A stretch of DNA of 64,000 nt, from positions 1 to 64,000 of the forward strand of contig JAHBWD010000026.1 in NCBI GenBank assembly GCA_019637175.1. The letters are read 5' to 3'. Origin of the DNA: Labilithrix sp. (GTDB taxonomy: Bacteria; Myxococcota_A; Polyangia; Polyangiales; Polyangiaceae). A program made the position numbers and the translations under genes. The notes beneath the pieces were generated by a model. It made no database searches. It saw only the letters and a list, made by a program, of their open reading frames with translations, and had not been told where the DNA came from. Of this stretch, positions 1 through 64,000 are shown one piece after another (the stretch's first letter is position 1; each line of letters starts with the position of its first letter).

Positions 1-617
1 TCGCCTTCGCCGGAGAGCGGCGCGGGACGCCCCGAGGCGGCGAGCATCCGTGCCCGGCCGCCGCGCGCGCTCTGGAACATCGCGAAGAGCGGCTTCGGGA
101 CGACCTCGATGCCGTGTGGATTGGCGAACATCAGCGGTACCTCGTAGAGGCCTTCGCCGCCGAGCGGGGTGCCGCGCACCTCGAGCGCGATCCCGTGGAC
201 GCCCCAGCGGCCGACGCGCCTCGCGCGCACCCGCACCTCGAAGCGCACCTTCGACGCGGCGGGGAGATCGAGCACGGGCGGATGGATCGTCACGTCGAGC
301 ATGCTCGAGGCCACGGGGCGCAGGTTCACGCCGCGCGCGTCGTCGAACCCGCGGTTCCGGAGCTCCGCCTCGAGGACGACTTCTTCGCCGCGCTCGAGAC
401 GGGTCACGCGCCTCGTCATGCCCCACACCATCTCGAACCCGGAGGCCCGGATGCGCGTCACGGTGGAGAGCGCCAGCGCGCGGCCGAGCGTGATCGCGAG
501 GAGCATCGCGCCGCCGAAGGCGACCGCGGCGCTGACCTTCGCGGCGACTCCGACCGCGACCATCGCCGCGCCCGCGAGGGCGACCTGGAACGTGGCGCGC
601 GTCGGATGAAGCTGCAC
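1..617 (-). CDS. DUF58 domain protein, N-terminal part (runs off window)
   Basis: Open frame read leftward from a GTG at 617 with a strong GGAGGAG-type ribosome site just upstream; 205 codons are visible and the 3' end lies outside the window. The first ~45 residues form two hydrophobic segments (about 9-27 and 29-47), followed by a beta-rich region typical of the part before the von Willebrand-like core of DUF58 proteins (expected motif RPYxxGDxxRxI would lie beyond the edge). It begins 16 bases after the MoxR ATPase stop, the usual MoxR-DUF58 order. In this family the pair is thought to act as an ATPase with a membrane-anchored adaptor for assembly of envelope or cofactor proteins. Family call rests on context plus the TM-TM-beta layout, as the diagnostic motif is not seen. 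Confidence 0.75.
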   Translation of the reverse strand, partial: MQLHPTRATFQVALAGAAMVAVGVAAKVSAAVAFGGAMLLAITLGRALALSTVTRIRASGFEMVWGMTRRVTRLERGEEVVLEAELRNRGFDDARGVNLRPVASSMLDVTIHPPVLDLPAASKVRFEVRVRARRVGRWGVHGIALEVRGTPLGGEGLYEVPLMFANPHGIEVVPKPLFAMFQSARGGRARMLAASGRPAPLSGEG

Positions 618-633
618 GCCGCCTCTCCTCCGA

Positions 634-1614
634 TCAGACCGCGCGGAACCCGCGCCGGTAGCCGACCTTCTGGAGCGCCTCTTCCACGATCTGATCGCGC
701 ACGCGCGCGTCGGGCTCGACGTCCGCGACGAGGACGAGCCGATGCCCGAGCACCGAGGGAGCGACGGCGCGCACGTCTTCCGGAACGACGTAGCCGCGCG
801 CGGCGAGCAGCGCGTGCGCCTTCGCCGCCTGGACGAGGCCGAGCGTCGCGCGCGGGCTCGCCCCGAGCGCCACCTTCGGATGTGAGCGCGTGTAGCTCGT
901 GATGGCGACGGCGTAGTCGTGGAGATCGTCGTCGACGTGGACGCGCGAGCAGATGTTCTGGAGCGAGATGACGTCCTGCGGATTGAGCACTGCTCGCACG
1001 GCGGGCGCCTCGACGCCGTGCGTCCGGAGCATCTGCGACTCCTCGCGCGCCGACGGGTAGCCCATCGGTACACGGACGAGGAAGCGGTCGATCTGTGCCT
1101 CGGGCAGCGGATACGTCCCTTCGAGGTCGATCGGGTTCTGCGTCGCGAGGACGAGGAAGGGGAGGGGGAGCTCGAAGCGATCGCCCTCGATCGTGACCTG
1201 ACGCTCCTGCATCGCCTCGAGCAGCGCCGACTGCGTCTTGGCGGGCGCGCGGTTGATCTCGTCGGCGAGGACGACGTTCGCGAAGATCGGCCCGGCGCGG
1301 AGGCTGAACGTGCCGTCGCGCGGCGAGAGCACGTACGTGCCCGTGATGTCCGCCGGGAGGAGATCGGGCGTGAACTGGATGCGCCGCGCGGAGCAGCCGA
1401 GCGCGGTCGCGAAGGCCTTCACCAGCGTCGTCTTCGCGACGCCGGGGACGCCTTCGAGCAGCACGTGCCCGCGCGCGAGGAGCGACACCATCATCATGTC
1501 GAGCGCGCGGCCCGAGCCGATGTAGATCCGCTGGACCTCCCGCCGGAGCTCTTCGATGCGCTCCTTGGCGGCGAGCGTCTCGTGGCCGCCTCCCCCCTGG
1601 ACGGGCGCCGTCAT
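634..1614 (-). CDS. MoxR family AAA+ ATPase
   Basis: 326 residues, the usual MoxR length. Walker A is LEGVPGVAKTTLVKAF near residue 55; Ala before Lys is a common MoxR variant. Walker B/DEINRAPAKTQSALLEAM and the sensor segment LVLATQNPIDLEGTYPLPEAQ follow, then the C-terminal helical lid. MoxR proteins are AAA+ chaperone-like ATPases that work with DUF58/VWA proteins. The ATG at 1614 overlaps the stop of the upstream DUF4350 gene by four bases (ATGA), and the DUF58 gene follows after 16 bases, so the three are one operon. A second MoxR module lies at 44383-48366; the two ATPases differ clearly at the N terminus. Confidence 0.93.
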   Translation of the reverse strand: MTAPVQGGGGHETLAAKERIEELRREVQRIYIGSGRALDMMMVSLLARGHVLLEGVPGVAKTTLVKAFATALGCSARRIQFTPDLLPADITGTYVLSPRDGTFSLRAGPIFANVVLADEINRAPAKTQSALLEAMQERQVTIEGDRFELPLPFLVLATQNPIDLEGTYPLPEAQIDRFLVRVPMGYPSAREESQMLRTHGVEAPAVRAVLNPQDVISLQNICSRVHVDDDLHDYAVAITSYTRSHPKVALGASPRATLGLVQAAKAHALLAARGYVVPEDVRAVAPSVLGHRLVLVADVEPDARVRDQIVEEALQKVGYRRGFRAV

Positions 1615-2996
1615 GCAGGCTCACCCTTCGGAGACGACGTGAAGGCGCCGGCGCGGGCGTTCGCCTCGGCCGCGTCGAGGAGCTGCTTCACCGTCCGCGC
1701 GATGGATACGACCTCGTTGTCACGGATCGGCTGCACCATCCCTCCGCTGCGCTGGAAGACGACCATCGTCTCGACGTTCGACATTCGTAGCAGAAGGCGG
1801 CGCAGGCTGTGCACCCCTTCGGCGTCGAGCAGCCCGCGGGCGGCGATCTGCGAAAGAAGCTCCGTGTGCCCGGGCACTTTCGCGAGCCCGAGGACGGCGG
1901 TGAGCTGCTCCTCGAGCGCGCTCTTCAGCTCCAGCACGGCGAGGACGCGCGATGTTTGGGGCGCCGCGATGACGGCGGCGTGGCCCGCGACGCCGCCCTG
2001 GGCGACCTGGGGGATCCGGCGGACGAAGCGAGGCGTGATCGGTTTGTGGAGGCGGCCCGCGCGCGAGCCCACCCAGACGACGAGCGCGAGCCCGATGGCG
2101 CACGCGAGCGCGTAGGCGAGCGGCGCGGGCACGCCCTCGTGACGCATGATCTCGAGCGCCTCGCGCAGCGCGCGGAGCGTCTCGGAGAGCGAGCTCTCGT
2201 CTTCGCCGAACGTGCCCTTCTGATCGAAACCGCCGGCGGCGACGAAGAGGCGGCCTCCGCGCGCGCCCCACGAGTCCTTGTCGACCGCGTAGCGCACGAG
2301 GCCGCGCGCGAACGCCTTGTTGCCGCCGTAGCGGAGCATCGAGTTCATCACCGTCGACGGATCGCCGACCGCGAGCAGGCGCCCCTGGCCGACGGCGCCT
2401 GCGACCGCGACGATGACGTCGGGCTCGCCGTTCCCGCGGATCTTGAGGACGGGCGACAGGTCGGGGTGCGCGAGGCCCGTCGGGTGGTTGGTCACGACGC
2501 GCGAGACGTCGCTCACCACCGGGTGCGCGCTCGCGGGCTCCGCGAGCGCGAGCTGCGGGTTGCGCCGGAGAAACTCCGCGGGGCGGCGAGGGCTCGCGAC
2601 CCGCTCCATGCCGAAGTGCTTCAGCAACGAGTCGCCGCGTCCGAAGTCGTCGAGCATCACGACGCGTCCCCCCGCGCGCATGAACTTGGTGAGCTCGTCG
2701 ACGTCGAGGCTTCGCTCCGGATACAAGAGGAGGAGGCCGTCTTCCGGCTTCAGCTCGTGGAAGTCGATTTGGGTGGTCGCGACCACACGGGCGGCGCCCA
2801 GCTCACCTTTCGCCAGGCGCACGAGCTCGGCGCAGCCCTCCCAGTCGCTGCCCGAGAGGTCGAAGGGCGCGGCCGACGCGTCGCGAAGACCGAGCGTCGC
2901 GAGGCTGGCAAGGCAGGCAAGAATGGTGAGGAGAAGCGCGCGCTTGCTGCGGCACCAAATCGAGCTCGGCCGTATGACGCGCCACGTCTTGTGCAT
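1611..2996 (-). CDS. DUF4350 domain membrane protein
   Basis: 461 residues. An N-terminal hydrophobic segment (about 21-43) ends in an ASA-type cleavage or anchor region. A Rossmann-like globular region (about 50-260) contains LLLLYPERSLDVDELTKFM and GGRVVMLDDFG, the pattern of DUF4350 (a GATase-like fold). A second transmembrane helix lies at about 293-313 (PLAYALACAIGLALVVWVG), followed by a ~145-residue cytoplasmic helical tail. DUF4350 proteins are often encoded beside MoxR and DUF58, as here. The product is probably a membrane partner of that system; no enzymatic role is visible. The 3' end overlaps moxR by four bases. Confidence 0.8.
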   Translation of the reverse strand: MHKTWRVIRPSSIWCRSKRALLLTILACLASLATLGLRDASAAPFDLSGSDWEGCAELVRLAKGELGAARVVATTQIDFHELKPEDGLLLLYPERSLDVDELTKFMRAGGRVVMLDDFGRGDSLLKHFGMERVASPRRPAEFLRRNPQLALAEPASAHPVVSDVSRVVTNHPTGLAHPDLSPVLKIRGNGEPDVIVAVAGAVGQGRLLAVGDPSTVMNSMLRYGGNKAFARGLVRYAVDKDSWGARGGRLFVAAGGFDQKGTFGEDESSLSETLRALREALEIMRHEGVPAPLAYALACAIGLALVVWVGSRAGRLHKPITPRFVRRIPQVAQGGVAGHAAVIAAPQTSRVLAVLELKSALEEQLTAVLGLAKVPGHTELLSQIAARGLLDAEGVHSLRRLLLRMSNVETMVVFQRSGGMVQPIRDNEVVSIARTVKQLLDAAEANARAGAFTSSPKGEPA

Positions 2997-3108
2997 CGGT
3001 GCTGCGTGCGTCCTGCGGGTGCGGAAGAGCGGACGAGGCGGAGGGGGAGAGAAGAGCGAGAGAAAGGAGACAGCTGCCCCTCCAATGTACCGCGAATCTA
3101 CCGCACAC

Positions 3109-3136
3109 TTGACCCATTAGACCGGATTGCTAGCTT
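3109..3136 (+). promoter_or_regulatory. Candidate sigma70-type promoter for the 56-residue ORF
   Basis: TTGACC at 3109-3114 and TAGCTT at 3131-3136 are separated by 16 bases, in one of the few AT-richer intergenic stretches of the window. A start near 3143 would give a leader of about 50 bases before the ATG at 3195. The -10 match is weak (3 of 6). Confidence 0.35.
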
Positions 3137-3194
3137 CCATCTGAGGCCCTCGTTGGACCGCGCGCTCTTGTTTCCGCTTTGATAGGAGGAACCG

Positions 3195-3365
3195 ATGCTC
3201 CCTCCATTCATCATCGAGCAGATTCGCCGCCGCGAAGAAGAAGAGCGGAAGCAGTACGAGCAGCCGCAGCTCGAGCTCCCAGTCTCGCCCTCGCCGTCCC
3301 CGCAGCCCAAACGGCGCGAGGAGCAAGACGAGGGGCAGCGCGGCGTCATCATCGTGGAGCTCTGA
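3195..3365 (+). CDS. Small highly charged protein, 56 residues
   Basis: ATG at 3195 follows a near-perfect AGGAGGA ribosome site at 3184-3190; the frame stops with TGA at 3363-3365. The product begins MLPPFIIEQIRRREEEERKQ, has a Pro/Ser-rich middle (SPSPSPQPKRREEQDEG) and ends in a hydrophobic RGVIIVEL. There is no signal peptide or TM helix. The layout is an N-terminal amphipathic helix, a flexible charged linker and a short C-terminal beta-like motif. Small proteins of this shape are, as I recall, found in other myxobacterial genomes, but no function is known to me. It stands alone between divergent and co-directional neighbours, with its own candidate promoter. Confidence 0.75.
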   Translation: MLPPFIIEQIRRREEEERKQYEQPQLELPVSPSPSPQPKRREEQDEGQRGVIIVEL

Positions 3366-3432
3366 TTCCGGGCGCGCCAGGCGTAACCTGTTGCGTTTCA
3401 CGGAGCTAGGGCACTAGGCTGCGCCCCGTCCC

Positions 3433-5202
3433 ATGGGTCGCCGTCGTCCTGGTCGTTGCTTGCCGCGCGCGCTGCTCGCGGCGCTGCCGATCCTGACGCT
3501 CGGTCTCGTCGACTGCTACTCGACAGGCTCCGGCGCCGAGCCGCCGCTCGACCGTTTCTACTTTCCGGTCGGGCTCCAGGTTTCGCACGGAGGCACCGTC
3601 CTCTACGCGATCAACTCGGACTTCGATCTCCAGTACAACGGTGGGACGCTCCAGTCGTACGACCTCTCGCTGATCCGGCGGCACACGCTCCGCCTCATCG
3701 CCGACCCGCGCGACCCCAACGTCCCGGTGATTCAGCCGAACCCGGACGTCCCCATCCCGCTCGGCGAGATCGCCGCCCCGCCGGTCGACTCGACCTTCTA
3801 CTTTCGCGACTCGGCGGTCGTCGGCGCTTTCGCGACCGATCTCGTCCTCTCGCGCCCGCCTTCGAAGCTCGTGCCGTCGACGCCGCGCCTTCCGGGCGAG
3901 AACATCACCGTCGGGACGCGCAGCTTCGACCGGCTCTTCGCCCCGATCCGCGGCGACGCTTCGCTCACGTGGGCGAGCGTCATGCGCGACCATCCCGACT
4001 TCGGCCCGACGGCGGATCCGAAGGCCTACGGGCCGTTCAAGATCTTCTGCGGGCAAGACCCGGTGACGCACCGGTGCGACGCGGGGCATGCCGCGGGCAA
4101 GCCCAGCGATCCAGGCAATTCGCGCGGCGTCACGATGCCGGGCGAGCCGTTCGCCATGGCGATCAGCGAAGACGGCGAGTCGATCATCGTCACCCATCAG
4201 AACGAGACGAAGACGAGCCTCTTCTCGACGGGCCAGACGATCCTCCAGGCCGACCCCACGGAGCCGAACGCGCCGATCGAAGACGTCGCGCCGCCGCCCT
4301 CGATCCAGTTCATCCTCGACGGCGTTCCCTTCGGCGGCGTCGGGGCGACGGCGATCCCCCACGATCGCGACGCCTTCCGCGAGAGCCCCGCCGGGTTCCC
4401 GAAGCCCGGCTTCTTCCAGACGAGCCGCGCCATCCCCGAGGTCGCGCTCATCCGAGCGTACTCGGACGCGTTCGGCGGGACGGCGTCGAGCCTCCGCCGC
4501 CCGTTCCTCGATCGCGAGGGCGTCTTCCCCGTCGGCGTCGGCGCCGGCGGCACCGACTCGCGCGGCATCGTGATCGACCCCACGCCGCGGATCGCGTGCA
4601 AGGCCAAGGTGGCCCCCGCCGATCCGCTCGCGGGCCGCACGCAGGTCGACGTCGATCGAGACATCGTGCGCTGCGCGCGGAGGCCCGCGCGCGCGTTCAT
4701 CGCGAATCGCACGCCGGCGTCGCTCCTCGTCGGCGAGGTCGGCGGCAGCGCGAACGATCTCGACGCCTACGATCCGGATCGGCTCATCCTCCACACGTCG
4801 ATCCCGCTCTCCAACGGCCCGTCGAAGCTGTACCTCGCGCCGGTCGTCGAGCCCGACGGCGCCTACGGGCTCCGCGTCTTCGCCGTCTGTTTCGACTCGG
4901 CGACGGTCTTCGTCTTCGATCCCGAGACGATGACGCTCGAAAACGTCATTCGCGTCGGCCTCGGGCCTTTCGCGATGGCGTTCGATCCGTTCGACCTCGA
5001 GGACGTCGCGCTCCACAGGCAGGTCCCGATGGATCCGCGCGAGGCCGGCACGGGCCTTCGTCGCTATCGCTTCGCTTACGTCGCCAGCTTCACGAACTCG
5101 TTCGTGCAGGTGATCGATCTCGACAACGCCCGGGCCAATCGCGCGACGTACGAGCGCGTCGTCTTCACCCTCGGGCAGCCCTCGGCGCCCAAGGGAACAT
5201 GA
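3433..5202 (+). CDS. Beta-propeller-like lipoprotein
   Basis: 589 residues. The N terminus has a basic start, a hydrophobic core and a Cys near residue 28 in LGLVDC, a probable lipobox (Asp before Cys is atypical). The mature part has recurrent segments such as TVLYAINSDFDLQYNG, AMAISEDGESIIVTHQ, RVFAVCFDSATVFVFD and RYRFAYVASFTNSFVQVIDL, the YVTN/NHL-type pattern of surface beta-propellers. Likely exported and membrane-anchored; ligand unknown. Its stop overlaps the start of the next gene (ATGA at 5199-5202), so the two are translationally coupled. No catalytic motif is visible. Confidence 0.78.
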   Translation: MGRRRPGRCLPRALLAALPILTLGLVDCYSTGSGAEPPLDRFYFPVGLQVSHGGTVLYAINSDFDLQYNGGTLQSYDLSLIRRHTLRLIADPRDPNVPVIQPNPDVPIPLGEIAAPPVDSTFYFRDSAVVGAFATDLVLSRPPSKLVPSTPRLPGENITVGTRSFDRLFAPIRGDASLTWASVMRDHPDFGPTADPKAYGPFKIFCGQDPVTHRCDAGHAAGKPSDPGNSRGVTMPGEPFAMAISEDGESIIVTHQNETKTSLFSTGQTILQADPTEPNAPIEDVAPPPSIQFILDGVPFGGVGATAIPHDRDAFRESPAGFPKPGFFQTSRAIPEVALIRAYSDAFGGTASSLRRPFLDREGVFPVGVGAGGTDSRGIVIDPTPRIACKAKVAPADPLAGRTQVDVDRDIVRCARRPARAFIANRTPASLLVGEVGGSANDLDAYDPDRLILHTSIPLSNGPSKLYLAPVVEPDGAYGLRVFAVCFDSATVFVFDPETMTLENVIRVGLGPFAMAFDPFDLEDVALHRQVPMDPREAGTGLRRYRFAYVASFTNSFVQVIDLDNARANRATYERVVFTLGQPSAPKGT

Positions 5203-8200
5203 TGACGAAGCGTCGACTCTTCGCGCTGCTCGTCGTGACGATGCTGCTCGTCGGCCTCGGCGTCTCCTCGTTCGCGTGCTCGCAGACGCCGACGAGCGTG
5301 CCCGTGCGCACGTTCGAGCGCGCGCAGCGGATGGACGTGGCGTGCCTCCAGATCTACGACCCGAACACGTACGAGCCCCACGCGCCCGTGGGCGTCTCGC
5401 CGGAGAGCTGCCGGCCGACCCCGTCGTTCACCAACGGCGACTTCGTCGAGCAGCTCTACGGGTTCGTCACGCAGAGCGCGCGCGGCGAGGTCGCCGTGGT
5501 CAACCTCTCGGCCGGCGTCCTCGTCGACATCAACCGCGCGACGCCCGGCATCAACTTCCTCCCCGTCGGCGCTCTACCGACCGACATCGCCGCGACGCCG
5601 GACGGACGGATGGTGTTCGTCGCCTCCGCGGAGCCGAACAAAGCGGCGATCTATGGCATTCCCACGCGGCGCGTGCTCGGCGATCAGCGGGCGACGCCCG
5701 ACGATCCCGAGCCGGTGTCGCTCGCGTCTTGGCCCGTGTGCGTGCTCCCGCAGAACCCCGGCGCGCTCGCGATCGTTCCGCGACGCGGCGCGCCGCTCCC
5801 TGTTCCCGCCGACGCGGGCGCAGGCGACGGAGGAGGAGCAGGAGCCGACGCCGGCGCGCCCGAAGCGCTCGAATACGAGCTCGTCGCCGTGCTGCCGGGC
5901 GATCGCCGCAACTCGGCGAAGCTCGTCACGATCGATACGCGGCCGTTCCGCCGCGGAGGCTTGCCACGGAACGCCGACGGGACGCCGAGCTACGCGTCGG
6001 CCGGCACGTACGATCCGACGCTCACGGAGGGACCGTTCCTCGCGCCCGGTGTTCCGGCGGCGTGCCCGATCACGTCGGCGGTCGAGCTCGCGGGAGAGGC
6101 CGCGGTGCCGAAGGCGGTCTTCGCCGGCGCCGCGTGGAGCGACGGCGTGAAGTACGTCGAGGGCGGCGTCGACACGACGTGCGATCGTCCGGTGCGAGGA
6201 TCGCATTGCGGTCTTCCTCCGTGCTGCGCGCCGCCTCCCGCGCCGGTCGAAGACGCTGGAACGCCGGGAGACGGCGGCGACGGCGGCGACGCCGCGCCAC
6301 CGCCGCCCATTCCTCCGCCGACCACGGCGTGCGAGCCGCTCGGCCCCAAGGACGCAGGAGAGATCCCGCTCGATCTGCCGACGCTCGATCCGCCGCGGCT
6401 CGTCTCCGTCGTGCGCGACGATCAGACGCTCTACGTCGCCGACGAGGGCGTGCCTTTGATCCACGTCGTCGACATGTCGACGCCGGGCGCGCCGAAAGAG
6501 ATCGAGCCGCTCGTCGCGACGAGCCTCGGCGATCCCTCGCGCGTCGTGAAGATCAAGGAGCTCGCGATCAGCCCGCCGACGCGCGACTACAAGCGATTCC
6601 TCTACGCCGTCGATCGGATCGAGGGTTCGATCATGGTGTTCGACGTCACCGATCCGCTCACGATGCCGCGGACCCCGATGACGCGGCCGCACCCGGAGCT
6701 CAATCCTTTCCAGCCGATCGATCGCATCTCGTTCTCGAATCCGGTCGTCGCCGTCGCCTTCGCGCGTCACGACTGGCCGCTCGCGCGAATGGGCGGCGGC
6801 GTCGAGCCGAACACGACGTCGGGTGCGCTGTGCAACCCGAACCCGAACCTCGACGCGAACCCGCAGGCCGATCCAGGATTCTACTACCGAGCGGGCTCGA
6901 GCGATCCGGGGCGCGACATCGGCGCGCGCCGGCTCCGCGGCATCTTCGCGTTCGCGACGCTGGCGAACGGCCAGGTGATCGTCATCGACGTCGACGACTG
7001 GGACTCGCCGTGTCGCCGGCCGCAGGACATGAGCGCGGCGATCTCGGCGATCGCGCCCGCGCAGCCGAGGCCCCTCGACAGCGCCCCTCTCGATCCGTAC
7101 CACGCGCCGCTCGCGGCCGATCTCGCGACGACGAACGAGCTCTTCTTCCCCATGGCGTCGCCGCACACCGCGCGGTCGGAGGTGCTCGTGCTCGCGACCA
7201 CGTCGGGCACCGGCACGAGCCAGGGGCCGAGGATCTCTGGCGCGCCGGTCATCAGCGCGAACAACCTGGTGCTCCCGACGACGGGCCCCGACAGCGCGAA
7301 CACGCCGCTTCTGACGGCGACGTTCGGCATGGAAGATCCGCACGCCCACATCGATCAAGACTGGATCGCGCAGTGGGAAGGCGCGCTGCCGGGCTTCGAG
7401 GGCATCTCCGCCACGATCGGGACGACCGACGCGTATGCCTCGCTCGTCCTCTCGCAGGCGCAGGGGCGCTTCTGCGGCAAGGGCGTCGAAGATTGGTCGC
7501 GAGGCATGGACCGCGTGGCCGCGATGAACGCCGAGCTCGCGCGCCTCGGGCGCACGCCGCTGCCGCCCGGCTCCGACCGGCTCGTCACCGACTACATCCA
7601 GCTCACCGAAGAGATCCTGCCCGCCGACGATGCCTACTGGGGCCTCGACGACGCCCCCGCCAACGAGTGCTGGCAGTACGACGAGGGGCGCCAGCGGCTC
7701 CCCGCCGGCGGGGCTCGTCACGACGCGTGCGTGCGGACGTTCGGCGCGGCTGACGATCAGAGCACGCAGCGCGACTTCCCGATCCTCGAGGCCTACGAAG
7801 ACAAGCTCGTCGTCGGGCGCTTTTATCCGCGCGCCGACGGCAAGCGCGAGGTCGTGTGGAAGGACAAGTCGAGCGCCGACGTGCTCAAGCTGATGCGCTG
7901 CTGCTTCCACCACCAGGTGAGGTTCAGGGTGCGCACGGCGCAGACGTGGGCGCTCGTCGGCAAGAACCCCGGCGGCGCTCCCGGCGTCGGCTTCTTGAGC
8001 CACCTCACGGCGGATCCGGCGGGGCGCTGCGTTCCGACGTGCGATCCGCGCGAGTCGCTCCTCAACGGGCGCATCCCCACGATCGATCCCGTGTTCCGCG
8101 CGCAGACGGTCAATCGCAACTCGCCGCTCGTCATGCGCAACCCGATGTTCGCCGTGCAGATCGCGGGGGGCGAGGATCGCGCGGATCCGCTCCGCGACAC

Positions 8201-8396
8201 GACGTACTCGTTCCCCACGCGCGGCGCGTTCCGCACGCTTCTGGTCAACGTCGCCGGGACCTCGACCGCGGTGAATCCGCAGTCGATGCGCTTCATCGAC
8301 GTGCTCGGTCAGATGGGCATCGTCGACGCCGCTTCGCAGGGGCTCGTGTTGATCGATCTCCGGGGCGTCACGATTGCGCGCGCGCCGTATTTCTGA
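5199..8396 (+). CDS. Large beta-propeller-like lipoprotein
   Basis: 1065 residues from the ATG at 5199 (a second in-frame ATG at 5202 is the alternative). Signal segment and lipobox FALLVVTMLLVGLGVSSFAC, Cys about residue 27. Propeller-like strands recur (DGRMVFVASAEPNKAAIYGI, QTLYVADEGVPLIHVVDM, FAFATLANGQVIVIDVDDW). Two low-complexity Asp/Ala/Gly-rich linkers sit near residues 205-225 and 345-375, the second beside a Cys cluster (PPCCAPPP). The C-terminal ~350 residues contain scattered Cys (MRCCFHHQVRF). Predicted surface-exposed partner of the preceding lipoprotein; function unknown. The layout resembles myxobacterial surface proteins of unknown role. Confidence 0.8.
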   Translation: MMTKRRLFALLVVTMLLVGLGVSSFACSQTPTSVPVRTFERAQRMDVACLQIYDPNTYEPHAPVGVSPESCRPTPSFTNGDFVEQLYGFVTQSARGEVAVVNLSAGVLVDINRATPGINFLPVGALPTDIAATPDGRMVFVASAEPNKAAIYGIPTRRVLGDQRATPDDPEPVSLASWPVCVLPQNPGALAIVPRRGAPLPVPADAGAGDGGGAGADAGAPEALEYELVAVLPGDRRNSAKLVTIDTRPFRRGGLPRNADGTPSYASAGTYDPTLTEGPFLAPGVPAACPITSAVELAGEAAVPKAVFAGAAWSDGVKYVEGGVDTTCDRPVRGSHCGLPPCCAPPPAPVEDAGTPGDGGDGGDAAPPPPIPPPTTACEPLGPKDAGEIPLDLPTLDPPRLVSVVRDDQTLYVADEGVPLIHVVDMSTPGAPKEIEPLVATSLGDPSRVVKIKELAISPPTRDYKRFLYAVDRIEGSIMVFDVTDPLTMPRTPMTRPHPELNPFQPIDRISFSNPVVAVAFARHDWPLARMGGGVEPNTTSGALCNPNPNLDANPQADPGFYYRAGSSDPGRDIGARRLRGIFAFATLANGQVIVIDVDDWDSPCRRPQDMSAAISAIAPAQPRPLDSAPLDPYHAPLAADLATTNELFFPMASPHTARSEVLVLATTSGTGTSQGPRISGAPVISANNLVLPTTGPDSANTPLLTATFGMEDPHAHIDQDWIAQWEGALPGFEGISATIGTTDAYASLVLSQAQGRFCGKGVEDWSRGMDRVAAMNAELARLGRTPLPPGSDRLVTDYIQLTEEILPADDAYWGLDDAPANECWQYDEGRQRLPAGGARHDACVRTFGAADDQSTQRDFPILEAYEDKLVVGRFYPRADGKREVVWKDKSSADVLKLMRCCFHHQVRFRVRTAQTWALVGKNPGGAPGVGFLSHLTADPAGRCVPTCDPRESLLNGRIPTIDPVFRAQTVNRNSPLVMRNPMFAVQIAGGEDRADPLRDTTYSFPTRGAFRTLLVNVAGTSTAVNPQSMRFIDVLGQMGIVDAASQGLVLIDLRGVTIARAPYF

Positions 8397-8411
8397 CAGA
8401 CACTGCCTGCG

Positions 8412-11054
8412 ATGGCGAAGGGCAGTGGAGCGGATACGCCCGTCATGCGGCAGTACCTCGCCGCCAAGGCCGCGTATCCCGACGCGCTGCTCTTCTTTCG
8501 CATGGGCGATTTCTACGAGCTCTTCTTCGACGACGCGGTCGTCGCGGCGAAGGCGCTCGAGCTCACGCTGACGAGCCGCAACAAAGGCGCCGAAGATCCG
8601 ATCGCGATGGCGGGCGTGCCGCACCACGCGGCGACGTCGTACGTGCAGCGGCTGCTCGATCAAGGCTTCAAGGTCGCGATCTGCGAGCAGATGGCGGATC
8701 CGGCGACGGTCAAGGGCATCGTCCCGCGCGAGGTGGTTCGCGTGGCGACGCCGTCGATCGCGTACGACGACAGCGCGATCGACGGAAAGAAGAACCTCTT
8801 CCTCGTCGCGGTGGAGAGCGCAGCCGATCGCGTGGGCATCGCCGCGCTCGACTTCTCGACCGGCGAGCTCATGGCGTGCGAGGCCGACGGCGAGGCGGCC
8901 GCGCTCTCGGAGCTCGTGCGCCTCGATCCGCGCGAGATCATGCTCGCGTCCGAGCTCGCCGGCGCCGTGCGCGCGGCGCTCCCTCGCGCGGCCGTCCGCG
9001 AGGGCGCCGGCGGCGTGCTCGATCTCGCCGGGGCGCTCGCCGTCCTCGACGACGTGCTCGGCAAGGGCGAGGCACGCAAGTCGTGCGCGAGCGACGTCGC
9101 GCTCGTCGCGGCGGCCCGATGCGTGGCGCTCGCGCGGCAGTGCGAGCCCGGGCGCAAGCTCCCGCTCTCCCGCCTCGTGCCGTACGCGCTCGGCGACACG
9201 CTCGTCCTCGACGACGCGGCCCAGCGGCACCTCGAGCTCGTGCGCACGATGGACGGCGAGACGAAGGGCTCGCTCCTCTCGCGCGTCGATCTCACGCGCA
9301 CCTCGCCTGGCGCGCGCTTGCTTCGCCGGCGGCTGCTCGCACCGCGCACGAACGTCGCCGAGATCCGGCGTCGCCTCGACGGCGTCGAGATCTTCGTCAC
9401 GCAGCCCGGGCTCCGCGCCGAGATCCGCGCGCGTCTCGACGAGGTCGCCGATCTCGAGCGCCTCGCGGTCAAGCTCGCGGTCGATCGCATCGGCCCGCGC
9501 GAGCTCGTCGCGCTGCGCAGGTCGCTCGGCGAGCTGCCCGCGATCCACGACGCCCTCGCGGCCTGCCGCGATCCGAGCCTGCGCGAGGCCCTCGAGGTCG
9601 CGAAGAAGGCGCCGCTCCTCGATCGGTGCGACGACCTGTACGCGCTGCTCGCGCGTGCGATCGTCGACGAGCCGCCCATGCGCGCGGGCGAAGGCGGCGT
9701 CTTCCGCGACGGCTACGACGCCGAGCTCGACGAAGCGCGCACGCTCACGCGCGACGGTCAGAAGCTGATCGTGGAGCTCGAGGGGCGCCTCCGCGAAGAG
9801 GCGCAGATCCCGAGCCTGAAGCTGCGCTATACGCGCGTCTTCGGCTGGTACGTCGAGGTCACGCGAACGCACCTCGCGAAGGCGCCCGCGAGCTGGCGGC
9901 GCAAGCAGACGATCGCCACCGGCGAACGGTTCACGTGCGACGAGCTCGACACGCTCGCCGACAAGCTCGCGCACGCCGAAGAGCGCCTCGCGTCGCGCGA
10001 GGCGGAGCTCTTCGTCGGCCTGGTGAAGGAGCTCGGCGCGCACTCCGAGCGCCTGCGCGCGCTCGCCGCGCGCATCGCGCTGCTCGACGTCGCGAGCGCG
10101 CTCGCCGAGGTCGCCCACAAGGAAGACTTCGTGCGCCCCGAGCTCGACGACTCGCTCGAGCTCGTCCTCGAAGACGCGCGGCACCCCGTCGTCGAGCACC
10201 TCGCCGCCGCGGGCCGGTTCGTGCCGAACGACGTCGTCCTCGACGCCGCGCCCGAGCCCGAGAGCGGGCGCGCGCGCTTGTGGATCGTCACCGGGCCGAA
10301 CATGGCCGGCAAGTCGACGTTCATGCGTCAGATCGCGATCGCCGTCGTCCTCGCGCAGATGGGGTCGTTCGTCCCCGCGCGTCACGCGAAGGTCGGCGTC
10401 GTCGACCGCGTGCTGACGCGCGTCGGCGCGAGCGACAACCTCGCGCGCGGCGAGAGCACCTTCATGGTCGAGATGAAGGAGACGGCGAACATCCTCCGCC
10501 GCGCGACGCGCCGATCGCTCGTGGTGCTCGACGAGATCGGCCGCGGAACGAGCACCTACGACGGTCTGTCGATCGCGTGGGCCGTCGCCGAGCACCTGCA
10601 CGACGTCGTCGGTTGCCGCGCGCTCTTCGCGACGCACTATCACGAGCTCACGGAGCTCACGGAGAGCTGCGCGCTCGCGGAGAACCACAGCGTGAGCGCG
10701 CGCGAGCACGCGGGCGACATCGTCTTCTTCCACAAGGTCCAGCGGGGCGCCGCGTCGCGGAGCTATGGCGTCGCCTGCGCTCGCCTCGCGGGCCTGCCCG
10801 AGCCGGTGCTCGCGCGCGCGCGAGCGATCCTCGGCGCGCTCGAGCAAGGCGTCGCGGCGTCGCCCGGCGGCGGCAAGGCGCGCGGTCGAAGAGCGCCGCA
10901 GCTCGATCTGTTCGGCGGGGAGAAGACGGCGCGCGAGCCGCCGGCGCCGAACCCGGCGGTCGAGATGCTGCTCGCGCTCGATCTCGATCGGATGACGCCG
11001 CTCGAGGCGCTCACCACGCTCGCCAAGCTGAAGGGGCTCGCGGACGGCACGTGA
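8412..11054 (+). CDS. mutS: DNA mismatch repair protein MutS
   Basis: 880 residues, normal for MutS1. Domain I carries the mismatch-sensing FxE in FRMGDFYELF (near residue 35). The connector, lever and clamp domains follow (KLRYTRVFGWYVEVT is the conserved clamp region). The ATPase has Walker A TGPNMAGKSTFMRQ (about 630), Walker B LVVLDEIGRGTSTYDG (about 705) and FATHYHELTEL. The product binds base mismatches as a dimer and recruits MutL. No strong Shine-Dalgarno precedes the ATG at 8412. The stop overlaps the next gene's GTG by four bases. No mutL is present in the window. Confidence 0.98.
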   Translation: MAKGSGADTPVMRQYLAAKAAYPDALLFFRMGDFYELFFDDAVVAAKALELTLTSRNKGAEDPIAMAGVPHHAATSYVQRLLDQGFKVAICEQMADPATVKGIVPREVVRVATPSIAYDDSAIDGKKNLFLVAVESAADRVGIAALDFSTGELMACEADGEAAALSELVRLDPREIMLASELAGAVRAALPRAAVREGAGGVLDLAGALAVLDDVLGKGEARKSCASDVALVAAARCVALARQCEPGRKLPLSRLVPYALGDTLVLDDAAQRHLELVRTMDGETKGSLLSRVDLTRTSPGARLLRRRLLAPRTNVAEIRRRLDGVEIFVTQPGLRAEIRARLDEVADLERLAVKLAVDRIGPRELVALRRSLGELPAIHDALAACRDPSLREALEVAKKAPLLDRCDDLYALLARAIVDEPPMRAGEGGVFRDGYDAELDEARTLTRDGQKLIVELEGRLREEAQIPSLKLRYTRVFGWYVEVTRTHLAKAPASWRRKQTIATGERFTCDELDTLADKLAHAEERLASREAELFVGLVKELGAHSERLRALAARIALLDVASALAEVAHKEDFVRPELDDSLELVLEDARHPVVEHLAAAGRFVPNDVVLDAAPEPESGRARLWIVTGPNMAGKSTFMRQIAIAVVLAQMGSFVPARHAKVGVVDRVLTRVGASDNLARGESTFMVEMKETANILRRATRRSLVVLDEIGRGTSTYDGLSIAWAVAEHLHDVVGCRALFATHYHELTELTESCALAENHSVSAREHAGDIVFFHKVQRGAASRSYGVACARLAGLPEPVLARARAILGALEQGVAASPGGGKARGRRAPQLDLFGGEKTAREPPAPNPAVEMLLALDLDRMTPLEALTTLAKLKGLADGT

Positions 11055-11929
11055 CGCCAACATCGGAGCGCCGGCGTGCGGTCGGATACCTCATGGTCGC
11101 GATCGCCGCGGCGGGTTGGGGGACGTGGCCGCTCATCTTGCGTCACGCGCCGATGCCGGCGGCGCTTCAGTCGGCGATCGTCATGTCGGCGCTCACGCTC
11201 GCGAGCCTACCGCTCATGCTGCGCGATCGCGTGCGCGTCCGCGCGACGCCGAGGCAGTGGCTCGGCGTCGTCTGGCTCGGCGTCGGTGACGCGCTCAACA
11301 TCGTCCTCTTCTTCGCCGCTTACCAGCGCACGAGCGTCGCCATCGCCGTGCTCACGCACTACCTCACGCCGATCTTCGTCGCGCTCGCCGCGCCGATCGT
11401 CCTGAAGGAGCGAGCGACCGCCAAGACGTTCTCCGCGGTCGCGATCGCGTTCGTCGGTCTCGTCTTGCTGCTCGAGCCGTGGCGCGCGGGCCTCGGGCGC
11501 GCCGACGTGATGGGCGCCGCGCTCGGCGCGGGCAGCGCGGTGTTCTACGCGTCGAACATCCTCGTGAACAAGAAGCTCGTCCCCGCTTTCTCGGGGAGCG
11601 AGCTGATGTTCTTCCATGGCCTCGTCGCGACGCCGCTCCTCTTTGCGCTCGTTCCGTCGTCGGCGTACGCGGCGGTCCCGTGGCGGGCGCTCCTCGCGGT
11701 CGTCGGCGGCGCGATCGGACCCGGGGCGGCGAGCGGCCTCCTCTTCGTCTGGGGGCTCCGGCGGGTGGCCGCGAGCCACGCCTCGGTGCTCACGCTGCTC
11801 GAGCCCCTCGTGGCCGTGGTGCTCGCCGCGGCGGTGCTCGGGGAGCGCGTCGGGGCCATGGCGGCCGTCGGCGGCGCGTTGATCCTCGGCGGGGCGCTGC
11901 TCGTCGCGTCGACCAAAAGCGACGCCTAG
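11051..11929 (+). CDS. EamA/DMT family transporter
   Basis: 292 residues from the GTG at 11051, which overlaps the mutS stop (GTGA). About ten transmembrane helices occur in two EamA halves, starting GYLMVAIAAAGWGTWPLIL. Conserved DMT features are the end of the first half (THYLTPIFVALAAPIVLKE) and its counterpart in the second (LTLLEPLVAVVLAAAVLGE). Members export amino acids, nucleosides or other metabolites across the inner membrane; the substrate cannot be read from sequence. Coupling to mutS is positional and need not mean shared function. Confidence 0.9.
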   Translation: MTPTSERRRAVGYLMVAIAAAGWGTWPLILRHAPMPAALQSAIVMSALTLASLPLMLRDRVRVRATPRQWLGVVWLGVGDALNIVLFFAAYQRTSVAIAVLTHYLTPIFVALAAPIVLKERATAKTFSAVAIAFVGLVLLLEPWRAGLGRADVMGAALGAGSAVFYASNILVNKKLVPAFSGSELMFFHGLVATPLLFALVPSSAYAAVPWRALLAVVGGAIGPGAASGLLFVWGLRRVAASHASVLTLLEPLVAVVLAAAVLGERVGAMAAVGGALILGGALLVASTKSDA

Positions 11930-11943
11930 CGCCCCGGCAGATC

Positions 11944-12921
11944 ATGTACACTCGCGGGGTGAGCGTCCGGGATTCGCTCATCTCGGTCGCCCCGGTCGCT
12001 CCGGGGGAGATCCTCGTCGTCGACGACGACGCATCCGTTCGCAGGGCCGTCATCCATGAAATGACGACCTTGGCGATGCGTGTCTCCCAGGCCGAGACGA
12101 CGGGCCGCGCGCTCGAGGTCGCCGAGGAGAAGCACGACACTCTCGACTGCATCCTCCTCGACCTCGGGTTGCCCGGCGGAGGCGCGTGGGAGGTGCTCAA
12201 GGCGCTGCGGGTCAACCCCGACACGGCGTCGATCCCCGTGATGCTCCTCACCGAGGGCGCGCCGCGCGAAGCCGATCTCATCAAGATGGTGGAGGCGGGC
12301 GCGCTCGATCACCTCACGAAGCCCCTCTCTCCCGCGCTCCTCTGCGCGAAGGTGCGCGTCGTCTGCGAGCGCGCGCGCACGCAGCGCGAGCTCAAGAACA
12401 AGCTCCACTTCGCGCTCGAGACGGCGGCGAACGACGCGCTGACGGGGCTCTTCAACCGCCGCTATTTCGAGCGACGCCTCCGCGAAGAGTGCGCCCACGT
12501 GAAGCGTCACAAGCGATCGTTCGCGATCGTGATGCTCGATCTCGATCACTTCAAGCTCGTGAACGACACGTACGGGCACGAAGACGGCGATCGCGTGCTC
12601 CGCCACCTCGCCGAGGTCGTGCAGGCCCAGCTCCGCGAAGACGACGTACCTTGCCGCTACGGCGGCGAAGAGTTCGTGCTCCTCCTGCGCGGCACGACCG
12701 GCATGGCGGCGCGCGTCGTCGCCAACCGGCTTCGCGCGAACCTCGCCTCGAAGCCGATCACGCTCGGGCCGAAAGACGAGCCGCGTCACGTGACGTTCAG
12801 CGCCGGCGTCGCGGCCGCCGACGATCGCAACGCGTACAACGCCGACGACATCGTCGGGCGCGCCGACGCCGCGCTCTATCGCGCGAAGCGCGCCGGCCGC
12901 AATCGCGTCGAGACGGAGTAG
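11944..12921 (+). CDS. Response regulator with GGDEF diguanylate cyclase domain
   Basis: 325 residues from ATG 11944 (an in-frame GTG at 11959 is an alternative). The receiver domain spans about 20-140, with acidic pair VVDDD and phospho-acceptor Asp in CILLDLGLPGGG. The GGDEF domain (about 160-325) has DALTGLFNRRYFE, DLDHFKLVNDTYGHEDGD and the signature RYGGEEFVLLL. An RxxD inhibitory site (R-E-D-D) lies exactly five residues before GGEEF. The product is therefore predicted to make cyclic di-GMP from GTP under phosphorelay and feedback control (PleD/WspR-like). No histidine kinase is adjacent; the only c-di-GMP receptor candidate in the window is the PilZ protein at 60412. Confidence 0.95.
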   Translation: MYTRGVSVRDSLISVAPVAPGEILVVDDDASVRRAVIHEMTTLAMRVSQAETTGRALEVAEEKHDTLDCILLDLGLPGGGAWEVLKALRVNPDTASIPVMLLTEGAPREADLIKMVEAGALDHLTKPLSPALLCAKVRVVCERARTQRELKNKLHFALETAANDALTGLFNRRYFERRLREECAHVKRHKRSFAIVMLDLDHFKLVNDTYGHEDGDRVLRHLAEVVQAQLREDDVPCRYGGEEFVLLLRGTTGMAARVVANRLRANLASKPITLGPKDEPRHVTFSAGVAAADDRNAYNADDIVGRADAALYRAKRAGRNRVETE

Positions 12922-12933
12922 CCCTTCGGTATC

Positions 12934-14427
12934 TCAGTCGCGGTGGGTCGAGGCCATGCGCGGGTCGAGGAACGTCGCGGCCTCGGGCGACGCGAGCGCG
13001 GCGTGCGCGTCGACGGGGAGGCCCACGTCGATCGCGCGGAGGAGGCCCGCCTCGCCGAGGCCGAACGCCTCCTCCGCGACCTGCTGGTAGACGCGCCGCT
13101 TCGGCTCGGAGTCGAGCCAGATCGTGATCCGGCGCATGCGCATCCCTCCGAGCATCGCGTGCCACCGGAGCGTCGTCATCATCGCTTGCGCGCTCATCTC
13201 GAGGCCCACGCGCGCCGCGCCGGTTCCGAGCGCGGGGACGGCGAGGGACTTGCACCCGTGCTCGTCGGCGAGGAGCAGCGCGCGCGCGAACGCGCGGCCC
13301 ACGCAAGAGACCTCGTTCCACGCGCTCACCGCGTGGAAGACGTGCTTCGCCGCGAGCCCGCCCGGCTTCGTGCGCACGCACGATCCGAGCGGCTGCTCGC
13401 CGCCTCGCTGCGCCTCTTCTTCGATCTCGTCGCCGCCCTTGCGTCGCAGCGCTTCGCCGACGCCGCTTCGCATCTTCATCTCGAAGTTGCCGCTCGAGAC
13501 GATCGCGTCGACGTCCGCGTTCGCGATGTCGCCGACCTCGAAGTGAACCTGCACCTGACCCACGAGGAGCTTCGTCGCGTCGAGCCGGCTCGCGATCGGC
13601 TGCGGCGGCTCGAGCGCGCGGCCGAGCATCGAGAAGTGGTGGAGCGGCGCGGAGAGATCTTCCGGCCGGCGCCGCACGTCCTTCTCGAGCATGCACCGCA
13701 CGAGCTGCTGGAAGTACGCCTCCGCCGGGCTCGTCGGCGGCGGAAGGCGCGGCGACGACGCGTCGTCGAGCAGATCGCCGACGCTGCCGAACGGCCCGTG
13801 ACCGTAGCGGAGATCGCACGCCGTCGCGCCCGCACCCCAGACGTCGGTGAAGCGGCCGATCGCCTCGCCGCGGAACTGCTCCGGCGCCATGAACCGAAGC
13901 GTCCCCGCGGTGTCGCGCGCGGCGTCGTCGGAGAGGCCGACCGCGATGCCGAAGTCGCCGAGGCGGATGCCTTGATCCGGCGCACCGAACACGTTCGAGG
14001 GTTTGAGGTCGCGGTGGATGACGCCGGCTTGATGCGCGGTGCGAAGGCCGAGGGCGATCTCGCGCATCACGTAGCACACGAGCCAGAGCGGCAGCCCGAC
14101 GCCGAGCGACGCGCGCCGCCGCCCGTCGAGCTCGGCGAAGTCGAGGCCGTCGACGTACTCCTGCACGAGATAAGGCAGTCCGTCGGGGAGCTGGCCGGCG
14201 TCGAGCGCGCGCACGATGCGCGTGTTCGACACGCGCGCCATGAGGCGCGCCTCGGATTGGACGCGCGCCGCGGCGAGCTCGCCCTGCGACTCACGCAGCG
14301 CCTTGCGTAGCGTCTTGATCACCACGGGGACGGCGAGCCCGCGGTGCTTCGCGAGCCAGACCTCGCTCATGCCCCCTTCGCCGAGGAGCCCCCATACCTC
14401 GTAGCCCGGCAGATCGAGCGGGACCAT
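12934..14427 (-). CDS. Ser/Thr protein kinase fused to a macro domain
   Basis: 497 residues. The kinase domain (about 8-265) has the Gly-rich loop LLGEGGMSEVWLAKH, the VVIKTLRK lysine, catalytic loop GVIHRDLKPSNVF, LGDFGIAVGL and the MAPEQF activation segment. The second part (about 290-440) reads as a macro domain: EVGDIANADVDAIVSSGNFE, a GVGEALRRKGG loop, KHVFHAVSAWN and LAVPALGTGAARVGLE, which match the ADP-ribose-binding loops of that family. There is no TM helix, unlike many PknB-like kinases. Predicted to couple Ser/Thr phosphorylation to ADP-ribose or a related ligand; this pairing is inference. It ends convergently with the GGDEF gene. Confidence 0.9.
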   Translation of the reverse strand: MVPLDLPGYEVWGLLGEGGMSEVWLAKHRGLAVPVVIKTLRKALRESQGELAAARVQSEARLMARVSNTRIVRALDAGQLPDGLPYLVQEYVDGLDFAELDGRRRASLGVGLPLWLVCYVMREIALGLRTAHQAGVIHRDLKPSNVFGAPDQGIRLGDFGIAVGLSDDAARDTAGTLRFMAPEQFRGEAIGRFTDVWGAGATACDLRYGHGPFGSVGDLLDDASSPRLPPPTSPAEAYFQQLVRCMLEKDVRRRPEDLSAPLHHFSMLGRALEPPQPIASRLDATKLLVGQVQVHFEVGDIANADVDAIVSSGNFEMKMRSGVGEALRRKGGDEIEEEAQRGGEQPLGSCVRTKPGGLAAKHVFHAVSAWNEVSCVGRAFARALLLADEHGCKSLAVPALGTGAARVGLEMSAQAMMTTLRWHAMLGGMRMRRITIWLDSEPKRRVYQQVAEEAFGLGEAGLLRAIDVGLPVDAHAALASPEAATFLDPRMASTHRD

Positions 14428-14461
14428 GCGCGGATGGTACCCGATCGCGGCTCGCGCGCCT

Positions 14462-14854
14462 TCAGCCCGCCGCGGCCTTCACGTGCTCGGCGTAGGCCGC
14501 TTCGTCCATGAGCTTCTGGACCGCGGCGGCGTCGCTCGCCTCGAACGTCACCATCCAGCCCTTGCCGTACGGGTCTTCGTTGATGAGCTCGGGCTTCGTG
14601 TCGAGATCCTTGTTGATCTCGACGACCTTGCCGCTGATGGGCGCGTACAGATCGCTCAGCGTCTTGACGCTCTCGATCGTGCCGAACGCCTTTCCTTCTG
14701 CCACCTCGTCACCGACCTTGACGTCGAGGTTGACGAGCGTGATGTCGCCGAGCTGCTCGACGGCGAACGCGGTGATCCCCACGGTCACCCGGTTGCCGTC
14801 GGCTTTCGCCCACTCGTGTTCCTTCGTGTACTTGAGGCCCGCGGGGATGTTCAT
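14462..14854 (-). CDS. gcvH: Glycine cleavage system H protein
   Basis: 130 residues, the family's normal length. The lipoyl attachment Lys is near residue 64 in GTIESVKTLSDLYAPISG. The start motif GLKYTKEHEWA and the C-terminal EDPYGKGWMVTFE are typical. GcvH carries the aminomethyl arm between the P, T and L proteins when glycine is oxidised to CO2, ammonia and methylene-THF. The ATG at 14854 overlaps the gcvT stop (ATGA). gcvP, normally next, is not in the window. Confidence 0.97.
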   Translation of the reverse strand: MNIPAGLKYTKEHEWAKADGNRVTVGITAFAVEQLGDITLVNLDVKVGDEVAEGKAFGTIESVKTLSDLYAPISGKVVEINKDLDTKPELINEDPYGKGWMVTFEASDAAAVQKLMDEAAYAEHVKAAAG

Positions 14855-15966
14855 CGCTTTTCCGTCTTCTTTCGATCGTAAAACGGCGTCTTCACGACGA
14901 CCGCCTCGACGTTCTTGCCTCGGCAATCGACGAAGAGCTTCGTTCCGACCGCCGTCATGGCGCTCGGCACGTAGCCGAGGCCGATGCTCTTGCCCACGGT
15001 GGGCCCAGGGCTGCCGCTCGTGCAGACGCCCACCTCCGCGCCGCTCTCGTCGCGCAGCGGATAGCCGTGTCGCGCCACGCCGCGTCCGGTGACCTCGAAG
15101 CCGACGAGCCTGCGCGGCAGCGGCGACGCCTTGATCGTCTCGAGCGCCGCCTTGCCGACGAACATCGGCTTGTCGAGCTTCACCACCCAGCCGAGGCCGG
15201 CCTCGAGCGGGTTGGTCGTCTCGTCGATGTCGTTGCCGTAGAGCGAGAGGCGCGCCTCGAGGCGGAGCGTGTCGCGTGCGCCGAGCCCGGCGGGCTTGAG
15301 GCCGAGCGGCCCTCCGAGCTCGACGAGCTGATCCCAGAGCGCGGGCGCGTCGTTCCACGCGCAGAAGATCTCGACGCCGTCTTCGCCGGTGTAGCCGGTG
15401 CGCGCGACCGTGCAGCGGACGTTGGCGACGACGGCGTCGCGGAAGTGGAACGACTTCAGATCGGCGAGCTTGGCCGCGTCGCCGCCGGCGCGCGCGAGCA
15501 CCTCGAACGCCTTCGGCCCCTGGAGCGCGACGAGCGCCGTCTCGTCGGTGCGGTCTTCGAACTCGCAGTGGTCGACCGCGGCCTTCCGGAAGTGCGCGGC
15601 GATCTTCTCGTGGTTCGACGCGTTGCAGACGATGAGCCATCGATCCTGCGCCGCGCGGTACACGATGAGATCGTCGAGGATCGTGCCCTGCTCGTTGCAC
15701 GCGCACGTGTAGAGCGCCTGGCCGTCGACGAGCTTCGAAGCGTCGTTCGTGATCAGGTAGTCGACGACCTGCGCCGCGTACTCGCCGCGCAGCTCGAGCT
15801 CCCCCATGTGGGAGACGTCGAAGATGCCGCAGGCGGTGCGCACCGCTTGGTGCTCGTCGACGATTCCCGTGTACTGCACCGGCATCGAGAAGCCCGCGAA
15901 CGGCACCATGCGCCCCCCTGCGGCGACGTGGCGGTCGTAGAGCGAGGTCTTGCGGAGCTCCGTCAT
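14851..15966 (-). CDS. gcvT: Glycine cleavage system T protein (aminomethyltransferase)
   Basis: 371 residues from the ATG at 15966 (MTELRKTSLYDRHV), where homologues begin; an in-frame ATG at 16017 would add 17 unlikely residues. Family motifs are MVPFAGFSMPVQYTGIVDEH, CGIFDVSHMGELELRG, VARTGYTGEDGVEIF and GLGARDTLRLEA. It transfers the methylene group from the lipoyl arm of GcvH to tetrahydrofolate, releasing ammonia. Coupled to gcvH by a four-base overlap. No glycine riboswitch is evident in the 90 bases upstream. Confidence 0.96.
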   Translation of the reverse strand: MTELRKTSLYDRHVAAGGRMVPFAGFSMPVQYTGIVDEHQAVRTACGIFDVSHMGELELRGEYAAQVVDYLITNDASKLVDGQALYTCACNEQGTILDDLIVYRAAQDRWLIVCNASNHEKIAAHFRKAAVDHCEFEDRTDETALVALQGPKAFEVLARAGGDAAKLADLKSFHFRDAVVANVRCTVARTGYTGEDGVEIFCAWNDAPALWDQLVELGGPLGLKPAGLGARDTLRLEARLSLYGNDIDETTNPLEAGLGWVVKLDKPMFVGKAALETIKASPLPRRLVGFEVTGRGVARHGYPLRDESGAEVGVCTSGSPGPTVGKSIGLGYVPSAMTAVGTKLFVDCRGKNVEAVVVKTPFYDRKKTEKR

Positions 15967-16056
15967 GGTCGCGCGCAGCCTAGTCGACAATCGCGCGCGA
16001 GGGGAGGGCCACTCCACCGGCGCGGCGCGCGTCCGATTCGGCTATGCTGCCAAGCG

Positions 16057-16929
16057 ATGGCGACGCCCTTCGACCGCGCGGCCAAGCGATACATCGAGGA
16101 GTGGGTGCCGCGCTTCGTTCCCTATCACCTCGATCTCGTGCGTGAGCTCGCGCTCGCCGAAGGCCAGCGCGTCTACGTCGCGAGCTGCGGTCCCGGCGCC
16201 GAGGTCCTCGCGGTCGCGCGCGCGGTCGGCGATCGCGGCGTCGTGCGCGCGACCGACGCGAGCCAGGAGATGGTCGATCTCTGCGACGGCCAGGTGAAGA
16301 AGGCGGCGTTCGCGCAGGTACGTTGCGAGAAGGCGGCGCCGGGCGACGTGGGCGAAGGGGGCTGGGACGCGATCGTGTGCGCGTTCGGCCTGTGGGTCGT
16401 CGACGATCGCGCAGCCGTCCTCGCCGACTGGGCGAAGTCGCTCGCGCCGAACGGCAAGGTCGGCGTCTTGACGTTCGGCCCTCCCGACGACACCGACGCG
16501 TTCGAGCTCCTCTCGCGCGCGCTCACCGAGCTCGAGCCCGGCGCGGTCGGCCGTCCGCCTCGCATCGACGCGGGGCGCGAGGCGATCACGCGCATGTTCG
16601 AGGGCGCCGGCCTGGCGGTCGTCCGCCACACCGTCCTTCGACACACGGTGAGCTTCGCCACGGCGGAAGACTTCGTCGCGGCCATCCGCGAGGGGCGCAC
16701 GTGGCGAGCGGTCTTCGAGGGCCTCGGCCCCGAGCGCGCGGGCCGGGTCACCGCGCGCTTCTTCGAGCAGGTCGGTGGCCCGACGGCGCCGCTCGTCTTC
16801 GCGCCAGCCGCCACGCTCGCGATCGCCGCCCACCCGGGCGCGGAGGTCGAGCTCGCCGTCCGTCCGAGTGTCGTGGCGCCGCCGCTCTCGACGGCCCCGC
16901 ACGACGGGGCCGAAAACGCCGACGACTGA
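16057..16929 (+). CDS. Class I SAM-dependent methyltransferase
   Basis: 290 residues. The SAM-binding core has motif I VYVASCGPGAEVLAVARAV (about 44-62, with the GxG variant CGPGAE), the acidic strand end VRATDASQEMVD, WDAIVCAFGLWVVDD and the post-strand SLAPNGKVGVLTFG. This is the UbiE/MenG-like arrangement with a helical C-terminal substrate region. The substrate is unknown; a quinone or small lipid methyltransferase is possible. It lies 111 bases upstream of metK on the same strand, so SAM maker and SAM user are neighbours, possibly co-transcribed. Confidence 0.88.
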   Translation: MATPFDRAAKRYIEEWVPRFVPYHLDLVRELALAEGQRVYVASCGPGAEVLAVARAVGDRGVVRATDASQEMVDLCDGQVKKAAFAQVRCEKAAPGDVGEGGWDAIVCAFGLWVVDDRAAVLADWAKSLAPNGKVGVLTFGPPDDTDAFELLSRALTELEPGAVGRPPRIDAGREAITRMFEGAGLAVVRHTVLRHTVSFATAEDFVAAIREGRTWRAVFEGLGPERAGRVTARFFEQVGGPTAPLVFAPAATLAIAAHPGAEVELAVRPSVVAPPLSTAPHDGAENADD

Positions 16930-17040
16930 CGGGAAAACCCGCCCGGGAGACGCGCCGATAGGGCTTTTCGCCGCGCGCAGGCCGCGCTATGCGGAGCGCT
17001 CGAAATCCGCTCGAAGCTCGTTCCAAGCAGGAGTACGCGA

Positions 17041-18345
17041 ATGGCACGTTATCAGTTCACGTCGGAGTCGGTCACCGAGGGCCACCCGGACAAGCTCTGT
17101 GATGCGATCTCCGACGCGGTCCTCGACGCGATCCTCACGCAGGACCCGAAGTCGCGCGTCGCGTGCGAGTCGCTCGCGAAGACCGGCATGGTCGTGGTCG
17201 CGGGCGAGATCACGACGAACGCGATCATCGACTTCCCGTCGGTCGTGCGCCGCGCGGTCCTCGACATCGGGTACACCGACTCCGCGATGGGCTTCGACGG
17301 CAACACCTGCGCCGTCCTCGTCGCTGTCGAGAAGCAGAGCCCCGACATCTCGCAAGGCGTGACCGAGGGCGAGGGCCTGCACAAGGAGCAGGGCGCCGGC
17401 GACCAGGGCCTCATGTTCGGCTACGCGACCGACGAGACGCCGAACCTCATGCCGGCGCCGATCGACTACGCCCACCAGCTCGCGCGCCAGCTCGCGGCCA
17501 TCCGCAAGAGCGGCAAGGTCAACTTCCTCCGCCCCGACGGCAAGACGCAGGTCACGCTCGAGTACGAGAACGACGTGCCGGTGCGCGCCGACGCGATCGT
17601 CATCTCGACCCAGCACGACGAGCACGTGAAGTACAAGACGCTGCGCGACGCGATGGTCGAGCTCGTGATCGACAAGGTGATGCCGAAGAAGCTCATCGAC
17701 AAGAACACGAAGATCCACGTCAACCCGACGGGTCGCTTCGTCGTCGGCGGCCCGCAGGGCGACTGCGGCCTCACCGGCCGCAAGATCATCGTCGACACGT
17801 ACGGCGGCATGGGCCGTCACGGCGGCGGCGCCTTCAGCGGCAAGGATCCGTCCAAGGTCGATCGCTCGGCTTGCTACTACGCGCGCTTCATCGCGAAGAA
17901 CGTCGTCGCCGCCGGCCTCGCGAAGCGCTGCGAGGTCCAGGTCGCGTACGCGATCGGCGTCGCGCGCCCCGTCGGCGTGCACGTCAACACGTTCGGCACC
18001 GGCAAGGTCGCCGACGAGCGTCTCGAGAAGTACATCCTCGAGCACTTCGACATGCGCCCGAAGGCGCTCATCGACGAGCTCGGCCTCCTCGCCCCGATCT
18101 ACCGCCCGACGGCGGCCTACGGTCACTTTGGCCGGTCCGAGTTCGCGTGGGAGAAGGTGAATCGCGCGGCCGTCATGGCGGCCGATCTCCTCGGCGGCAA
18201 GGTGAAGGGCACGAAGCTCGTGCTCTCCTCGTCGCACGCCAACGGCAACGGCGCGAACGGCCACGGCCTCAACGGCCACGGCAAGAAGAAGGACAAGAAG
18301 AAGGAGAAGAAGAAGGGCCGGAAGCAGGGCTTCGCCTCCGTGTAG
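17041..18345 (+). CDS. metK: S-adenosylmethionine synthetase with extra basic tail
   Basis: 434 residues; typical MetK is about 385-390. Core motifs are [20 protein letters not shown] (start), [16 protein letters not shown] (ATP motif) and the P-loop-like [16 protein letters not shown]. It makes SAM from methionine and ATP, releasing phosphate and pyrophosphate. A Shine-Dalgarno AGGAG sits at 17029-17033. The last ~34 residues are extra: an Asn/Gly/His repeat ([14 protein letters not shown]) then a Lys-rich run ([15 protein letters not shown]). The tail is in frame and ends at a strong hairpin terminator. It could bind nucleic acid or membranes; function unknown. Confidence 0.97.
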
Positions 18346-18383
18346 GGGGGCGAAAGGCACGCCTACCTCGGACGCCTTCCTCC

Positions 18384-18414
18384 ACGCCGCTGCGGGCCTC
18401 GCCCGCGGCGGCGT
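18384..18414 (+). terminator. Hairpin terminator after metK
   Basis: Thirteen-base stem (ACGCCGCTGCGGG pairing with CCCGCGGCGGCGT, one G-T wobble) around a five-base CCTCG loop, 38 bases after the metK stop. A U-tract is essentially lacking, as is common in very GC-rich genomes. Confidence 0.6.
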
Positions 18415-18521
18415 TGTCGTCTGATGTCGCTGAAGTAGGAGTCTCAAGCGCATCGCGTAAGACGCGGAAAGACTTCATCTGACGACCCTTCGGGCTACAC
18501 CTTCACCCGGAGGATGGGAAC

Positions 18522-19496
18522 ATGCTGAAGCGAATCGCCATCGTCGGCGTCGTCGGGTTGCTCGTCGCGTGCAGCGGCAGCTCGTCACGTGAAGGGTTCG
18601 ACGACTCGCAAGGCGCGGGGCCCGGCGGCTCGGGCGTCGGGGGCAGCGGCCCGATCGGCGGCGAGCAAGCAGGCGAGAACCCGAAGGCCGACGAGTGCCA
18701 GAAGATGGACATCGTCTTCATCGTCGACGACTCCGGATCGATGAAGGAGGAGCAGACGAACCTCGCCGCGAACTTCCCCAAGTTCACGAAGGTCCTCGAC
18801 GGCTTCAAGACCAAGAGCGGGTCGTCGCTCGACTGGCGCATGGCCGTCACCACCACCGGCCGCGACCTCAAGTACAACATCGAGCTCCCGGGCTTCGGCT
18901 CGCTTCCGCAGACCGAGAAGGGCGACAACGGCGCCTACCGGAACAAGGCGGCGTGCGGCGCGTCGAAGCGCTGGGTCGACAAGGGCGACGCCGACGCCAC
19001 GAGCCGGTTCTCCTGCCTCGCCGAGGTAGGCACGGCGGGACCGAGCATCGAGATGCCGCTTCGCGCCCTCGACCTCTCGCTCAACGACCGCGTGACCGAC
19101 GGCACGAACGCGGGCTTCCGCCGCGACGACGCGCTCCTCGCCGTCGTCGTCCTCACCGACGAGGACGACTGCTCGCGCGAAGACGACAACTTCACCATCC
19201 AGAACGACGTCTGCTCGACGATGGCGAACGTCAAGCCCGTCTCCGACTACGTGTCGATGCTCGACGTCGCGGCCAAGGGCGCCGGGCGCTGGGCCACCGC
19301 GGTCATCGCGGGCGAGAAGAGCTGCTCGTCGTCGTTCGGCAACGCGGTCGAGGCCAAGCGACTCAAGGAGTTCGTCGGCCTCGCGGGCAAGAACGGCACG
19401 TTCAGCTCGATCTGCTCGGGCGATCTCAGCGGCGCGCTCGAGAAGGCGCTCGACACGTTCGACGCCGCCTGCAAGAGCTTCCCGCCCGTTCGCTGA
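18522..19496 (+). CDS. VWA domain lipoprotein
   Basis: 324 residues. Lipobox GLLVACSG with Cys at residue 17, then a Gly/Ser-rich linker. A von Willebrand factor A domain starts near residue 62 (MDIVFIVDDSGSMKEEQ); the MIDAS DxSxS is D-D-S-G-S with the first and last residues conserved. LLAVVVLTDEDDCSREDD provides further acidic residues. Several Cys (CGASKRW, SRFSCLAE, EDDCS, DVCSTM, KSCSSSF, SSICSG) suggest disulfides and export. Probably an outer-membrane-anchored metal-dependent adhesion or scaffold protein. The start has a GGAGGATGGGAAC ribosome site. Preceded by the metK terminator, so independently transcribed. Confidence 0.88.
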   Translation: MLKRIAIVGVVGLLVACSGSSSREGFDDSQGAGPGGSGVGGSGPIGGEQAGENPKADECQKMDIVFIVDDSGSMKEEQTNLAANFPKFTKVLDGFKTKSGSSLDWRMAVTTTGRDLKYNIELPGFGSLPQTEKGDNGAYRNKAACGASKRWVDKGDADATSRFSCLAEVGTAGPSIEMPLRALDLSLNDRVTDGTNAGFRRDDALLAVVVLTDEDDCSREDDNFTIQNDVCSTMANVKPVSDYVSMLDVAAKGAGRWATAVIAGEKSCSSSFGNAVEAKRLKEFVGLAGKNGTFSSICSGDLSGALEKALDTFDAACKSFPPVR

Positions 19497-19547
19497 GCGT
19501 TCGGCTCGGCGACCCCGGGGCTCGCGCGCTGAGCGTGCTGAGCTCGC

Positions 19548-20264
19548 TCACGCCGCCTTCGCGCCCAAGAGGCGCGACCTTCCGCGCGTCATCCACCCGG
19601 CGGCGCGCTGGAGGTGTGCGCGCGCGTTCTCCTCGAGCACGTCGCCGTGAGCGGTCACCACCCGCGTGAAGTCCCACGCGAGGATGTCGGAGACGCTCCG
19701 CGCGAGGGCCGCTCGATCCTCGACGACCAAGCGCCAGAGCTTGCTTTGCGCCGGGCGCTTCCACGTTCCTGCCATCCAGAGGAAGATCTTCATCGGCAGG
19801 TTGTCGAGGCGGTTCACGTTGAAGATGAAGTCCGTGACGAGGAGCGAGGCCGACCTCTCGTGGAGGAAGAGGTGCTCGGTCAGGTACGGCACGCCCTCGA
19901 CGAGCCGAACGCGGAGCCCTTCGACCGCGCCGGACGTGGGCAGCGGGCTCAGGGCCACGCCGGCGAGCTTCTTCTCGAGCCCCGGCGCGCCCCAGACGCA
20001 CGCTCTCGGGTAGCGCTCGGCCGCCGCCCGGACGTGCAGGTAATGCGTGCAGCTCGGCGCGACGATCGCGCGCACTTCGCCCACCTCCGCGATCGCCGCG
20101 GCGGTCGCGTCGTCGATGGGGAGGGGAGAGTGGAGGACGAGCGCGCCGTCGTCGCGGCGAACGACGGTGGCGCGCGCGGGCAGGGCGAAGCCCGCGGGCA
20201 GCCGGACGATCGCTTCGTAGGCCCACACGTCGTCGCCGATCGGTCGCAGCAGGGCGGGCTCCAT
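19548..20264 (-). CDS. DUF4336 / metallo-beta-lactamase-like protein
   Basis: 238 residues. The sequence follows the DUF4336 pattern: LRPIGDDVWAYEAIVRLP start, ALVLHSPLPIDDATAAAIAEVGEVRAIVAPS, CTHYLHV (His positions in place of the canonical HxHxDH), and a late THGDVLEEN. It probably has an MBL-like alpha-beta-beta-alpha fold with degenerate metal ligands, so hydrolase activity is uncertain. Divergently transcribed from the MarR gene across the operator at 20277-20311, which implies that MarR controls it. A -35 TTGACC (20300-20295) and a -10 TTTACT (20278-20273), 16 bases apart, would give a very short leader. Confidence 0.8.
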   Translation of the reverse strand: MEPALLRPIGDDVWAYEAIVRLPAGFALPARATVVRRDDGALVLHSPLPIDDATAAAIAEVGEVRAIVAPSCTHYLHVRAAAERYPRACVWGAPGLEKKLAGVALSPLPTSGAVEGLRVRLVEGVPYLTEHLFLHERSASLLVTDFIFNVNRLDNLPMKIFLWMAGTWKRPAQSKLWRLVVEDRAALARSVSDILAWDFTRVVTAHGDVLEENARAHLQRAAGWMTRGRSRLLGAKAA

Positions 20265-20276
20265 GGTTCATTAGTA

Positions 20277-20311
20277 AAGCATGCTTGACTAATTGGTCAA
20301 GCGAGCTTGAC
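20277..20311. promoter_or_regulatory. Repeated GCTTGAC operator between DUF4336 gene and marR
   Basis: Three exact copies of a seven-base element occur in 29 bases: GCTTGAC at 20283-20289, its inverse GTCAAGC at 20296-20302, and GCTTGAC again at 20305-20311. Together they create overlapping palindromes: AAGCATGCTT at 20277-20286, GCTTGAC-N6-GTCAAGC at 20283-20302, and TCAAGCGAGCTTGA at 20297-20310. The leftward -35 TTGACC of the DUF4336 gene lies inside. Position and symmetry are those of a dimeric MarR-type binding site controlling both genes. Confidence 0.75.
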
Positions 20312-20344
20312 GAGCCGCTCGCCCGCGTGGACTCTCTCGTGGCG

Positions 20345-20806
20345 ATGTCGTTCCGCGAGACGCTCGAGGCCGAGAAGGCGAAGCGCACCCTCCAGCTCCT
20401 CTTCAAGGCTGCGCGGCTCCTCAACGAGCGCGCGATCGCGCGCGTCCGGGCGCGGACGGGAAAGCCGGTCCGCGTCGCGCACGCCGCGCTCTTGCCTCAC
20501 GTCGATCTCGAAGGGACGCGCCTCACCGAGCTCGCGCGGCGCCTCGGCGTCAGCAAGCAGGCCGCCGGCCAGCTCGTCGACGAGCTCGAAGGCTACGGCA
20601 TGCTCGAGCGCGTGACCGATCCCCACGACGCGCGCGCCAAGCTCGTACGCTTCAGCAAGCGGGGCAGGGCGGGCCTGCTCGAGGGGCTCGCCGTCCTTCG
20701 CGAGCTCGAAGACGAAGCACGGGCCGTCGTCGGCGACGCGAAGATGCGTGCGATGCACGACGCCCTGGCGACCATCATCGCGAGCGTGGAGGCGCCCGAA
20801 GGTTGA
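20345..20806 (+). CDS. MarR family transcriptional regulator
   Basis: 153 residues from ATG 20345 (GTG 20330 is possible). An upstream in-frame TTG at 20285 is rejected because it would place the operator inside the coding region. Winged-helix features are HAALLPHVDLEGTRLTELA, recognition helix RLGVSKQAAGQLVDELEGYG and wing ERVTDPHDARAKLVRFS, with long dimerisation helices at both ends. Expected to repress itself and the divergent DUF4336 gene, relieved by an unknown ligand. Confidence 0.92.
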   Translation: MSFRETLEAEKAKRTLQLLFKAARLLNERAIARVRARTGKPVRVAHAALLPHVDLEGTRLTELARRLGVSKQAAGQLVDELEGYGMLERVTDPHDARAKLVRFSKRGRAGLLEGLAVLRELEDEARAVVGDAKMRAMHDALATIIASVEAPEG

Positions 20807-20807
20807 C

Positions 20808-20842
20808 ATCGGGCCGCAGCGCTGGGGGCGCCGCGGCCCGAT
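20808..20842. terminator. Bidirectional hairpin between marR and the DUF6496 gene
   Basis: Perfect ten-base inverted repeat ATCGGGCCGC / GCGGCCCGAT around a 15-base loop, starting two bases after the marR stop and 19 bases beyond the DUF6496 stop on the other strand. The location between convergent genes suits a shared terminator. Confidence 0.6.
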
Positions 20843-20860
20843 CCGCGCCTCCGTTCGGGC

Positions 20861-21331
20861 TCAACGCTTGCCGGTTCGCTTCGCGCTGCGCCGCGTGGTC
20901 GCGCGCGAGCTCGAGGCCGGGCGGCGCGCGGTGCTGCGCGCACGCCGGCGCGCCGCCGCCGACTTCGCCTGGCGCGAGAGCGCGCGCGGAGACGCCGCGA
21001 CGCGATCCTCGCGCTCCAGCGTCTTCTTCGTCGCCCGCGAGCGCTTCGGGTTGGGCTTGCGGCGCGCAGCGCTGCCCTTGGCCAGGTCGCGCGCCGCCTG
21101 CTTGCGCGTGCGCGACGAGGTCGTCCCCTTCTTCGGAACGGGGAGCTTCACGCCCGCGCGCCGCGCCTTCGAGAGGCCGATCGCGATCGCTTGCTTCGTG
21201 TTCCGCGCGCCGTGCTTGCCCTCACGCACGTGCTCGATCTCTTCGCGTACGAACTCGCCGGCCTGAGTGCTCGGCGCCTTGCCCTGGCGCTTGGCCTTGC
21301 GTGCTCGCTGCATCGTCTTCTTCTCAGGCAT
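20861..21331 (-). CDS. DUF6496 protein with histone-like basic C terminus
   Basis: 156 residues from the ATG at 21331, which has a GAGGAGC ribosome site; an upstream in-frame ATG at 21487 lacks one. The N-terminal part (PEKKTMQRARKAKRQGKAPS, then EFVREEIEHVREGKHGARN and KQAIAIGLSKARRAGVKLP) is the DUF6496 signature. The rest is Arg/Lys/Ala/Ser-rich and resembles histone H1-like bacterial tails (for example RARSTARRPASSSRATTRR). Predicted small DNA-binding or stress-associated protein; no enzymatic motif. Convergent with marR. Confidence 0.82.
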   Translation of the reverse strand: MPEKKTMQRARKAKRQGKAPSTQAGEFVREEIEHVREGKHGARNTKQAIAIGLSKARRAGVKLPVPKKGTTSSRTRKQAARDLAKGSAARRKPNPKRSRATKKTLEREDRVAASPRALSRQAKSAAARRRARSTARRPASSSRATTRRSAKRTGKR

Positions 21332-21532
21332 GATGTGCTCCTCGCTTCGCGGGTTCGCGCGCCGTGTCTGCAAGGCGGGCGCCAAGCGGTCCGCGGGCGG
21401 GCGAGGAACATGGCCGACGCGCGTCAGGAACGCGGAGATCGGAGCGCGGCGCCGGAGGCGGAGCCATTTCGTCACGCGGGGGTGCACCGCGCCACAGGCT
21501 GCCCGGCCGCGAGCGGCCGCGCGTAGCGAACG

Positions 21533-22888
21533 TCACTTGACGACGGGGGCCGCGGGCACCTGCGCGTCGGGCTGAACGCACGCGGCGAGATCGAACAGGA
21601 GGAACTCGAGCGCGAGCTCCTGAGGCGTGAGCTTCGCCGCGCCGCAGTGCCCCGGCAAGGGCAAGCTCCCTTGCTCGCCGCTCACGTGAACGTCGCTGAA
21701 CACGGCGCGTCCGCACTGCTCCTCCGGCGGCGCTCCGATCGGCACGTTGAAGCTCATGTAAGCGACGTTCTTGGGGCTGTCGGTGTAGAGCCAGCGCTGC
21801 GCCGCCTTGGCGTTCACCGCCTCGACGTTGCTCCCCGGGTTCTCGACGTCGAGCAGGCCCGGCGTGCTCGACGCGCCGTTGTACGAGAGCCACTTCGCGA
21901 ACGCCGCGCCCTTGGGGAACGAGGTGTCGACCGAGAGCGTCTTCTTGCCGTAGGCGGACGACGGCTCGTTCCACGTCGCGACGTCGTGGAAGTCCGGCGA
22001 GCTCTGTTTGAACCACGTGTAGTGGTAGTGCGTGGCGAAGATCCTCCCGCCTCGCGCGGCGTACTCGCGCATGGCGCTCTTCGCCGCTGCGGTCTTGTTG
22101 CCGTACTGATCGTCTTCGTCGTACTCCCAGCCCTCGCACGCGAGCAGGACCATGTCGTACTTCGACAGCGTCGAGACGTCGTTCCACAGCGCGGTCGCCG
22201 GAGGCGCGCCGCCCGCGGTCGTGTCTCCGCCGCCGACGCCGCGATACACGTGGATGCGGCCCTTGCTGCTCGGGCCTCCGTACTCCGCGCCGTCGACGCC
22301 GATGCGCGAGAGGAGGCATCCGAGCTCGTCGAAACCGCCCGTCACCACCGCGATCTGCGGAAGGTCGCCCTCCGTCGTGTTGCGCGGGAGGTGAGCGTCG
22401 CCGTCCTTGATCACGGTCGTGGCGCACGCCTCGACCGACGGAACGACGATCGTGCGTCGCCACTTGCCGACTTGGATCACGACGGGGACGTCCTTGCCCG
22501 CGGGGACGTTCTCGATGCGAAAGCGCCCGCGCTCGTCGGTGAGCGCCGCGGCGATGGGATCGCCGCTCACAGCGCCGCATCGATCGCACGTCGCGCCGGT
22601 CGCGAGGGGCTCCAGCGCCGCGTTCGGCACGTACGCGATCGCGCCGTAGAGCTTCGCCTTGCCCGCGGGATCGTAGACGTCGCCCTCGATCGCCGTCGTC
22701 GTGCCCGCCGCGCAGGTCGGCACGTCGCATCGCAGGCCGGTGCAGCCCGCGCCTGGTTCGGGCAGCCGCCCGGCGGGCGGCGCCGTCGACGTGTCGTCGG
22801 GCGGGACCTCGCGCGTCACCGCGCTCCCGCACGCGGCGATCACGAGAGCGACGAGGACGAAAGCGGGCTTGTGCGGCGACGGGCTCAT
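21533..22888 (-). CDS. Lipoprotein with carboxypeptidase-regulatory-like domain
   Basis: 451 residues. Lipobox LVIAACGS (Cys about 20). A Cys-containing linker (GCTGLRCDVPTCAAG) leads to a carboxypeptidase-regulatory-like/CNA-B-type beta-sandwich (TTTAIEGDVYDPAGKAKLYG, ALTDERGRFRIENVPAG). The ~300-residue remainder has KYDMVLLACEGWEY and AARGGRIFATHYHYTWF, like a glutamine-amidotransferase-type flavodoxin fold used in ThuA-like proteins. Proteins of this layout recur in myxobacteria, sometimes with unlikely automatic names. Role unknown; probably an envelope-anchored binding protein. Confidence 0.8.
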   Translation of the reverse strand: MSPSPHKPAFVLVALVIAACGSAVTREVPPDDTSTAPPAGRLPEPGAGCTGLRCDVPTCAAGTTTAIEGDVYDPAGKAKLYGAIAYVPNAALEPLATGATCDRCGAVSGDPIAAALTDERGRFRIENVPAGKDVPVVIQVGKWRRTIVVPSVEACATTVIKDGDAHLPRNTTEGDLPQIAVVTGGFDELGCLLSRIGVDGAEYGGPSSKGRIHVYRGVGGGDTTAGGAPPATALWNDVSTLSKYDMVLLACEGWEYDEDDQYGNKTAAAKSAMREYAARGGRIFATHYHYTWFKQSSPDFHDVATWNEPSSAYGKKTLSVDTSFPKGAAFAKWLSYNGASSTPGLLDVENPGSNVEAVNAKAAQRWLYTDSPKNVAYMSFNVPIGAPPEEQCGRAVFSDVHVSGEQGSLPLPGHCGAAKLTPQELALEFLLFDLAACVQPDAQVPAAPVVK

Positions 22889-22948
22889 CGAAGGGGCATC
22901 CTGCTCCCGCGCTCGTCAGCCGCCTCTTAATTGGCGCTTACAGTTCCA

Positions 22949-25534
22949 TCAATCCGGGCCCTCACCCGCCTCCGCGATGCGGGCGGGGACGCGCGCGTCG
23001 AGCAGGTATCCGTCGTCGTCGAGGATCAAGACGTCGGCGAGCCCGCCGCGCCTCAGCCTCGCGATCGTCACGTGGAGGCGGTTCTTCGCGGCCGACGGGA
23101 GGATCTCCTCGTCCGGCCAGCCCGCGCGCACGAGCGCGCCGAACGCGACGGGGCGGCCCGGGAACCGAACCCGGTCGGTCGCGAGGCGTTGGACGACGCG
23201 CCTCACGGCGCCGGCGCGCGCGATCTTCACGACCTTGCCCTCGCTCGTCGTGAGCCAGCTCCCGTCGGCCGCGACGACGAGGCCGCGGCGCTTCTCCGCG
23301 GAGGCGCGCGCGCGCGCTCGCTCGACGACCCTCCACGCGAAGCGGACCTCTTCGCTGCCCTCGGAGCGCGCGCCCGGCGGCGATGCGCTCACGACGCTCG
23401 CGAGGATCGCGACGGCCTCCTTGCGCGCGCCGCGCCCGTCGGCGGCGACGAGCTTCTTCGCGCGCGCGAAAGCCTCCTTCGCGGTCGCCGCGCGCCCGCA
23501 GAGGGCCTCGACGACGCCCGCGCCCGCTGTGCACATCGCTTCCATGCCGCGATCGCCCACCTCGGCGAGGCGCAGCCGCGCGTCGCGGTACGCGCTCTCG
23601 GCGTCAGCGAGCGCGCCTTGCTCGAGCGCCACGTTGCCGAGGTAGCCGAGGACGATGCCCTCGGTGTGAACGTCGCCGATCGCGCGAAACGACGCGAGCA
23701 CCGCCTCGAAGCGCGCGCGCGCCGCGGCGAGATCGCCGTCCTCCGCGTCGATCAACGCGAGCAGCACGCGCGTCCATCCCTCGGAGCGTCGATCGCCCGC
23801 CTCGCGGAGCAGCTCGAGGGCCGCCGCGCAGTCGCGCCGCGCGTCGGCCACGCGGCCCACGTCGAGCAGGCGCGCGCCGAGCAGCATCAAGACGAAGCCC
23901 TCTTCGCGCACGTCGCCGGCGGCGCGGAACAGATCGCGCGCGCGCGCGAGCTCCACCATCGCCTCGTCGCTCGCGCCCAGCTCGGAGAGCATGTTCGCGC
24001 GATCCTTGTGGACGATGCCGCGAAGCGCCGGCTCGCGGCTCGACGGGCCGAGGCGACGCAGCGCCGCGTCGAAGTGGCGTCGCGCGTCGCGCGCGCCGCG
24101 CGCACCGGCCCCGAGGCCCAGAATGAGCCCGATCTTGCTCGTCGCGAGCACCCACACGCGCGCCTCGCGCGCGATCCTCTGGGCGGCCTTCAGATCGGCG
24201 AGCGCCTCGTCGCGCTTGCCGTGGAAGAGCCGCGCGAGCGCGCGCGCGAGGAGCAGCTCCGCGCGCGTGGCCTTCACGATCCGTTTTCGCGCGCGCAGCG
24301 CGAGCAGCGCGTCGAGGCGCGCGAGGAACGGCCCGAGCGGCCCCCGCGCGAGTACGAGCGGCGCGAGGACGAGCATCACGCGCGCCGCCGCCTCGGCGTC
24401 GCGATCGTCGATGCAGCGCTGCGCCGCGCTCTCGAGATCTTCACGATCGAGCGCGAGCGCCTCGAGCGACGAGCGATCGGCGAGCGAAAGTCCGCGCGGC
24501 GCGCGCGCGGCGTGGTGCGCTGCGTGCTTGCGCGCGAGCTCGGCGGCCTCGTCGGGGCGGAGCTTCTCCGCCGCGAACGCGCGCAGCGTGGGCGTCAGCT
24601 CGTAGCGGCGGATCTCCGGCAGCGTCTCGGGCTCGAAGGCCCGCACGAGCGAGGCCTCTTCGAGCCGCTCGAGCGACGCCGCGATCCGGAGGCGTAGGCG
24701 ATCGCGATCGCGATCGTCGGCGCGCGTTCGGCAGACGGCCGCGGCGGCGCCGAGATCGAAGCTGCCGCGAAACGAGGAGCAGGCCGCGAGGACGCGCGCG
24801 TCGCTCGCGTCGAGCTGATCCCACGAGAGCTCGAACGCTCCGCGCAGCGTGCGCCCTCGCGCGGCGCCGGCGCCGGTGTCGAGGACGTCGAGGCGCCGCG
24901 CGAGCAGATCGAGGATCTCGCGCTCGTCGAGGACGACCGTACGCGACGCGCAGAGCTCGATCGCGAGCGGGAGCCCCCCGAGCGCGCGCACGATGTCGCG
25001 CACGAGCGGCGCCGTCGTCGCCGTGAGTCGATAGGTCGGGCGGACGTTTCGCGCGGCGTGCACGAAGAGCCGGACCGCGGGGGCCTTCGCGATCGCGTCG
25101 GCGTCGTCGGAGGCGGGGAGGTCGAGCGGCGCGACGTCGAAGCGCCGCGCGACCGGCAGCGCGAGGCGCGATCGCGACGTCACGATCCAGCGCGCGCGGG
25201 GGGCTTCGCGCGACCACGTCGCGACGAGCCGCGGGAGCGCCGCGCGCGCGAGATCGGCGTCGTCGAGGATCAGCGCGATTTTGCCGCGGCTCGCGGCGGC
25301 GCGCGCGATGCGCTCCGGCGCGGCGCTCGGCAACCCGAGCGCCCTCGCCACTGCCTCGCACACCGCGTCTCGCGTCGAGGCGCCGGCGAGCGGGCACAGG
25401 ACGGCCCCCGCGATCGCCGCGGCGAGGGCGCTCTTTCCGACGCCGGGCGGACCGGTCACCGAGACGATGGGATGTTTGGCCAGCTCCTTCGTCAGAGCAT
25501 CGAGCTCGTCGTCGCGCTCGATCAGCTTGCCCAT
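22949..25534 (-). CDS. AfsR-like STAND ATPase with TPR repeats and C-terminal winged helix
   Basis: 861 residues. The NTPase has Walker A VSVTGPPGVGKSALAAAI (about 23-40), Walker B ALILDDADLA and a sensor-like WIVTSRSRLAL, followed by the NB-ARC/LuxR-type segment ALGGLPLAIELCA. About ten TPR-like helices fill residues 330-720. The last ~90 residues (VRRVVQRLATDRVRFPGRPV to ILDDDGYLLD) look like an OmpR/BTAD-type winged helix, here at the C terminus and not the N terminus as in AfsR/SARP proteins. A ligand- or partner-triggered transcription regulator is likely. It starts four bases after the formaldehyde dehydrogenase stop, so is in that operon. Confidence 0.82.
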   Translation of the reverse strand: MGKLIERDDELDALTKELAKHPIVSVTGPPGVGKSALAAAIAGAVLCPLAGASTRDAVCEAVARALGLPSAAPERIARAAASRGKIALILDDADLARAALPRLVATWSREAPRARWIVTSRSRLALPVARRFDVAPLDLPASDDADAIAKAPAVRLFVHAARNVRPTYRLTATTAPLVRDIVRALGGLPLAIELCASRTVVLDEREILDLLARRLDVLDTGAGAARGRTLRGAFELSWDQLDASDARVLAACSSFRGSFDLGAAAAVCRTRADDRDRDRLRLRIAASLERLEEASLVRAFEPETLPEIRRYELTPTLRAFAAEKLRPDEAAELARKHAAHHAARAPRGLSLADRSSLEALALDREDLESAAQRCIDDRDAEAAARVMLVLAPLVLARGPLGPFLARLDALLALRARKRIVKATRAELLLARALARLFHGKRDEALADLKAAQRIAREARVWVLATSKIGLILGLGAGARGARDARRHFDAALRRLGPSSREPALRGIVHKDRANMLSELGASDEAMVELARARDLFRAAGDVREEGFVLMLLGARLLDVGRVADARRDCAAALELLREAGDRRSEGWTRVLLALIDAEDGDLAAARARFEAVLASFRAIGDVHTEGIVLGYLGNVALEQGALADAESAYRDARLRLAEVGDRGMEAMCTAGAGVVEALCGRAATAKEAFARAKKLVAADGRGARKEAVAILASVVSASPPGARSEGSEEVRFAWRVVERARARASAEKRRGLVVAADGSWLTTSEGKVVKIARAGAVRRVVQRLATDRVRFPGRPVAFGALVRAGWPDEEILPSAAKNRLHVTIARLRRGGLADVLILDDDGYLLDARVPARIAEAGEGPD

Positions 25535-25538
25535 TCGC

Positions 25539-26651
<1,113 letters not shown>

Positions 26652-26681
26652 GCGCGCAAGAATACGTGAGGCTGCGCGCGA

Positions 26682-28097
26682 TCAAATGTCGAAATAGAGG
26701 AAGAACTCGTGCGGCGTCGGCCGCATCCGGATCGGATTGAGCTCTTTCTGGCGCTTGTAATCGAGCCACTCGTGCAGGGCGTCTTTCGTGAAGACGTCGC
26801 CGCGGAGGAGGAACTCGTGGTCTTTCTCGAGCGAGTCGAGCGCCTCCTCGAGGCTGCCCGGCATGTGGGGGACGTTCTTCAGCTCTTCGGGGCTGAGGGC
26901 GTAGATGTCCTTGTCGAGCGGATCGCCCGGGTCGATCTTGTTCTGCACGCCGTCGAGGCCGGCGAGCATCATCGCGCTGAAGGCGAGGTACGGGTTGCAG
27001 CTCGGATCGGGGAAGCGAACCTCGATGCGGCGCGTCTTGGGCGACGGACCGGTGATCGGGATGCGCACCGACGCCGAGCGGTTGCGGCTCGAGTAGGCGA
27101 GGTTGACCGGCGCTTCGAAGCCGGGCACGAGGCGGCGGTAGCTGTTCGTCGTCGGGTTGGTGAACGCGGCGAGCGCCTTGGCGTGCTTGATGATGCCGCC
27201 GATGTAGTGGAGCCCGGTCTGCGAGAGGCCCGCGTAGCCGTCGCCGGAGAAGAGAGGCTTGCCCTCCTTCCAGAGCGACTGGTGCACGTGCATGCCCGAG
27301 CCGTTGTCGCCGAAGAGGGGCTTCGGCATGAACGTCGCCGTCTTGCCGTGCTTGCGCGCGACGTTCTTGACGACGTACTTGAACCACATGAGCTGATCGG
27401 CGCACGGCAGGAGCCGATTGAACTTCATGCCGATCTCGCACTGGCCGCCGCTCGCGACCTCGTGGTGGCCGACCTCGACCTCGATGCCCGAGGCCTGGAG
27501 CGCGAGCATCATCTCCATGCGGAGGTTCGCGAGCGTGTCGGTCGGGGGAACGGGGAAGTAGCCTTCCTTGTGGCGCGTCTTGTAGCCGAGGTTCGGGTAC
27601 TCCTCGCGGCCGGAGTTCCACGCGCCCTCGGCGCTGTCGAGGTAGTAGTAGCCCTCGTTCGGCTTCGAGTGATCGAAGCGCACGTCGTCGAAGACGAAGA
27701 ACTCGGCCTCGGGGCCCATGAACGAGGTGTCGGCGATGCCCGTCTGGCGGAGGTACGCCTCGGCCTTCTTCGCGATGTGGCGCGGGTCGCGCGAGTACGC
27801 CTGCTTCGTGATCGGATCGTAGACGCTGCACACGAGCGAGAGCGTCGGGTGCGCGAAGAACGGATCGAGCTTGGCCGACTCCGGATCGGGGATCATCGTC
27901 ATGTCGGACGCGTTGATCGGCTGCCAGCCGCGCACCGACGAGCCGTCGAACGCGATGCCGTCCTCGAAGATCGCTTCGTCGAGGCGGTGCGCCGGCAGCG
28001 TCGTGTGCTGCCAGACCCCCGGGAAGTCGATGAACTTGAGGTCGATGAACTTGACGTCGTTCTTCTGCGCGAGCTCGATTACTTCCTTCGGCTTCAT
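26682..28097 (-). CDS. glnA: Glutamine synthetase type I
   Basis: 471 residues. Motifs are [20 protein letters not shown], the metal-binding [23 protein letters not shown] and [17 protein letters not shown] (ATP/glutamate loop). An adenylylation-type Tyr is present in [14 protein letters not shown], so GlnE control is expected. It condenses glutamate and ammonia using ATP. A clear AGGAGAGG ribosome site lies between the glnB stop and this ATG; the two genes are 15 bases apart and form a glnB-glnA operon. Confidence 0.98.
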
Positions 28098-28112
28098 TCT
28101 GTTCCGCCTCTC

Positions 28113-29520
<1,408 letters not shown>

Positions 29521-29560
29521 GAAGTCGCCGCACAACCTCGAGCTTCAAGCGATCGCGCGG

Positions 29561-30240
29561 TCATTTCCTTTCCGTCTCGATGCTCGGCCCGTACCCCGGC
29601 GCTTGTCGGATCTGGAAGGCCAGACCGATGGTGACGAAGCCTAGATCGGTCGGCCCTTTGACGTCGCTCATCCACGTCACCTCGGGTTGAACGGCGAACC
29701 GCCTGCGCAAGCGGATCTGGATCCCGAGCCCCGCGCGCACGGCCGCCGTCGTGCCGCGCCGATCGAACGCGATCGCCCCGCCGGGCGACCCCACGAACGT
29801 GACGGGGCCGGCGTTCAGACCGAGAAGCACGGGCAGGTGGACGACTCCCAAGACGCCCGTCGAGTTCAGCTCCTCGGACGTCCCTTCGTGCCGCTGGCCC
29901 AAGCTCACCGACAGACTGCCGCGCGTCATGAACGCGAGGTCGAACGTCCGCCCGCGCACCGGATTCCATTTCACGTCGAAGCCGACGGGGGACAAGATGC
30001 CGGCCTGCATGCCGATCTCGAACCGCTCGCCGACGCCCGTACGCCAAGAGGCGGAAAACCTCGGGATGGAGGCGTCGGCGTCCAAGGAGTACAACGCCTT
30101 CGCCGGGCGCGTTCGAAACCCGACCTCGGAGCAAGCGTCGTGTGCACTTCGTCTCGAGGCGCCGTGCGCGGCGTCGTATAGAGGCTCTGCCCCGTGCACG
30201 CGGCAGATGCGCAGGCGACGGCGATGCACACCCCCCTCAC
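29561..30240 (-). pseudogene. Frameshifted outer-membrane-type lipoprotein
   Basis: Two frames read as one protein. From a GTG at 30240 the frame gives a lipoprotein signal (VACASAACTGQSLYTTPRTA, Cys about 15) followed by APRDEVHTTLAP. It then becomes an Arg-rich nonsense stretch. The next frame takes over exactly there with EVGFRTRPAKALYSLDADAS and continues to the stop at 29561 as a ~190-residue beta-strand-rich chain (FEIGMQAGILSPVGFDVKWN, RTFDLAFMTRGSLSVSLG, LGIQIRLRRRFAVQPEVTWM). A single missing base in 30124-30129 would restore TTLAPEVGFR. Either a real disruption or a sequencing/assembly error; the intact product would be a small beta-barrel lipoprotein. Confidence 0.75.
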
Positions 30241-30267
30241 CGGAGGGATTGTAGCGCGCTCTCTGGG

Positions 30268-30609
30268 TCAGAGGAGGTCGAGCGCGAGGCGCAGTCCGTC
30301 GTCGATCCGCGCCATCGAGCGCCGGGGGACCGTGCCCACGCACTCGGAGAGAAATGCTTCGTCGATCGTCATCACATGACAGACGAGCACGACGGCGTCG
30401 CGCGGCAGGCCGGAGTCTCGCGCGCGTAGGGCGACGTTCCCGACCGCCTTCGCGCGGAGCATGTTGGTCGTGAGCGGCGCCACCATCACGGTGCGCAGCT
30501 TACTGCGGGTGAGGAGATCGTCCTGAACGATCAGGACCGGTCGCCGGCTTGCGGCCTCCGAGCCGCGGGGCTCCGCGAGCTCGGCCCACCAGATCTCTCC
30601 GCGGTTCAA
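30268..30609 (-). CDS. mazF: MazF/PemK-type endoribonuclease toxin
   Basis: 113 residues. The start is a TTG at 30609 abutting the antitoxin stop (TGA TTG), giving the classical MazF N terminus NRGEIWWAELAEP. Further motifs are RRPVLIVQDDLLTRSKLRTV, VMVAPLTTN (the catalytic-site strand), DAVVLVCHVMTIDEAFL and a C-terminal helix. MazF-type toxins cleave mRNA at short sequences; activity is blocked by the cognate antitoxin. No upstream ATG or GTG keeps this frame as well. Confidence 0.9.
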   Translation of the reverse strand: MNRGEIWWAELAEPRGSEAASRRPVLIVQDDLLTRSKLRTVMVAPLTTNMLRAKAVGNVALRARDSGLPRDAVVLVCHVMTIDEAFLSECVGTVPRRSMARIDDGLRLALDLL

Positions 30610-30855
30610 TCAGCGCCCCTTGTCGGTGCGCCGCGCAGGACGTCGAGGCGCGGCGCCCTCGCGCGGCTTCCACTCGACCGCGAGCAGCGCCGCGCGTGTC
30701 GCGCGGCGTCGAAACGCGTCCGCCGGGGGATCTTCATCCGCGAAGGCCTCGTCGTACGATCGGGTGACTCGCTCCACCGCGAGCGCCTCGAGGAGACGCC
30801 GTACCGCTCGGGTGAAGAGCTCGTCCGGGGCGGCCTCCAACTCACGCGTGGGCAA
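30610..30855 (-). CDS. Putative MazF-cognate antitoxin
   Basis: 81 residues from an apparent TTG at 30855, ending directly before the toxin start. Acidic N-terminal half (EAAPDELFTRAVRRLLEALA, RSYDEAFADEDPPADAFRRR) and a basic Arg/Pro-rich tail. It lacks a recognisable MazE beta-hairpin, so the antitoxin call rests on order, size and adjacency. The start is uncertain: no ribosome site and a rare start codon. Divergent from the gene at 30904, with 48 bases between. Confidence 0.65.
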   Translation of the reverse strand: MPTRELEAAPDELFTRAVRRLLEALAVERVTRSYDEAFADEDPPADAFRRRATRAALLAVEWKPREGAAPRRPARRTDKGR

Positions 30856-30903
30856 CGGGTCGCCGCGCGGTTTCTCTCAATCGCAGCGGCCTCTCCGGTT
30901 ACG

Positions 30904-31788
30904 ATGGCGTTCCTGGAACGGAGCTCTCACCAGCCGACGCGACCGTCCGCGGTCGATCTCGCGGCGCTCACGGCGAAGCTCGACGCGGTCGCGACCGCGC
31001 CGCCGGGAGACGCTTCGGTCACCGCGTGCGACGCGGTGCTCGCGGCGCTCGAAGGCGCGGAGATGACGTCCGCGGCGCAGGCGCTCACGGCCCGCGCGCT
31101 CTTCACGAAGGCGCGCTTGCTCTCGCGCCTCGGGCGGACCCGGGCGAGCGAGATGCTCGTCGCCGAGCTCGTGCGACGCTACGAGCACGATCCCGAGCCC
31201 GCCGTGCGCAGGCTCGTCTGTCGCGCGCTCTTCGGTACGGCGAAGGCGAAGCTCGCGGAGGGGACGGCGGACCGGCGCGCCGTCATCGTCGACTACCGGC
31301 ACATCCTCCACATCGCCGAGCGAGCCCCCACGCTCGACGTGGTGGCCGTCGAGGCGCTCTATCACCTCGCGCTGACCCACGCGAAGATCGCGGTCCAGCG
31401 CTCGAACGACGAGCACCGCGAAAAGGCCCTCGAGCGGTTCGTCGAGGTCGAGCGCCGCTTCAGCGGTTCGTCCGCGCCCGAGATCGCCTGCTGGGTGACG
31501 CGCGGCGCGACGAGCCGCGCCCTCCTCTTCTCGCTCGAAGACGCCGGGCCCCTCTACGAAGCCGTCGTCACGCGCTACGCCGCCGAGACGGATCCGACCC
31601 TCCGCGTGTACGCGGCCGACGCGCTCGCGCTCTGGGCGGAGCGTTCGCTGGGGGAAGGGCAGCATGCGCTCGCAGCGTCGCTCGCCGACCGCCTGCTCGC
31701 CACGTTCGCCGAGAGCGAAGGCGAGCACGTGCGCGCCCACCGCGCGACCGCCGAGCGCGTTCGGGCTCGAGTCTCGACCGAGCCGTGA
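30904..31788 (+). CDS. Helical-repeat protein of unknown function
   Basis: 294 residues with no signal peptide or TM helix. Almost entirely alpha-helical, with TPR/SEL1-like periodic motifs (SAAQALTARALFTKARLLSR, EALYHLALTHAKIAVQ, AADALALWAERSLGEGQ). The N-terminal ~40 residues are polar. Probably a protein-interaction scaffold. Followed convergently by the Ser/Thr kinase at 31818, 29 bases away, but nothing ties the two functionally. Confidence 0.75.
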   Translation: MAFLERSSHQPTRPSAVDLAALTAKLDAVATAPPGDASVTACDAVLAALEGAEMTSAAQALTARALFTKARLLSRLGRTRASEMLVAELVRRYEHDPEPAVRRLVCRALFGTAKAKLAEGTADRRAVIVDYRHILHIAERAPTLDVVAVEALYHLALTHAKIAVQRSNDEHREKALERFVEVERRFSGSSAPEIACWVTRGATSRALLFSLEDAGPLYEAVVTRYAAETDPTLRVYAADALALWAERSLGEGQHALAASLADRLLATFAESEGEHVRAHRATAERVRARVSTEP

Positions 31789-31817
31789 GCGGTACACCGC
31801 GCTGACGGCGAAGGCGG

Positions 31818-33539
31818 CTACTTCGGATCTTCGTACGGGTTCTGCGGAGGCGCCGGCGTGTCTTCGGCGGGCTTGTCTTCCGCCGTCGCGGCGGGCTTGG
31901 GCTTCCTGCGGAACGTGTGACGCACCGGCGCCGCGCTCGCGCTCGGCGGATCGTTCACGCTCGGGAGCGCGGAGGGCGTCGTCACCGCCGTCGGCTCCGG
32001 CAGAGGCGCGGGCGCTTCCGCAGGCGCGGCGCTCGTCGCAGGCGCCGCGCTCGCGCTCGGCGCGGGCTCGGTCGTCGGCGGGGCCGGTGACGCGACCGGG
32101 CCCGCGCGGCGCCCCGCGAAGTAGCCTCCGACGGCGACGGCGACGACCGCGGTCGCGACGAGCGCGAACCCGAGCCAGCGGCGCCGCTCGGCGCGTACCG
32201 CGAGCTGATCGTCGCGCGTCGTGTCCGGCGCGATCTCGCTCAGCGGGATCGGGTCCATGAGCGGCGGCGTGCCCGGCATCGCGACGCCGCTCGCGGACGA
32301 CGAAGGCGACGCCGCCGGGAGCGAAGCCGCGCGCGCGCGCGCCTCGCCCGACTTCGTGCTGATGCCCGACGCCGCCGGCGGCGACGACGTCACCTCGTCG
32401 CTCGGCGGAGCGTCGCTCCGACCGAGGTCGATCGGCGTCGCCGCGGCGGTGCGCGTCGCCTCGTTGGGCGCGCCGCCGGGGTACGACGTCACGTCGGGGA
32501 CGGTCCGCTTCGAATCCTCCTCGGGCGGCCCGGAGGTGCGCTCCTTGTCGGACTTCACCGCGTCGCGGAAGGCCGCCGAGGTGAAGATCTCGGTGTCGCC
32601 GATCGCGTCGACCGGCGCCGTGGTCTGAGGAACGATGACCGCCGTGTGGCGACCGGTGCCGTCCGGCAACACCGCCGGGTAGGCCTCGAGCAGGCGCTTC
32701 GTGACCGTCGCCGCGTCCTTGATGCGCGCGTCGCGATCGTGCACGAGCATCGCGTCGACGACCTTCGCCAGCGCGGGCGGCACCCACGGCGCCGCGTCGT
32801 GAAGGAGCTTCGGGCGCGACGTGAGGATCCCCACGATCGTGCCGTGATAGCTCCCGCGATCGGCGAACGGCGGCGTGCCCGAGAGCGCCTCGTAGAGCAC
32901 CGCGCCGAGCGACCAGATGTCGGCGCGCCCGTCGGTGTCGTCTTTGCCCTCGGCCTGCTCCGGCGACATGTAGAGCGGCGTGCCGATGGGCGCGCCGCTG
33001 CCCGTGATGCGCGCGCCGCCCGCGTCGCCGAGGAGCTTCGAAACGCCGAAGTCGAGCAGCTTCACGAGGAGCCCGCCGTTGTCGCGCGAGGTGAGGAACA
33101 CGTTCGCCGGCTTGAGATCGCGATGGATGACGCCCGACGCGTGCGCCTTGTCGAGGCCCCGCGCGACCTGATGCGCGATCATCACGCCGGTCGTGAGGTC
33201 GACGCGGCTCTCGCGCTCGATGCGGCTCTGGAGATCTTCCCCCGCGAGGTGCTCCATCACCATGTAGAGGCCGACGCGCGCGTCGGCCCCGACGTCGAAG
33301 ACGTCGACGATGTGCTCGCTCTGGATCTGACCGAGCGCGCGCGCCTCGCGGCGGAAGCGAGCCACGATGAGCTCGCTCTCCTTCATCGTCTTGTCGATCA
33401 GCTTGATCGCGACCTTCTTGCCGAGATCGAGGTGGACCGCCTCGCACACGACGCCCATGCCCCCGACGCCGAGGACCTTCCGGACCTCGTACTTGCTGCC
33501 GACCGCCAAGCCGACAAGGGAGCTGTACGTCGCGGCCAT
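31818..33539 (-). CDS. Membrane Ser/Thr protein kinase with Pro/Ala-rich tail
   Basis: 573 residues from ATG 33539 (an in-frame ATG at 33599 would add 20 residues). The kinase domain (about 13-280) has VLGVGGMGVVCEAVH, KKVAIKLIDKT, GVIHRDLKPANVFL, LLDFGVSKLLG and TPLYMSPEQAEGK. A ~150-residue Ser/Thr/Pro-rich juxtamembrane stretch, one TM helix near 440-462 (LGFALVATAVVAVAVGGYF) and a ~110-residue Ala/Pro-rich outer segment follow. It has the PknB-like inside-membrane-outside layout without PASTA repeats. Substrates unknown. Confidence 0.92.
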   Translation of the reverse strand: MAATYSSLVGLAVGSKYEVRKVLGVGGMGVVCEAVHLDLGKKVAIKLIDKTMKESELIVARFRREARALGQIQSEHIVDVFDVGADARVGLYMVMEHLAGEDLQSRIERESRVDLTTGVMIAHQVARGLDKAHASGVIHRDLKPANVFLTSRDNGGLLVKLLDFGVSKLLGDAGGARITGSGAPIGTPLYMSPEQAEGKDDTDGRADIWSLGAVLYEALSGTPPFADRGSYHGTIVGILTSRPKLLHDAAPWVPPALAKVVDAMLVHDRDARIKDAATVTKRLLEAYPAVLPDGTGRHTAVIVPQTTAPVDAIGDTEIFTSAAFRDAVKSDKERTSGPPEEDSKRTVPDVTSYPGGAPNEATRTAAATPIDLGRSDAPPSDEVTSSPPAASGISTKSGEARARAASLPAASPSSSASGVAMPGTPPLMDPIPLSEIAPDTTRDDQLAVRAERRRWLGFALVATAVVAVAVGGYFAGRRAGPVASPAPPTTEPAPSASAAPATSAAPAEAPAPLPEPTAVTTPSALPSVNDPPSASAAPVRHTFRRKPKPAATAEDKPAEDTPAPPQNPYEDPK

Positions 33540-33772
33540 TCGTTTATCCAAGCTACCGAGCGCGGAGAGCGCCGCGCATCGGTCGCAGCCTCCCAGCATA
33601 GCTGGAAAGGCGGTGGCTCCGCGTCGCGTCGCTGCCCTGTCGAGGGCATGGGTTAATACGACGGAGAGAGGTCTCTGCTCCCTCGGCCACGTGCGAGAAA
33701 TCCCAGCGGAAATCGGCGGACGCCAGCCTTTGTCGTCGAGACCGAGGTGGCCGAGTGTGGGCGCCTAGGCGC

Positions 33773-35743
33773 TCATTCCTCGTCGGTGCGGAGCTTCGCG
33801 AGGACGCTCAAGTCTTCGAGCGTCGAGGTGTCGCCCTTCGTCTCTGCGCCCGAGGCGACCTCCTTCAAGAGGCGCCGCATGATCTTCCCCGAGCGCGTCT
33901 TCGGCAGCGAGTCGGTGAAGCGGATCGCGTCCGGGCGCGCGAACTTCCCGATCTCCTTGTCGATGTGCTCGGCGAGCTTGCTCTTCAGATCCTTCGGATC
34001 CTGTCCCTGCTTGAGGGTCACGAACACGACGAGGGCCTGCCCCTTGAGATCGTCGGGCCGGCCGACGGCGGCGGCCTCGGCCACCGCGGGGTGGCTCACG
34101 AGGGCGCTCTCGATCTCGGCGGTGCCGATGCGGTGACCGGCGACGTTGAGCACGTCGTCGATGCGGCCGACGACCCAGAAGTAGCCGTCTTCGTCGCGGC
34201 GCGCGCCGTCGCCAGTGAAATACACGCCGGGCATCTGGCTCCAGTACGCATCCTTGAAGCGCGCGTCGTCGTTGTAGAGCGTGCGCGCCATCGACGGCCA
34301 CGGCCTCTGGATGACGAGCTTGCCGCCCTCGTTCGCCTTGCACGGGTCGCCGCGATCCTTCACGACCTCGATGTCGACGCCGAAGAGCGGGAGGCCCGTC
34401 GACCCCGGCTTCGAGTAGCAGGCGCCGGGGAGCGTCGTCAGCATGATCGAGCCCGTCTCCGTCTGCCACCACGTGTCGACGATCGGGCAGCGGCCTCCGC
34501 CGACGACGCGGTGGTACCACGTCCACGCCTCGGGGTTGATCGGCTCGCCGACCGATCCGAGCAGACGCAGGCTCGACAGGTCGGCCTTCGCCGGCCACTG
34601 ATCGCCCGCGCGGATGAACGCGCGGATCGCCGTGGGCGCCGTGTAGAGGATCGTGACGCCGTGCTTCTCGATGATGTTCCAGAAGCGGCCCCAGTCGGGC
34701 GCGTTGGGCGCGCCCTCGTACATCATGCACGACGCGCCGCAGGAGAGCGGGCCGTAGACGATGTAGCTGTGCCCGGTGACCCAACCGACGTCGGCCGTGC
34801 ACCAGTAGAGATCGCTCTCGCGCAGATCGAAGACGTACTTCGTCGTGACGTGCGCCCCGACGAGGTAGCCCGCCGTCGTGTGGAGGACGCCCTTCGGCTT
34901 GCCCGTCGAGCCCGACGTGTAGAGGATGAAGAGCGGATGCTCGGCGTCGAACGCGGCCGGCTTCTTCGCGAGGCCGAGCGCGTTCTCGCTCGGCGTGCGC
35001 GTGACGAGCTCGTCCCACCACACGTCGCGGCCCTGCTTCATCTCGACGGGGCACTTCTCCTGCCCGATGCGGCGGAGCACGACGGCCTTCTCGATCGACG
35101 GCGTCTTCTCGAGCGCTTCGTCGGCCATCTTCTTGAGGGGAACGACGTTGCCTCGCCGCCACGCGCCGTCTTGCGTGAGCAGGACCTTCGCGCCGCAGTC
35201 GTTGATGCGCTCGCGCAGCGCGTCGGAGCTGAAGCCGCCGAAGATGACCGAGTGCGTCGCGCCGATGCGCGCGCAGGCGAGCATCGCCACGGCCGTCTCC
35301 GGCACCATGCCCATGTAGATCGCGACGCGATCGCCGGGCTTCACGCCGAGATCGGTGAGCGCCGCCGAGAGGCGCACCACCTCGCGGTGGAGCTCGAAGT
35401 AGGTGAGCGTCCGGACGTCGCCCGGCTCGCCTTCCCACACGATCGCCGCGCGCGTGCGCGCGCTCGTGCCGAGGTGACGGTCGAGGCAGCTCTCGGTGAT
35501 GTTCAAGGTCGCGCCCACGAAGAACTTCGCGTGCGGCAGCGCCCACTCGGAGACCTTCTTCCACGGCGTGCGGAAGACGAGGTCGCCCGTCTCCTCGCGC
35601 CAGAACGTCTCCGGATCCGACAGCGAGAGCTCGTACATCGACGTGTAGGCGGCGTGCGACTGCACGCGGGCGCCCTTCGAAAACTCGGCCGAGGGGGGAA
35701 ACCTGCGCTCTTCCTTCAGCCGCGATTCGATGCTGTCGCTCAT
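33773..35743 (-). CDS. acs: Acetyl-CoA synthetase
   Basis: 656 residues from ATG 35743, which has a GGAGAG ribosome site; an ATG at 35773 is poorer. The AMP-binding core is [19 protein letters not shown], with the GxxW/YxxTE loop [15 protein letters not shown]. The C-terminal Lys motif [14 protein letters not shown] carries the lysine controlled by acetylation in this family. The N-terminal ACAS_N region begins [14 protein letters not shown]. It activates acetate to acetyl-CoA via acetyl-AMP. Monocistronic as far as can be seen; no acetylase or sirtuin gene is adjacent. Confidence 0.97.
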
Positions 35744-35901
35744 GGACTCTCCGGAAAGGTGGGGGCGAACCATGGTGGCATACCTTTTGTGCGATGCCGC
35801 GCCAAGAAGGCCCGCCTATTCTGACTCCTTCTCTGATTCTTCATGGGGCGGCGCGACCTCTTGTCTGGTCGCGCATCCGTCTTCCATGCCGGGGGGCCGC
35901 C

Positions 35902-37308
35902 ATGCCGAGCTCGTCGAGATCCGACACGTTCGCGTCCGTTGCGCCGGCGATCGTCGCCGCGCTCGGATACGCGTGCAGCTCGACGCCTCCGCTTCCGCTC
36001 GACCTCGCCGTGGTGCCTGCGCCACCTGCTCAGGAGCCTCCGCAAGCTGCTCCGGTCGTGCCGCCCGTCGCTCCGCCCGCAGACGCGGGGGTCGATGCAC
36101 CGGCTCCGACTTCGACGTCGAGCGACGGAATCAAGAACGGCAGCGAGACCGACATCGACTGCGGCGGTCCCGATCCCGTCCCGCGGTGCGCCCTCGGGCA
36201 GAGCTGCGGCGCCGCGTCCGATTGCCTCACCCGACACTGCGCCGACGGCATGTGCGCGCTGCTCGCGCCGAGCTGCACCGGGGCTGCGGGAACCGTCGGC
36301 TGCGGGCTCGCGGGCGACGACAACTGCTGCGCTTCGCTTCCCGTGCCCGGCGGAAGCTACCTCCGCTACAACGACGCGGCCTTCCCCGCGACCGTCAGCA
36401 CGTTCGAGCTCGATCGCTACCAGATCACAGTCGGCAGGCTGCGCGCGTTTTTCCTCGCGAAGGGCGGCAACGTCCGAGGCTCGCCGCCCGCGCCGGGCGC
36501 AGGCGCTCACCCGAAGGTGCCGAACAGCGGATGGAGATCGTCGTTCAACATTCGTCTTCCCGGCAGCTGGGGCGAGATCCACGATCGCCTCGGCGCCCCC
36601 GGGTGCGCGCGCGGCGGCGACAACACCGACGGCGGCGCGGCCACGTGGACGCCTGCGCCCGGACCGTACGAGGATCTGCCGATCACGTGCATCGACTGGT
36701 ACACGCTCTTCGCGTTCTGCGCGTGGGACGGCGGGCGCCTGCCGACCGACGCCGAGTGGGGGTACGCCGCGCAAGGCGGCGACGAGCAGCGCTACTTCGC
36801 GTGGTTGCCGCCCAGCGATCCTTCGACGCCGAGGTGGGGCGTCCACAACGACGACGTCGCGACCGCGCTCTGGGATCCCGACGCTCAAGTTTACAAGTAC
36901 ACCGTGGGCACCCCGTTCCGCGCCGTCGATCCCCTCTCCGGCAAGGTCGTGGACGGGCCTGCGCACATGGCCGTGCCGGGCCGAAAGAAGGGACGCGGAC
37001 GCTGGGGCCACGCCGATCTCGCGGGCAACGTCCTCGAGTTCTTGCTCGACGAAGTGACCCAGCCGATCCCGGAAGGGGCGTGCGACGACTGCGCGTTCGT
37101 CGCCTGGCCTGATCCGCCCGCGGCGCAGCTCGGGCTCTATCCGCCGCAGTGGCACGGGCCGGAGCCGGAGAAGGAGCTCGTCGACGGTCATCGATCCCTC
37201 CGCGGAGGATCGTGGGATCCGACGCACACGCTCTACACGACACACTATTACCAGTACGCCGTGATGCGAACCTACTACGCCGCTGGCGGCCGTTGCGCGC
37301 GCGACTGA
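35902..37308 (+). CDS. SUMF1/formylglycine-generating-enzyme-like lipoprotein
   Basis: 468 residues from ATG 35902; an in-frame ATG at 35794 would lengthen the protein past the signal. Lipobox AIVAALGYACSS (Cys about 25), then a Pro/Ala-rich linker and the motif DGIKNGSETDIDCGGPD with clustered Cys, a Cys-rich module frequent in exported myxobacterial proteins. The C-terminal ~290 residues are the FGE/SUMF1 fold: FELDRYQITVGRLRAFF, DLPITCIDWYTLFAFCAWDG, GRLPTDAEWGYAAQGG, RWGHADLAGNVLEFLLDE and HRSLRGGSWD. The paired catalytic Cys of true FGE are not evident, so it may bind rather than oxidise. Confidence 0.85.
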   Translation: MPSSSRSDTFASVAPAIVAALGYACSSTPPLPLDLAVVPAPPAQEPPQAAPVVPPVAPPADAGVDAPAPTSTSSDGIKNGSETDIDCGGPDPVPRCALGQSCGAASDCLTRHCADGMCALLAPSCTGAAGTVGCGLAGDDNCCASLPVPGGSYLRYNDAAFPATVSTFELDRYQITVGRLRAFFLAKGGNVRGSPPAPGAGAHPKVPNSGWRSSFNIRLPGSWGEIHDRLGAPGCARGGDNTDGGAATWTPAPGPYEDLPITCIDWYTLFAFCAWDGGRLPTDAEWGYAAQGGDEQRYFAWLPPSDPSTPRWGVHNDDVATALWDPDAQVYKYTVGTPFRAVDPLSGKVVDGPAHMAVPGRKKGRGRWGHADLAGNVLEFLLDEVTQPIPEGACDDCAFVAWPDPPAAQLGLYPPQWHGPEPEKELVDGHRSLRGGSWDPTHTLYTTHYYQYAVMRTYYAAGGRCARD

Positions 37309-37321
37309 TCCGAGACGCGCG

Positions 37322-37771
37322 TCAGAGCGCGCGGAAGTAGACGACGTCGCCGGGCGCGAGCGGCGCCGGATCGGCGCGGCGGACGTAGCCGGCCGACTCG
37401 TAGAGCGCGACCGCTTCGCGGAACACCACGCGCGTGCGGAGGCCCACGCTCGCGTAGCCCCGCGCGCGCGCCGCGGCGTGGAGCGCCTCGAGGAGCGCGC
37501 GGCCGACGCCGCGCCCGCGCGCGTCGCGCTCGACGAAGAGCTTCGAGATCCACGCGACGCCGGGATCGCCGTGAGGGCCCACCGATCCGACACCGATCGG
37601 CCGGTCGCCGATCTCGGCGACGAGATCGTCGTGCTCCGGCTTGGCGCCGAACGTCGCGACGTCGGCGTCTCGACCCTCGGGCTCGAAGGAGAGCCCGTGC
37701 TCGGCGAGCGCGTCGCCGATGATGCGCGCGGCGTCCGCGGCGTCCGACGCGACGGCCGGTCTCACGACCAT
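37322..37771 (-). CDS. GNAT family N-acetyltransferase
   Basis: 149 residues. Acetyl-CoA pyrophosphate loop RDARGRGVGRALLEALH (motif A, about 85-100), preceded by AWISKLFVE (strand 4), with YASVGLRTRVVFREAVALYESAGY (motif B) at the end. The substrate is unknown. It lies eight bases after the DUF4412-like lipoprotein and forms the tail of the pckG operon. Confidence 0.9.
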   Translation of the reverse strand: MVVRPAVASDAADAARIIGDALAEHGLSFEPEGRDADVATFGAKPEHDDLVAEIGDRPIGVGSVGPHGDPGVAWISKLFVERDARGRGVGRALLEALHAAARARGYASVGLRTRVVFREAVALYESAGYVRRADPAPLAPGDVVYFRAL

Positions 37772-37779
37772 CGCGCGAT

Positions 37780-38640
37780 CTACTTCGGCTTCGGCGGCGT
37801 GAAGCCCGTCGGGAGGCCCTGCGTCGGGAATCCGGGCGGGAGCTTACCGCCGGGCGCGCCCATGCCGCCGAGCAGCGCGCTCATGTCGATCACTTGATAG
37901 TCGGGCGGGACGACGAAGCGCGAAGCATCGAGCGTCTTCTTGTCGATCTTCGTCGCCTCCATGCGCGAGGTCTCGGCGCCCTTCGCGTCGTAGCCGATGA
38001 CGCGGAGCGGAAAGCGATTCGCCTCGGTCGCCGCCGCGGCGAGCGTGACCTCGGGCGAGCCCATCCCGAGATCGCGGAGGTCGACCCACTTGATCCCTTC
38101 GGCCACGCACATGTCGGCGCGGCTGCTCTTCGAAGTGACCTTCCAGTTTTCGCACTCGTAGCCGGCGATGACCTCTTTCTTGCCGGTCTTCTCGATCGTG
38201 GGCACCTCGGTGAGGGCGCTCGGCGCGCTCTTGCTGCCGGGCAGACCGGAGCTGCCTTGCTTCGCCTTGTCGAAGTCGATGAGCATCGCCTTCTTCTGCG
38301 CGGGGAAGAGCGCGTAGCCCTTCTTCGTCGGCGGATCGATGATGAACGCGGCGCCTTGGCCGACGACGGGGTTTTCGATCGCGCCGCCGCTCGCGTCGAC
38401 GCGGATCTTGGGCGCCTTGATCGAGAAGACCATGTCGGTCGGCCCGCCCTTTCCGGCGGCGCCCGAGACCTTCATCGCGATCTCACCCTCGAACGTGCCC
38501 CCGAGGAACGAGAGCACGCCGCCGCTCGCTGCGCCGGCGCCCGCCTCGTCGCTCTTCTTCGTGAGCGCTTGGATCTTGTCGCAGGCGGTCGATGTCGCGA
38601 CCGCGATCGTCGCGATGAGCGCCACGCGGATTCGCTTCAT
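37780..38640 (-). CDS. DUF4412-like lipoprotein
   Basis: 286 residues. Lipobox IAVATSTACDK (Cys about 20). The mature protein has FLGGTFEGEIAMKVSG (first strand typical of DUF4412), AFIIDPPTKKGYALFPAQ, GKKEVIAGYECENWKV and MCVAEGIKWVDL. It ends in a Gly/Pro-rich tail (GGMGAPGGKLPPGFPTQG). The fold is LolA/LppX-like and could bind a hydrophobic ligand. It begins one base after the pckG stop and is followed by the GNAT gene. A link between PEP carboxykinase and a lipoprotein is unexplained. Confidence 0.78.
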   Translation of the reverse strand: MKRIRVALIATIAVATSTACDKIQALTKKSDEAGAGAASGGVLSFLGGTFEGEIAMKVSGAAGKGGPTDMVFSIKAPKIRVDASGGAIENPVVGQGAAFIIDPPTKKGYALFPAQKKAMLIDFDKAKQGSSGLPGSKSAPSALTEVPTIEKTGKKEVIAGYECENWKVTSKSSRADMCVAEGIKWVDLRDLGMGSPEVTLAAAATEANRFPLRVIGYDAKGAETSRMEATKIDKKTLDASRFVVPPDYQVIDMSALLGGMGAPGGKLPPGFPTQGLPTGFTPPKPK

Positions 38641-38641
38641 G

Positions 38642-40450
<1,809 letters not shown>

Positions 40451-40522
40451 ACCGCTGCTTTACCGCAGCTTTGCGCGCGCCGCGACCCTGTTTCGTCCCT
40501 CCCCGCACATGGGGTGCTGCGG

Positions 40523-40536
40523 CGGTCGGCCGACCG
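40523..40536. repeat. 14-base perfect palindrome upstream of pckG
   Basis: CGGTCGGCCGACCG lies in the 183-base divergent region between pckG and the DUF3060-like lipoprotein, followed by a further CCGACCGCC...GGTCGG half-site. It could be an operator for one or both genes; a chance GC palindrome is possible. Confidence 0.35.
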
Positions 40537-40633
40537 ACCGCCCCGGTCGGCGCAGAGGCCGGCATCCACTCGCGTTCCCCCGTGATTTCCGCGGGCGAAG
40601 GTCAGCACCGGTCTTGCTCGGCAACGTGACCCG

Positions 40634-41446
40634 ATGAGAACACTCCCCCTTGCCGCATTCCTCTTCGTCCTCGTCGCGTGTGGGTCGGAGGCTCCGCCCG
40701 CGTCACAAGGCAACGACACGCCCTACACGAGCGACCCCGGCAAGACGGTGGTGATCGGCGCGGGCGGCCAGTCCGTGCAGACGGTGCCGCCGGGCGGATG
40801 CGTGACGCTTCCGTCGGGCGAGTGCGTGACGCCCGACAAGAAGTGCAAGGCCGACGAGCGCACCGACGTCGTCGTCGACTCGAGCGGCAAGGTCGTCGCG
40901 GTCGTGTGCTATCCGGCGAGCGCGAGCCCGACGCCGGTCGACGAGAACGGCAACGTCGAGCTCGGCAAGGAGAACAAAGGCGTCGTCGCGATCGACGGCC
41001 TCGACGACGGTGACGACATCGCGGGCAACGTCACGTCGAGCGGCAACAACGTCACCGTCTACGGGCAGGGAGCGGACGTCTCGGTCATCGGCGGCAACGT
41101 CACGGCGGAGGGCAACAACTTCTCCCTCCGCGGCGTGCGGGTGAAGGGCAACGTGAACATCTCCGGCGGCAACAACGCCACGCTCGTGCTCTGCGTCGTC
41201 GAGGGCGACGTGAACATCACGGGGAACAACACCGTCATGGCGAGCTGCAACGTCCTCGGCAAGATCACGATCAACGGCGTCAACACCGTGCTCGTCTCGA
41301 ACCAGGTCGGCGGCGGCATCTCGGTCTCCGAGGCCAAGAACACCGTCTGCGACGGCAACGTGGAGTGGAACGACGCCAACTCGAACAAGCTCGTGGATCC
41401 GGGCGAGAGCGGGGCTCCGCTGACGTGCGGCGGCAAGGGTAAGTGA
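40634..41446 (+). CDS. DUF3060-like beta-helix lipoprotein
   Basis: 270 residues. Lipobox FLFVLVACGS (Cys 16). A ~90-residue linker carries several Cys (GGCVTLPSGECVTPDKKCK, VVCYPAS). The C-terminal half consists of ~20-residue imperfect repeats built on GNVT/GNVN...GNN (IAGNVTSSGNNVTVYGQG, IGGNVTAEGNNFSLRG, VKGNVNISGGNNATLV, VEGDVNITGNNTVMAS). This is the stacking pattern of DUF3060 and right-handed beta-helix proteins. Predicted exported, surface-anchored stalk or ligand-binding protein; no catalytic motif. Divergent from pckG. Confidence 0.8.
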   Translation: MRTLPLAAFLFVLVACGSEAPPASQGNDTPYTSDPGKTVVIGAGGQSVQTVPPGGCVTLPSGECVTPDKKCKADERTDVVVDSSGKVVAVVCYPASASPTPVDENGNVELGKENKGVVAIDGLDDGDDIAGNVTSSGNNVTVYGQGADVSVIGGNVTAEGNNFSLRGVRVKGNVNISGGNNATLVLCVVEGDVNITGNNTVMASCNVLGKITINGVNTVLVSNQVGGGISVSEAKNTVCDGNVEWNDANSNKLVDPGESGAPLTCGGKGK

Positions 41447-41478
41447 CCGGCCGCCGGGTGCGCTACGCTCCCGGCGCC

Positions 41479-42177
41479 ATGAAGACGATCGTGCTCTCGG
41501 GGCCGGGGAAGGGCTCGCTTTCGACGGAGCTCATGACGCGAACGCTCGCCGCCGTCCGTGAGGCGGGCGACGCGCCGATCTTCCTGACGGGCGAGGGCGA
41601 TGCGTTCTCCGCCGGGCTCAACCTGAAGGAGGTCGCGTCGCTCGACGAGGCCGGGCTCCGTCGCTTCCTCGGTGTGCTCGAGGAGCTCGTGACCGCGCTC
41701 TACGAGCACCCCGGTCCGACCGTCGCGTGGATCAACGGCCACGCGATCGCCGGCGGCTGCGTGATGGCGCTCGCGTGCGACGTGCGCGTGATGACCGCGC
41801 GCGAAGGCGCGCGCATCGGCCTCAACGAGGTCGCGCTCGGCCTCCGCTTTCCTCCGCGCACGTTCGAGATGATCCGGAAGCGCATGACCGGTCCGGCGCT
41901 CGAGCGCGCGGTGCTCGAGGCGAGCCTCTACACCGCGGCCGAGGCGCTCGCGCTCGGGCTCTGCGATCTCGTCGGCGACGAGTCGGACGCGCGCGCGCAC
42001 ATCGCGCGGCTCGCCGCGCATCCGCGCGACGCGTACGCCGAGGCCAAGCGCGCGCTGCGCGGCTCGCTCGAGATCTCGGACGCGGAGCAGCGTCGCTTCC
42101 TCGAGGAGGTCGTGCCCCGATGGGCCGCGCCCGAGCTGAAAGAGCGCCTCCGCGCCGTCCTGGCGAAGAAGAAGTGA
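41479..42177 (+). CDS. Enoyl-CoA hydratase/isomerase family protein
   Basis: 232 residues from ATG 41479, short for the family (~260). Oxyanion-hole motifs are GDAFSAGLNLKEVASLDE and NGHAIAGGCVMALACDVRVM; a Glu is present in GLNEVALGLRFP. The C-terminal helical part is abbreviated, so it may be an isomerase or a paralogue of unknown acyl-CoA substrate. The stop overlaps the GTG of the LtaS-like gene (GTGA), implying co-translation with a membrane enzyme. Confidence 0.87.
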   Translation: MKTIVLSGPGKGSLSTELMTRTLAAVREAGDAPIFLTGEGDAFSAGLNLKEVASLDEAGLRRFLGVLEELVTALYEHPGPTVAWINGHAIAGGCVMALACDVRVMTAREGARIGLNEVALGLRFPPRTFEMIRKRMTGPALERAVLEASLYTAAEALALGLCDLVGDESDARAHIARLAAHPRDAYAEAKRALRGSLEISDAEQRRFLEEVVPRWAAPELKERLRAVLAKKK

Positions 42178-44381
42178 TCGCGCGCCTCCTCGCCTTCGCG
42201 CGCGGGCTCCGCCACGCGTGGATCCCCGTGGCGCTCGCGCTCCTCGCGCACGTGCCGGGCCGCCTCGTGTACGCGGAGAACGAGGCGCTCCACGGGCGGC
42301 CGGGGTGGCAGTTCTTCGCCGCGGGGCTCCTCGGCGATCTGCGCTGGGTCGGTCCGGTCGTGCTCCTCGCGTTCGTCGTTCCGCTCGGCGGCGCGCTCTT
42401 CTTTCGCGCGAGCGCCCGCGCGAAGCGGTGGAGCGCGGTCGTCGTCACGTCGGCGGCCGCCGCCGTGCTCGTCGCGGCCTGGGTGTTCTCCGTGGCCGCG
42501 ATCGAGTGCAAGCTCGAACGGGGCCTCTATCCCACCTACTTCGAGACGAAGCTCGCGCTCGGCAGCACGTCGTTCGTGGTCGGCTCGCTCCCCACGCTGC
42601 TCCTCGATCGCTACTGGAAGACGAGCCTTCTCGTGATCGTCGCCGTCGCGGGGGTGCTCGCGGCGTACTGGCGATGGGCGCGCCACGAGCTGTCGTCGGT
42701 CGGGCGTGTGTGCGGCTTCGTCTCCGGCGCGCTCGTGCTCCTCCTCGCCGGTCACCAGCTCTTCGTCCGCGATCGGATCTTCTTCCCTCGCACGGGCGGC
42801 TCGACGGAGACGCGATCGCCGATCGAGACGGTCCTCCTCGGCAAGTTTCCTTGGCCGGATCACGCGCCGCTCACCGACGGGATGCGCCAGCTCTTCGCGT
42901 CGCGCACGTACGACGCGAAACAGAAGGAAGACGGGCTTCGCGCGCTCGGCTACCCGGCGTCGAGCCTCGACCGATTGATCGCGTTCGAAACCAACGAGCC
43001 TTGCAGCGCGCCGCATCCTCTCGCGCGCCCGCTCGACCGCGCGTTCGAAGGGAACGCGAGGGCCTCCGCGACGATGGCCGATCTCGAGGCGCTCTCGATC
43101 GCGCTCTTCGAGGGCCGCAGCGAGCCGATCACGGTCTGGCAGATCGCGATGGAGAGCTTCCGCGCCGACGACGTCGCCGCGCTCCAGCCGACCGCGCCGC
43201 CCGAGCTGACGCCGGTGATGAATCGCTTGTATCGGAGCGAGCGCGCGATCGGCTTCACACGCGTCTTCCAGGGAGGCTTTCGCACCGCGCACAACGTCTC
43301 GTCGCTCCTCTGCGGGGTCGGGAGCTTGCCCTTCAGCATCGCCGCCGCGCGCGACCTCGGGCACGTGCCGCTCCGGTGCCTGCCCGACGTGCTCTCCGAC
43401 GCAGGCCTCTCTCCGCGGGTCTTCTTCTCGTCGGATCTCGCGTACGACAACATGCTCGACTTCCTGCGCTACCACGGCGTCGACGCGGTCGGCGGGCCCG
43501 ACATGCCCGAAGGCCTACCCGTCGGGAGCTGGGGCGGCGTCTCCGATCGCGCGCTCTACGATCAGGCGCTCGCGCGCGCGTCTCGAGATCGATCCGAGTA
43601 CGCGTTCATCCTCACGTTGAGCGGCCATTCGCCGTTCCGCCGCCCGACCGACATGCCGCCGGAGGTCGAAGCGCGCGCCGCACAGGCCTGCGCGAAGAAG
43701 AGCAAGGCGGCCAACGCCGACGACTGCCGGCGCCTCGCCGTGATGGCGTACGCCGATCACGCGCTCGGCGAGATGCTCGACAAGCTCGAACGCTCTCCGC
43801 TCGGCAAGCGCAGCATCGTCGTCGTCTCCGCCGATCACGCGACGAGCGAGCTCTTGCTCTGGCCGGGATCGATCGAAGCGAGGGCGCGCGCGCACGTTCC
43901 GTACGTGATCGTCTTGCCGGAGGCGCTCGTCGCGTCGGCGGCGCACCCCGAGCGCGTCCCGGAGATCCTCGCGCGGCTCCGCGCGCACGACGACGTCCTT
44001 TCCCTCGCCGACTCGCCGTCGCTCGTGATGTCGCTCCTCTCGGCGACCGCGCAAGTCGAGCGCATCCCGCCCGAGTGGCGGTTTCACACGTTCGGCGGCC
44101 AGGCGACCAGCCCCCACTTCTCGCTGCCCGCGAGGCCCGAGGCGCGCGTCTGGGGGACCGACTCGGCCTCGTTCGTCTTCTCCGTCGACGACGCGCTGGC
44201 GATCACCGTCGACGACGCGCGGAACCGCACGTTCAGCGACGTCTCCGAGTTCGACACGATGAACGCGACGCTCCGCGGGCCCGCGGCGTTCCTCTCTTCG
44301 TTCGTGAAGGGCTACTTGCTCCGCTGCGAAGGCGAGGCGCACCTTCGAATGAGCGCGAGGAGCGCCGGTCGCGTGCGTTGA
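42174..44381 (+). CDS. LtaS-like membrane sulfatase-fold protein
   Basis: 735 residues from GTG 42174. The N-terminal ~200 residues carry about five TM helices (HAWIPVALALLAHVPGRLVY, GPVVLLAFVVPLGGALFF, WSAVVVTSAAAAVLVAAWVF, LLVIVAVAGVLAAYW, VCGFVSGALVLLLAG). The outer catalytic part has the alkaline phosphatase/sulfatase layout of LtaS/YejM-type enzymes: ITVWQIAMESFRADDV, FRTAHNVSSLLCGVGSLPF (candidate nucleophile Thr/Ser), YAFILTLSGHSPFRRP and IVVVSADHATSEL (metal Asp-His). Such enzymes transfer phosphoglycerol or phosphoethanolamine to envelope lipids or glycans. The substrate is unknown. Confidence 0.85.
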   Translation: MIARLLAFARGLRHAWIPVALALLAHVPGRLVYAENEALHGRPGWQFFAAGLLGDLRWVGPVVLLAFVVPLGGALFFRASARAKRWSAVVVTSAAAAVLVAAWVFSVAAIECKLERGLYPTYFETKLALGSTSFVVGSLPTLLLDRYWKTSLLVIVAVAGVLAAYWRWARHELSSVGRVCGFVSGALVLLLAGHQLFVRDRIFFPRTGGSTETRSPIETVLLGKFPWPDHAPLTDGMRQLFASRTYDAKQKEDGLRALGYPASSLDRLIAFETNEPCSAPHPLARPLDRAFEGNARASATMADLEALSIALFEGRSEPITVWQIAMESFRADDVAALQPTAPPELTPVMNRLYRSERAIGFTRVFQGGFRTAHNVSSLLCGVGSLPFSIAAARDLGHVPLRCLPDVLSDAGLSPRVFFSSDLAYDNMLDFLRYHGVDAVGGPDMPEGLPVGSWGGVSDRALYDQALARASRDRSEYAFILTLSGHSPFRRPTDMPPEVEARAAQACAKKSKAANADDCRRLAVMAYADHALGEMLDKLERSPLGKRSIVVVSADHATSELLLWPGSIEARARAHVPYVIVLPEALVASAAHPERVPEILARLRAHDDVLSLADSPSLVMSLLSATAQVERIPPEWRFHTFGGQATSPHFSLPARPEARVWGTDSASFVFSVDDALAITVDDARNRTFSDVSEFDTMNATLRGPAAFLSSFVKGYLLRCEGEAHLRMSARSAGRVR

Positions 44382-44382
44382 T

Positions 44383-46125
44383 TCAACGCGTGACGCGACG
44401 CGCGAGATCGTCGAGGCGCTCGGCGACCGCCGGCTCCTCGCCGATCCCGCCGTAGCGAAGGTCGGCGTAGCGGAGGAGCGCGTCGGCCACCTCGACCGCC
44501 CACGCCGCTTCGGCCGCGCGGACGCGCCCGGCGAAGCGCTCGAGCGGCTCGGAGCCGGCGCGCGCCCAGCCGGCGAGCGCGAGCGCGCGAGAGAGCGCCT
44601 CGAACGCGGGCAGCGGACGCGACGCGGCGAACGCCGTTCCGGCTTCTCGTCGCGCGCGCCGGGCCTGCGTGAAGCGGCGGACGACGAGGAGGACGGCGGC
44701 CACGATCGCGAGGCCGACGCCGAAGCGCGCGAGGCCGACGCGCTCTCCGGCGACGACCAGTCGCTCCTTCAGCCAGGCCGCCGCTTCGACGAGGTGGTCG
44801 ATCGCGCGAGGCGACTTCGCGAAGCGCTCCGCCACGGGCGTCGGGTTGCGCGTCTGCCACGCGCCGTCGAGCCACACCTCGACCCATTGGTGCGCGTTGC
44901 GATCGCGAACGACCGTGAGTCCCGTGATGGGGTTTCGCCCGCCGGTCGTGTCGACCTGATAGCCGACGGCGACGCGCGCGGGGATGCCGAGCGCCCGCGC
45001 GAGGAGCGCGAGCGCCGAGGAGAAGAGCTCGCACGTCCCTTCGCGCGTCACGGTGAGAAACTCGACGACGGGATCGAGGTGACCCTCGCGGCGATCGTCG
45101 AGCGAGTAGCGAAACGCGGCGAGCCGGCGCTCGAGCGCGTCGATCTTGCCGCGATCGGTGGTCTCCCCGCGCGTCCACGCGATCGCGATCGGCTCGAGAT
45201 CACGGCGGATCTTGAGGGCCATCGAGAGATCCATTTCCCGCGGAGGGATGGGCGTACGCAGTCGCGCGGTGCAGTCGCCCCCGGTCCGGAAGCGTATCTC
45301 GTCGACCTCGTTGACCGGATCGGGGTGCCCGACGCCGAGCGCGTCGACCGCGATCCGGCCCGACTCGGTGCGCACGTCGCACGCGTCGGCAGGGAGGAAC
45401 CACCGCACGTTCATCGCGCGCTCGTAGCGGCCGCTCCGCGCGGTGACGATCCGCGTCGTCGTTCGCTCCACCGGAGCGGCGGCCGCTTCGACCGCGCGCG
45501 ACTCGTCGAGCGTGCTCGACCAGATGCGCATGTCGTAGCGATCGAGGACGACGCCGCGGAGAAGCGGCGGCGCCTCACCATCGACGTGCATGACCACGGC
45601 GTCGCTCTGGAGCATGCCGTGGAGCGCGCCGATGCGGACCTTCGGGGCGAAGCCGACGGCGTCGCGGCGCACGCCGTCGGCGTAGCGCTGGACCTGCGCC
45701 TCCACCCACGCGCCCGCGGGGGGAAGGAGCCTGACGAAGAGCCCCGCGACGCCGATCGCGACGCCGGCGAGGAGCGCGATCGAGCCCGCGCGGCGTCGAA
45801 GACCCGCCGGAGCCGTCACCCGCGCGAAGGGCGTCGCGTGCCGCACGCGGAGCGACGCGATCACGACGAGCGCGAAGATCGCGCAGCCGACGGCGTAGAT
45901 CGGGTTGCTCTTCGTCTGCCCCGTGGCGGTCGTGGCCATGATCGCGAGCGCCATGCTCGCGTGCACGCGGACGTCGCTCCTCTTGGGGACGATCGCGGCG
46001 ACGAACGACGCGACGAGCAGCGCGACGGCGATCCCCTGCGGCGTCGCCGTGAGCTCGCTCGTCGCCGAGATCACCGCGAGCAGGATCGCGGCGCAGATCG
46101 GCGGCGCGAAGAGGGCGCGCTTCAC
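44383..46125 (-). CDS. TgpA-like membrane transglutaminase
   Basis: 580 residues from GTG 46125 (GTG 46128 possible), overlapping the DUF58 stop. Five or so TM helices occur in the first ~145 residues, then an extracytoplasmic region and a transglutaminase core. The candidate catalytic Cys is near 365 (REGTCELFSSALALLARALG) and His near 412 (RNAHQWVEVWLDGAW). The third position, usually Asp in a DPTP-like motif, is Asn here (RNPTPVAE, about 427). A last TM is near 468-485, followed by a cytoplasmic tail. In other bacteria TgpA works beside MoxR and DUF58, as here. The Asn may weaken or alter catalysis. Confidence 0.9.
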   Translation of the reverse strand: MKRALFAPPICAAILLAVISATSELTATPQGIAVALLVASFVAAIVPKRSDVRVHASMALAIMATTATGQTKSNPIYAVGCAIFALVVIASLRVRHATPFARVTAPAGLRRRAGSIALLAGVAIGVAGLFVRLLPPAGAWVEAQVQRYADGVRRDAVGFAPKVRIGALHGMLQSDAVVMHVDGEAPPLLRGVVLDRYDMRIWSSTLDESRAVEAAAAPVERTTTRIVTARSGRYERAMNVRWFLPADACDVRTESGRIAVDALGVGHPDPVNEVDEIRFRTGGDCTARLRTPIPPREMDLSMALKIRRDLEPIAIAWTRGETTDRGKIDALERRLAAFRYSLDDRREGHLDPVVEFLTVTREGTCELFSSALALLARALGIPARVAVGYQVDTTGGRNPITGLTVVRDRNAHQWVEVWLDGAWQTRNPTPVAERFAKSPRAIDHLVEAAAWLKERLVVAGERVGLARFGVGLAIVAAVLLVVRRFTQARRARREAGTAFAASRPLPAFEALSRALALAGWARAGSEPLERFAGRVRAAEAAWAVEVADALLRYADLRYGGIGEEPAVAERLDDLARRVTR

Positions 46126-47369
46126 CACGACAGAGCCTCTCCCGCGCGGATCGCCTCGGCGAGGGCGTCGTCGACGACGAGCGTGGTGCAGACGATGCCT
46201 CGCCCCGTGATCCCGCGCTCGAGCGAGCGCCGCTCTTCGCCTTCGCCGAGCGCGACGACGACGACGCTCGACAAGCGATCGAGGTACGGGCGGAGGCGGC
46301 GGAGGAGCGCGCCCGGCGGCGCCTTCCTGACCGCGTCGACCGACGCGAGCAGCTCGAGCGCCTGATCGAGGTAACCCAGGCTTCGCCCCACGGTGAGCTC
46401 GTGGACTTCGTCGCCCACGACGAGCACGTCGACGAGCGTCTCGCCGCGCGACAGGTGCGCGATGACGCCTGCGGCGAGCTCGATCGCCGCCTCGAGGCGA
46501 TCGGGATCGTCGGCGTCGGTGTCGAGCACGACGCCGACGCGCGTGAAGTACTCCTGCTGGTACTCGCGGACGACCGGGATGCCGGTGCGCGCCCAGGTCC
46601 GCGCGTGGAGATCGCGCACCGGGTCGCCCGGCCGGTACGGCCTGACGCCGAGGAGATCCATCGCCTCGCCGCTCTTCGACGCGAGCGCGATCCCGCCCGG
46701 CTGATGGCGCGCCGACGTGGCCTCCGGCAGGCGCACGACGTTCGCGATCTTCGGCACCACGTGGAGCTTCACCGCCTCGCTCGAGAGGCGCGGACCGCAC
46801 GCGATGCCGAGCGGCGCGACCGCCGCCGCGGTGAAGGGATCCAAGTGGTGCAAGCCGCGGGAGACGAACTTCGCGCGCATGCGCGTCTCGCCGTCGCCGC
46901 TCTCGGGCAGGACGATCTCCCGCGGGGCCTCGTCGAGCCACTGGCCGTCCCACGTGAGGAACGGCCCGCGCACGCGGATCGGATGCGCGAGCGCGTCGCG
47001 GCGCTCCTTGGGTGCGGAGCACGCGATCGTGAACGTCACGGGCTCGCCCACGGTGACGCGTCGCGGAGCGAAGGCGCGGACGGCGACGCCGTCGAGGCGG
47101 AGCCGCCTCGCCGCGACGAACGATCCCGCGAGCAACCCCGCGAGCACGGAGAAGAAGACGTACGCCGTGGCTTGTCGCGTGTCGACGCCGAACGCGCCCA
47201 CGAGCAGCGTGACGACGATGAGCGTGCGACCTTCGTCGGTGAGCGATCCCCAGAAGACGGAGACGAGCGGCGTGACCGCGCGGCCGAGGAGCGATCGGCG
47301 GAAGCGCTCGCGCTCCTCGTTCCCCTTGGGGATGAGGATGTGGTTCAGTCGCGCGAAGTCGATCTTCAT
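46122..47369 (-). CDS. DUF58 domain protein
   Basis: 415 residues. Two hydrophobic segments at about 50-90 (FVSSLLxGS-type turn after AYVFFSVLAG), then a beta-rich part. The DUF58 signature LLGVRPYRPGDPVRDLHART and the VWA-like strand TRVGVVLDTDADDPDRLEA follow. Middle gene of a MoxR-DUF58-transglutaminase operon: one base after the MoxR stop and overlapping the next start by four bases. Acts at the inner membrane, presumably as the link between MoxR and its substrate. Confidence 0.93.
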   Translation of the reverse strand: MKIDFARLNHILIPKGNEERERFRRSLLGRAVTPLVSVFWGSLTDEGRTLIVVTLLVGAFGVDTRQATAYVFFSVLAGLLAGSFVAARRLRLDGVAVRAFAPRRVTVGEPVTFTIACSAPKERRDALAHPIRVRGPFLTWDGQWLDEAPREIVLPESGDGETRMRAKFVSRGLHHLDPFTAAAVAPLGIACGPRLSSEAVKLHVVPKIANVVRLPEATSARHQPGGIALASKSGEAMDLLGVRPYRPGDPVRDLHARTWARTGIPVVREYQQEYFTRVGVVLDTDADDPDRLEAAIELAAGVIAHLSRGETLVDVLVVGDEVHELTVGRSLGYLDQALELLASVDAVRKAPPGALLRRLRPYLDRLSSVVVVALGEGEERRSLERGITGRGIVCTTLVVDDALAEAIRAGEALSW

Positions 47370-47370
47370 C

Positions 47371-48366
<996 letters not shown>

Positions 48367-48371
48367 TAACG

Positions 48372-49154
48372 ATGTCGATGGCGAAGCTCGGCCTTCTTCC
48401 CTCGGCGGCCCTCGCCGTCGCCTGCGCTGCGTGCTCGTCGGCCGTGCCGAACAGCCCGTCGCGGCCGGTCACGGCCGCCTCGCCGCCCAAAGACGACGGC
48501 AAGCCCGCGCAAGGCGCGGGCTCCGAAGGCGGGGGCGACGCGCACTCGGCCGCGCTCGAGCAGCTCCGCACCGCGCCTACGTCGCCGCGGGTCGACAAGC
48601 AGAACAGCGTCGCCGTTCCGCTCCCCGACGGCGCGAGCTGGACGCGCGTCCGGTTCATGACCGTGCCGAGCCTCGTCGGGTTCCGCTACGGCAAGGCCCA
48701 TCACGCGATCGTCGCCGCCTTCATCACGCACGTCGACGACAACACCGCCCTCGGCGCTTGCAACAAGAGCTTCGAGTCGTGGGCGATGCCGTGGGTCGAG
48801 GCGTTCGAGGTCGATCTCCATCACGACGCGCCGAGCGCGTTCTCGTGGAGCATGCCCGTGCCGAAGGCCGCGCCCGTCACGGTGGGCCCGCCGGCGCCGG
48901 CCGTGCCGAAGACGATCTCGATCGTCGACGTCGATCCGTTGATGGCGAAGACCGCGACCGTACTCTCGCGCGACGTCTACGCGGCGGCCTGGGCGGCTTA
49001 CCCCGCGTGGGAGAAGACGTGCCTCGTCGTCGGCGTGGCGATCCCGGCGCGCGACGACGAGGCGCGCGCGCGCGAGGTGCGCGACCGGTTCGTGAGCGAG
49101 GTGTTCCCCAAGGTCGCCGTCACCGCCCTCGTCGAGCCCAAAGAGCGCTACTGA
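48372..49154 (+). CDS. Lipoprotein of unknown function
   Basis: 260 residues from ATG 48372 (ATG 48378 possible). Signal segment LLPSAALAVACAACSS; lipid Cys is 18 or 21. A Gly/Ala/Pro/Ser linker leads to a compact mature domain without recognisable motifs (VGFRYGKAHHAIVAAFITHV, NKSFESWAMPWVEAFEVDLH, WAAYPAWEKTCLVVGVAIPA). Two Cys could form a disulfide. It precedes an EamA transporter with an apparent CTGA overlap. Divergent from the MoxR operon. Confidence 0.75.
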   Translation: MSMAKLGLLPSAALAVACAACSSAVPNSPSRPVTAASPPKDDGKPAQGAGSEGGGDAHSAALEQLRTAPTSPRVDKQNSVAVPLPDGASWTRVRFMTVPSLVGFRYGKAHHAIVAAFITHVDDNTALGACNKSFESWAMPWVEAFEVDLHHDAPSAFSWSMPVPKAAPVTVGPPAPAVPKTISIVDVDPLMAKTATVLSRDVYAAAWAAYPAWEKTCLVVGVAIPARDDEARAREVRDRFVSEVFPKVAVTALVEPKERY

Positions 49155-50086
49155 CGAATCGCGAGAGCTCTCCCGTCTCCCGACGCGACGTCGCGATCGT
49201 CGTCGTCGCGTCGCTCGCGTTCGCGACGAGCGGACCGCTGGGCAAGGTCGCGTCCGAGATCCCCGCGGTGACGGTCGCCTCGGCCCGCACGGGGATCGCC
49301 GCGGTGGTGCTCGCGGCGGCGGCGCCGGCGCTCGTCGCGTCTTCGCTGCGTGCGCTCGGCCGGCGAGAGCGACGGGCGGTCTTCTTCGCCGGCGCGCTGC
49401 TCGCGGCGCACTTCGCGCTCTTCCTCGGAGGTCTCGCGGCGACGTCGCTCGCCGCGGCGGTGTCGCTCGTCTCGCTCGAGCCGATCGCGGTCGTCGTCGC
49501 GTCGTTCGTCGCCCATGGATTGCGGCCGACGCGTCGCGAGATGCTCGGTCTCCTCGTGGCGACCGCGGGCGCGGTGACCGTCGCGTCGGGCGCGGGCGCG
49601 GGCGAGCATCGCCTCGCGGGCGATCTCATGGTGCTCGCGGCGGTCGCGCTCTTCGGCGCGTACGTGGCCTCGGCGCGCGGCCTCCGCGACGCGCTGCCGC
49701 CGCTTCCGTACGCGGCCGCGGTCTACGGGACGGCGTCGCTCCTCCTCTTGCCGCTCGCGATCGTGCTCGCCGCGCGCGCCGGCGCGCCCGCGACGAAGCC
49801 CGCGCTCGCCGTCCTCGGCCTCGCGCTCGTTCCGACCCTCGTCGGGCACTCCCTCGTGCAGCTCGTCGCGCGGCGCGCGCCGCCTGTCCTCGTCGCGCTC
49901 GTTTGCCCGGGCGAGACGATCGGCTCGCTGGCGATCGGCGCGGCGCTCATGAGCGCAGCGCCGACGGCGCGCGAAGCGGTCGGCTGCGCGATCGTGCTCG
50001 CCGGCGCGACGCTCGCGGTGACGGGCGCGCGGCCGTCAGTCGAGGCTGGCGATCACGGGCGCGTGATCGGAGGGGATGGAGCCTGA
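49151..50086 (+). CDS. EamA/DMT family transporter with apparent CTG start
   Basis: About 311 residues, ten TM helices in two EamA halves (DVAIVVVASLAFATSGPLGK start; LEPIAVVVASFVAHGL; YAAAVYGTASLLLLPLAIVL; PPVLVALVCPGETIGSLAIG). No ATG, GTG or TTG occurs in this frame between the previous gene and the first helix. The nearest candidate is CTG at 49151, overlapping the lipoprotein stop as CTGA, mirroring the ATGA/GTGA overlaps elsewhere. A start inside the first helix would truncate it. The C-terminal 17 codons overlap the 3' end of xthA on the other strand. Confidence 0.82.
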   Translation: MTNRESSPVSRRDVAIVVVASLAFATSGPLGKVASEIPAVTVASARTGIAAVVLAAAAPALVASSLRALGRRERRAVFFAGALLAAHFALFLGGLAATSLAAAVSLVSLEPIAVVVASFVAHGLRPTRREMLGLLVATAGAVTVASGAGAGEHRLAGDLMVLAAVALFGAYVASARGLRDALPPLPYAAAVYGTASLLLLPLAIVLAARAGAPATKPALAVLGLALVPTLVGHSLVQLVARRAPPVLVALVCPGETIGSLAIGAALMSAAPTAREAVGCAIVLAGATLAVTGARPSVEAGDHGRVIGGDGA

Positions 50087-50812
50087 TTTCCCCTTCTTGC
50101 GATAGTCGCGATCGTGAAAGACGTCTCTCACCCGTCGCGCGAGCACGGGCGTCGCGAAGAGCATGTCGAGGCGCATGCCCTCGTTCTTGTGGAAGCAGCC
50201 CGCGCGATAATCCCACCACGAGTACGAGATCGTGTCGGGGTACTTCGCGCGATACAGATCGACGAGGCCCGCCTTGCCGAGGCGCGCGACGAGGTCGCGC
50301 TCTTCGGCGGTGTGGAAGATTCGCCCCTCGAATCGAACGCCCCCGTACGAGTCGAGCGGCGTCTGGCAGACGTTGAAGTCGCCGCCGACGAGGAGCGGCG
50401 CCTCTTTGTCGGCGCGCGTCTCGACGTGGAGCGCGAGGCTCTCGAGCCAGCGGAGCTTCAGCGCGTAGTCGGCGTGCGAGAGGCTCTTGCCGTTGGGGAT
50501 GTAGACGCTCACCACCTCGATCCCCGCGACCTTCGCCGCGATGAAGCGGGCGCCGGCCGCCGCCGCGCCCGGCAGCTCGCGGCTCACGACCTCGGGTTTG
50601 TCGCGCGCGATCACGGCGACGCCGTTCCAGCCTTGCTGGCCGACGAGCACCGCGTGATAGCCCGACGCGAGGAGCTCGAGGTGGGGGAAATCGTCTTCGA
50701 CGATCTTGAGCTCTTGGAGGCAGGCGACGTCGGGCTGCCGCTCGGCGAGCCACTCGGCGAGCCGCTGCGATCGCGCGCGAATTCCGTTCACGTTCCAGGT
50801 CGCGACGAGCAC
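50036..50812 (-). CDS. xthA: Exodeoxyribonuclease III / AP endonuclease
   Basis: 258 residues from GTG 50812. The Exo-endo-phos fold has VATWNVNGIRARSQRL, ACLQELKI (catalytic Glu), VVSVYIPNG, VGGDFNVCQTPLD (Asp/Asn), SYSWWDYRAGCFHKNEGMRLD and SDHAPVIASL (His). It cuts DNA 5' to abasic sites and degrades duplex 3' ends. Overlaps the end of the convergent EamA gene by 51 bases. Confidence 0.96.
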   Translation of the reverse strand: MLVATWNVNGIRARSQRLAEWLAERQPDVACLQELKIVEDDFPHLELLASGYHAVLVGQQGWNGVAVIARDKPEVVSRELPGAAAAGARFIAAKVAGIEVVSVYIPNGKSLSHADYALKLRWLESLALHVETRADKEAPLLVGGDFNVCQTPLDSYGGVRFEGRIFHTAEERDLVARLGKAGLVDLYRAKYPDTISYSWWDYRAGCFHKNEGMRLDMLFATPVLARRVRDVFHDRDYRKKGKSGSIPSDHAPVIASLD

Positions 50813-50833
50813 GACCGCTCACTAGCACGCGGT

Positions 50834-52585
50834 TCAGAGGTCCGCGAGGCTCGACATTCGCGGGCCCGCGGTGCCGCCGGCGATTCGACGGCCGTGCTCG
50901 TCGAGGCACTTCACCGCGCCCTCGAGCGTCGTCTGCTCGAGGAGCTCTTCGCGCGCCGCCTCGTCGAAGACGGAGCGCGCGAGCGCCGCGAGGACGCGCA
51001 CCTCGCGCTCGTAGGCCTTCGGCGGCAACAGCAGGAGGAAGACGATCCGCGCGGCGCGTCCGTCGGGCGCGTCGAAGTCGATCCCTTCGGGCGCGAGGCC
51101 GAGCGCGACCGCCGGGCGCGTCAGCCCTTCGACGGCGGCGTGAGGGATCGCGACCTCGTCGCCGAGGCCCGTCGGCGCGATCATCTCTCGCTCGAGCACG
51201 GAGATCAGCGCCGGCTCGACCAGCTCGCCGATCGTCGGGCGCAACGCGCGCCCGAGCTCCTCGATGGCGCGCGCCGAGGTGGCCGCGCCGAGCTTCGGGA
51301 TGAACGCGCCCGCGCGCACGAGGCTCGCCGCGTCGTCGGCGCTCGAGCCCGCGCTCTTGCCCGGCGTGTAGAGCAGCAGCTTCATCATCGGTCCGGCGAG
51401 GAGCGAGGTGCCGATCGCCATCGTGACCAGCGCGACGAAGATCCGGTCGTCGATGAGCCCGGCCTCGAGCGCGAGGAGCGCGAGGATGATCTCCATGGCG
51501 CCGCGCGCGTTGAGCCCGAAGCCGACCGCGCTGGCCTCGCGCCAGGAGAGGCCGGTCACCCGCGCACCGATCGTGCAGCCGAGGAGCTTGGCGAGCGTCG
51601 CCACGAGGAAGACCGCGAAGCACAGCCACGGCACGAAGTTGGCGGCGAAGTCGACGCGCAGCGCGGCCGACGCGAAGAACACCGGCGCGAAGATGTTGGT
51701 GACGAACTGCTGGATGGTCTGCCGCGTGCGCTCTCGCAGCCGAGGCGAGTCGCCCACCGTCACCCCGACGATGAAGCCGCCGAGCGCGGCGTGGATGCCG
51801 ATCGCCTGCATCATCGCCGCGCCGAGCACCGCGAAGACGATCACGAGCGACAAAATGCGCCCCGGCGCGAGCTCGACCTGCTGCTCGAGGCGCGCCAGCA
51901 CGCGGTCGGCGACCTTTCGCCCGATGAGGAGACAGGCGGCCACGAACAAGGCCGCGACGACGATCGTTCGACCGAGATGGGGCACGTCGACGACCCCGCC
52001 GCGCATCGGACCGAGCAAGACGCTGAACGCCACCCAGCCGATGAGGTCGTCGAGCATCGCCGCCGACATGACGAGCAGACCGATGTCGGTCTTGAAGAGA
52101 CCGAGATCGAGCAGCGTCTTCGCGATGACCGGCATCGCGGAGATCGAGAGGGCGACGCCGAGGAAGAGCGCGAACAGATCGCGTCGAGCCGGGTTGAGGA
52201 TGAAGGCGTCCGGGATGCCGTAGCCGATGAGGATGCCGCCGACGAGCGGTACGACGATCCCGAGCGTCGACACGAGGAGCGCGGTTCGCCCTCGACGCTT
52301 GACGATCCCGAGCTCGACCTCGAGGCCTGCCGTCACCAGCAGCAGCACGACGGCGACGGTCGTGTAGGCGGTGAGCATCGTCTTCGGCGCGCCCGCGGGG
52401 AAGAGGTACTCGTTGAGCCCGGGCGAGACCCTTCCCAGCACCGTCTTGCCGAGGAGGATGCCGGCGGAGAGCTCGCCCACGACCGCAGGGAGGCCCACGG
52501 CGCGGGCGCCTTCACCGAGGAGGCGCGCGACGCCGAGGAGCGCCGCGATGGAGAGCAGGAAGACGACGGCGTCGTGCTCGTTCAA
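50834..52585 (-). CDS. Cation:proton antiporter (CPA2) fused to PTS EIIA domain
   Basis: 583 residues from TTG 52585 with a GAGGAG ribosome site. About 12 TM helices (1-400), including LLLVTAGLEVELG, ISAMPVIAKTLLDLG, MLDDLIGWVAFSVLLG (conserved Asp pair of Kef/NapA exchangers) and AALGGFIVGVTVGDSP. The C-terminal ~150 residues are an EIIA-Fru/Ntr domain with the phosphorylatable His in GDEVAIPHAAVEG. Such fusions suggest that PTS phosphorylation gates Na+ or K+/H+ exchange. No PTS genes are nearby. It is 25 bases after the isocitrate dehydrogenase gene's stop and may be co-transcribed with it. Confidence 0.92.
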   Translation of the reverse strand: MNEHDAVVFLLSIAALLGVARLLGEGARAVGLPAVVGELSAGILLGKTVLGRVSPGLNEYLFPAGAPKTMLTAYTTVAVVLLLVTAGLEVELGIVKRRGRTALLVSTLGIVVPLVGGILIGYGIPDAFILNPARRDLFALFLGVALSISAMPVIAKTLLDLGLFKTDIGLLVMSAAMLDDLIGWVAFSVLLGPMRGGVVDVPHLGRTIVVAALFVAACLLIGRKVADRVLARLEQQVELAPGRILSLVIVFAVLGAAMMQAIGIHAALGGFIVGVTVGDSPRLRERTRQTIQQFVTNIFAPVFFASAALRVDFAANFVPWLCFAVFLVATLAKLLGCTIGARVTGLSWREASAVGFGLNARGAMEIILALLALEAGLIDDRIFVALVTMAIGTSLLAGPMMKLLLYTPGKSAGSSADDAASLVRAGAFIPKLGAATSARAIEELGRALRPTIGELVEPALISVLEREMIAPTGLGDEVAIPHAAVEGLTRPAVALGLAPEGIDFDAPDGRAARIVFLLLLPPKAYEREVRVLAALARSVFDEAAREELLEQTTLEGAVKCLDEHGRRIAGGTAGPRMSSLADL

Positions 52586-52609
52586 CGTAGCTCCTCGACG
52601 CGGGCGCGA

Positions 52610-53614
<1,005 letters not shown>

Positions 53615-53665
53615 GGGTCGCCGTCAGAGTACGCTCGACGGCCCTAGGGTGAAAGCGAAGACCCA

Positions 53666-54535
53666 ATGATCGCCACTGTGCTCCGGATCACGGCCAACGG
53701 GCTCGAGCATTCGATCCGACAATGGCTGCCTCCGGAGAGGCAGAAGGGAACCGTCGTGCTGATCCATGGCTACATGGACGCGGGGGGCACCTGGGATCGC
53801 GTCGCGCCTGCGCTCGCCGCCGCCGGGCATCGCGTCCTCGCGCCCGACATGCGCGGCTTCGGCGCGGGCGCCCGGGCCCCGGCGGGCAGCTACTACCACT
53901 TCGTCGACTACGTCTTCGACGTCGCCGATCTCGTCGAGGCGCTCGTGCCTGGGGGTGAGAGTGTCGGCGTGGTCGGACACTCGATGGGGGGCACGATCTC
54001 CACGCTCTACGCGGGGACTTTTCCCGAGCGCGTCTCGCGTCTCGCGCTGCTCGAGGGTCTCGGTCCGCCGGACAATCCGTTCGAGCTGGGGCCGATACGG
54101 ATGCGGTCGTGGATCGAGCAGGTGCGGGCGGCGCGCGCGCGGTCTCGCGCGGCGCCGACGTTCTCGCGCGCCGAGGGGCTCGCGCGCCTCGCCGGAAACC
54201 ACCCGAACGTGCCGCCGGAGGTCCTCGAGCATCGGCTCCCGCACCTCGCGGCCGAGGGCGACGACGGCCGGCTCTCGTGGCATTTCGACCCGCTGCACAA
54301 GACGACCTCGCCGATGCCTTTCTTCGTGAAGCTCTTCATCGAGTTCGCGCGGAAGGTCACGTGCCCCGTGCTCTTCGTCTCCGGCGGTCCGCGTGGCTTC
54401 CATCCGAGCGACGAAGGCGAGCGGCTCGCCGCGTTCGCCGAGCTCCGATGCGACGAGCTGCCGCAGGCCGGCCACATGATGCACTGGACCGAGCCGGAGA
54501 AGCTCGCGCCGAAGCTCGTCGCGTTCCTCGCGTGA
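53666..54535 (+). CDS. Alpha/beta hydrolase
   Basis: 289 residues. Nucleophile elbow VGVVGHSMGGTIST (Ser about 108), oxyanion strand GTVVLIHGYMDAGGTWDRVA and DMRGFGAGARAP. The catalytic His is in QAGHMMHWTEPEKL near the end; the acid is probably Asp/Glu near CPVLFVSGGPRGFHP. A cap region (about 140-210) is Arg-rich. Substrate unknown. Convergent with the M23 lipoprotein, three bases apart. Confidence 0.9.
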   Translation: MIATVLRITANGLEHSIRQWLPPERQKGTVVLIHGYMDAGGTWDRVAPALAAAGHRVLAPDMRGFGAGARAPAGSYYHFVDYVFDVADLVEALVPGGESVGVVGHSMGGTISTLYAGTFPERVSRLALLEGLGPPDNPFELGPIRMRSWIEQVRAARARSRAAPTFSRAEGLARLAGNHPNVPPEVLEHRLPHLAAEGDDGRLSWHFDPLHKTTSPMPFFVKLFIEFARKVTCPVLFVSGGPRGFHPSDEGERLAAFAELRCDELPQAGHMMHWTEPEKLAPKLVAFLA

Positions 54536-54538
54536 CGA

Positions 54539-55180
54539 TCAGCGGACCGGGAGGCGCACGCCGTTCTTGTAGCCGCCCATCACCTTGCGGACGTCGCCCT
54601 CGCGGAGGATGAAGGTCCACGAGTCTTGCTCGACCTGATCGTCGAGCAAGAGGCCGAGGTGGAGGTGAGGCGTGCCGTTGCCGATGCCGCTGATCCCGAT
54701 GCGCTCGCCCGCCTCGACGTGCTTGCGCGGCTCGCGGCCTTCGCGCTGATGGGTCTCGACCGCGGATAAATGTGTATAATACACATGTGTGATCCGCTGC
54801 GCGCCCCACGGGATGGGGGCGTCGAGCTTCAGGCGCACGCTGAACGCGGTGTCCTTGCCCGTGGTCCAGCGGGTGTGGCCCCACTCGGCGTAGTCGAGCG
54901 TGCCCGCGGCGACGGCGTAGACCGCGAGGTGATCGCCCGCGATGTCGAGGCCGGTGTCGCCGCCCCAGCCGCCGAGGGAGCCGCCGGGCATCGGGCTGCG
55001 GAGCGCGGGGTTCTTGAGGGCGGGGGAGAAGGGGCCCGCGTAGGGAGGTGGAGCGGGAGCGGGAGCGGGAGCGGGAGCGGGAGCGGAGAGCGGGTGGGGG
55101 GCGGCGAGGGGGACGAGGTCGGAGCTGCACGCCGAGACGAGTGAGAGGGAGAGGGAGAGGAGAGCGAGGGCGGGGCGCAC
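54539..55180 (-). CDS. M23-type peptidase-like lipoprotein with atypical zinc site
   Basis: 213 residues. Lipobox LSLVSACSS (Cys about 18), then an Ala-Pro repeat encoded by a tandem hexamer. The M23/LytM fold is shown by LDIAGDHLAVYAVAAGTLDY, HVYYTHLSAV and the HxH motif TPHLHLGLLLDD. The usual first zinc ligand (His-x-Gly-x-Asp) reads Asp-Thr-Gly-Leu-Asp (GGDTGLDIAG), so one His is replaced. This suggests a non-catalytic, NlpD/EnvC-like regulator of amidases, or altered metal binding. Confidence 0.85.
   Translation of the reverse strand: MRPALALLSLSLSLVSACSSDLVPLAAPHPLSAPAPAPAPAPAPPPYAGPFSPALKNPALRSPMPGGSLGGWGGDTGLDIAGDHLAVYAVAAGTLDYAEWGHTRWTTGKDTAFSVRLKLDAPIPWGAQRITHVYYTHLSAVETHQREGREPRKHVEAGERIGISGIGNGTPHLHLGLLLDDQVEQDSWTFILREGDVRKVMGGYKNGVRLPVR
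55051..55086. repeat. Hexanucleotide tandem repeat (GAGCGG)6
   Basis: Six uninterrupted GAGCGG copies inside the M23-like lipoprotein gene. On the minus strand they encode the Ala-Pro linker after the lipidation site. Being a multiple of three, slippage would change linker length without breaking frame. Confidence 0.9.
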
Positions 55181-55214
55181 GAGGGGACGTCGCGCGAGCA
55201 GCGCAGAACGTGAC

Positions 55215-56657
55215 TCAGTGAAAGAGCGCGAGCGATTTCGTCACGACCTGCGCCACGCCCCAGCTCATCGGGATCGCGACGACCAGCCAATAGAGGACGA
55301 GGCGCGCCATCGGGGGCGCGGCCGTTCCTTGCACCTCGATCGGGGTGGCGGCGGCTCGCGTGAGCGGCGCGGCGCGCGGAACGCGAAGGTTGGCCACGAG
55401 GCCGATCGCGAGGAGGCCGACGAGGGCGTACATCGTCATCGAGTACGCCTCCGACTTCGGGACGCCGCGCGCGATCTGGTGCTCGCGCGCGTACGTCACG
55501 ACGGTCGGACCGACGAGCGCGGCGGAAGACCACGCCGTGAGGAGCCTGCCGTGGATGGCGCCGACCTGCTTGGTCCCGAACAGATCTCGGAGGTACGCGG
55601 GCACGGTGGCGAAGCCTCCGCCGTACATGCTGAGGATGACGCACATGCACACGACGAAGAGCCAGCTCGATCCGAGGTGCTTGGTCGTCGGCACGGCCGC
55701 GTAGAGCACCATGCCGAGACCGAGGTAGATCGCGTACGTGGGCTTGCGACCGATCCGGTCGGACGTCGACGACCACGCGAAGCGCCCCGCGAGGTTCCAC
55801 AGGCTGAGCAGCCCGACGAAGCCGGCGGCGGCCTCGGGCGACTCGCCGAACATCTCCTGAATCATGGGCGAGGCCTGCCCGAGGATGCCGATGCCGGCGG
55901 TCACGTTCGCGAAGAGGACGATCCACACCATCCAGAAGCCGCGCGTTCGAATCGCCTCGGCGGCGGTCGCGCCTGTCGCGTGCGCCGCGTGCGCCGCGCC
56001 CTGCGGCGCGTCGCGCGGCACGCGCACGGTCGCGGCGCCGAAGCTCATCATCGCGAGGTAGACGATCCCCATCGCGACGAACGTCTCGGCGACGCCGTTC
56101 GAAGCGTCGCTCGAGAAGCGCTTCATGAGCGTCACGCCGAGCGGCGATCCGATCATCGCGCCGCCGCCGAAGCCCATGATCGCCATCCCCGTCGCCATGC
56201 CCGGCCGATCGGGGAACCACTTGATGAGCGTCGAGACCGGCGCGATGTATCCGAGCCCGAGGCCGATGCCCCCGAGGACGCCGTATCCCGCGTAGAGGAG
56301 CGGCAGCGAGTGGAGCTTCACCGCGAGCGCGGAGACGAAGAAGCCCGACGAGAAGCACGCGGCCGAAGCCGCCATCGCCGCGCGAGGGCCGGCGCGCTCC
56401 ACCCACGTGCCGAACATCGCCGCCGAAGCGCCGAGGAAGAAGAAGGCGATGTTGAACATCCAGATCGTCGCCGACAGCGGCCAGTCACCCGGAGCGCTGT
56501 GATCGCGACCGACGAGTCGCGTCAGCGGGAGGTTGAAGACGCTGAGCGCGTACGCCTGACCGATCGAGAGGTGCACCGCGAGCGCCGCGGGAGGCACGAG
56601 CCAGCGGCTGTATCCCGGAGGCGCGATCGTCCGCTCGCGACCGAGGAGCGGGATCAT
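55215..56657 (-). CDS. MFS transporter, OFA (oxalate/formate antiporter-like) family
   Basis: 480 residues, 12 TM helices. The OFA signature is near the N terminus (GQAYALSVFNLPLTRLVG) and in the fourth to sixth helices (GGIGLGLGYIAPVSTLIKWF, MAIMGFGGGAMIGSPLGVTL). The MFS loop 2-3-like motif DRIGRKPTYAIYLGLG lies in the second half. OFA carriers exchange small carboxylates; substrate unknown here. No oxalate or formate enzyme is in the window. Confidence 0.9.
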   Translation of the reverse strand: MIPLLGRERTIAPPGYSRWLVPPAALAVHLSIGQAYALSVFNLPLTRLVGRDHSAPGDWPLSATIWMFNIAFFFLGASAAMFGTWVERAGPRAAMAASAACFSSGFFVSALAVKLHSLPLLYAGYGVLGGIGLGLGYIAPVSTLIKWFPDRPGMATGMAIMGFGGGAMIGSPLGVTLMKRFSSDASNGVAETFVAMGIVYLAMMSFGAATVRVPRDAPQGAAHAAHATGATAAEAIRTRGFWMVWIVLFANVTAGIGILGQASPMIQEMFGESPEAAAGFVGLLSLWNLAGRFAWSSTSDRIGRKPTYAIYLGLGMVLYAAVPTTKHLGSSWLFVVCMCVILSMYGGGFATVPAYLRDLFGTKQVGAIHGRLLTAWSSAALVGPTVVTYAREHQIARGVPKSEAYSMTMYALVGLLAIGLVANLRVPRAAPLTRAAATPIEVQGTAAPPMARLVLYWLVVAIPMSWGVAQVVTKSLALFH

Positions 56658-56664
56658 CGACCGC

Positions 56665-57987
56665 TCAGCCCGGGCCGCGGAAGCCCTTGACCACGTCGGC
56701 GAGACGCTTGTCTTCGTCGTTCTCGAGGAGGCCCACCGCGAGCACGTTCAGCCGATCGGGCTGGGCGACGAGCGCAGAGAGATCGCGGAGCTCGGCCGGC
56801 GTCACCGCGGCGTTGGCCGCGAGGCGCGCCTCGGGCGTTTCGAAGCGATCGAAGAGCAGCCCGCCGGCGTAGAAGCCCGCGAGCTCTTCGGGCGAGTCGA
56901 ACGTCGTCTTCACGTCCCACGCGTTGCGCCGTCGCGCCTTCGCGAGCTCCTCTTCCGTCGGACCGTGGCGGGCGAGCTCGCAGAGCAGATCGACGAGCTC
57001 GCGCGTCACGACCGACGTGCGCGCGTGCTGCACGCCGGCGGCGAAGTCGAGCACGCCGTCGTCTTCGTAGCCGTCGAAGTTCCCCGCGACGTCGTAGCAG
57101 AGCCCCTTCGCGTCGCACACGCGGTGGTAGAGCCGCGTCGACATGCCGTCGTCGAGGATCCGCATGAGCATGTCCATCGCAGGGCGATGCGCCGAGCTCT
57201 CGGGCACCGCGCGGAAGCAGACGCGCAGCTCCGTCTGGCTCGAGACGTTCTCGACGATCGACAGGCGCGGCCTCTTCTGCGTGTGCACGGGCGCCTCCGC
57301 GGCGATCGCCGCGCCCGCGGGCATCGCGCCGAACCCCTCGTTGGCGAGCTCGAAGACCCGATCGGGATCGACCGCGCCGGAGAACGCGAGCACCGCGTTC
57401 GCCGCGTTGTAGTGCCGCTCGTGGTGCGCCTTCAGCATCGCGAGGTCGAACGAGCGCACGCGCGCGAGATCGCCCGTGATCGTGAAGCCGAGCGGGTGGC
57501 TCGGGTAGATCTGCTTGCGCGAGAGGTTGTCGGCGTCGATCTGCCGGCCCTCGTCGTCGAGATCTTCGAGGATCTCTTCGCTGACGATCCCCTTCTCGAT
57601 CTCGATGTCGGCGAACGTCGGATGCCCCAGCACCTCGCCGAAGAGCGCGGTGGCCGCGGCGATCGACTCGCCGGGCAGCGTGACGGAGAAGACGCCGAAG
57701 TCCGCCTGCGTCGCCGCGTAGAGGTAGCCGCCGAGGCTCTCGAACGCGAGGTTCACCTCGTGCGCGCTCGCGAGGCGCGGCGTGCCTCGATAGAGCATGT
57801 GCTCGAGGAAGTGGCTGATGCCGTTCCGCTCGGAGGTCTCGAAGCGCGAGCCGATGCGCACGTAGAGCGCGACGTGCGCGCGATGGAGCTGCGGCTGCGG
57901 CGCGACGACGACGCGCAGCCCGTTGTCGAGGGTTGCGACGCGGAACGGGCGCTCGCCCGTCGACTCGCGCATCGAAAGCCCTGCCAT
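56665..57987 (-). CDS. M16 family zinc protease
   Basis: 440 residues. The inverted zinc motif HxxEH is in ISHFLEHMLYRGT (about 58-70), with the third ligand region IVSEEILEDLDDE ~76 residues on. Two M16 domains are seen, the second with LAKARRRNAWDVKTTFDSPE and ELRDLSALVAQPDRL. No signal peptide is seen, so it may be cytosolic. It follows the PPIase gene by only four bases, so it shares a transcript with an envelope foldase and may degrade its peptides. Confidence 0.95.
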   Translation of the reverse strand: MAGLSMRESTGERPFRVATLDNGLRVVVAPQPQLHRAHVALYVRIGSRFETSERNGISHFLEHMLYRGTPRLASAHEVNLAFESLGGYLYAATQADFGVFSVTLPGESIAAATALFGEVLGHPTFADIEIEKGIVSEEILEDLDDEGRQIDADNLSRKQIYPSHPLGFTITGDLARVRSFDLAMLKAHHERHYNAANAVLAFSGAVDPDRVFELANEGFGAMPAGAAIAAEAPVHTQKRPRLSIVENVSSQTELRVCFRAVPESSAHRPAMDMLMRILDDGMSTRLYHRVCDAKGLCYDVAGNFDGYEDDGVLDFAAGVQHARTSVVTRELVDLLCELARHGPTEEELAKARRRNAWDVKTTFDSPEELAGFYAGGLLFDRFETPEARLAANAAVTPAELRDLSALVAQPDRLNVLAVGLLENDEDKRLADVVKGFRGPG

Positions 57988-57991
57988 CGGC

Positions 57992-59659
57992 CTATTCGTC
58001 GTCGTCTTGCGTCGGTCCGGCGTCGGACTTCGCGCCCATCACGTTGTTCTCGTCGATCTTGATCTCGGCCTTCGCCGCCTCGCGCAGGCGCCGCGTGTAG
58101 TTCGCGAGCGCCTCGACGCGCTTCGCGAAGAGGAGCTGCTGCGTGTACTGATCGCGCTCCTTGTCGAACTCTTCCTTCGTCGCCGGCTTCTGCTCCTTGA
58201 GCGAGATGACGAGGAAGCCGTCGTCGGTGCGGATCGGCTCGGCGAGGACCTCGCCCGGCTTCGCGGAGAACGCGAACGCCGTCACCGCTTGCGCGGCTTC
58301 GCCCGAGATCGCGGGGATGGGGTCGCCGCCGCGGTTGAACGCGCTCGACTGGAGGTACTGCGGGCGCTCGGGATCGGTCTCGGCGGTGAACGAGGCGGGC
58401 GCCGCCGCGTCGCTCGCCGCGCCGCCGTCGGCCGCCGGCTCGACCTTCGGCGCCGGGGGCTTGACGGTGCCGAACTGGGCGATCGCCGCCTTCATCGTCT
58501 CTTCGCCCGACTTGCCCGCCTTCAGGTCGGCGGTGATCTTCGCGGCCATCTGCTTGGCGAGATCGAGCGATCGCCCCTGCTTGAAGGCCTTGAGGAGATC
58601 CTCCTTCGAGGCCTCGTCGCGCCGGATGATGTGGTAGCCGAACTGCGTCTCGACGAGCTCCTGCACGAGCTCGCCCGGCTTGACCGACTCGACGGCCTTC
58701 TTGAAGGGCTCGACGAACTGCTCGACCATCTCGCCGGGGTACATGCCCCCCTTGTCTTTGCTGCCGGGATCCTCGGAGAACTCCTTGGCGAGCTTGGCGA
58801 AGTCTTCGCCCTTCTTCACGCGCTCGAGCAGGCCCTCGGCCTTCTTCTTCGCCGCCTCTTTGTCCTCCGGCTTGTCGCCGGTGAACTTCACGAGGATGTG
58901 CCGGACCGGGACCTTGACCGCCGCGAGGTTCGTCTTGTCTTTCGACCAGGCGTCGACGTCTTTCTGCTCGGCGGTGATGCCGTACTTCTCGATCCAGCCC
59001 CGGCGGACGACCGCGTAGTTGACGGTGGAGGTCGTACGCTCGGTTTTGTAGCGGTCGAGCGCTTCGTCTTCGGCGACGCGCACCGGCGCGCGGATGAGGT
59101 CGCGCATCTTCGCGGCGAGGAGCTCGCGGCCCTGCCACTCGCGGAACTCGGTGGGGGAGCGGCCGGTGATCTGCTTGACCAGCCGCTCGTACGTCTTCAT
59201 GTCGAACTGCTTCGTCTTCGGATCCTTGAACCCCGCGTTGACGCGGCCGTCGTCGATGCCGAGGTTGCGCTGCATCTGCGCGTTGGCGCTCGGCACGCTG
59301 AGCAGGATGTAGCCCTTGAAGATGCTGTCGGTGATCTCGTCTTCGGAGACCTGGAGGCCGAGCCGCTGAGCTTCCGTGACGAGCAGCTCGCGCTCGATGA
59401 GGCCCTCGAGCACGATCTTCGAGGCCGTCGCCTGGGGCATGCCGCCCGTGCCGCGCGAGAAGATGACGCGGTACGAAGCGCGGTGAGCCTTGGGCTCGAT
59501 GCAGGAGCCGCGGATGCGCGCGGCGCACGCCTCGTTGACGCTCCCGAGCTTCTTGCCCGCGCTCGGGTTGAAGCCGAGCACGAAGACGAGGATCATCCCG
59601 ACGATGATGACGCCGTAGATGATGGAGGTGAGCCCCTTCCGTCGGAACAGATCGAGCAT
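57992..59659 (-). CDS. SurA/PpiD-like peptidyl-prolyl isomerase
   Basis: 555 residues. A single N-terminal TM anchor (SIIYGVIIVGMILVFVLGF, about 12-30), SurA_N-type helices (GLIERELLVTEAQRLGLQVS), and one parvulin domain near 260-360 with VRHILVKFTGD, EDPGSKDKGGMYPGEM and VETQFGYHIIRRDE. A late VISLKEQKPATKEEF segment and long C-terminal helices follow. It should assist outer-membrane or secreted proteins at the periplasmic face. First gene of a two-gene unit with the M16 protease. Confidence 0.93.
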   Translation of the reverse strand: MLDLFRRKGLTSIIYGVIIVGMILVFVLGFNPSAGKKLGSVNEACAARIRGSCIEPKAHRASYRVIFSRGTGGMPQATASKIVLEGLIERELLVTEAQRLGLQVSEDEITDSIFKGYILLSVPSANAQMQRNLGIDDGRVNAGFKDPKTKQFDMKTYERLVKQITGRSPTEFREWQGRELLAAKMRDLIRAPVRVAEDEALDRYKTERTTSTVNYAVVRRGWIEKYGITAEQKDVDAWSKDKTNLAAVKVPVRHILVKFTGDKPEDKEAAKKKAEGLLERVKKGEDFAKLAKEFSEDPGSKDKGGMYPGEMVEQFVEPFKKAVESVKPGELVQELVETQFGYHIIRRDEASKEDLLKAFKQGRSLDLAKQMAAKITADLKAGKSGEETMKAAIAQFGTVKPPAPKVEPAADGGAASDAAAPASFTAETDPERPQYLQSSAFNRGGDPIPAISGEAAQAVTAFAFSAKPGEVLAEPIRTDDGFLVISLKEQKPATKEEFDKERDQYTQQLLFAKRVEALANYTRRLREAAKAEIKIDENNVMGAKSDAGPTQDDDE

Positions 59660-59744
59660 GATCGAGGCGCCGGTCCTACCACGGAGAGCCCCCGGTTTCT
59701 ATTCCGCGAGTCGGCGGGCTCGACGAGTGGGGGCGGCGCCGAGC

Positions 59745-60203
59745 TCAGCGGCCGGTGCCGACGGCTTTCTCGAGCGAGAGCGCGAACTTCAGGATCGGCA
59801 GGGCGTCGTCGACCGTCGCGACCTCGCGCGAGAGGAAGACTTCGTAGAAGGTGTCGAGCGTGCGGTCCGGATCGGCGGGATCCTTGACCGCGTTCACGTT
59901 GGTCGCGTCTTCGGCGAACCCATCCGCGAGCGCCGGCTCGGCGAGCTTGCGGACGCGCTCGAAGAGCGTGGGCTCGTCGTCGCTCGGGAAGTCGGCCCGC
60001 TGCGCGCGGAGGACGACCCGCACGCGCACCGCGCCGCCGTTCTCGTTGGCGACCGAACCCACGCGTACGCCCGAATCGAGGATGAGATTCTCGCGAACGC
60101 GCTCGGCGAGGACGACCTCTTCCGAGAGGGTCCTGAAGACCTCGAAGCCGTTCGCGACGAGGGCTTTCTTCAGCTGCTGCGGGGTGGGGAGAGTGCTGGA
60201 CAC
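59745..60203 (-). CDS. Hypothetical protein
   Basis: 152 residues from GTG 60203; no ribosome site is evident. Soluble, acidic, with an N-terminal PQQLKKALVANGFEVFRTLS, alternating strands (RVGSVANENGGAVRVRVVLR) and a C-terminal DDALPILKFALSLEKAVG helix. No family is recognised. It stands alone, 85 bases before the foldase gene on the same strand. Confidence 0.7.
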   Translation of the reverse strand: MSSTLPTPQQLKKALVANGFEVFRTLSEEVVLAERVRENLILDSGVRVGSVANENGGAVRVRVVLRAQRADFPSDDEPTLFERVRKLAEPALADGFAEDATNVNAVKDPADPDRTLDTFYEVFLSREVATVDDALPILKFALSLEKAVGTGR

Positions 60204-60261
60204 CGGGGCACGCGACGATGAGGGGTCGAGCCGGGGAGCCGAAGCGACCGGTCGAGTGTCC

Positions 60262-60300
60262 TACATTCTGGCGAAAGGACGTGGTGCGTCAATACATTCT
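60262..60300. repeat. Direct repeat TACATTCT upstream of PilZ gene
   Basis: TACATTCT occurs at 60262-60269 and 60293-60300, 31 bases apart (about three helical turns), in the 208-base gap between the hypothetical protein and the PilZ gene. A paired activator site or two -10 elements are possible. The rest of this gap shows nothing recognisable. Confidence 0.4.
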
Positions 60301-60411
60301 CCGCGGGACGCGCTCGGCCGGCCTAAAGCGTCCGAGGACTTGCGTGCTTCGGTGTCGGCTCTGCTACCCTCATGGTTGACGCCGGCTCCTCGGCTCCTCC
60401 GCCGCCTCCGC

Positions 60412-60792
60412 ATGACCGACAAGAAGACCACCCCCACTCCGCAGGGCATGAAGGTGCCGAGCGGCGTGCATGCGATGCGTCGCGGTGGCGCGCGTCGAGA
60501 GGTGACGGAGCGTGTCACGCTGAAGACCGAGTCGGGCGCCGCGCTCGAAGGGTGGGCGCTCAACGTGAGCCGCGGCGGTCTTCGCGCGATCCTCGAGGAG
60601 AAGGTCGAGCTGGGGCAGAAGTTCGAGGTCGCGATCGGCACCGACGAGGCGCTCCTTCGCCCGAGCCGCGTCGTGTGGGTGCAAGAAGAGCCCGACGGCG
60701 TGATCGTCGGCCTCGAGTTCACCGGCCTCTCGGGCACGCACAAGTCCGCGCCGCCCCCGCCGCCGAACGGCGACGGCTCCGACGACGCGTAG
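60412..60792 (+). CDS. PilZ domain protein
   Basis: 126 residues from ATG 60412. A single PilZ domain: the Arg-containing N-terminal motif RRGGARREVTERVTLKTESG, the LNVSRGGLRAILEEKVELGQ (NxSxxG signature) and VVWVQEEPDGVIVGLEFTGL. It should bind cyclic di-GMP through the Arg pair and NxSxxG. A Pro/Gly/Asp-rich tail ends the protein. The GGDEF enzyme at 11944 is the only c-di-GMP synthase candidate in the window. Ends convergently with the dehydrogenase at 60795. Confidence 0.9.
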   Translation: MTDKKTTPTPQGMKVPSGVHAMRRGGARREVTERVTLKTESGAALEGWALNVSRGGLRAILEEKVELGQKFEVAIGTDEALLRPSRVVWVQEEPDGVIVGLEFTGLSGTHKSAPPPPPNGDGSDDA

Positions 60793-60794
60793 CC

Positions 60795-63700
60795 TCACGG
60801 CAGCGCGTTGATCCACGCCTCGACGACGCTCACCCCGACCGGATCGACGCGCGTGCGCCCCACGGGCGGCATCGCGAGATCGCGATCGGTCGTCTTCATG
60901 CGCGCGAGGAGGATCGATCCGTTCGGGTTCCGCGGCGACACGAGCGGAGCGTTGCCGAGGCCGAGCGCGATCGCCATCGGCGCGTTGTGATGGGGCGCGT
61001 TGACGAGCTGCCGCTGCGCCGGGGCGACGCCGGGCAGCCCGTTCCACGAGACGTCGCCGAGGAACGTGACGGGCGGGCGGTGGCAATGCGCGCAGTTGGC
61101 CGCGAAGTACGCGCCCGCGCGGGCGTCGATCGAGGCCGCGCCGTCGCTCGGTGAGGGGAGGCCCGGCGGAGAGGCGCCGATCGTCGCCGCGCTCAAGACG
61201 CCTCGCGACGCGAGGTGCGCGAGCTGCCCGGCGCCGCTCGGGAGCGGGAAGTTGAGCTGCTCGCCGCGGAAGCCGAGCACGCGTCGATCGGACCTGTGGC
61301 ACGTCCAGCACTCGCCGATGCTCGGGTAGTGCCACGTGATCGACTGCGCGGGGACGGCGTCGGCGATCGTCTCGTCGACGCCTTCGTAGACGAGGTCGGC
61401 GTCGGTGCCGGCCGCGTTCCATCGATAGGTCACGCCGTAGACCGTGCCCGTGCCGACGGCGAGTACGCGCGTCTCGAGCCTTCGCGTGCGGCCCACCGGC
61501 TGCGCCGACGGCGGCAGCTCGAAGTGCTTGATCAAGAGCGAGCCCGACGGAAGCGTGATCGTGCCGTCCGCCGCGACGGTCCCCGACGCCCCGCCGGGGA
61601 CGTAGACGAAGCGCGTCTTCGCGGCGCCGTCGGAGTACAGCGGCGACCGCACGTCGAAGGGCACGACCGACGCGGCGGGCTCGAGCGTCGCGAGGCTCGC
61701 GAAGAGGCCGGTCGCGGAGAGCTTGGCGGGGACGCCGTGCGCAGCCGGCGCCCTGACGAGCTTCCAGATCTTGCTCCAAGACAGGTAGTAGACCTCGCCC
61801 GCGCCGTCTTGCCCGAAGCCGATGGGCTGATCGAGGTTCGTCTCGACGAGCGAGGTCCGCTGCCCCGTCGCGGTGTCGAGCGCCCACACGCGGCCCGTGG
61901 GCCAATCGGAGAAGATGAAGCGGCCCGCGAGCTCCGGCATCGCGCCGCGATAGACGAAGCCGCCGATGATCGACGACAGATCGCCGATCGACCAGTGCGC
62001 GTGCTCGTAGATCGGCGCGCGGAGCGTGCCGATCGTGGGGTTGCCGGTCTTGACGCGCTTCGTGCCGTCGAAGAACGGCCAGCCGTAGTTGCCTCCGGCG
62101 GTGACGAGATCGATCTCTTCGCGAAAGGTGTCGCCGACGTCGGCGAGCCACAGCGCGCCGGTGGCGGGATCGAAGCTCATGCCGAACGGGTTGCGGACGC
62201 CGAGCGCGAAGTACTCTTCGTTCGCGTTGGCCACGCCGACGAAAGGGTTCGCGTTCGGGATGAAGTATCCCTGGGTCGTGGCGCCGGTGGGCTGGCGGGG
62301 AGGCGGGTGGCTCACCGCGCCGCCCTGCGAGTCGACGTCGATGCGGAAGATGCCGCTGAACAGGCCGCCGGTGAGCGTCTGCGTCGTCACCTCGCGGGTG
62401 TCGTCGCCGTTGCCGAAGTAGAGGAAGCCGTCGGCGCCGAAGCGAACGCGACCGCCGTTGTGGAAGATCGTCGACTCGACCTGATCGACGAGCACGAGCT
62501 CCGAGCCGAGCGAGAACGTGCCCGCGGCGGGGTTGTACGTGAAGCGCGAGAGGCGCTGGCGCGTCGGGTTGCCCTCGCGGTTGTACCAGACGTAGACGTA
62601 GGGCCGCGGGGCGACGGCGTCGGCGAACTTCGGGTGAAGCGCCATGCCGAGCGCGCCTCCTTCGGAGCGGCCGGCGACCTGGGCCGAGAAGTCGAGGGCG
62701 ATCGTTCGCGCGTTGCCGCCGAGGAGGCGGACGATCTGTCCCGGTCGCTGCAAGACGAACGGCTGCGTCGAGCCTGGCGGGTACGCCATGTCGATGGGGC
62801 TCGAGATCGGCGCGCCGGGGAAGGCGTCTTGCAGCGTGTATCCGAAGAGCAGCGGGGCGGTGCTCGGGAACGCGACGGGCGCGCCGGGCGGAGGCGCGCA
62901 CGGCTCGGTGACCGGCGCGGTGTCGACGAGGTAGCGGAACGGGACGGTCTTCGCGACTTGCCCGCTCGGGCTCTCCGCGTGGAGGACGACCGACGTGCCG
63001 GACGCGATGCTCGGCGCCGAGCCGACCCACTTGCCCCACTGGCTCGTGAGATTGATCGAGGCGCCGCCGGCGATCTCGAGGCGAACCGCGCGCGCCGCGC
63101 CGCTCGTCATCGTGTACTCGATCCACCAGGGGTTGGCGGTCGCCTGCTGCCACGTCGGCGCGTAGCCGACGCACGCCGGCGCGCACGCTCCGGCGACGCA
63201 CGCGGCGCCCCCGGCGCACGTGCCGCACACGCCGCCGCAGCCGTCGTCGCCGCACTGCTTTCCGGCGCAGGCCGGCACGCACGCGCACGGCGTGAGCGCG
63301 GGCTGGGCGTCGACGAGATAGCGGAACGGCACCGACTCGGCGATCGCGCCGCTCGTCTCCTCTGCGCGGAGCACGACCTGGGTGCCCGACGCGATCGCGG
63401 CCGGGGCGGAGCCGCCCCACTTGCCCCAGGCGGAGGTCATGGTGATCGTGGCGCCGCCGACGATCCGGAGCGACGCCGCGCGGATCGAGCCCGAGATCGC
63501 GAACTCCACCCACCACGTGTTCGCCCCGGCGGCCTGCGTGAGGGTCGGCCGGAAGGTGCAGGCCGGAGGAGGAGGTGGAGGCGGCGCGACCTGACACGGA
63601 TCGGTCGCGGGCGTGGGCGTCTGGAGATAGGGGAAGGGGACGGTCTGCGCGCGCTTGCCCGTGCTGTCGACGGCGTGGAGCACGACCGACGTCCCGGTGG

Positions 63701-63992
63701 CGATCGCGGTCGGCGCGCCCGACGCCCACTTGTTCCACGCGTCGCGCGTGAGGGGGATCGTCGCGCCGCCGACGATCTCGAGGGAGGCCGAGGCGACGGT
63801 GCCGCCGCCGATCGAGAAGTCGATCCACCACGTGTTGGCGCCGGCGCTCTGCTGCCACGTCGGGCTCCACTCGTTCACGCACAGCGGAGACTGCGCGCTC
63901 TCGACGCGCTCGTCGGCGATCTCGATCGAGGCGCCGCAATGGGCGAGGAGAACGAGCGCCGCGAGGGCGAGGAGGAAACGGGCTGCGCGCAT
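60795..63992 (-). CDS. Sugar dehydrogenase-dihaem cytochrome lipoprotein with Trp-rich repeats
   Basis: 1065 residues. Lipobox ALVLLAHCGAS (Cys 19). Three ~90-residue beta repeats (about 42-125, 145-240, 275-370) each contain Trp motifs (PTWQQSAGANTWWIDFSIGG, TLTQAAGANTWWVEFAISG, PTWQQATANPWWIEYTMTSG) and end in VPFRYL-like strands; they look like carbohydrate-binding modules. An EGF-like Cys module (GKQCGDDGCGGVCGTC) lies before the third. The GSDH (glucose/sorbosone dehydrogenase) propeller spans about 385-760 (HNGGRVRFGADGFLYFGNGD, ALGVRNPFGMSFDP). The tail is SO2930-like with haem motifs CWTCH (895) and CAHCH (967). Predicted PQQ-type surface oxidase passing electrons to the respiratory chain. 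Confidence 0.9.
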   Translation of the reverse strand: MRAARFLLALAALVLLAHCGASIEIADERVESAQSPLCVNEWSPTWQQSAGANTWWIDFSIGGGTVASASLEIVGGATIPLTRDAWNKWASGAPTAIATGTSVVLHAVDSTGKRAQTVPFPYLQTPTPATDPCQVAPPPPPPPACTFRPTLTQAAGANTWWVEFAISGSIRAASLRIVGGATITMTSAWGKWGGSAPAAIASGTQVVLRAEETSGAIAESVPFRYLVDAQPALTPCACVPACAGKQCGDDGCGGVCGTCAGGAACVAGACAPACVGYAPTWQQATANPWWIEYTMTSGAARAVRLEIAGGASINLTSQWGKWVGSAPSIASGTSVVLHAESPSGQVAKTVPFRYLVDTAPVTEPCAPPPGAPVAFPSTAPLLFGYTLQDAFPGAPISSPIDMAYPPGSTQPFVLQRPGQIVRLLGGNARTIALDFSAQVAGRSEGGALGMALHPKFADAVAPRPYVYVWYNREGNPTRQRLSRFTYNPAAGTFSLGSELVLVDQVESTIFHNGGRVRFGADGFLYFGNGDDTREVTTQTLTGGLFSGIFRIDVDSQGGAVSHPPPRQPTGATTQGYFIPNANPFVGVANANEEYFALGVRNPFGMSFDPATGALWLADVGDTFREEIDLVTAGGNYGWPFFDGTKRVKTGNPTIGTLRAPIYEHAHWSIGDLSSIIGGFVYRGAMPELAGRFIFSDWPTGRVWALDTATGQRTSLVETNLDQPIGFGQDGAGEVYYLSWSKIWKLVRAPAAHGVPAKLSATGLFASLATLEPAASVVPFDVRSPLYSDGAAKTRFVYVPGGASGTVAADGTITLPSGSLLIKHFELPPSAQPVGRTRRLETRVLAVGTGTVYGVTYRWNAAGTDADLVYEGVDETIADAVPAQSITWHYPSIGECWTCHRSDRRVLGFRGEQLNFPLPSGAGQLAHLASRGVLSAATIGASPPGLPSPSDGAASIDARAGAYFAANCAHCHRPPVTFLGDVSWNGLPGVAPAQRQLVNAPHHNAPMAIALGLGNAPLVSPRNPNGSILLARMKTTDRDLAMPPVGRTRVDPVGVSVVEAWINALP

Positions 63993-64000
63993 CGAGGCTC

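Follow-up and report, generated by a model that had tools for sequence, protein, structure and literature searches.

The window, by which we mean the whole 64,000-nucleotide stretch of Labilithrix sp. DNA analysed, encodes a soluble kinase with a macro domain, a resemblance that goes beyond chance motif similarity, and this kinase-macro fusion is an old, conserved myxobacterial family. Our preferred reading, to which we assign a probability of about 0.55, is that the C-terminal macro domain of this PknB-type kinase is a non-hydrolytic reader or sensor of ADP-ribose that steers the kinase and, probably, the phosphorylation of its tail. In the open-access literature searched, we found no account of such a family in bacteria.

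The fusion gene lies on the minus strand, a detail that the original prediction did not give; it opens with an ATG and contains no internal stop (Table 1). As originally predicted, a single 497-residue protein combines a complete kinase with a C-terminal macro segment: the quoted motifs are present, with DFG at residues 158-160, GDIANADVDAIVSSGN at residues 299-314 and PALGTGAARVG at residues 398-408, in addition to the HRDLKPSN catalytic loop. Pfam matched both domains, with Pkinase (PF00069) extending over residues 9-256 (E 4.7e-36, far above the curated cut-off) and Macro (PF01661) over residues 312-416 (E 3.8e-16), the score of 59.5 bits, well over the cut-off of 22, answering the HMM check that had been proposed for the C-terminal part. 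No TM helix was detected in the protein, again in agreement with the prediction, the highest 19-residue Kyte-Doolittle mean being 1.56. A frameshift or chimeric join, the artefact against which the prediction had warned, was rejected: the ORFs of 35 non-redundant members run straight through both domains, and all 16 aligned orthologs match both Pfam families.

Table 1. Features of the kinase-macro fusion gene and of the adjacent gcv genes in the window
Feature	Positions	Strand	Evidence
Kinase-macro fusion gene, 497 aa	12934..14427	(-)	Unbroken ORF; Pkinase and Macro by Pfam; 35 non-redundant full-length homologs
PknB-type Ser/Thr kinase domain, residues 9-256	13660..14403	(-)	Pfam PF00069; structure match to PknB 5u94
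Kinase catalytic loop HRDLKPSN, residues 138-145	13993..14016	(-)	H138, R139, D140, K142 and N145 invariant (35/35)
Macro domain, residues 286-455	13063..13572	(-)	Pfam PF01661; AF2 pLDDT 92.8; fold matches macroH2A1.1 and PARP14 MD1
Gly299-Asp300, predicted adenine contact	13528..13533	(-)	D300 35/35, G299 34/35; equivalent Asp in ThsA (PMC11204291)
Macro loop 1, residues 314-324 (N..7 residues..GVG)	13456..13488	(-)	Lacks hydrolase motif N(6x)GG[V/L/I]
Macro loop 2 ALGTGAAR, residues 399-406	13210..13233	(-)	Lacks G[V/I/A][Y/F]G; ALGTG invariant (35/35)
Predicted disordered C-terminal tail, residues 460-497	12934..13050	(-)	pLDDT <50 over 460-497
Conserved tail motif T485-F-L-D (T-x-hydrophobic-D), candidate phosphosite	12964..12975	(-)	T-x-[LVI] 32/35
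gcvH, glycine cleavage H protein	14462..14854	(-)	Sequence reading; gene order shared by one clade of relatives
gcvT, aminomethyltransferase	14851..15966	(-)	Pfam GCV_T E 4e-96, and GCV_T_C

Homologs were identified in 17 of 58 related genomes; 15 of the 17 matches were near full length, one (L017) was shortened at its N-terminal end and another (L019) was about 40% identical. A macro-domain profile run against 290 Polyangia genomes yielded 53 fusion matches in 51 genomes (E 6e-46 or better), almost all of them within open frames of 488-730 aa, which addresses the spread of the fusion in Polyangia, a question raised with the original prediction. These matches were separated by a clear gap from the stand-alone-type macros (7e-33 or worse), mostly located in frames of 170-260 aa. 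Six further carrier genomes, from classes outside Polyangia, were found in the phylum sample. When 84,980 species of bacteria and archaea were scanned by pattern, 25 loci were identified, 24 of them myxobacterial (the named carriers being Archangium lansinium, Archangium violaceum and Sorangium cellulosum So ce26), with patterns derived from the kinase-macro family itself, such that independent fusions elsewhere would escape. HRDxKPSN was present upstream, in the same ORF, at all 24 myxobacterial loci, and the remaining locus, from Saprospiraceae, lacked the kinase. A scan of viral contigs returned distant macro-domain relatives only. Larger architectures were also encountered. One kinase-macro homolog (G162:C3:675349-675855), from a genome that also has a second copy, lies in a 1059-aa open frame that may encode additional domains. 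Two large-genome Polyangia (L152 in G280:C1 and L153 in G029:C3) have macro-like domains within larger proteins (open frames of 539 and 551 aa), with an unidentified N-terminal region and a variant loop (VSSDDGQL in L152).

The full-length fusion was modelled with AlphaFold2 on the basis of 16 orthologs (mean pLDDT 81), and the only long uncertain stretches were the activation loop (160-174) and the tail (460-497). The pTM of 0.81 hints, weakly, at a fixed arrangement of the kinase and macro domains, as the structure tool reports no inter-domain error. The kinase half superimposed on Mycobacterium tuberculosis PknB (5u94) with a Z score of 29.4 and an rmsd of 2.1 over 248 residues. The matches listed by the full-length fold search were taken up by kinases, and the macro half was therefore folded separately (36 sequences; pLDDT 92.8). 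The resulting model, the second check proposed with the prediction, matched macroH2A1.1 (Z 27.8, rmsd 1.5 over 173 residues) and PARP14 macrodomain 1 (Z 27.6), for which several solved structures contain ADP-ribose. The nearest solved bacterial relative by sequence was TTHA0132 (Z 25.8, 30% identity, profile E 9e-31).

The kinase looks to be a working enzyme, with the catalytic set of PknB-like protein kinases (Gly loop, Lys, Glu, HRD, Asn, DFG and APE) complete. E59, HRD, N145, DFG and the GT..PE segment (P182, E183) were found in all 35 non-redundant members, and Lys38 in 34, with Arg in the one exception. Matches to PADLOC models (MAD6 and PD-T4-6) covered the kinase half only and were set aside as generic kinase similarity. 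The PASTA Ser/Thr kinase model (PknB_PASTA_kin), a class that needs a TM helix and PASTA repeats, gave 141 bits from the kinase part alone, well below the NCBIfam cut-off of 450 bits. Beyond the macro domain, the tail is variable and predicted to be disordered, and closes with a conserved Thr motif that the original prediction did not mention. T-x-[LVI] occurred within the last 32 residues in 32 of the 35 members (mean of 11.8 and maximum of 18 in shuffled sequences), and the longer form of the motif in 24 of 35 fusion members versus 0 of 13 other kinases from related genomes. Phosphothreonine-binding FHA domains accept T-x-x-D, and autophosphorylation of the tail followed by docking is a plausible candidate role for this motif.

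In the macro half, D300, G322, H365-A-V367 and A399-L-G-T-G403 were invariant across the 35 members, G299 was kept in 34 and N314 in 30, with His, Val or Arg in the other five; the GD loop, loop 1 Asn and loop 2 GTG of an ADP-ribose pocket are accordingly represented. By homology, Asn314 would hold the distal ribose, and the members in which it is changed may bind more weakly or accept another ligand. The Asp equivalent to D300 contacts adenine N6 in ThsA (PMC11204291). Mean entropy at 15 pocket positions, picked from the loops of known ADP-ribose-binding macros, was 0.47 bits, versus 1.22 bits for the domain (P ~1e-4 by random draws). The distance matrices of the kinase and macro halves were correlated (r 0.86; none of 2000 permutations as high) and mean identities within the halves were equal (57% and 58%), suggesting that the two evolve as one co-inherited unit. 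Had the macro domain lost ADP-ribose binding and become a structural or protein-binding module, the replacement of Asn314 in some members and the unusual loop 2 residues (AAR) would be readily explained, but the invariance of D300, G322 and ALGTG, together with a pocket much more conserved than the remainder of the domain, makes such a loss improbable.

Mono-ADP-ribosyl hydrolases are defined by a loop 1 motif, N(6x)GG[V/L/I], and a loop 2 motif, G[V/I/A][Y/F]G (PMC10470015). Neither motif was found in any of the 35 fused macros, which places them outside the MacroD type on both loops, versus 13 of 20 (loop 1) and seven of 20 (loop 2) stand-alone-type macros of related genomes. In the fused macros, Ser or Thr mostly replaces the first glycine of loop 1, and the loop 2 aromatic residue, the loss of which (F926A) cripples PARP14 macrodomain 1 (PMC10470015), gives way to Ala, Gly, Ser or Glu. 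Since the hydrolase signatures are absent from every member examined, binding is a better interpretation than removal, and hydrolysis by the fused domain is unlikely. The missing motifs leave some room for cleavage, because some hydrolases exist outside the MacroD motif class. The original prediction had allowed macro domains to bind or remove ADP-ribose; the ADP-ribose-type pocket is borne out by the HMM, the fold and the conservation, whereas the signatures of removal are not there. An eraser, in which the macro domain would take ADP-ribose off a target that the kinase would also phosphorylate, swapping one modification for the other, would be in keeping with the retention of Asn314 in most members and with the presence among the closest solved folds of PARP14 MD1, an active hydrolase. 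We nevertheless consider it a poor candidate, given the absence of both loop motifs from all 35 members and the replacement of the aromatic residue needed in PARP14 MD1. A conserved pocket combined with the loss of both hydrolase motifs in all 35 members leads us to favour a reader or sensor over an eraser.

PARP is the usual bacterial writer of poly-ADP-ribose. It was found in four of the 58 relatives and in two of the 17 carriers, with no association with the fusion, and was rejected as a partner writer; as just two carriers have it, what the macro domain binds may be an ADP-ribose nucleotide in free form and not a protein bearing ADP-ribose. Sirtuins, present in 54 of 58 genomes, were uninformative. 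KptA, found in 12 of 17 carriers and 11 of 41 other genomes (P 0.003), was also rejected as the ligand source, since genome size can explain this difference: among genomes larger than 8 Mb, it was present in 12 of 16 carriers and seven of 12 others (P 0.43). None of PARP, sirtuins and KptA was tightly co-distributed with the fusion among the 58 relatives. Elsewhere in the window's own genome (contig C129, locus L002), a WGR-PARP_reg-PARP protein (19-1356; Pfam PARP E 8e-26) is followed, 15 bp downstream, by the gene for a second macro protein, which stands alone and ends in a long acidic tail (1372-2124). We record this as a candidate bacterial PAR writer/reader pair.

The fusion had been described as having no adjacent partner, which does not hold for this genome: on the same strand, a gap of 34 bp separates the fusion gene from the end of gcvH upstream, gcvH and gcvT share 4 bp, and no terminator-like site was found on the gene strand in the gcvH-fusion gap. 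The gcvT-gcvH-fusion order recurs in the genus of the window and in several genera close to it, some of which also have gcvP genes lying between these genes or next to them. Most other carrier loci (in other Polyangia families, Archangium and Sorangium) have no gcv gene nearby, and no neighbourhood conserved across the whole fusion family was found. In the gcv-linked genomes, mutS and metK are also syntenic, so inherited gene order accounts for the linkage as well as function does. The linkage is still a lead, because in pathogens SirTM ADP-ribosylates GcvH-L and the macrodomain of the same operon reverses this modification (PMC4518038). A dedicated glycine-cleavage regulator acting in this manner, its macro domain recognising (ADP-ribosylated) GcvH and its kinase acting on GCS proteins, would suit the short same-strand spacing, the gene order shared by nearby genera and the SirTM precedent, but appears very doubtful given the many carrier loci without gcv genes, the synteny of mutS and metK, and a GcvH that sits with a canonical GcvT in a genome with its two sirtuins on other contigs. 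In two close relatives (G005 and G008), about 850 bp separate gcvH from the fusion gene (L040, 11400-12275), an insert that, judged by eye, may encode a membrane or PDZ-like protein. On the other side, the convergent neighbour (12010-12921, plus strand) looks like a diguanylate cyclase-like response regulator of the receiver-GGDEF type. Its stop and that of the fusion gene are 12 bp apart, and synteny of this neighbour is seen in several relatives.

For the favoured reader or sensor, the ligand binding, effect on the kinase, tail phosphorylation and substrates that we infer would be connected as follows. The macro domain would read a free or derived ADP-ribose nucleotide, as a sensor of NAD+ turnover, or, alternatively, ADP-ribose attached to protein or RNA, as a docking device. 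Binding would activate the kinase, cluster it or direct it to targets; the kinase would then phosphorylate its substrates, probably including its own tail at T-x-hydrophobic-D, and the phosphorylated Thr could provide a docking site for phosphothreonine-binding partners. More tentatively, this may be a bacterial kinase gated directly by an ADP-ribose nucleotide and a myxobacteria-wide switch from NAD+ breakdown or ADP-ribosylation to phosphorylation, a possibility to which we lend less than even odds. If the macro domain does gate the kinase, NAD+/ADP-ribose chemistry would be linked directly to Ser/Thr phosphorylation in myxobacteria, and the role of ADP-ribose signalling in bacteria lacking PARP would become testable, with Archangium and Sorangium as cultivable carriers.

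Each part of the protein is of a known kind: bacteria commonly have kinases that carry sensor domains, and antiphage defence provides examples of macro sensors joined to effectors. The new element is the combination of kinase and macro domain and its likely wiring. In its kinase part, the fusion resembles PknB/StkP-type kinases both by sequence (E 2.6e-28 to StkP) and by fold (Z 29.4 to PknB), but it has neither TM helix nor PASTA domains, the macro domain occupying the sensor position. With macroH2A-like macros (macroH2A1.1 and the PARP14 macrodomains), it shares the fold (Z 27-28) and the ADP-ribose pocket residues; the fused macro differs in being about 22% identical to them, part of a bacterial kinase and endowed with GTGAAR as loop 2. 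TTHA0132 of Thermus thermophilus (2dx6) likewise lacks the loop 2 aromatic residue, but is a stand-alone domain without a kinase. In the SirTM/Zn-macrodomain/GcvH-L operon, as at the fusion locus, a macro gene adjoins a glycine-cleavage H gene (PMC4518038), whereas the fusion has its macro domain joined to a kinase, canonical gcvT-gcvH genes, a linkage limited to one clade and no adjacent sirtuin, both SIR2 genes lying on contigs C24 and C90 and the fusion on C71. The nearest functional model is the Thoeris TM-macro effector ThsA. In ThsA, the effector is a TM segment rather than a kinase, and the locus is a defence locus with TIR proteins; in the fusion, the kinase takes the TM position, the locus looks housekeeping, and no adjacent gene for a TIR-domain ThsB was noticed among the window neighbours, part of which were HMM-scanned. 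The macro domain of ThsA binds ADP-ribose and imidazole adenine dinucleotide without hydrolysing them, and oligomerises on binding (PMC11204291), and it is this arrangement, a macro nucleotide sensor joined to an effector and binding non-hydrolytically, that the fusion is proposed to share.
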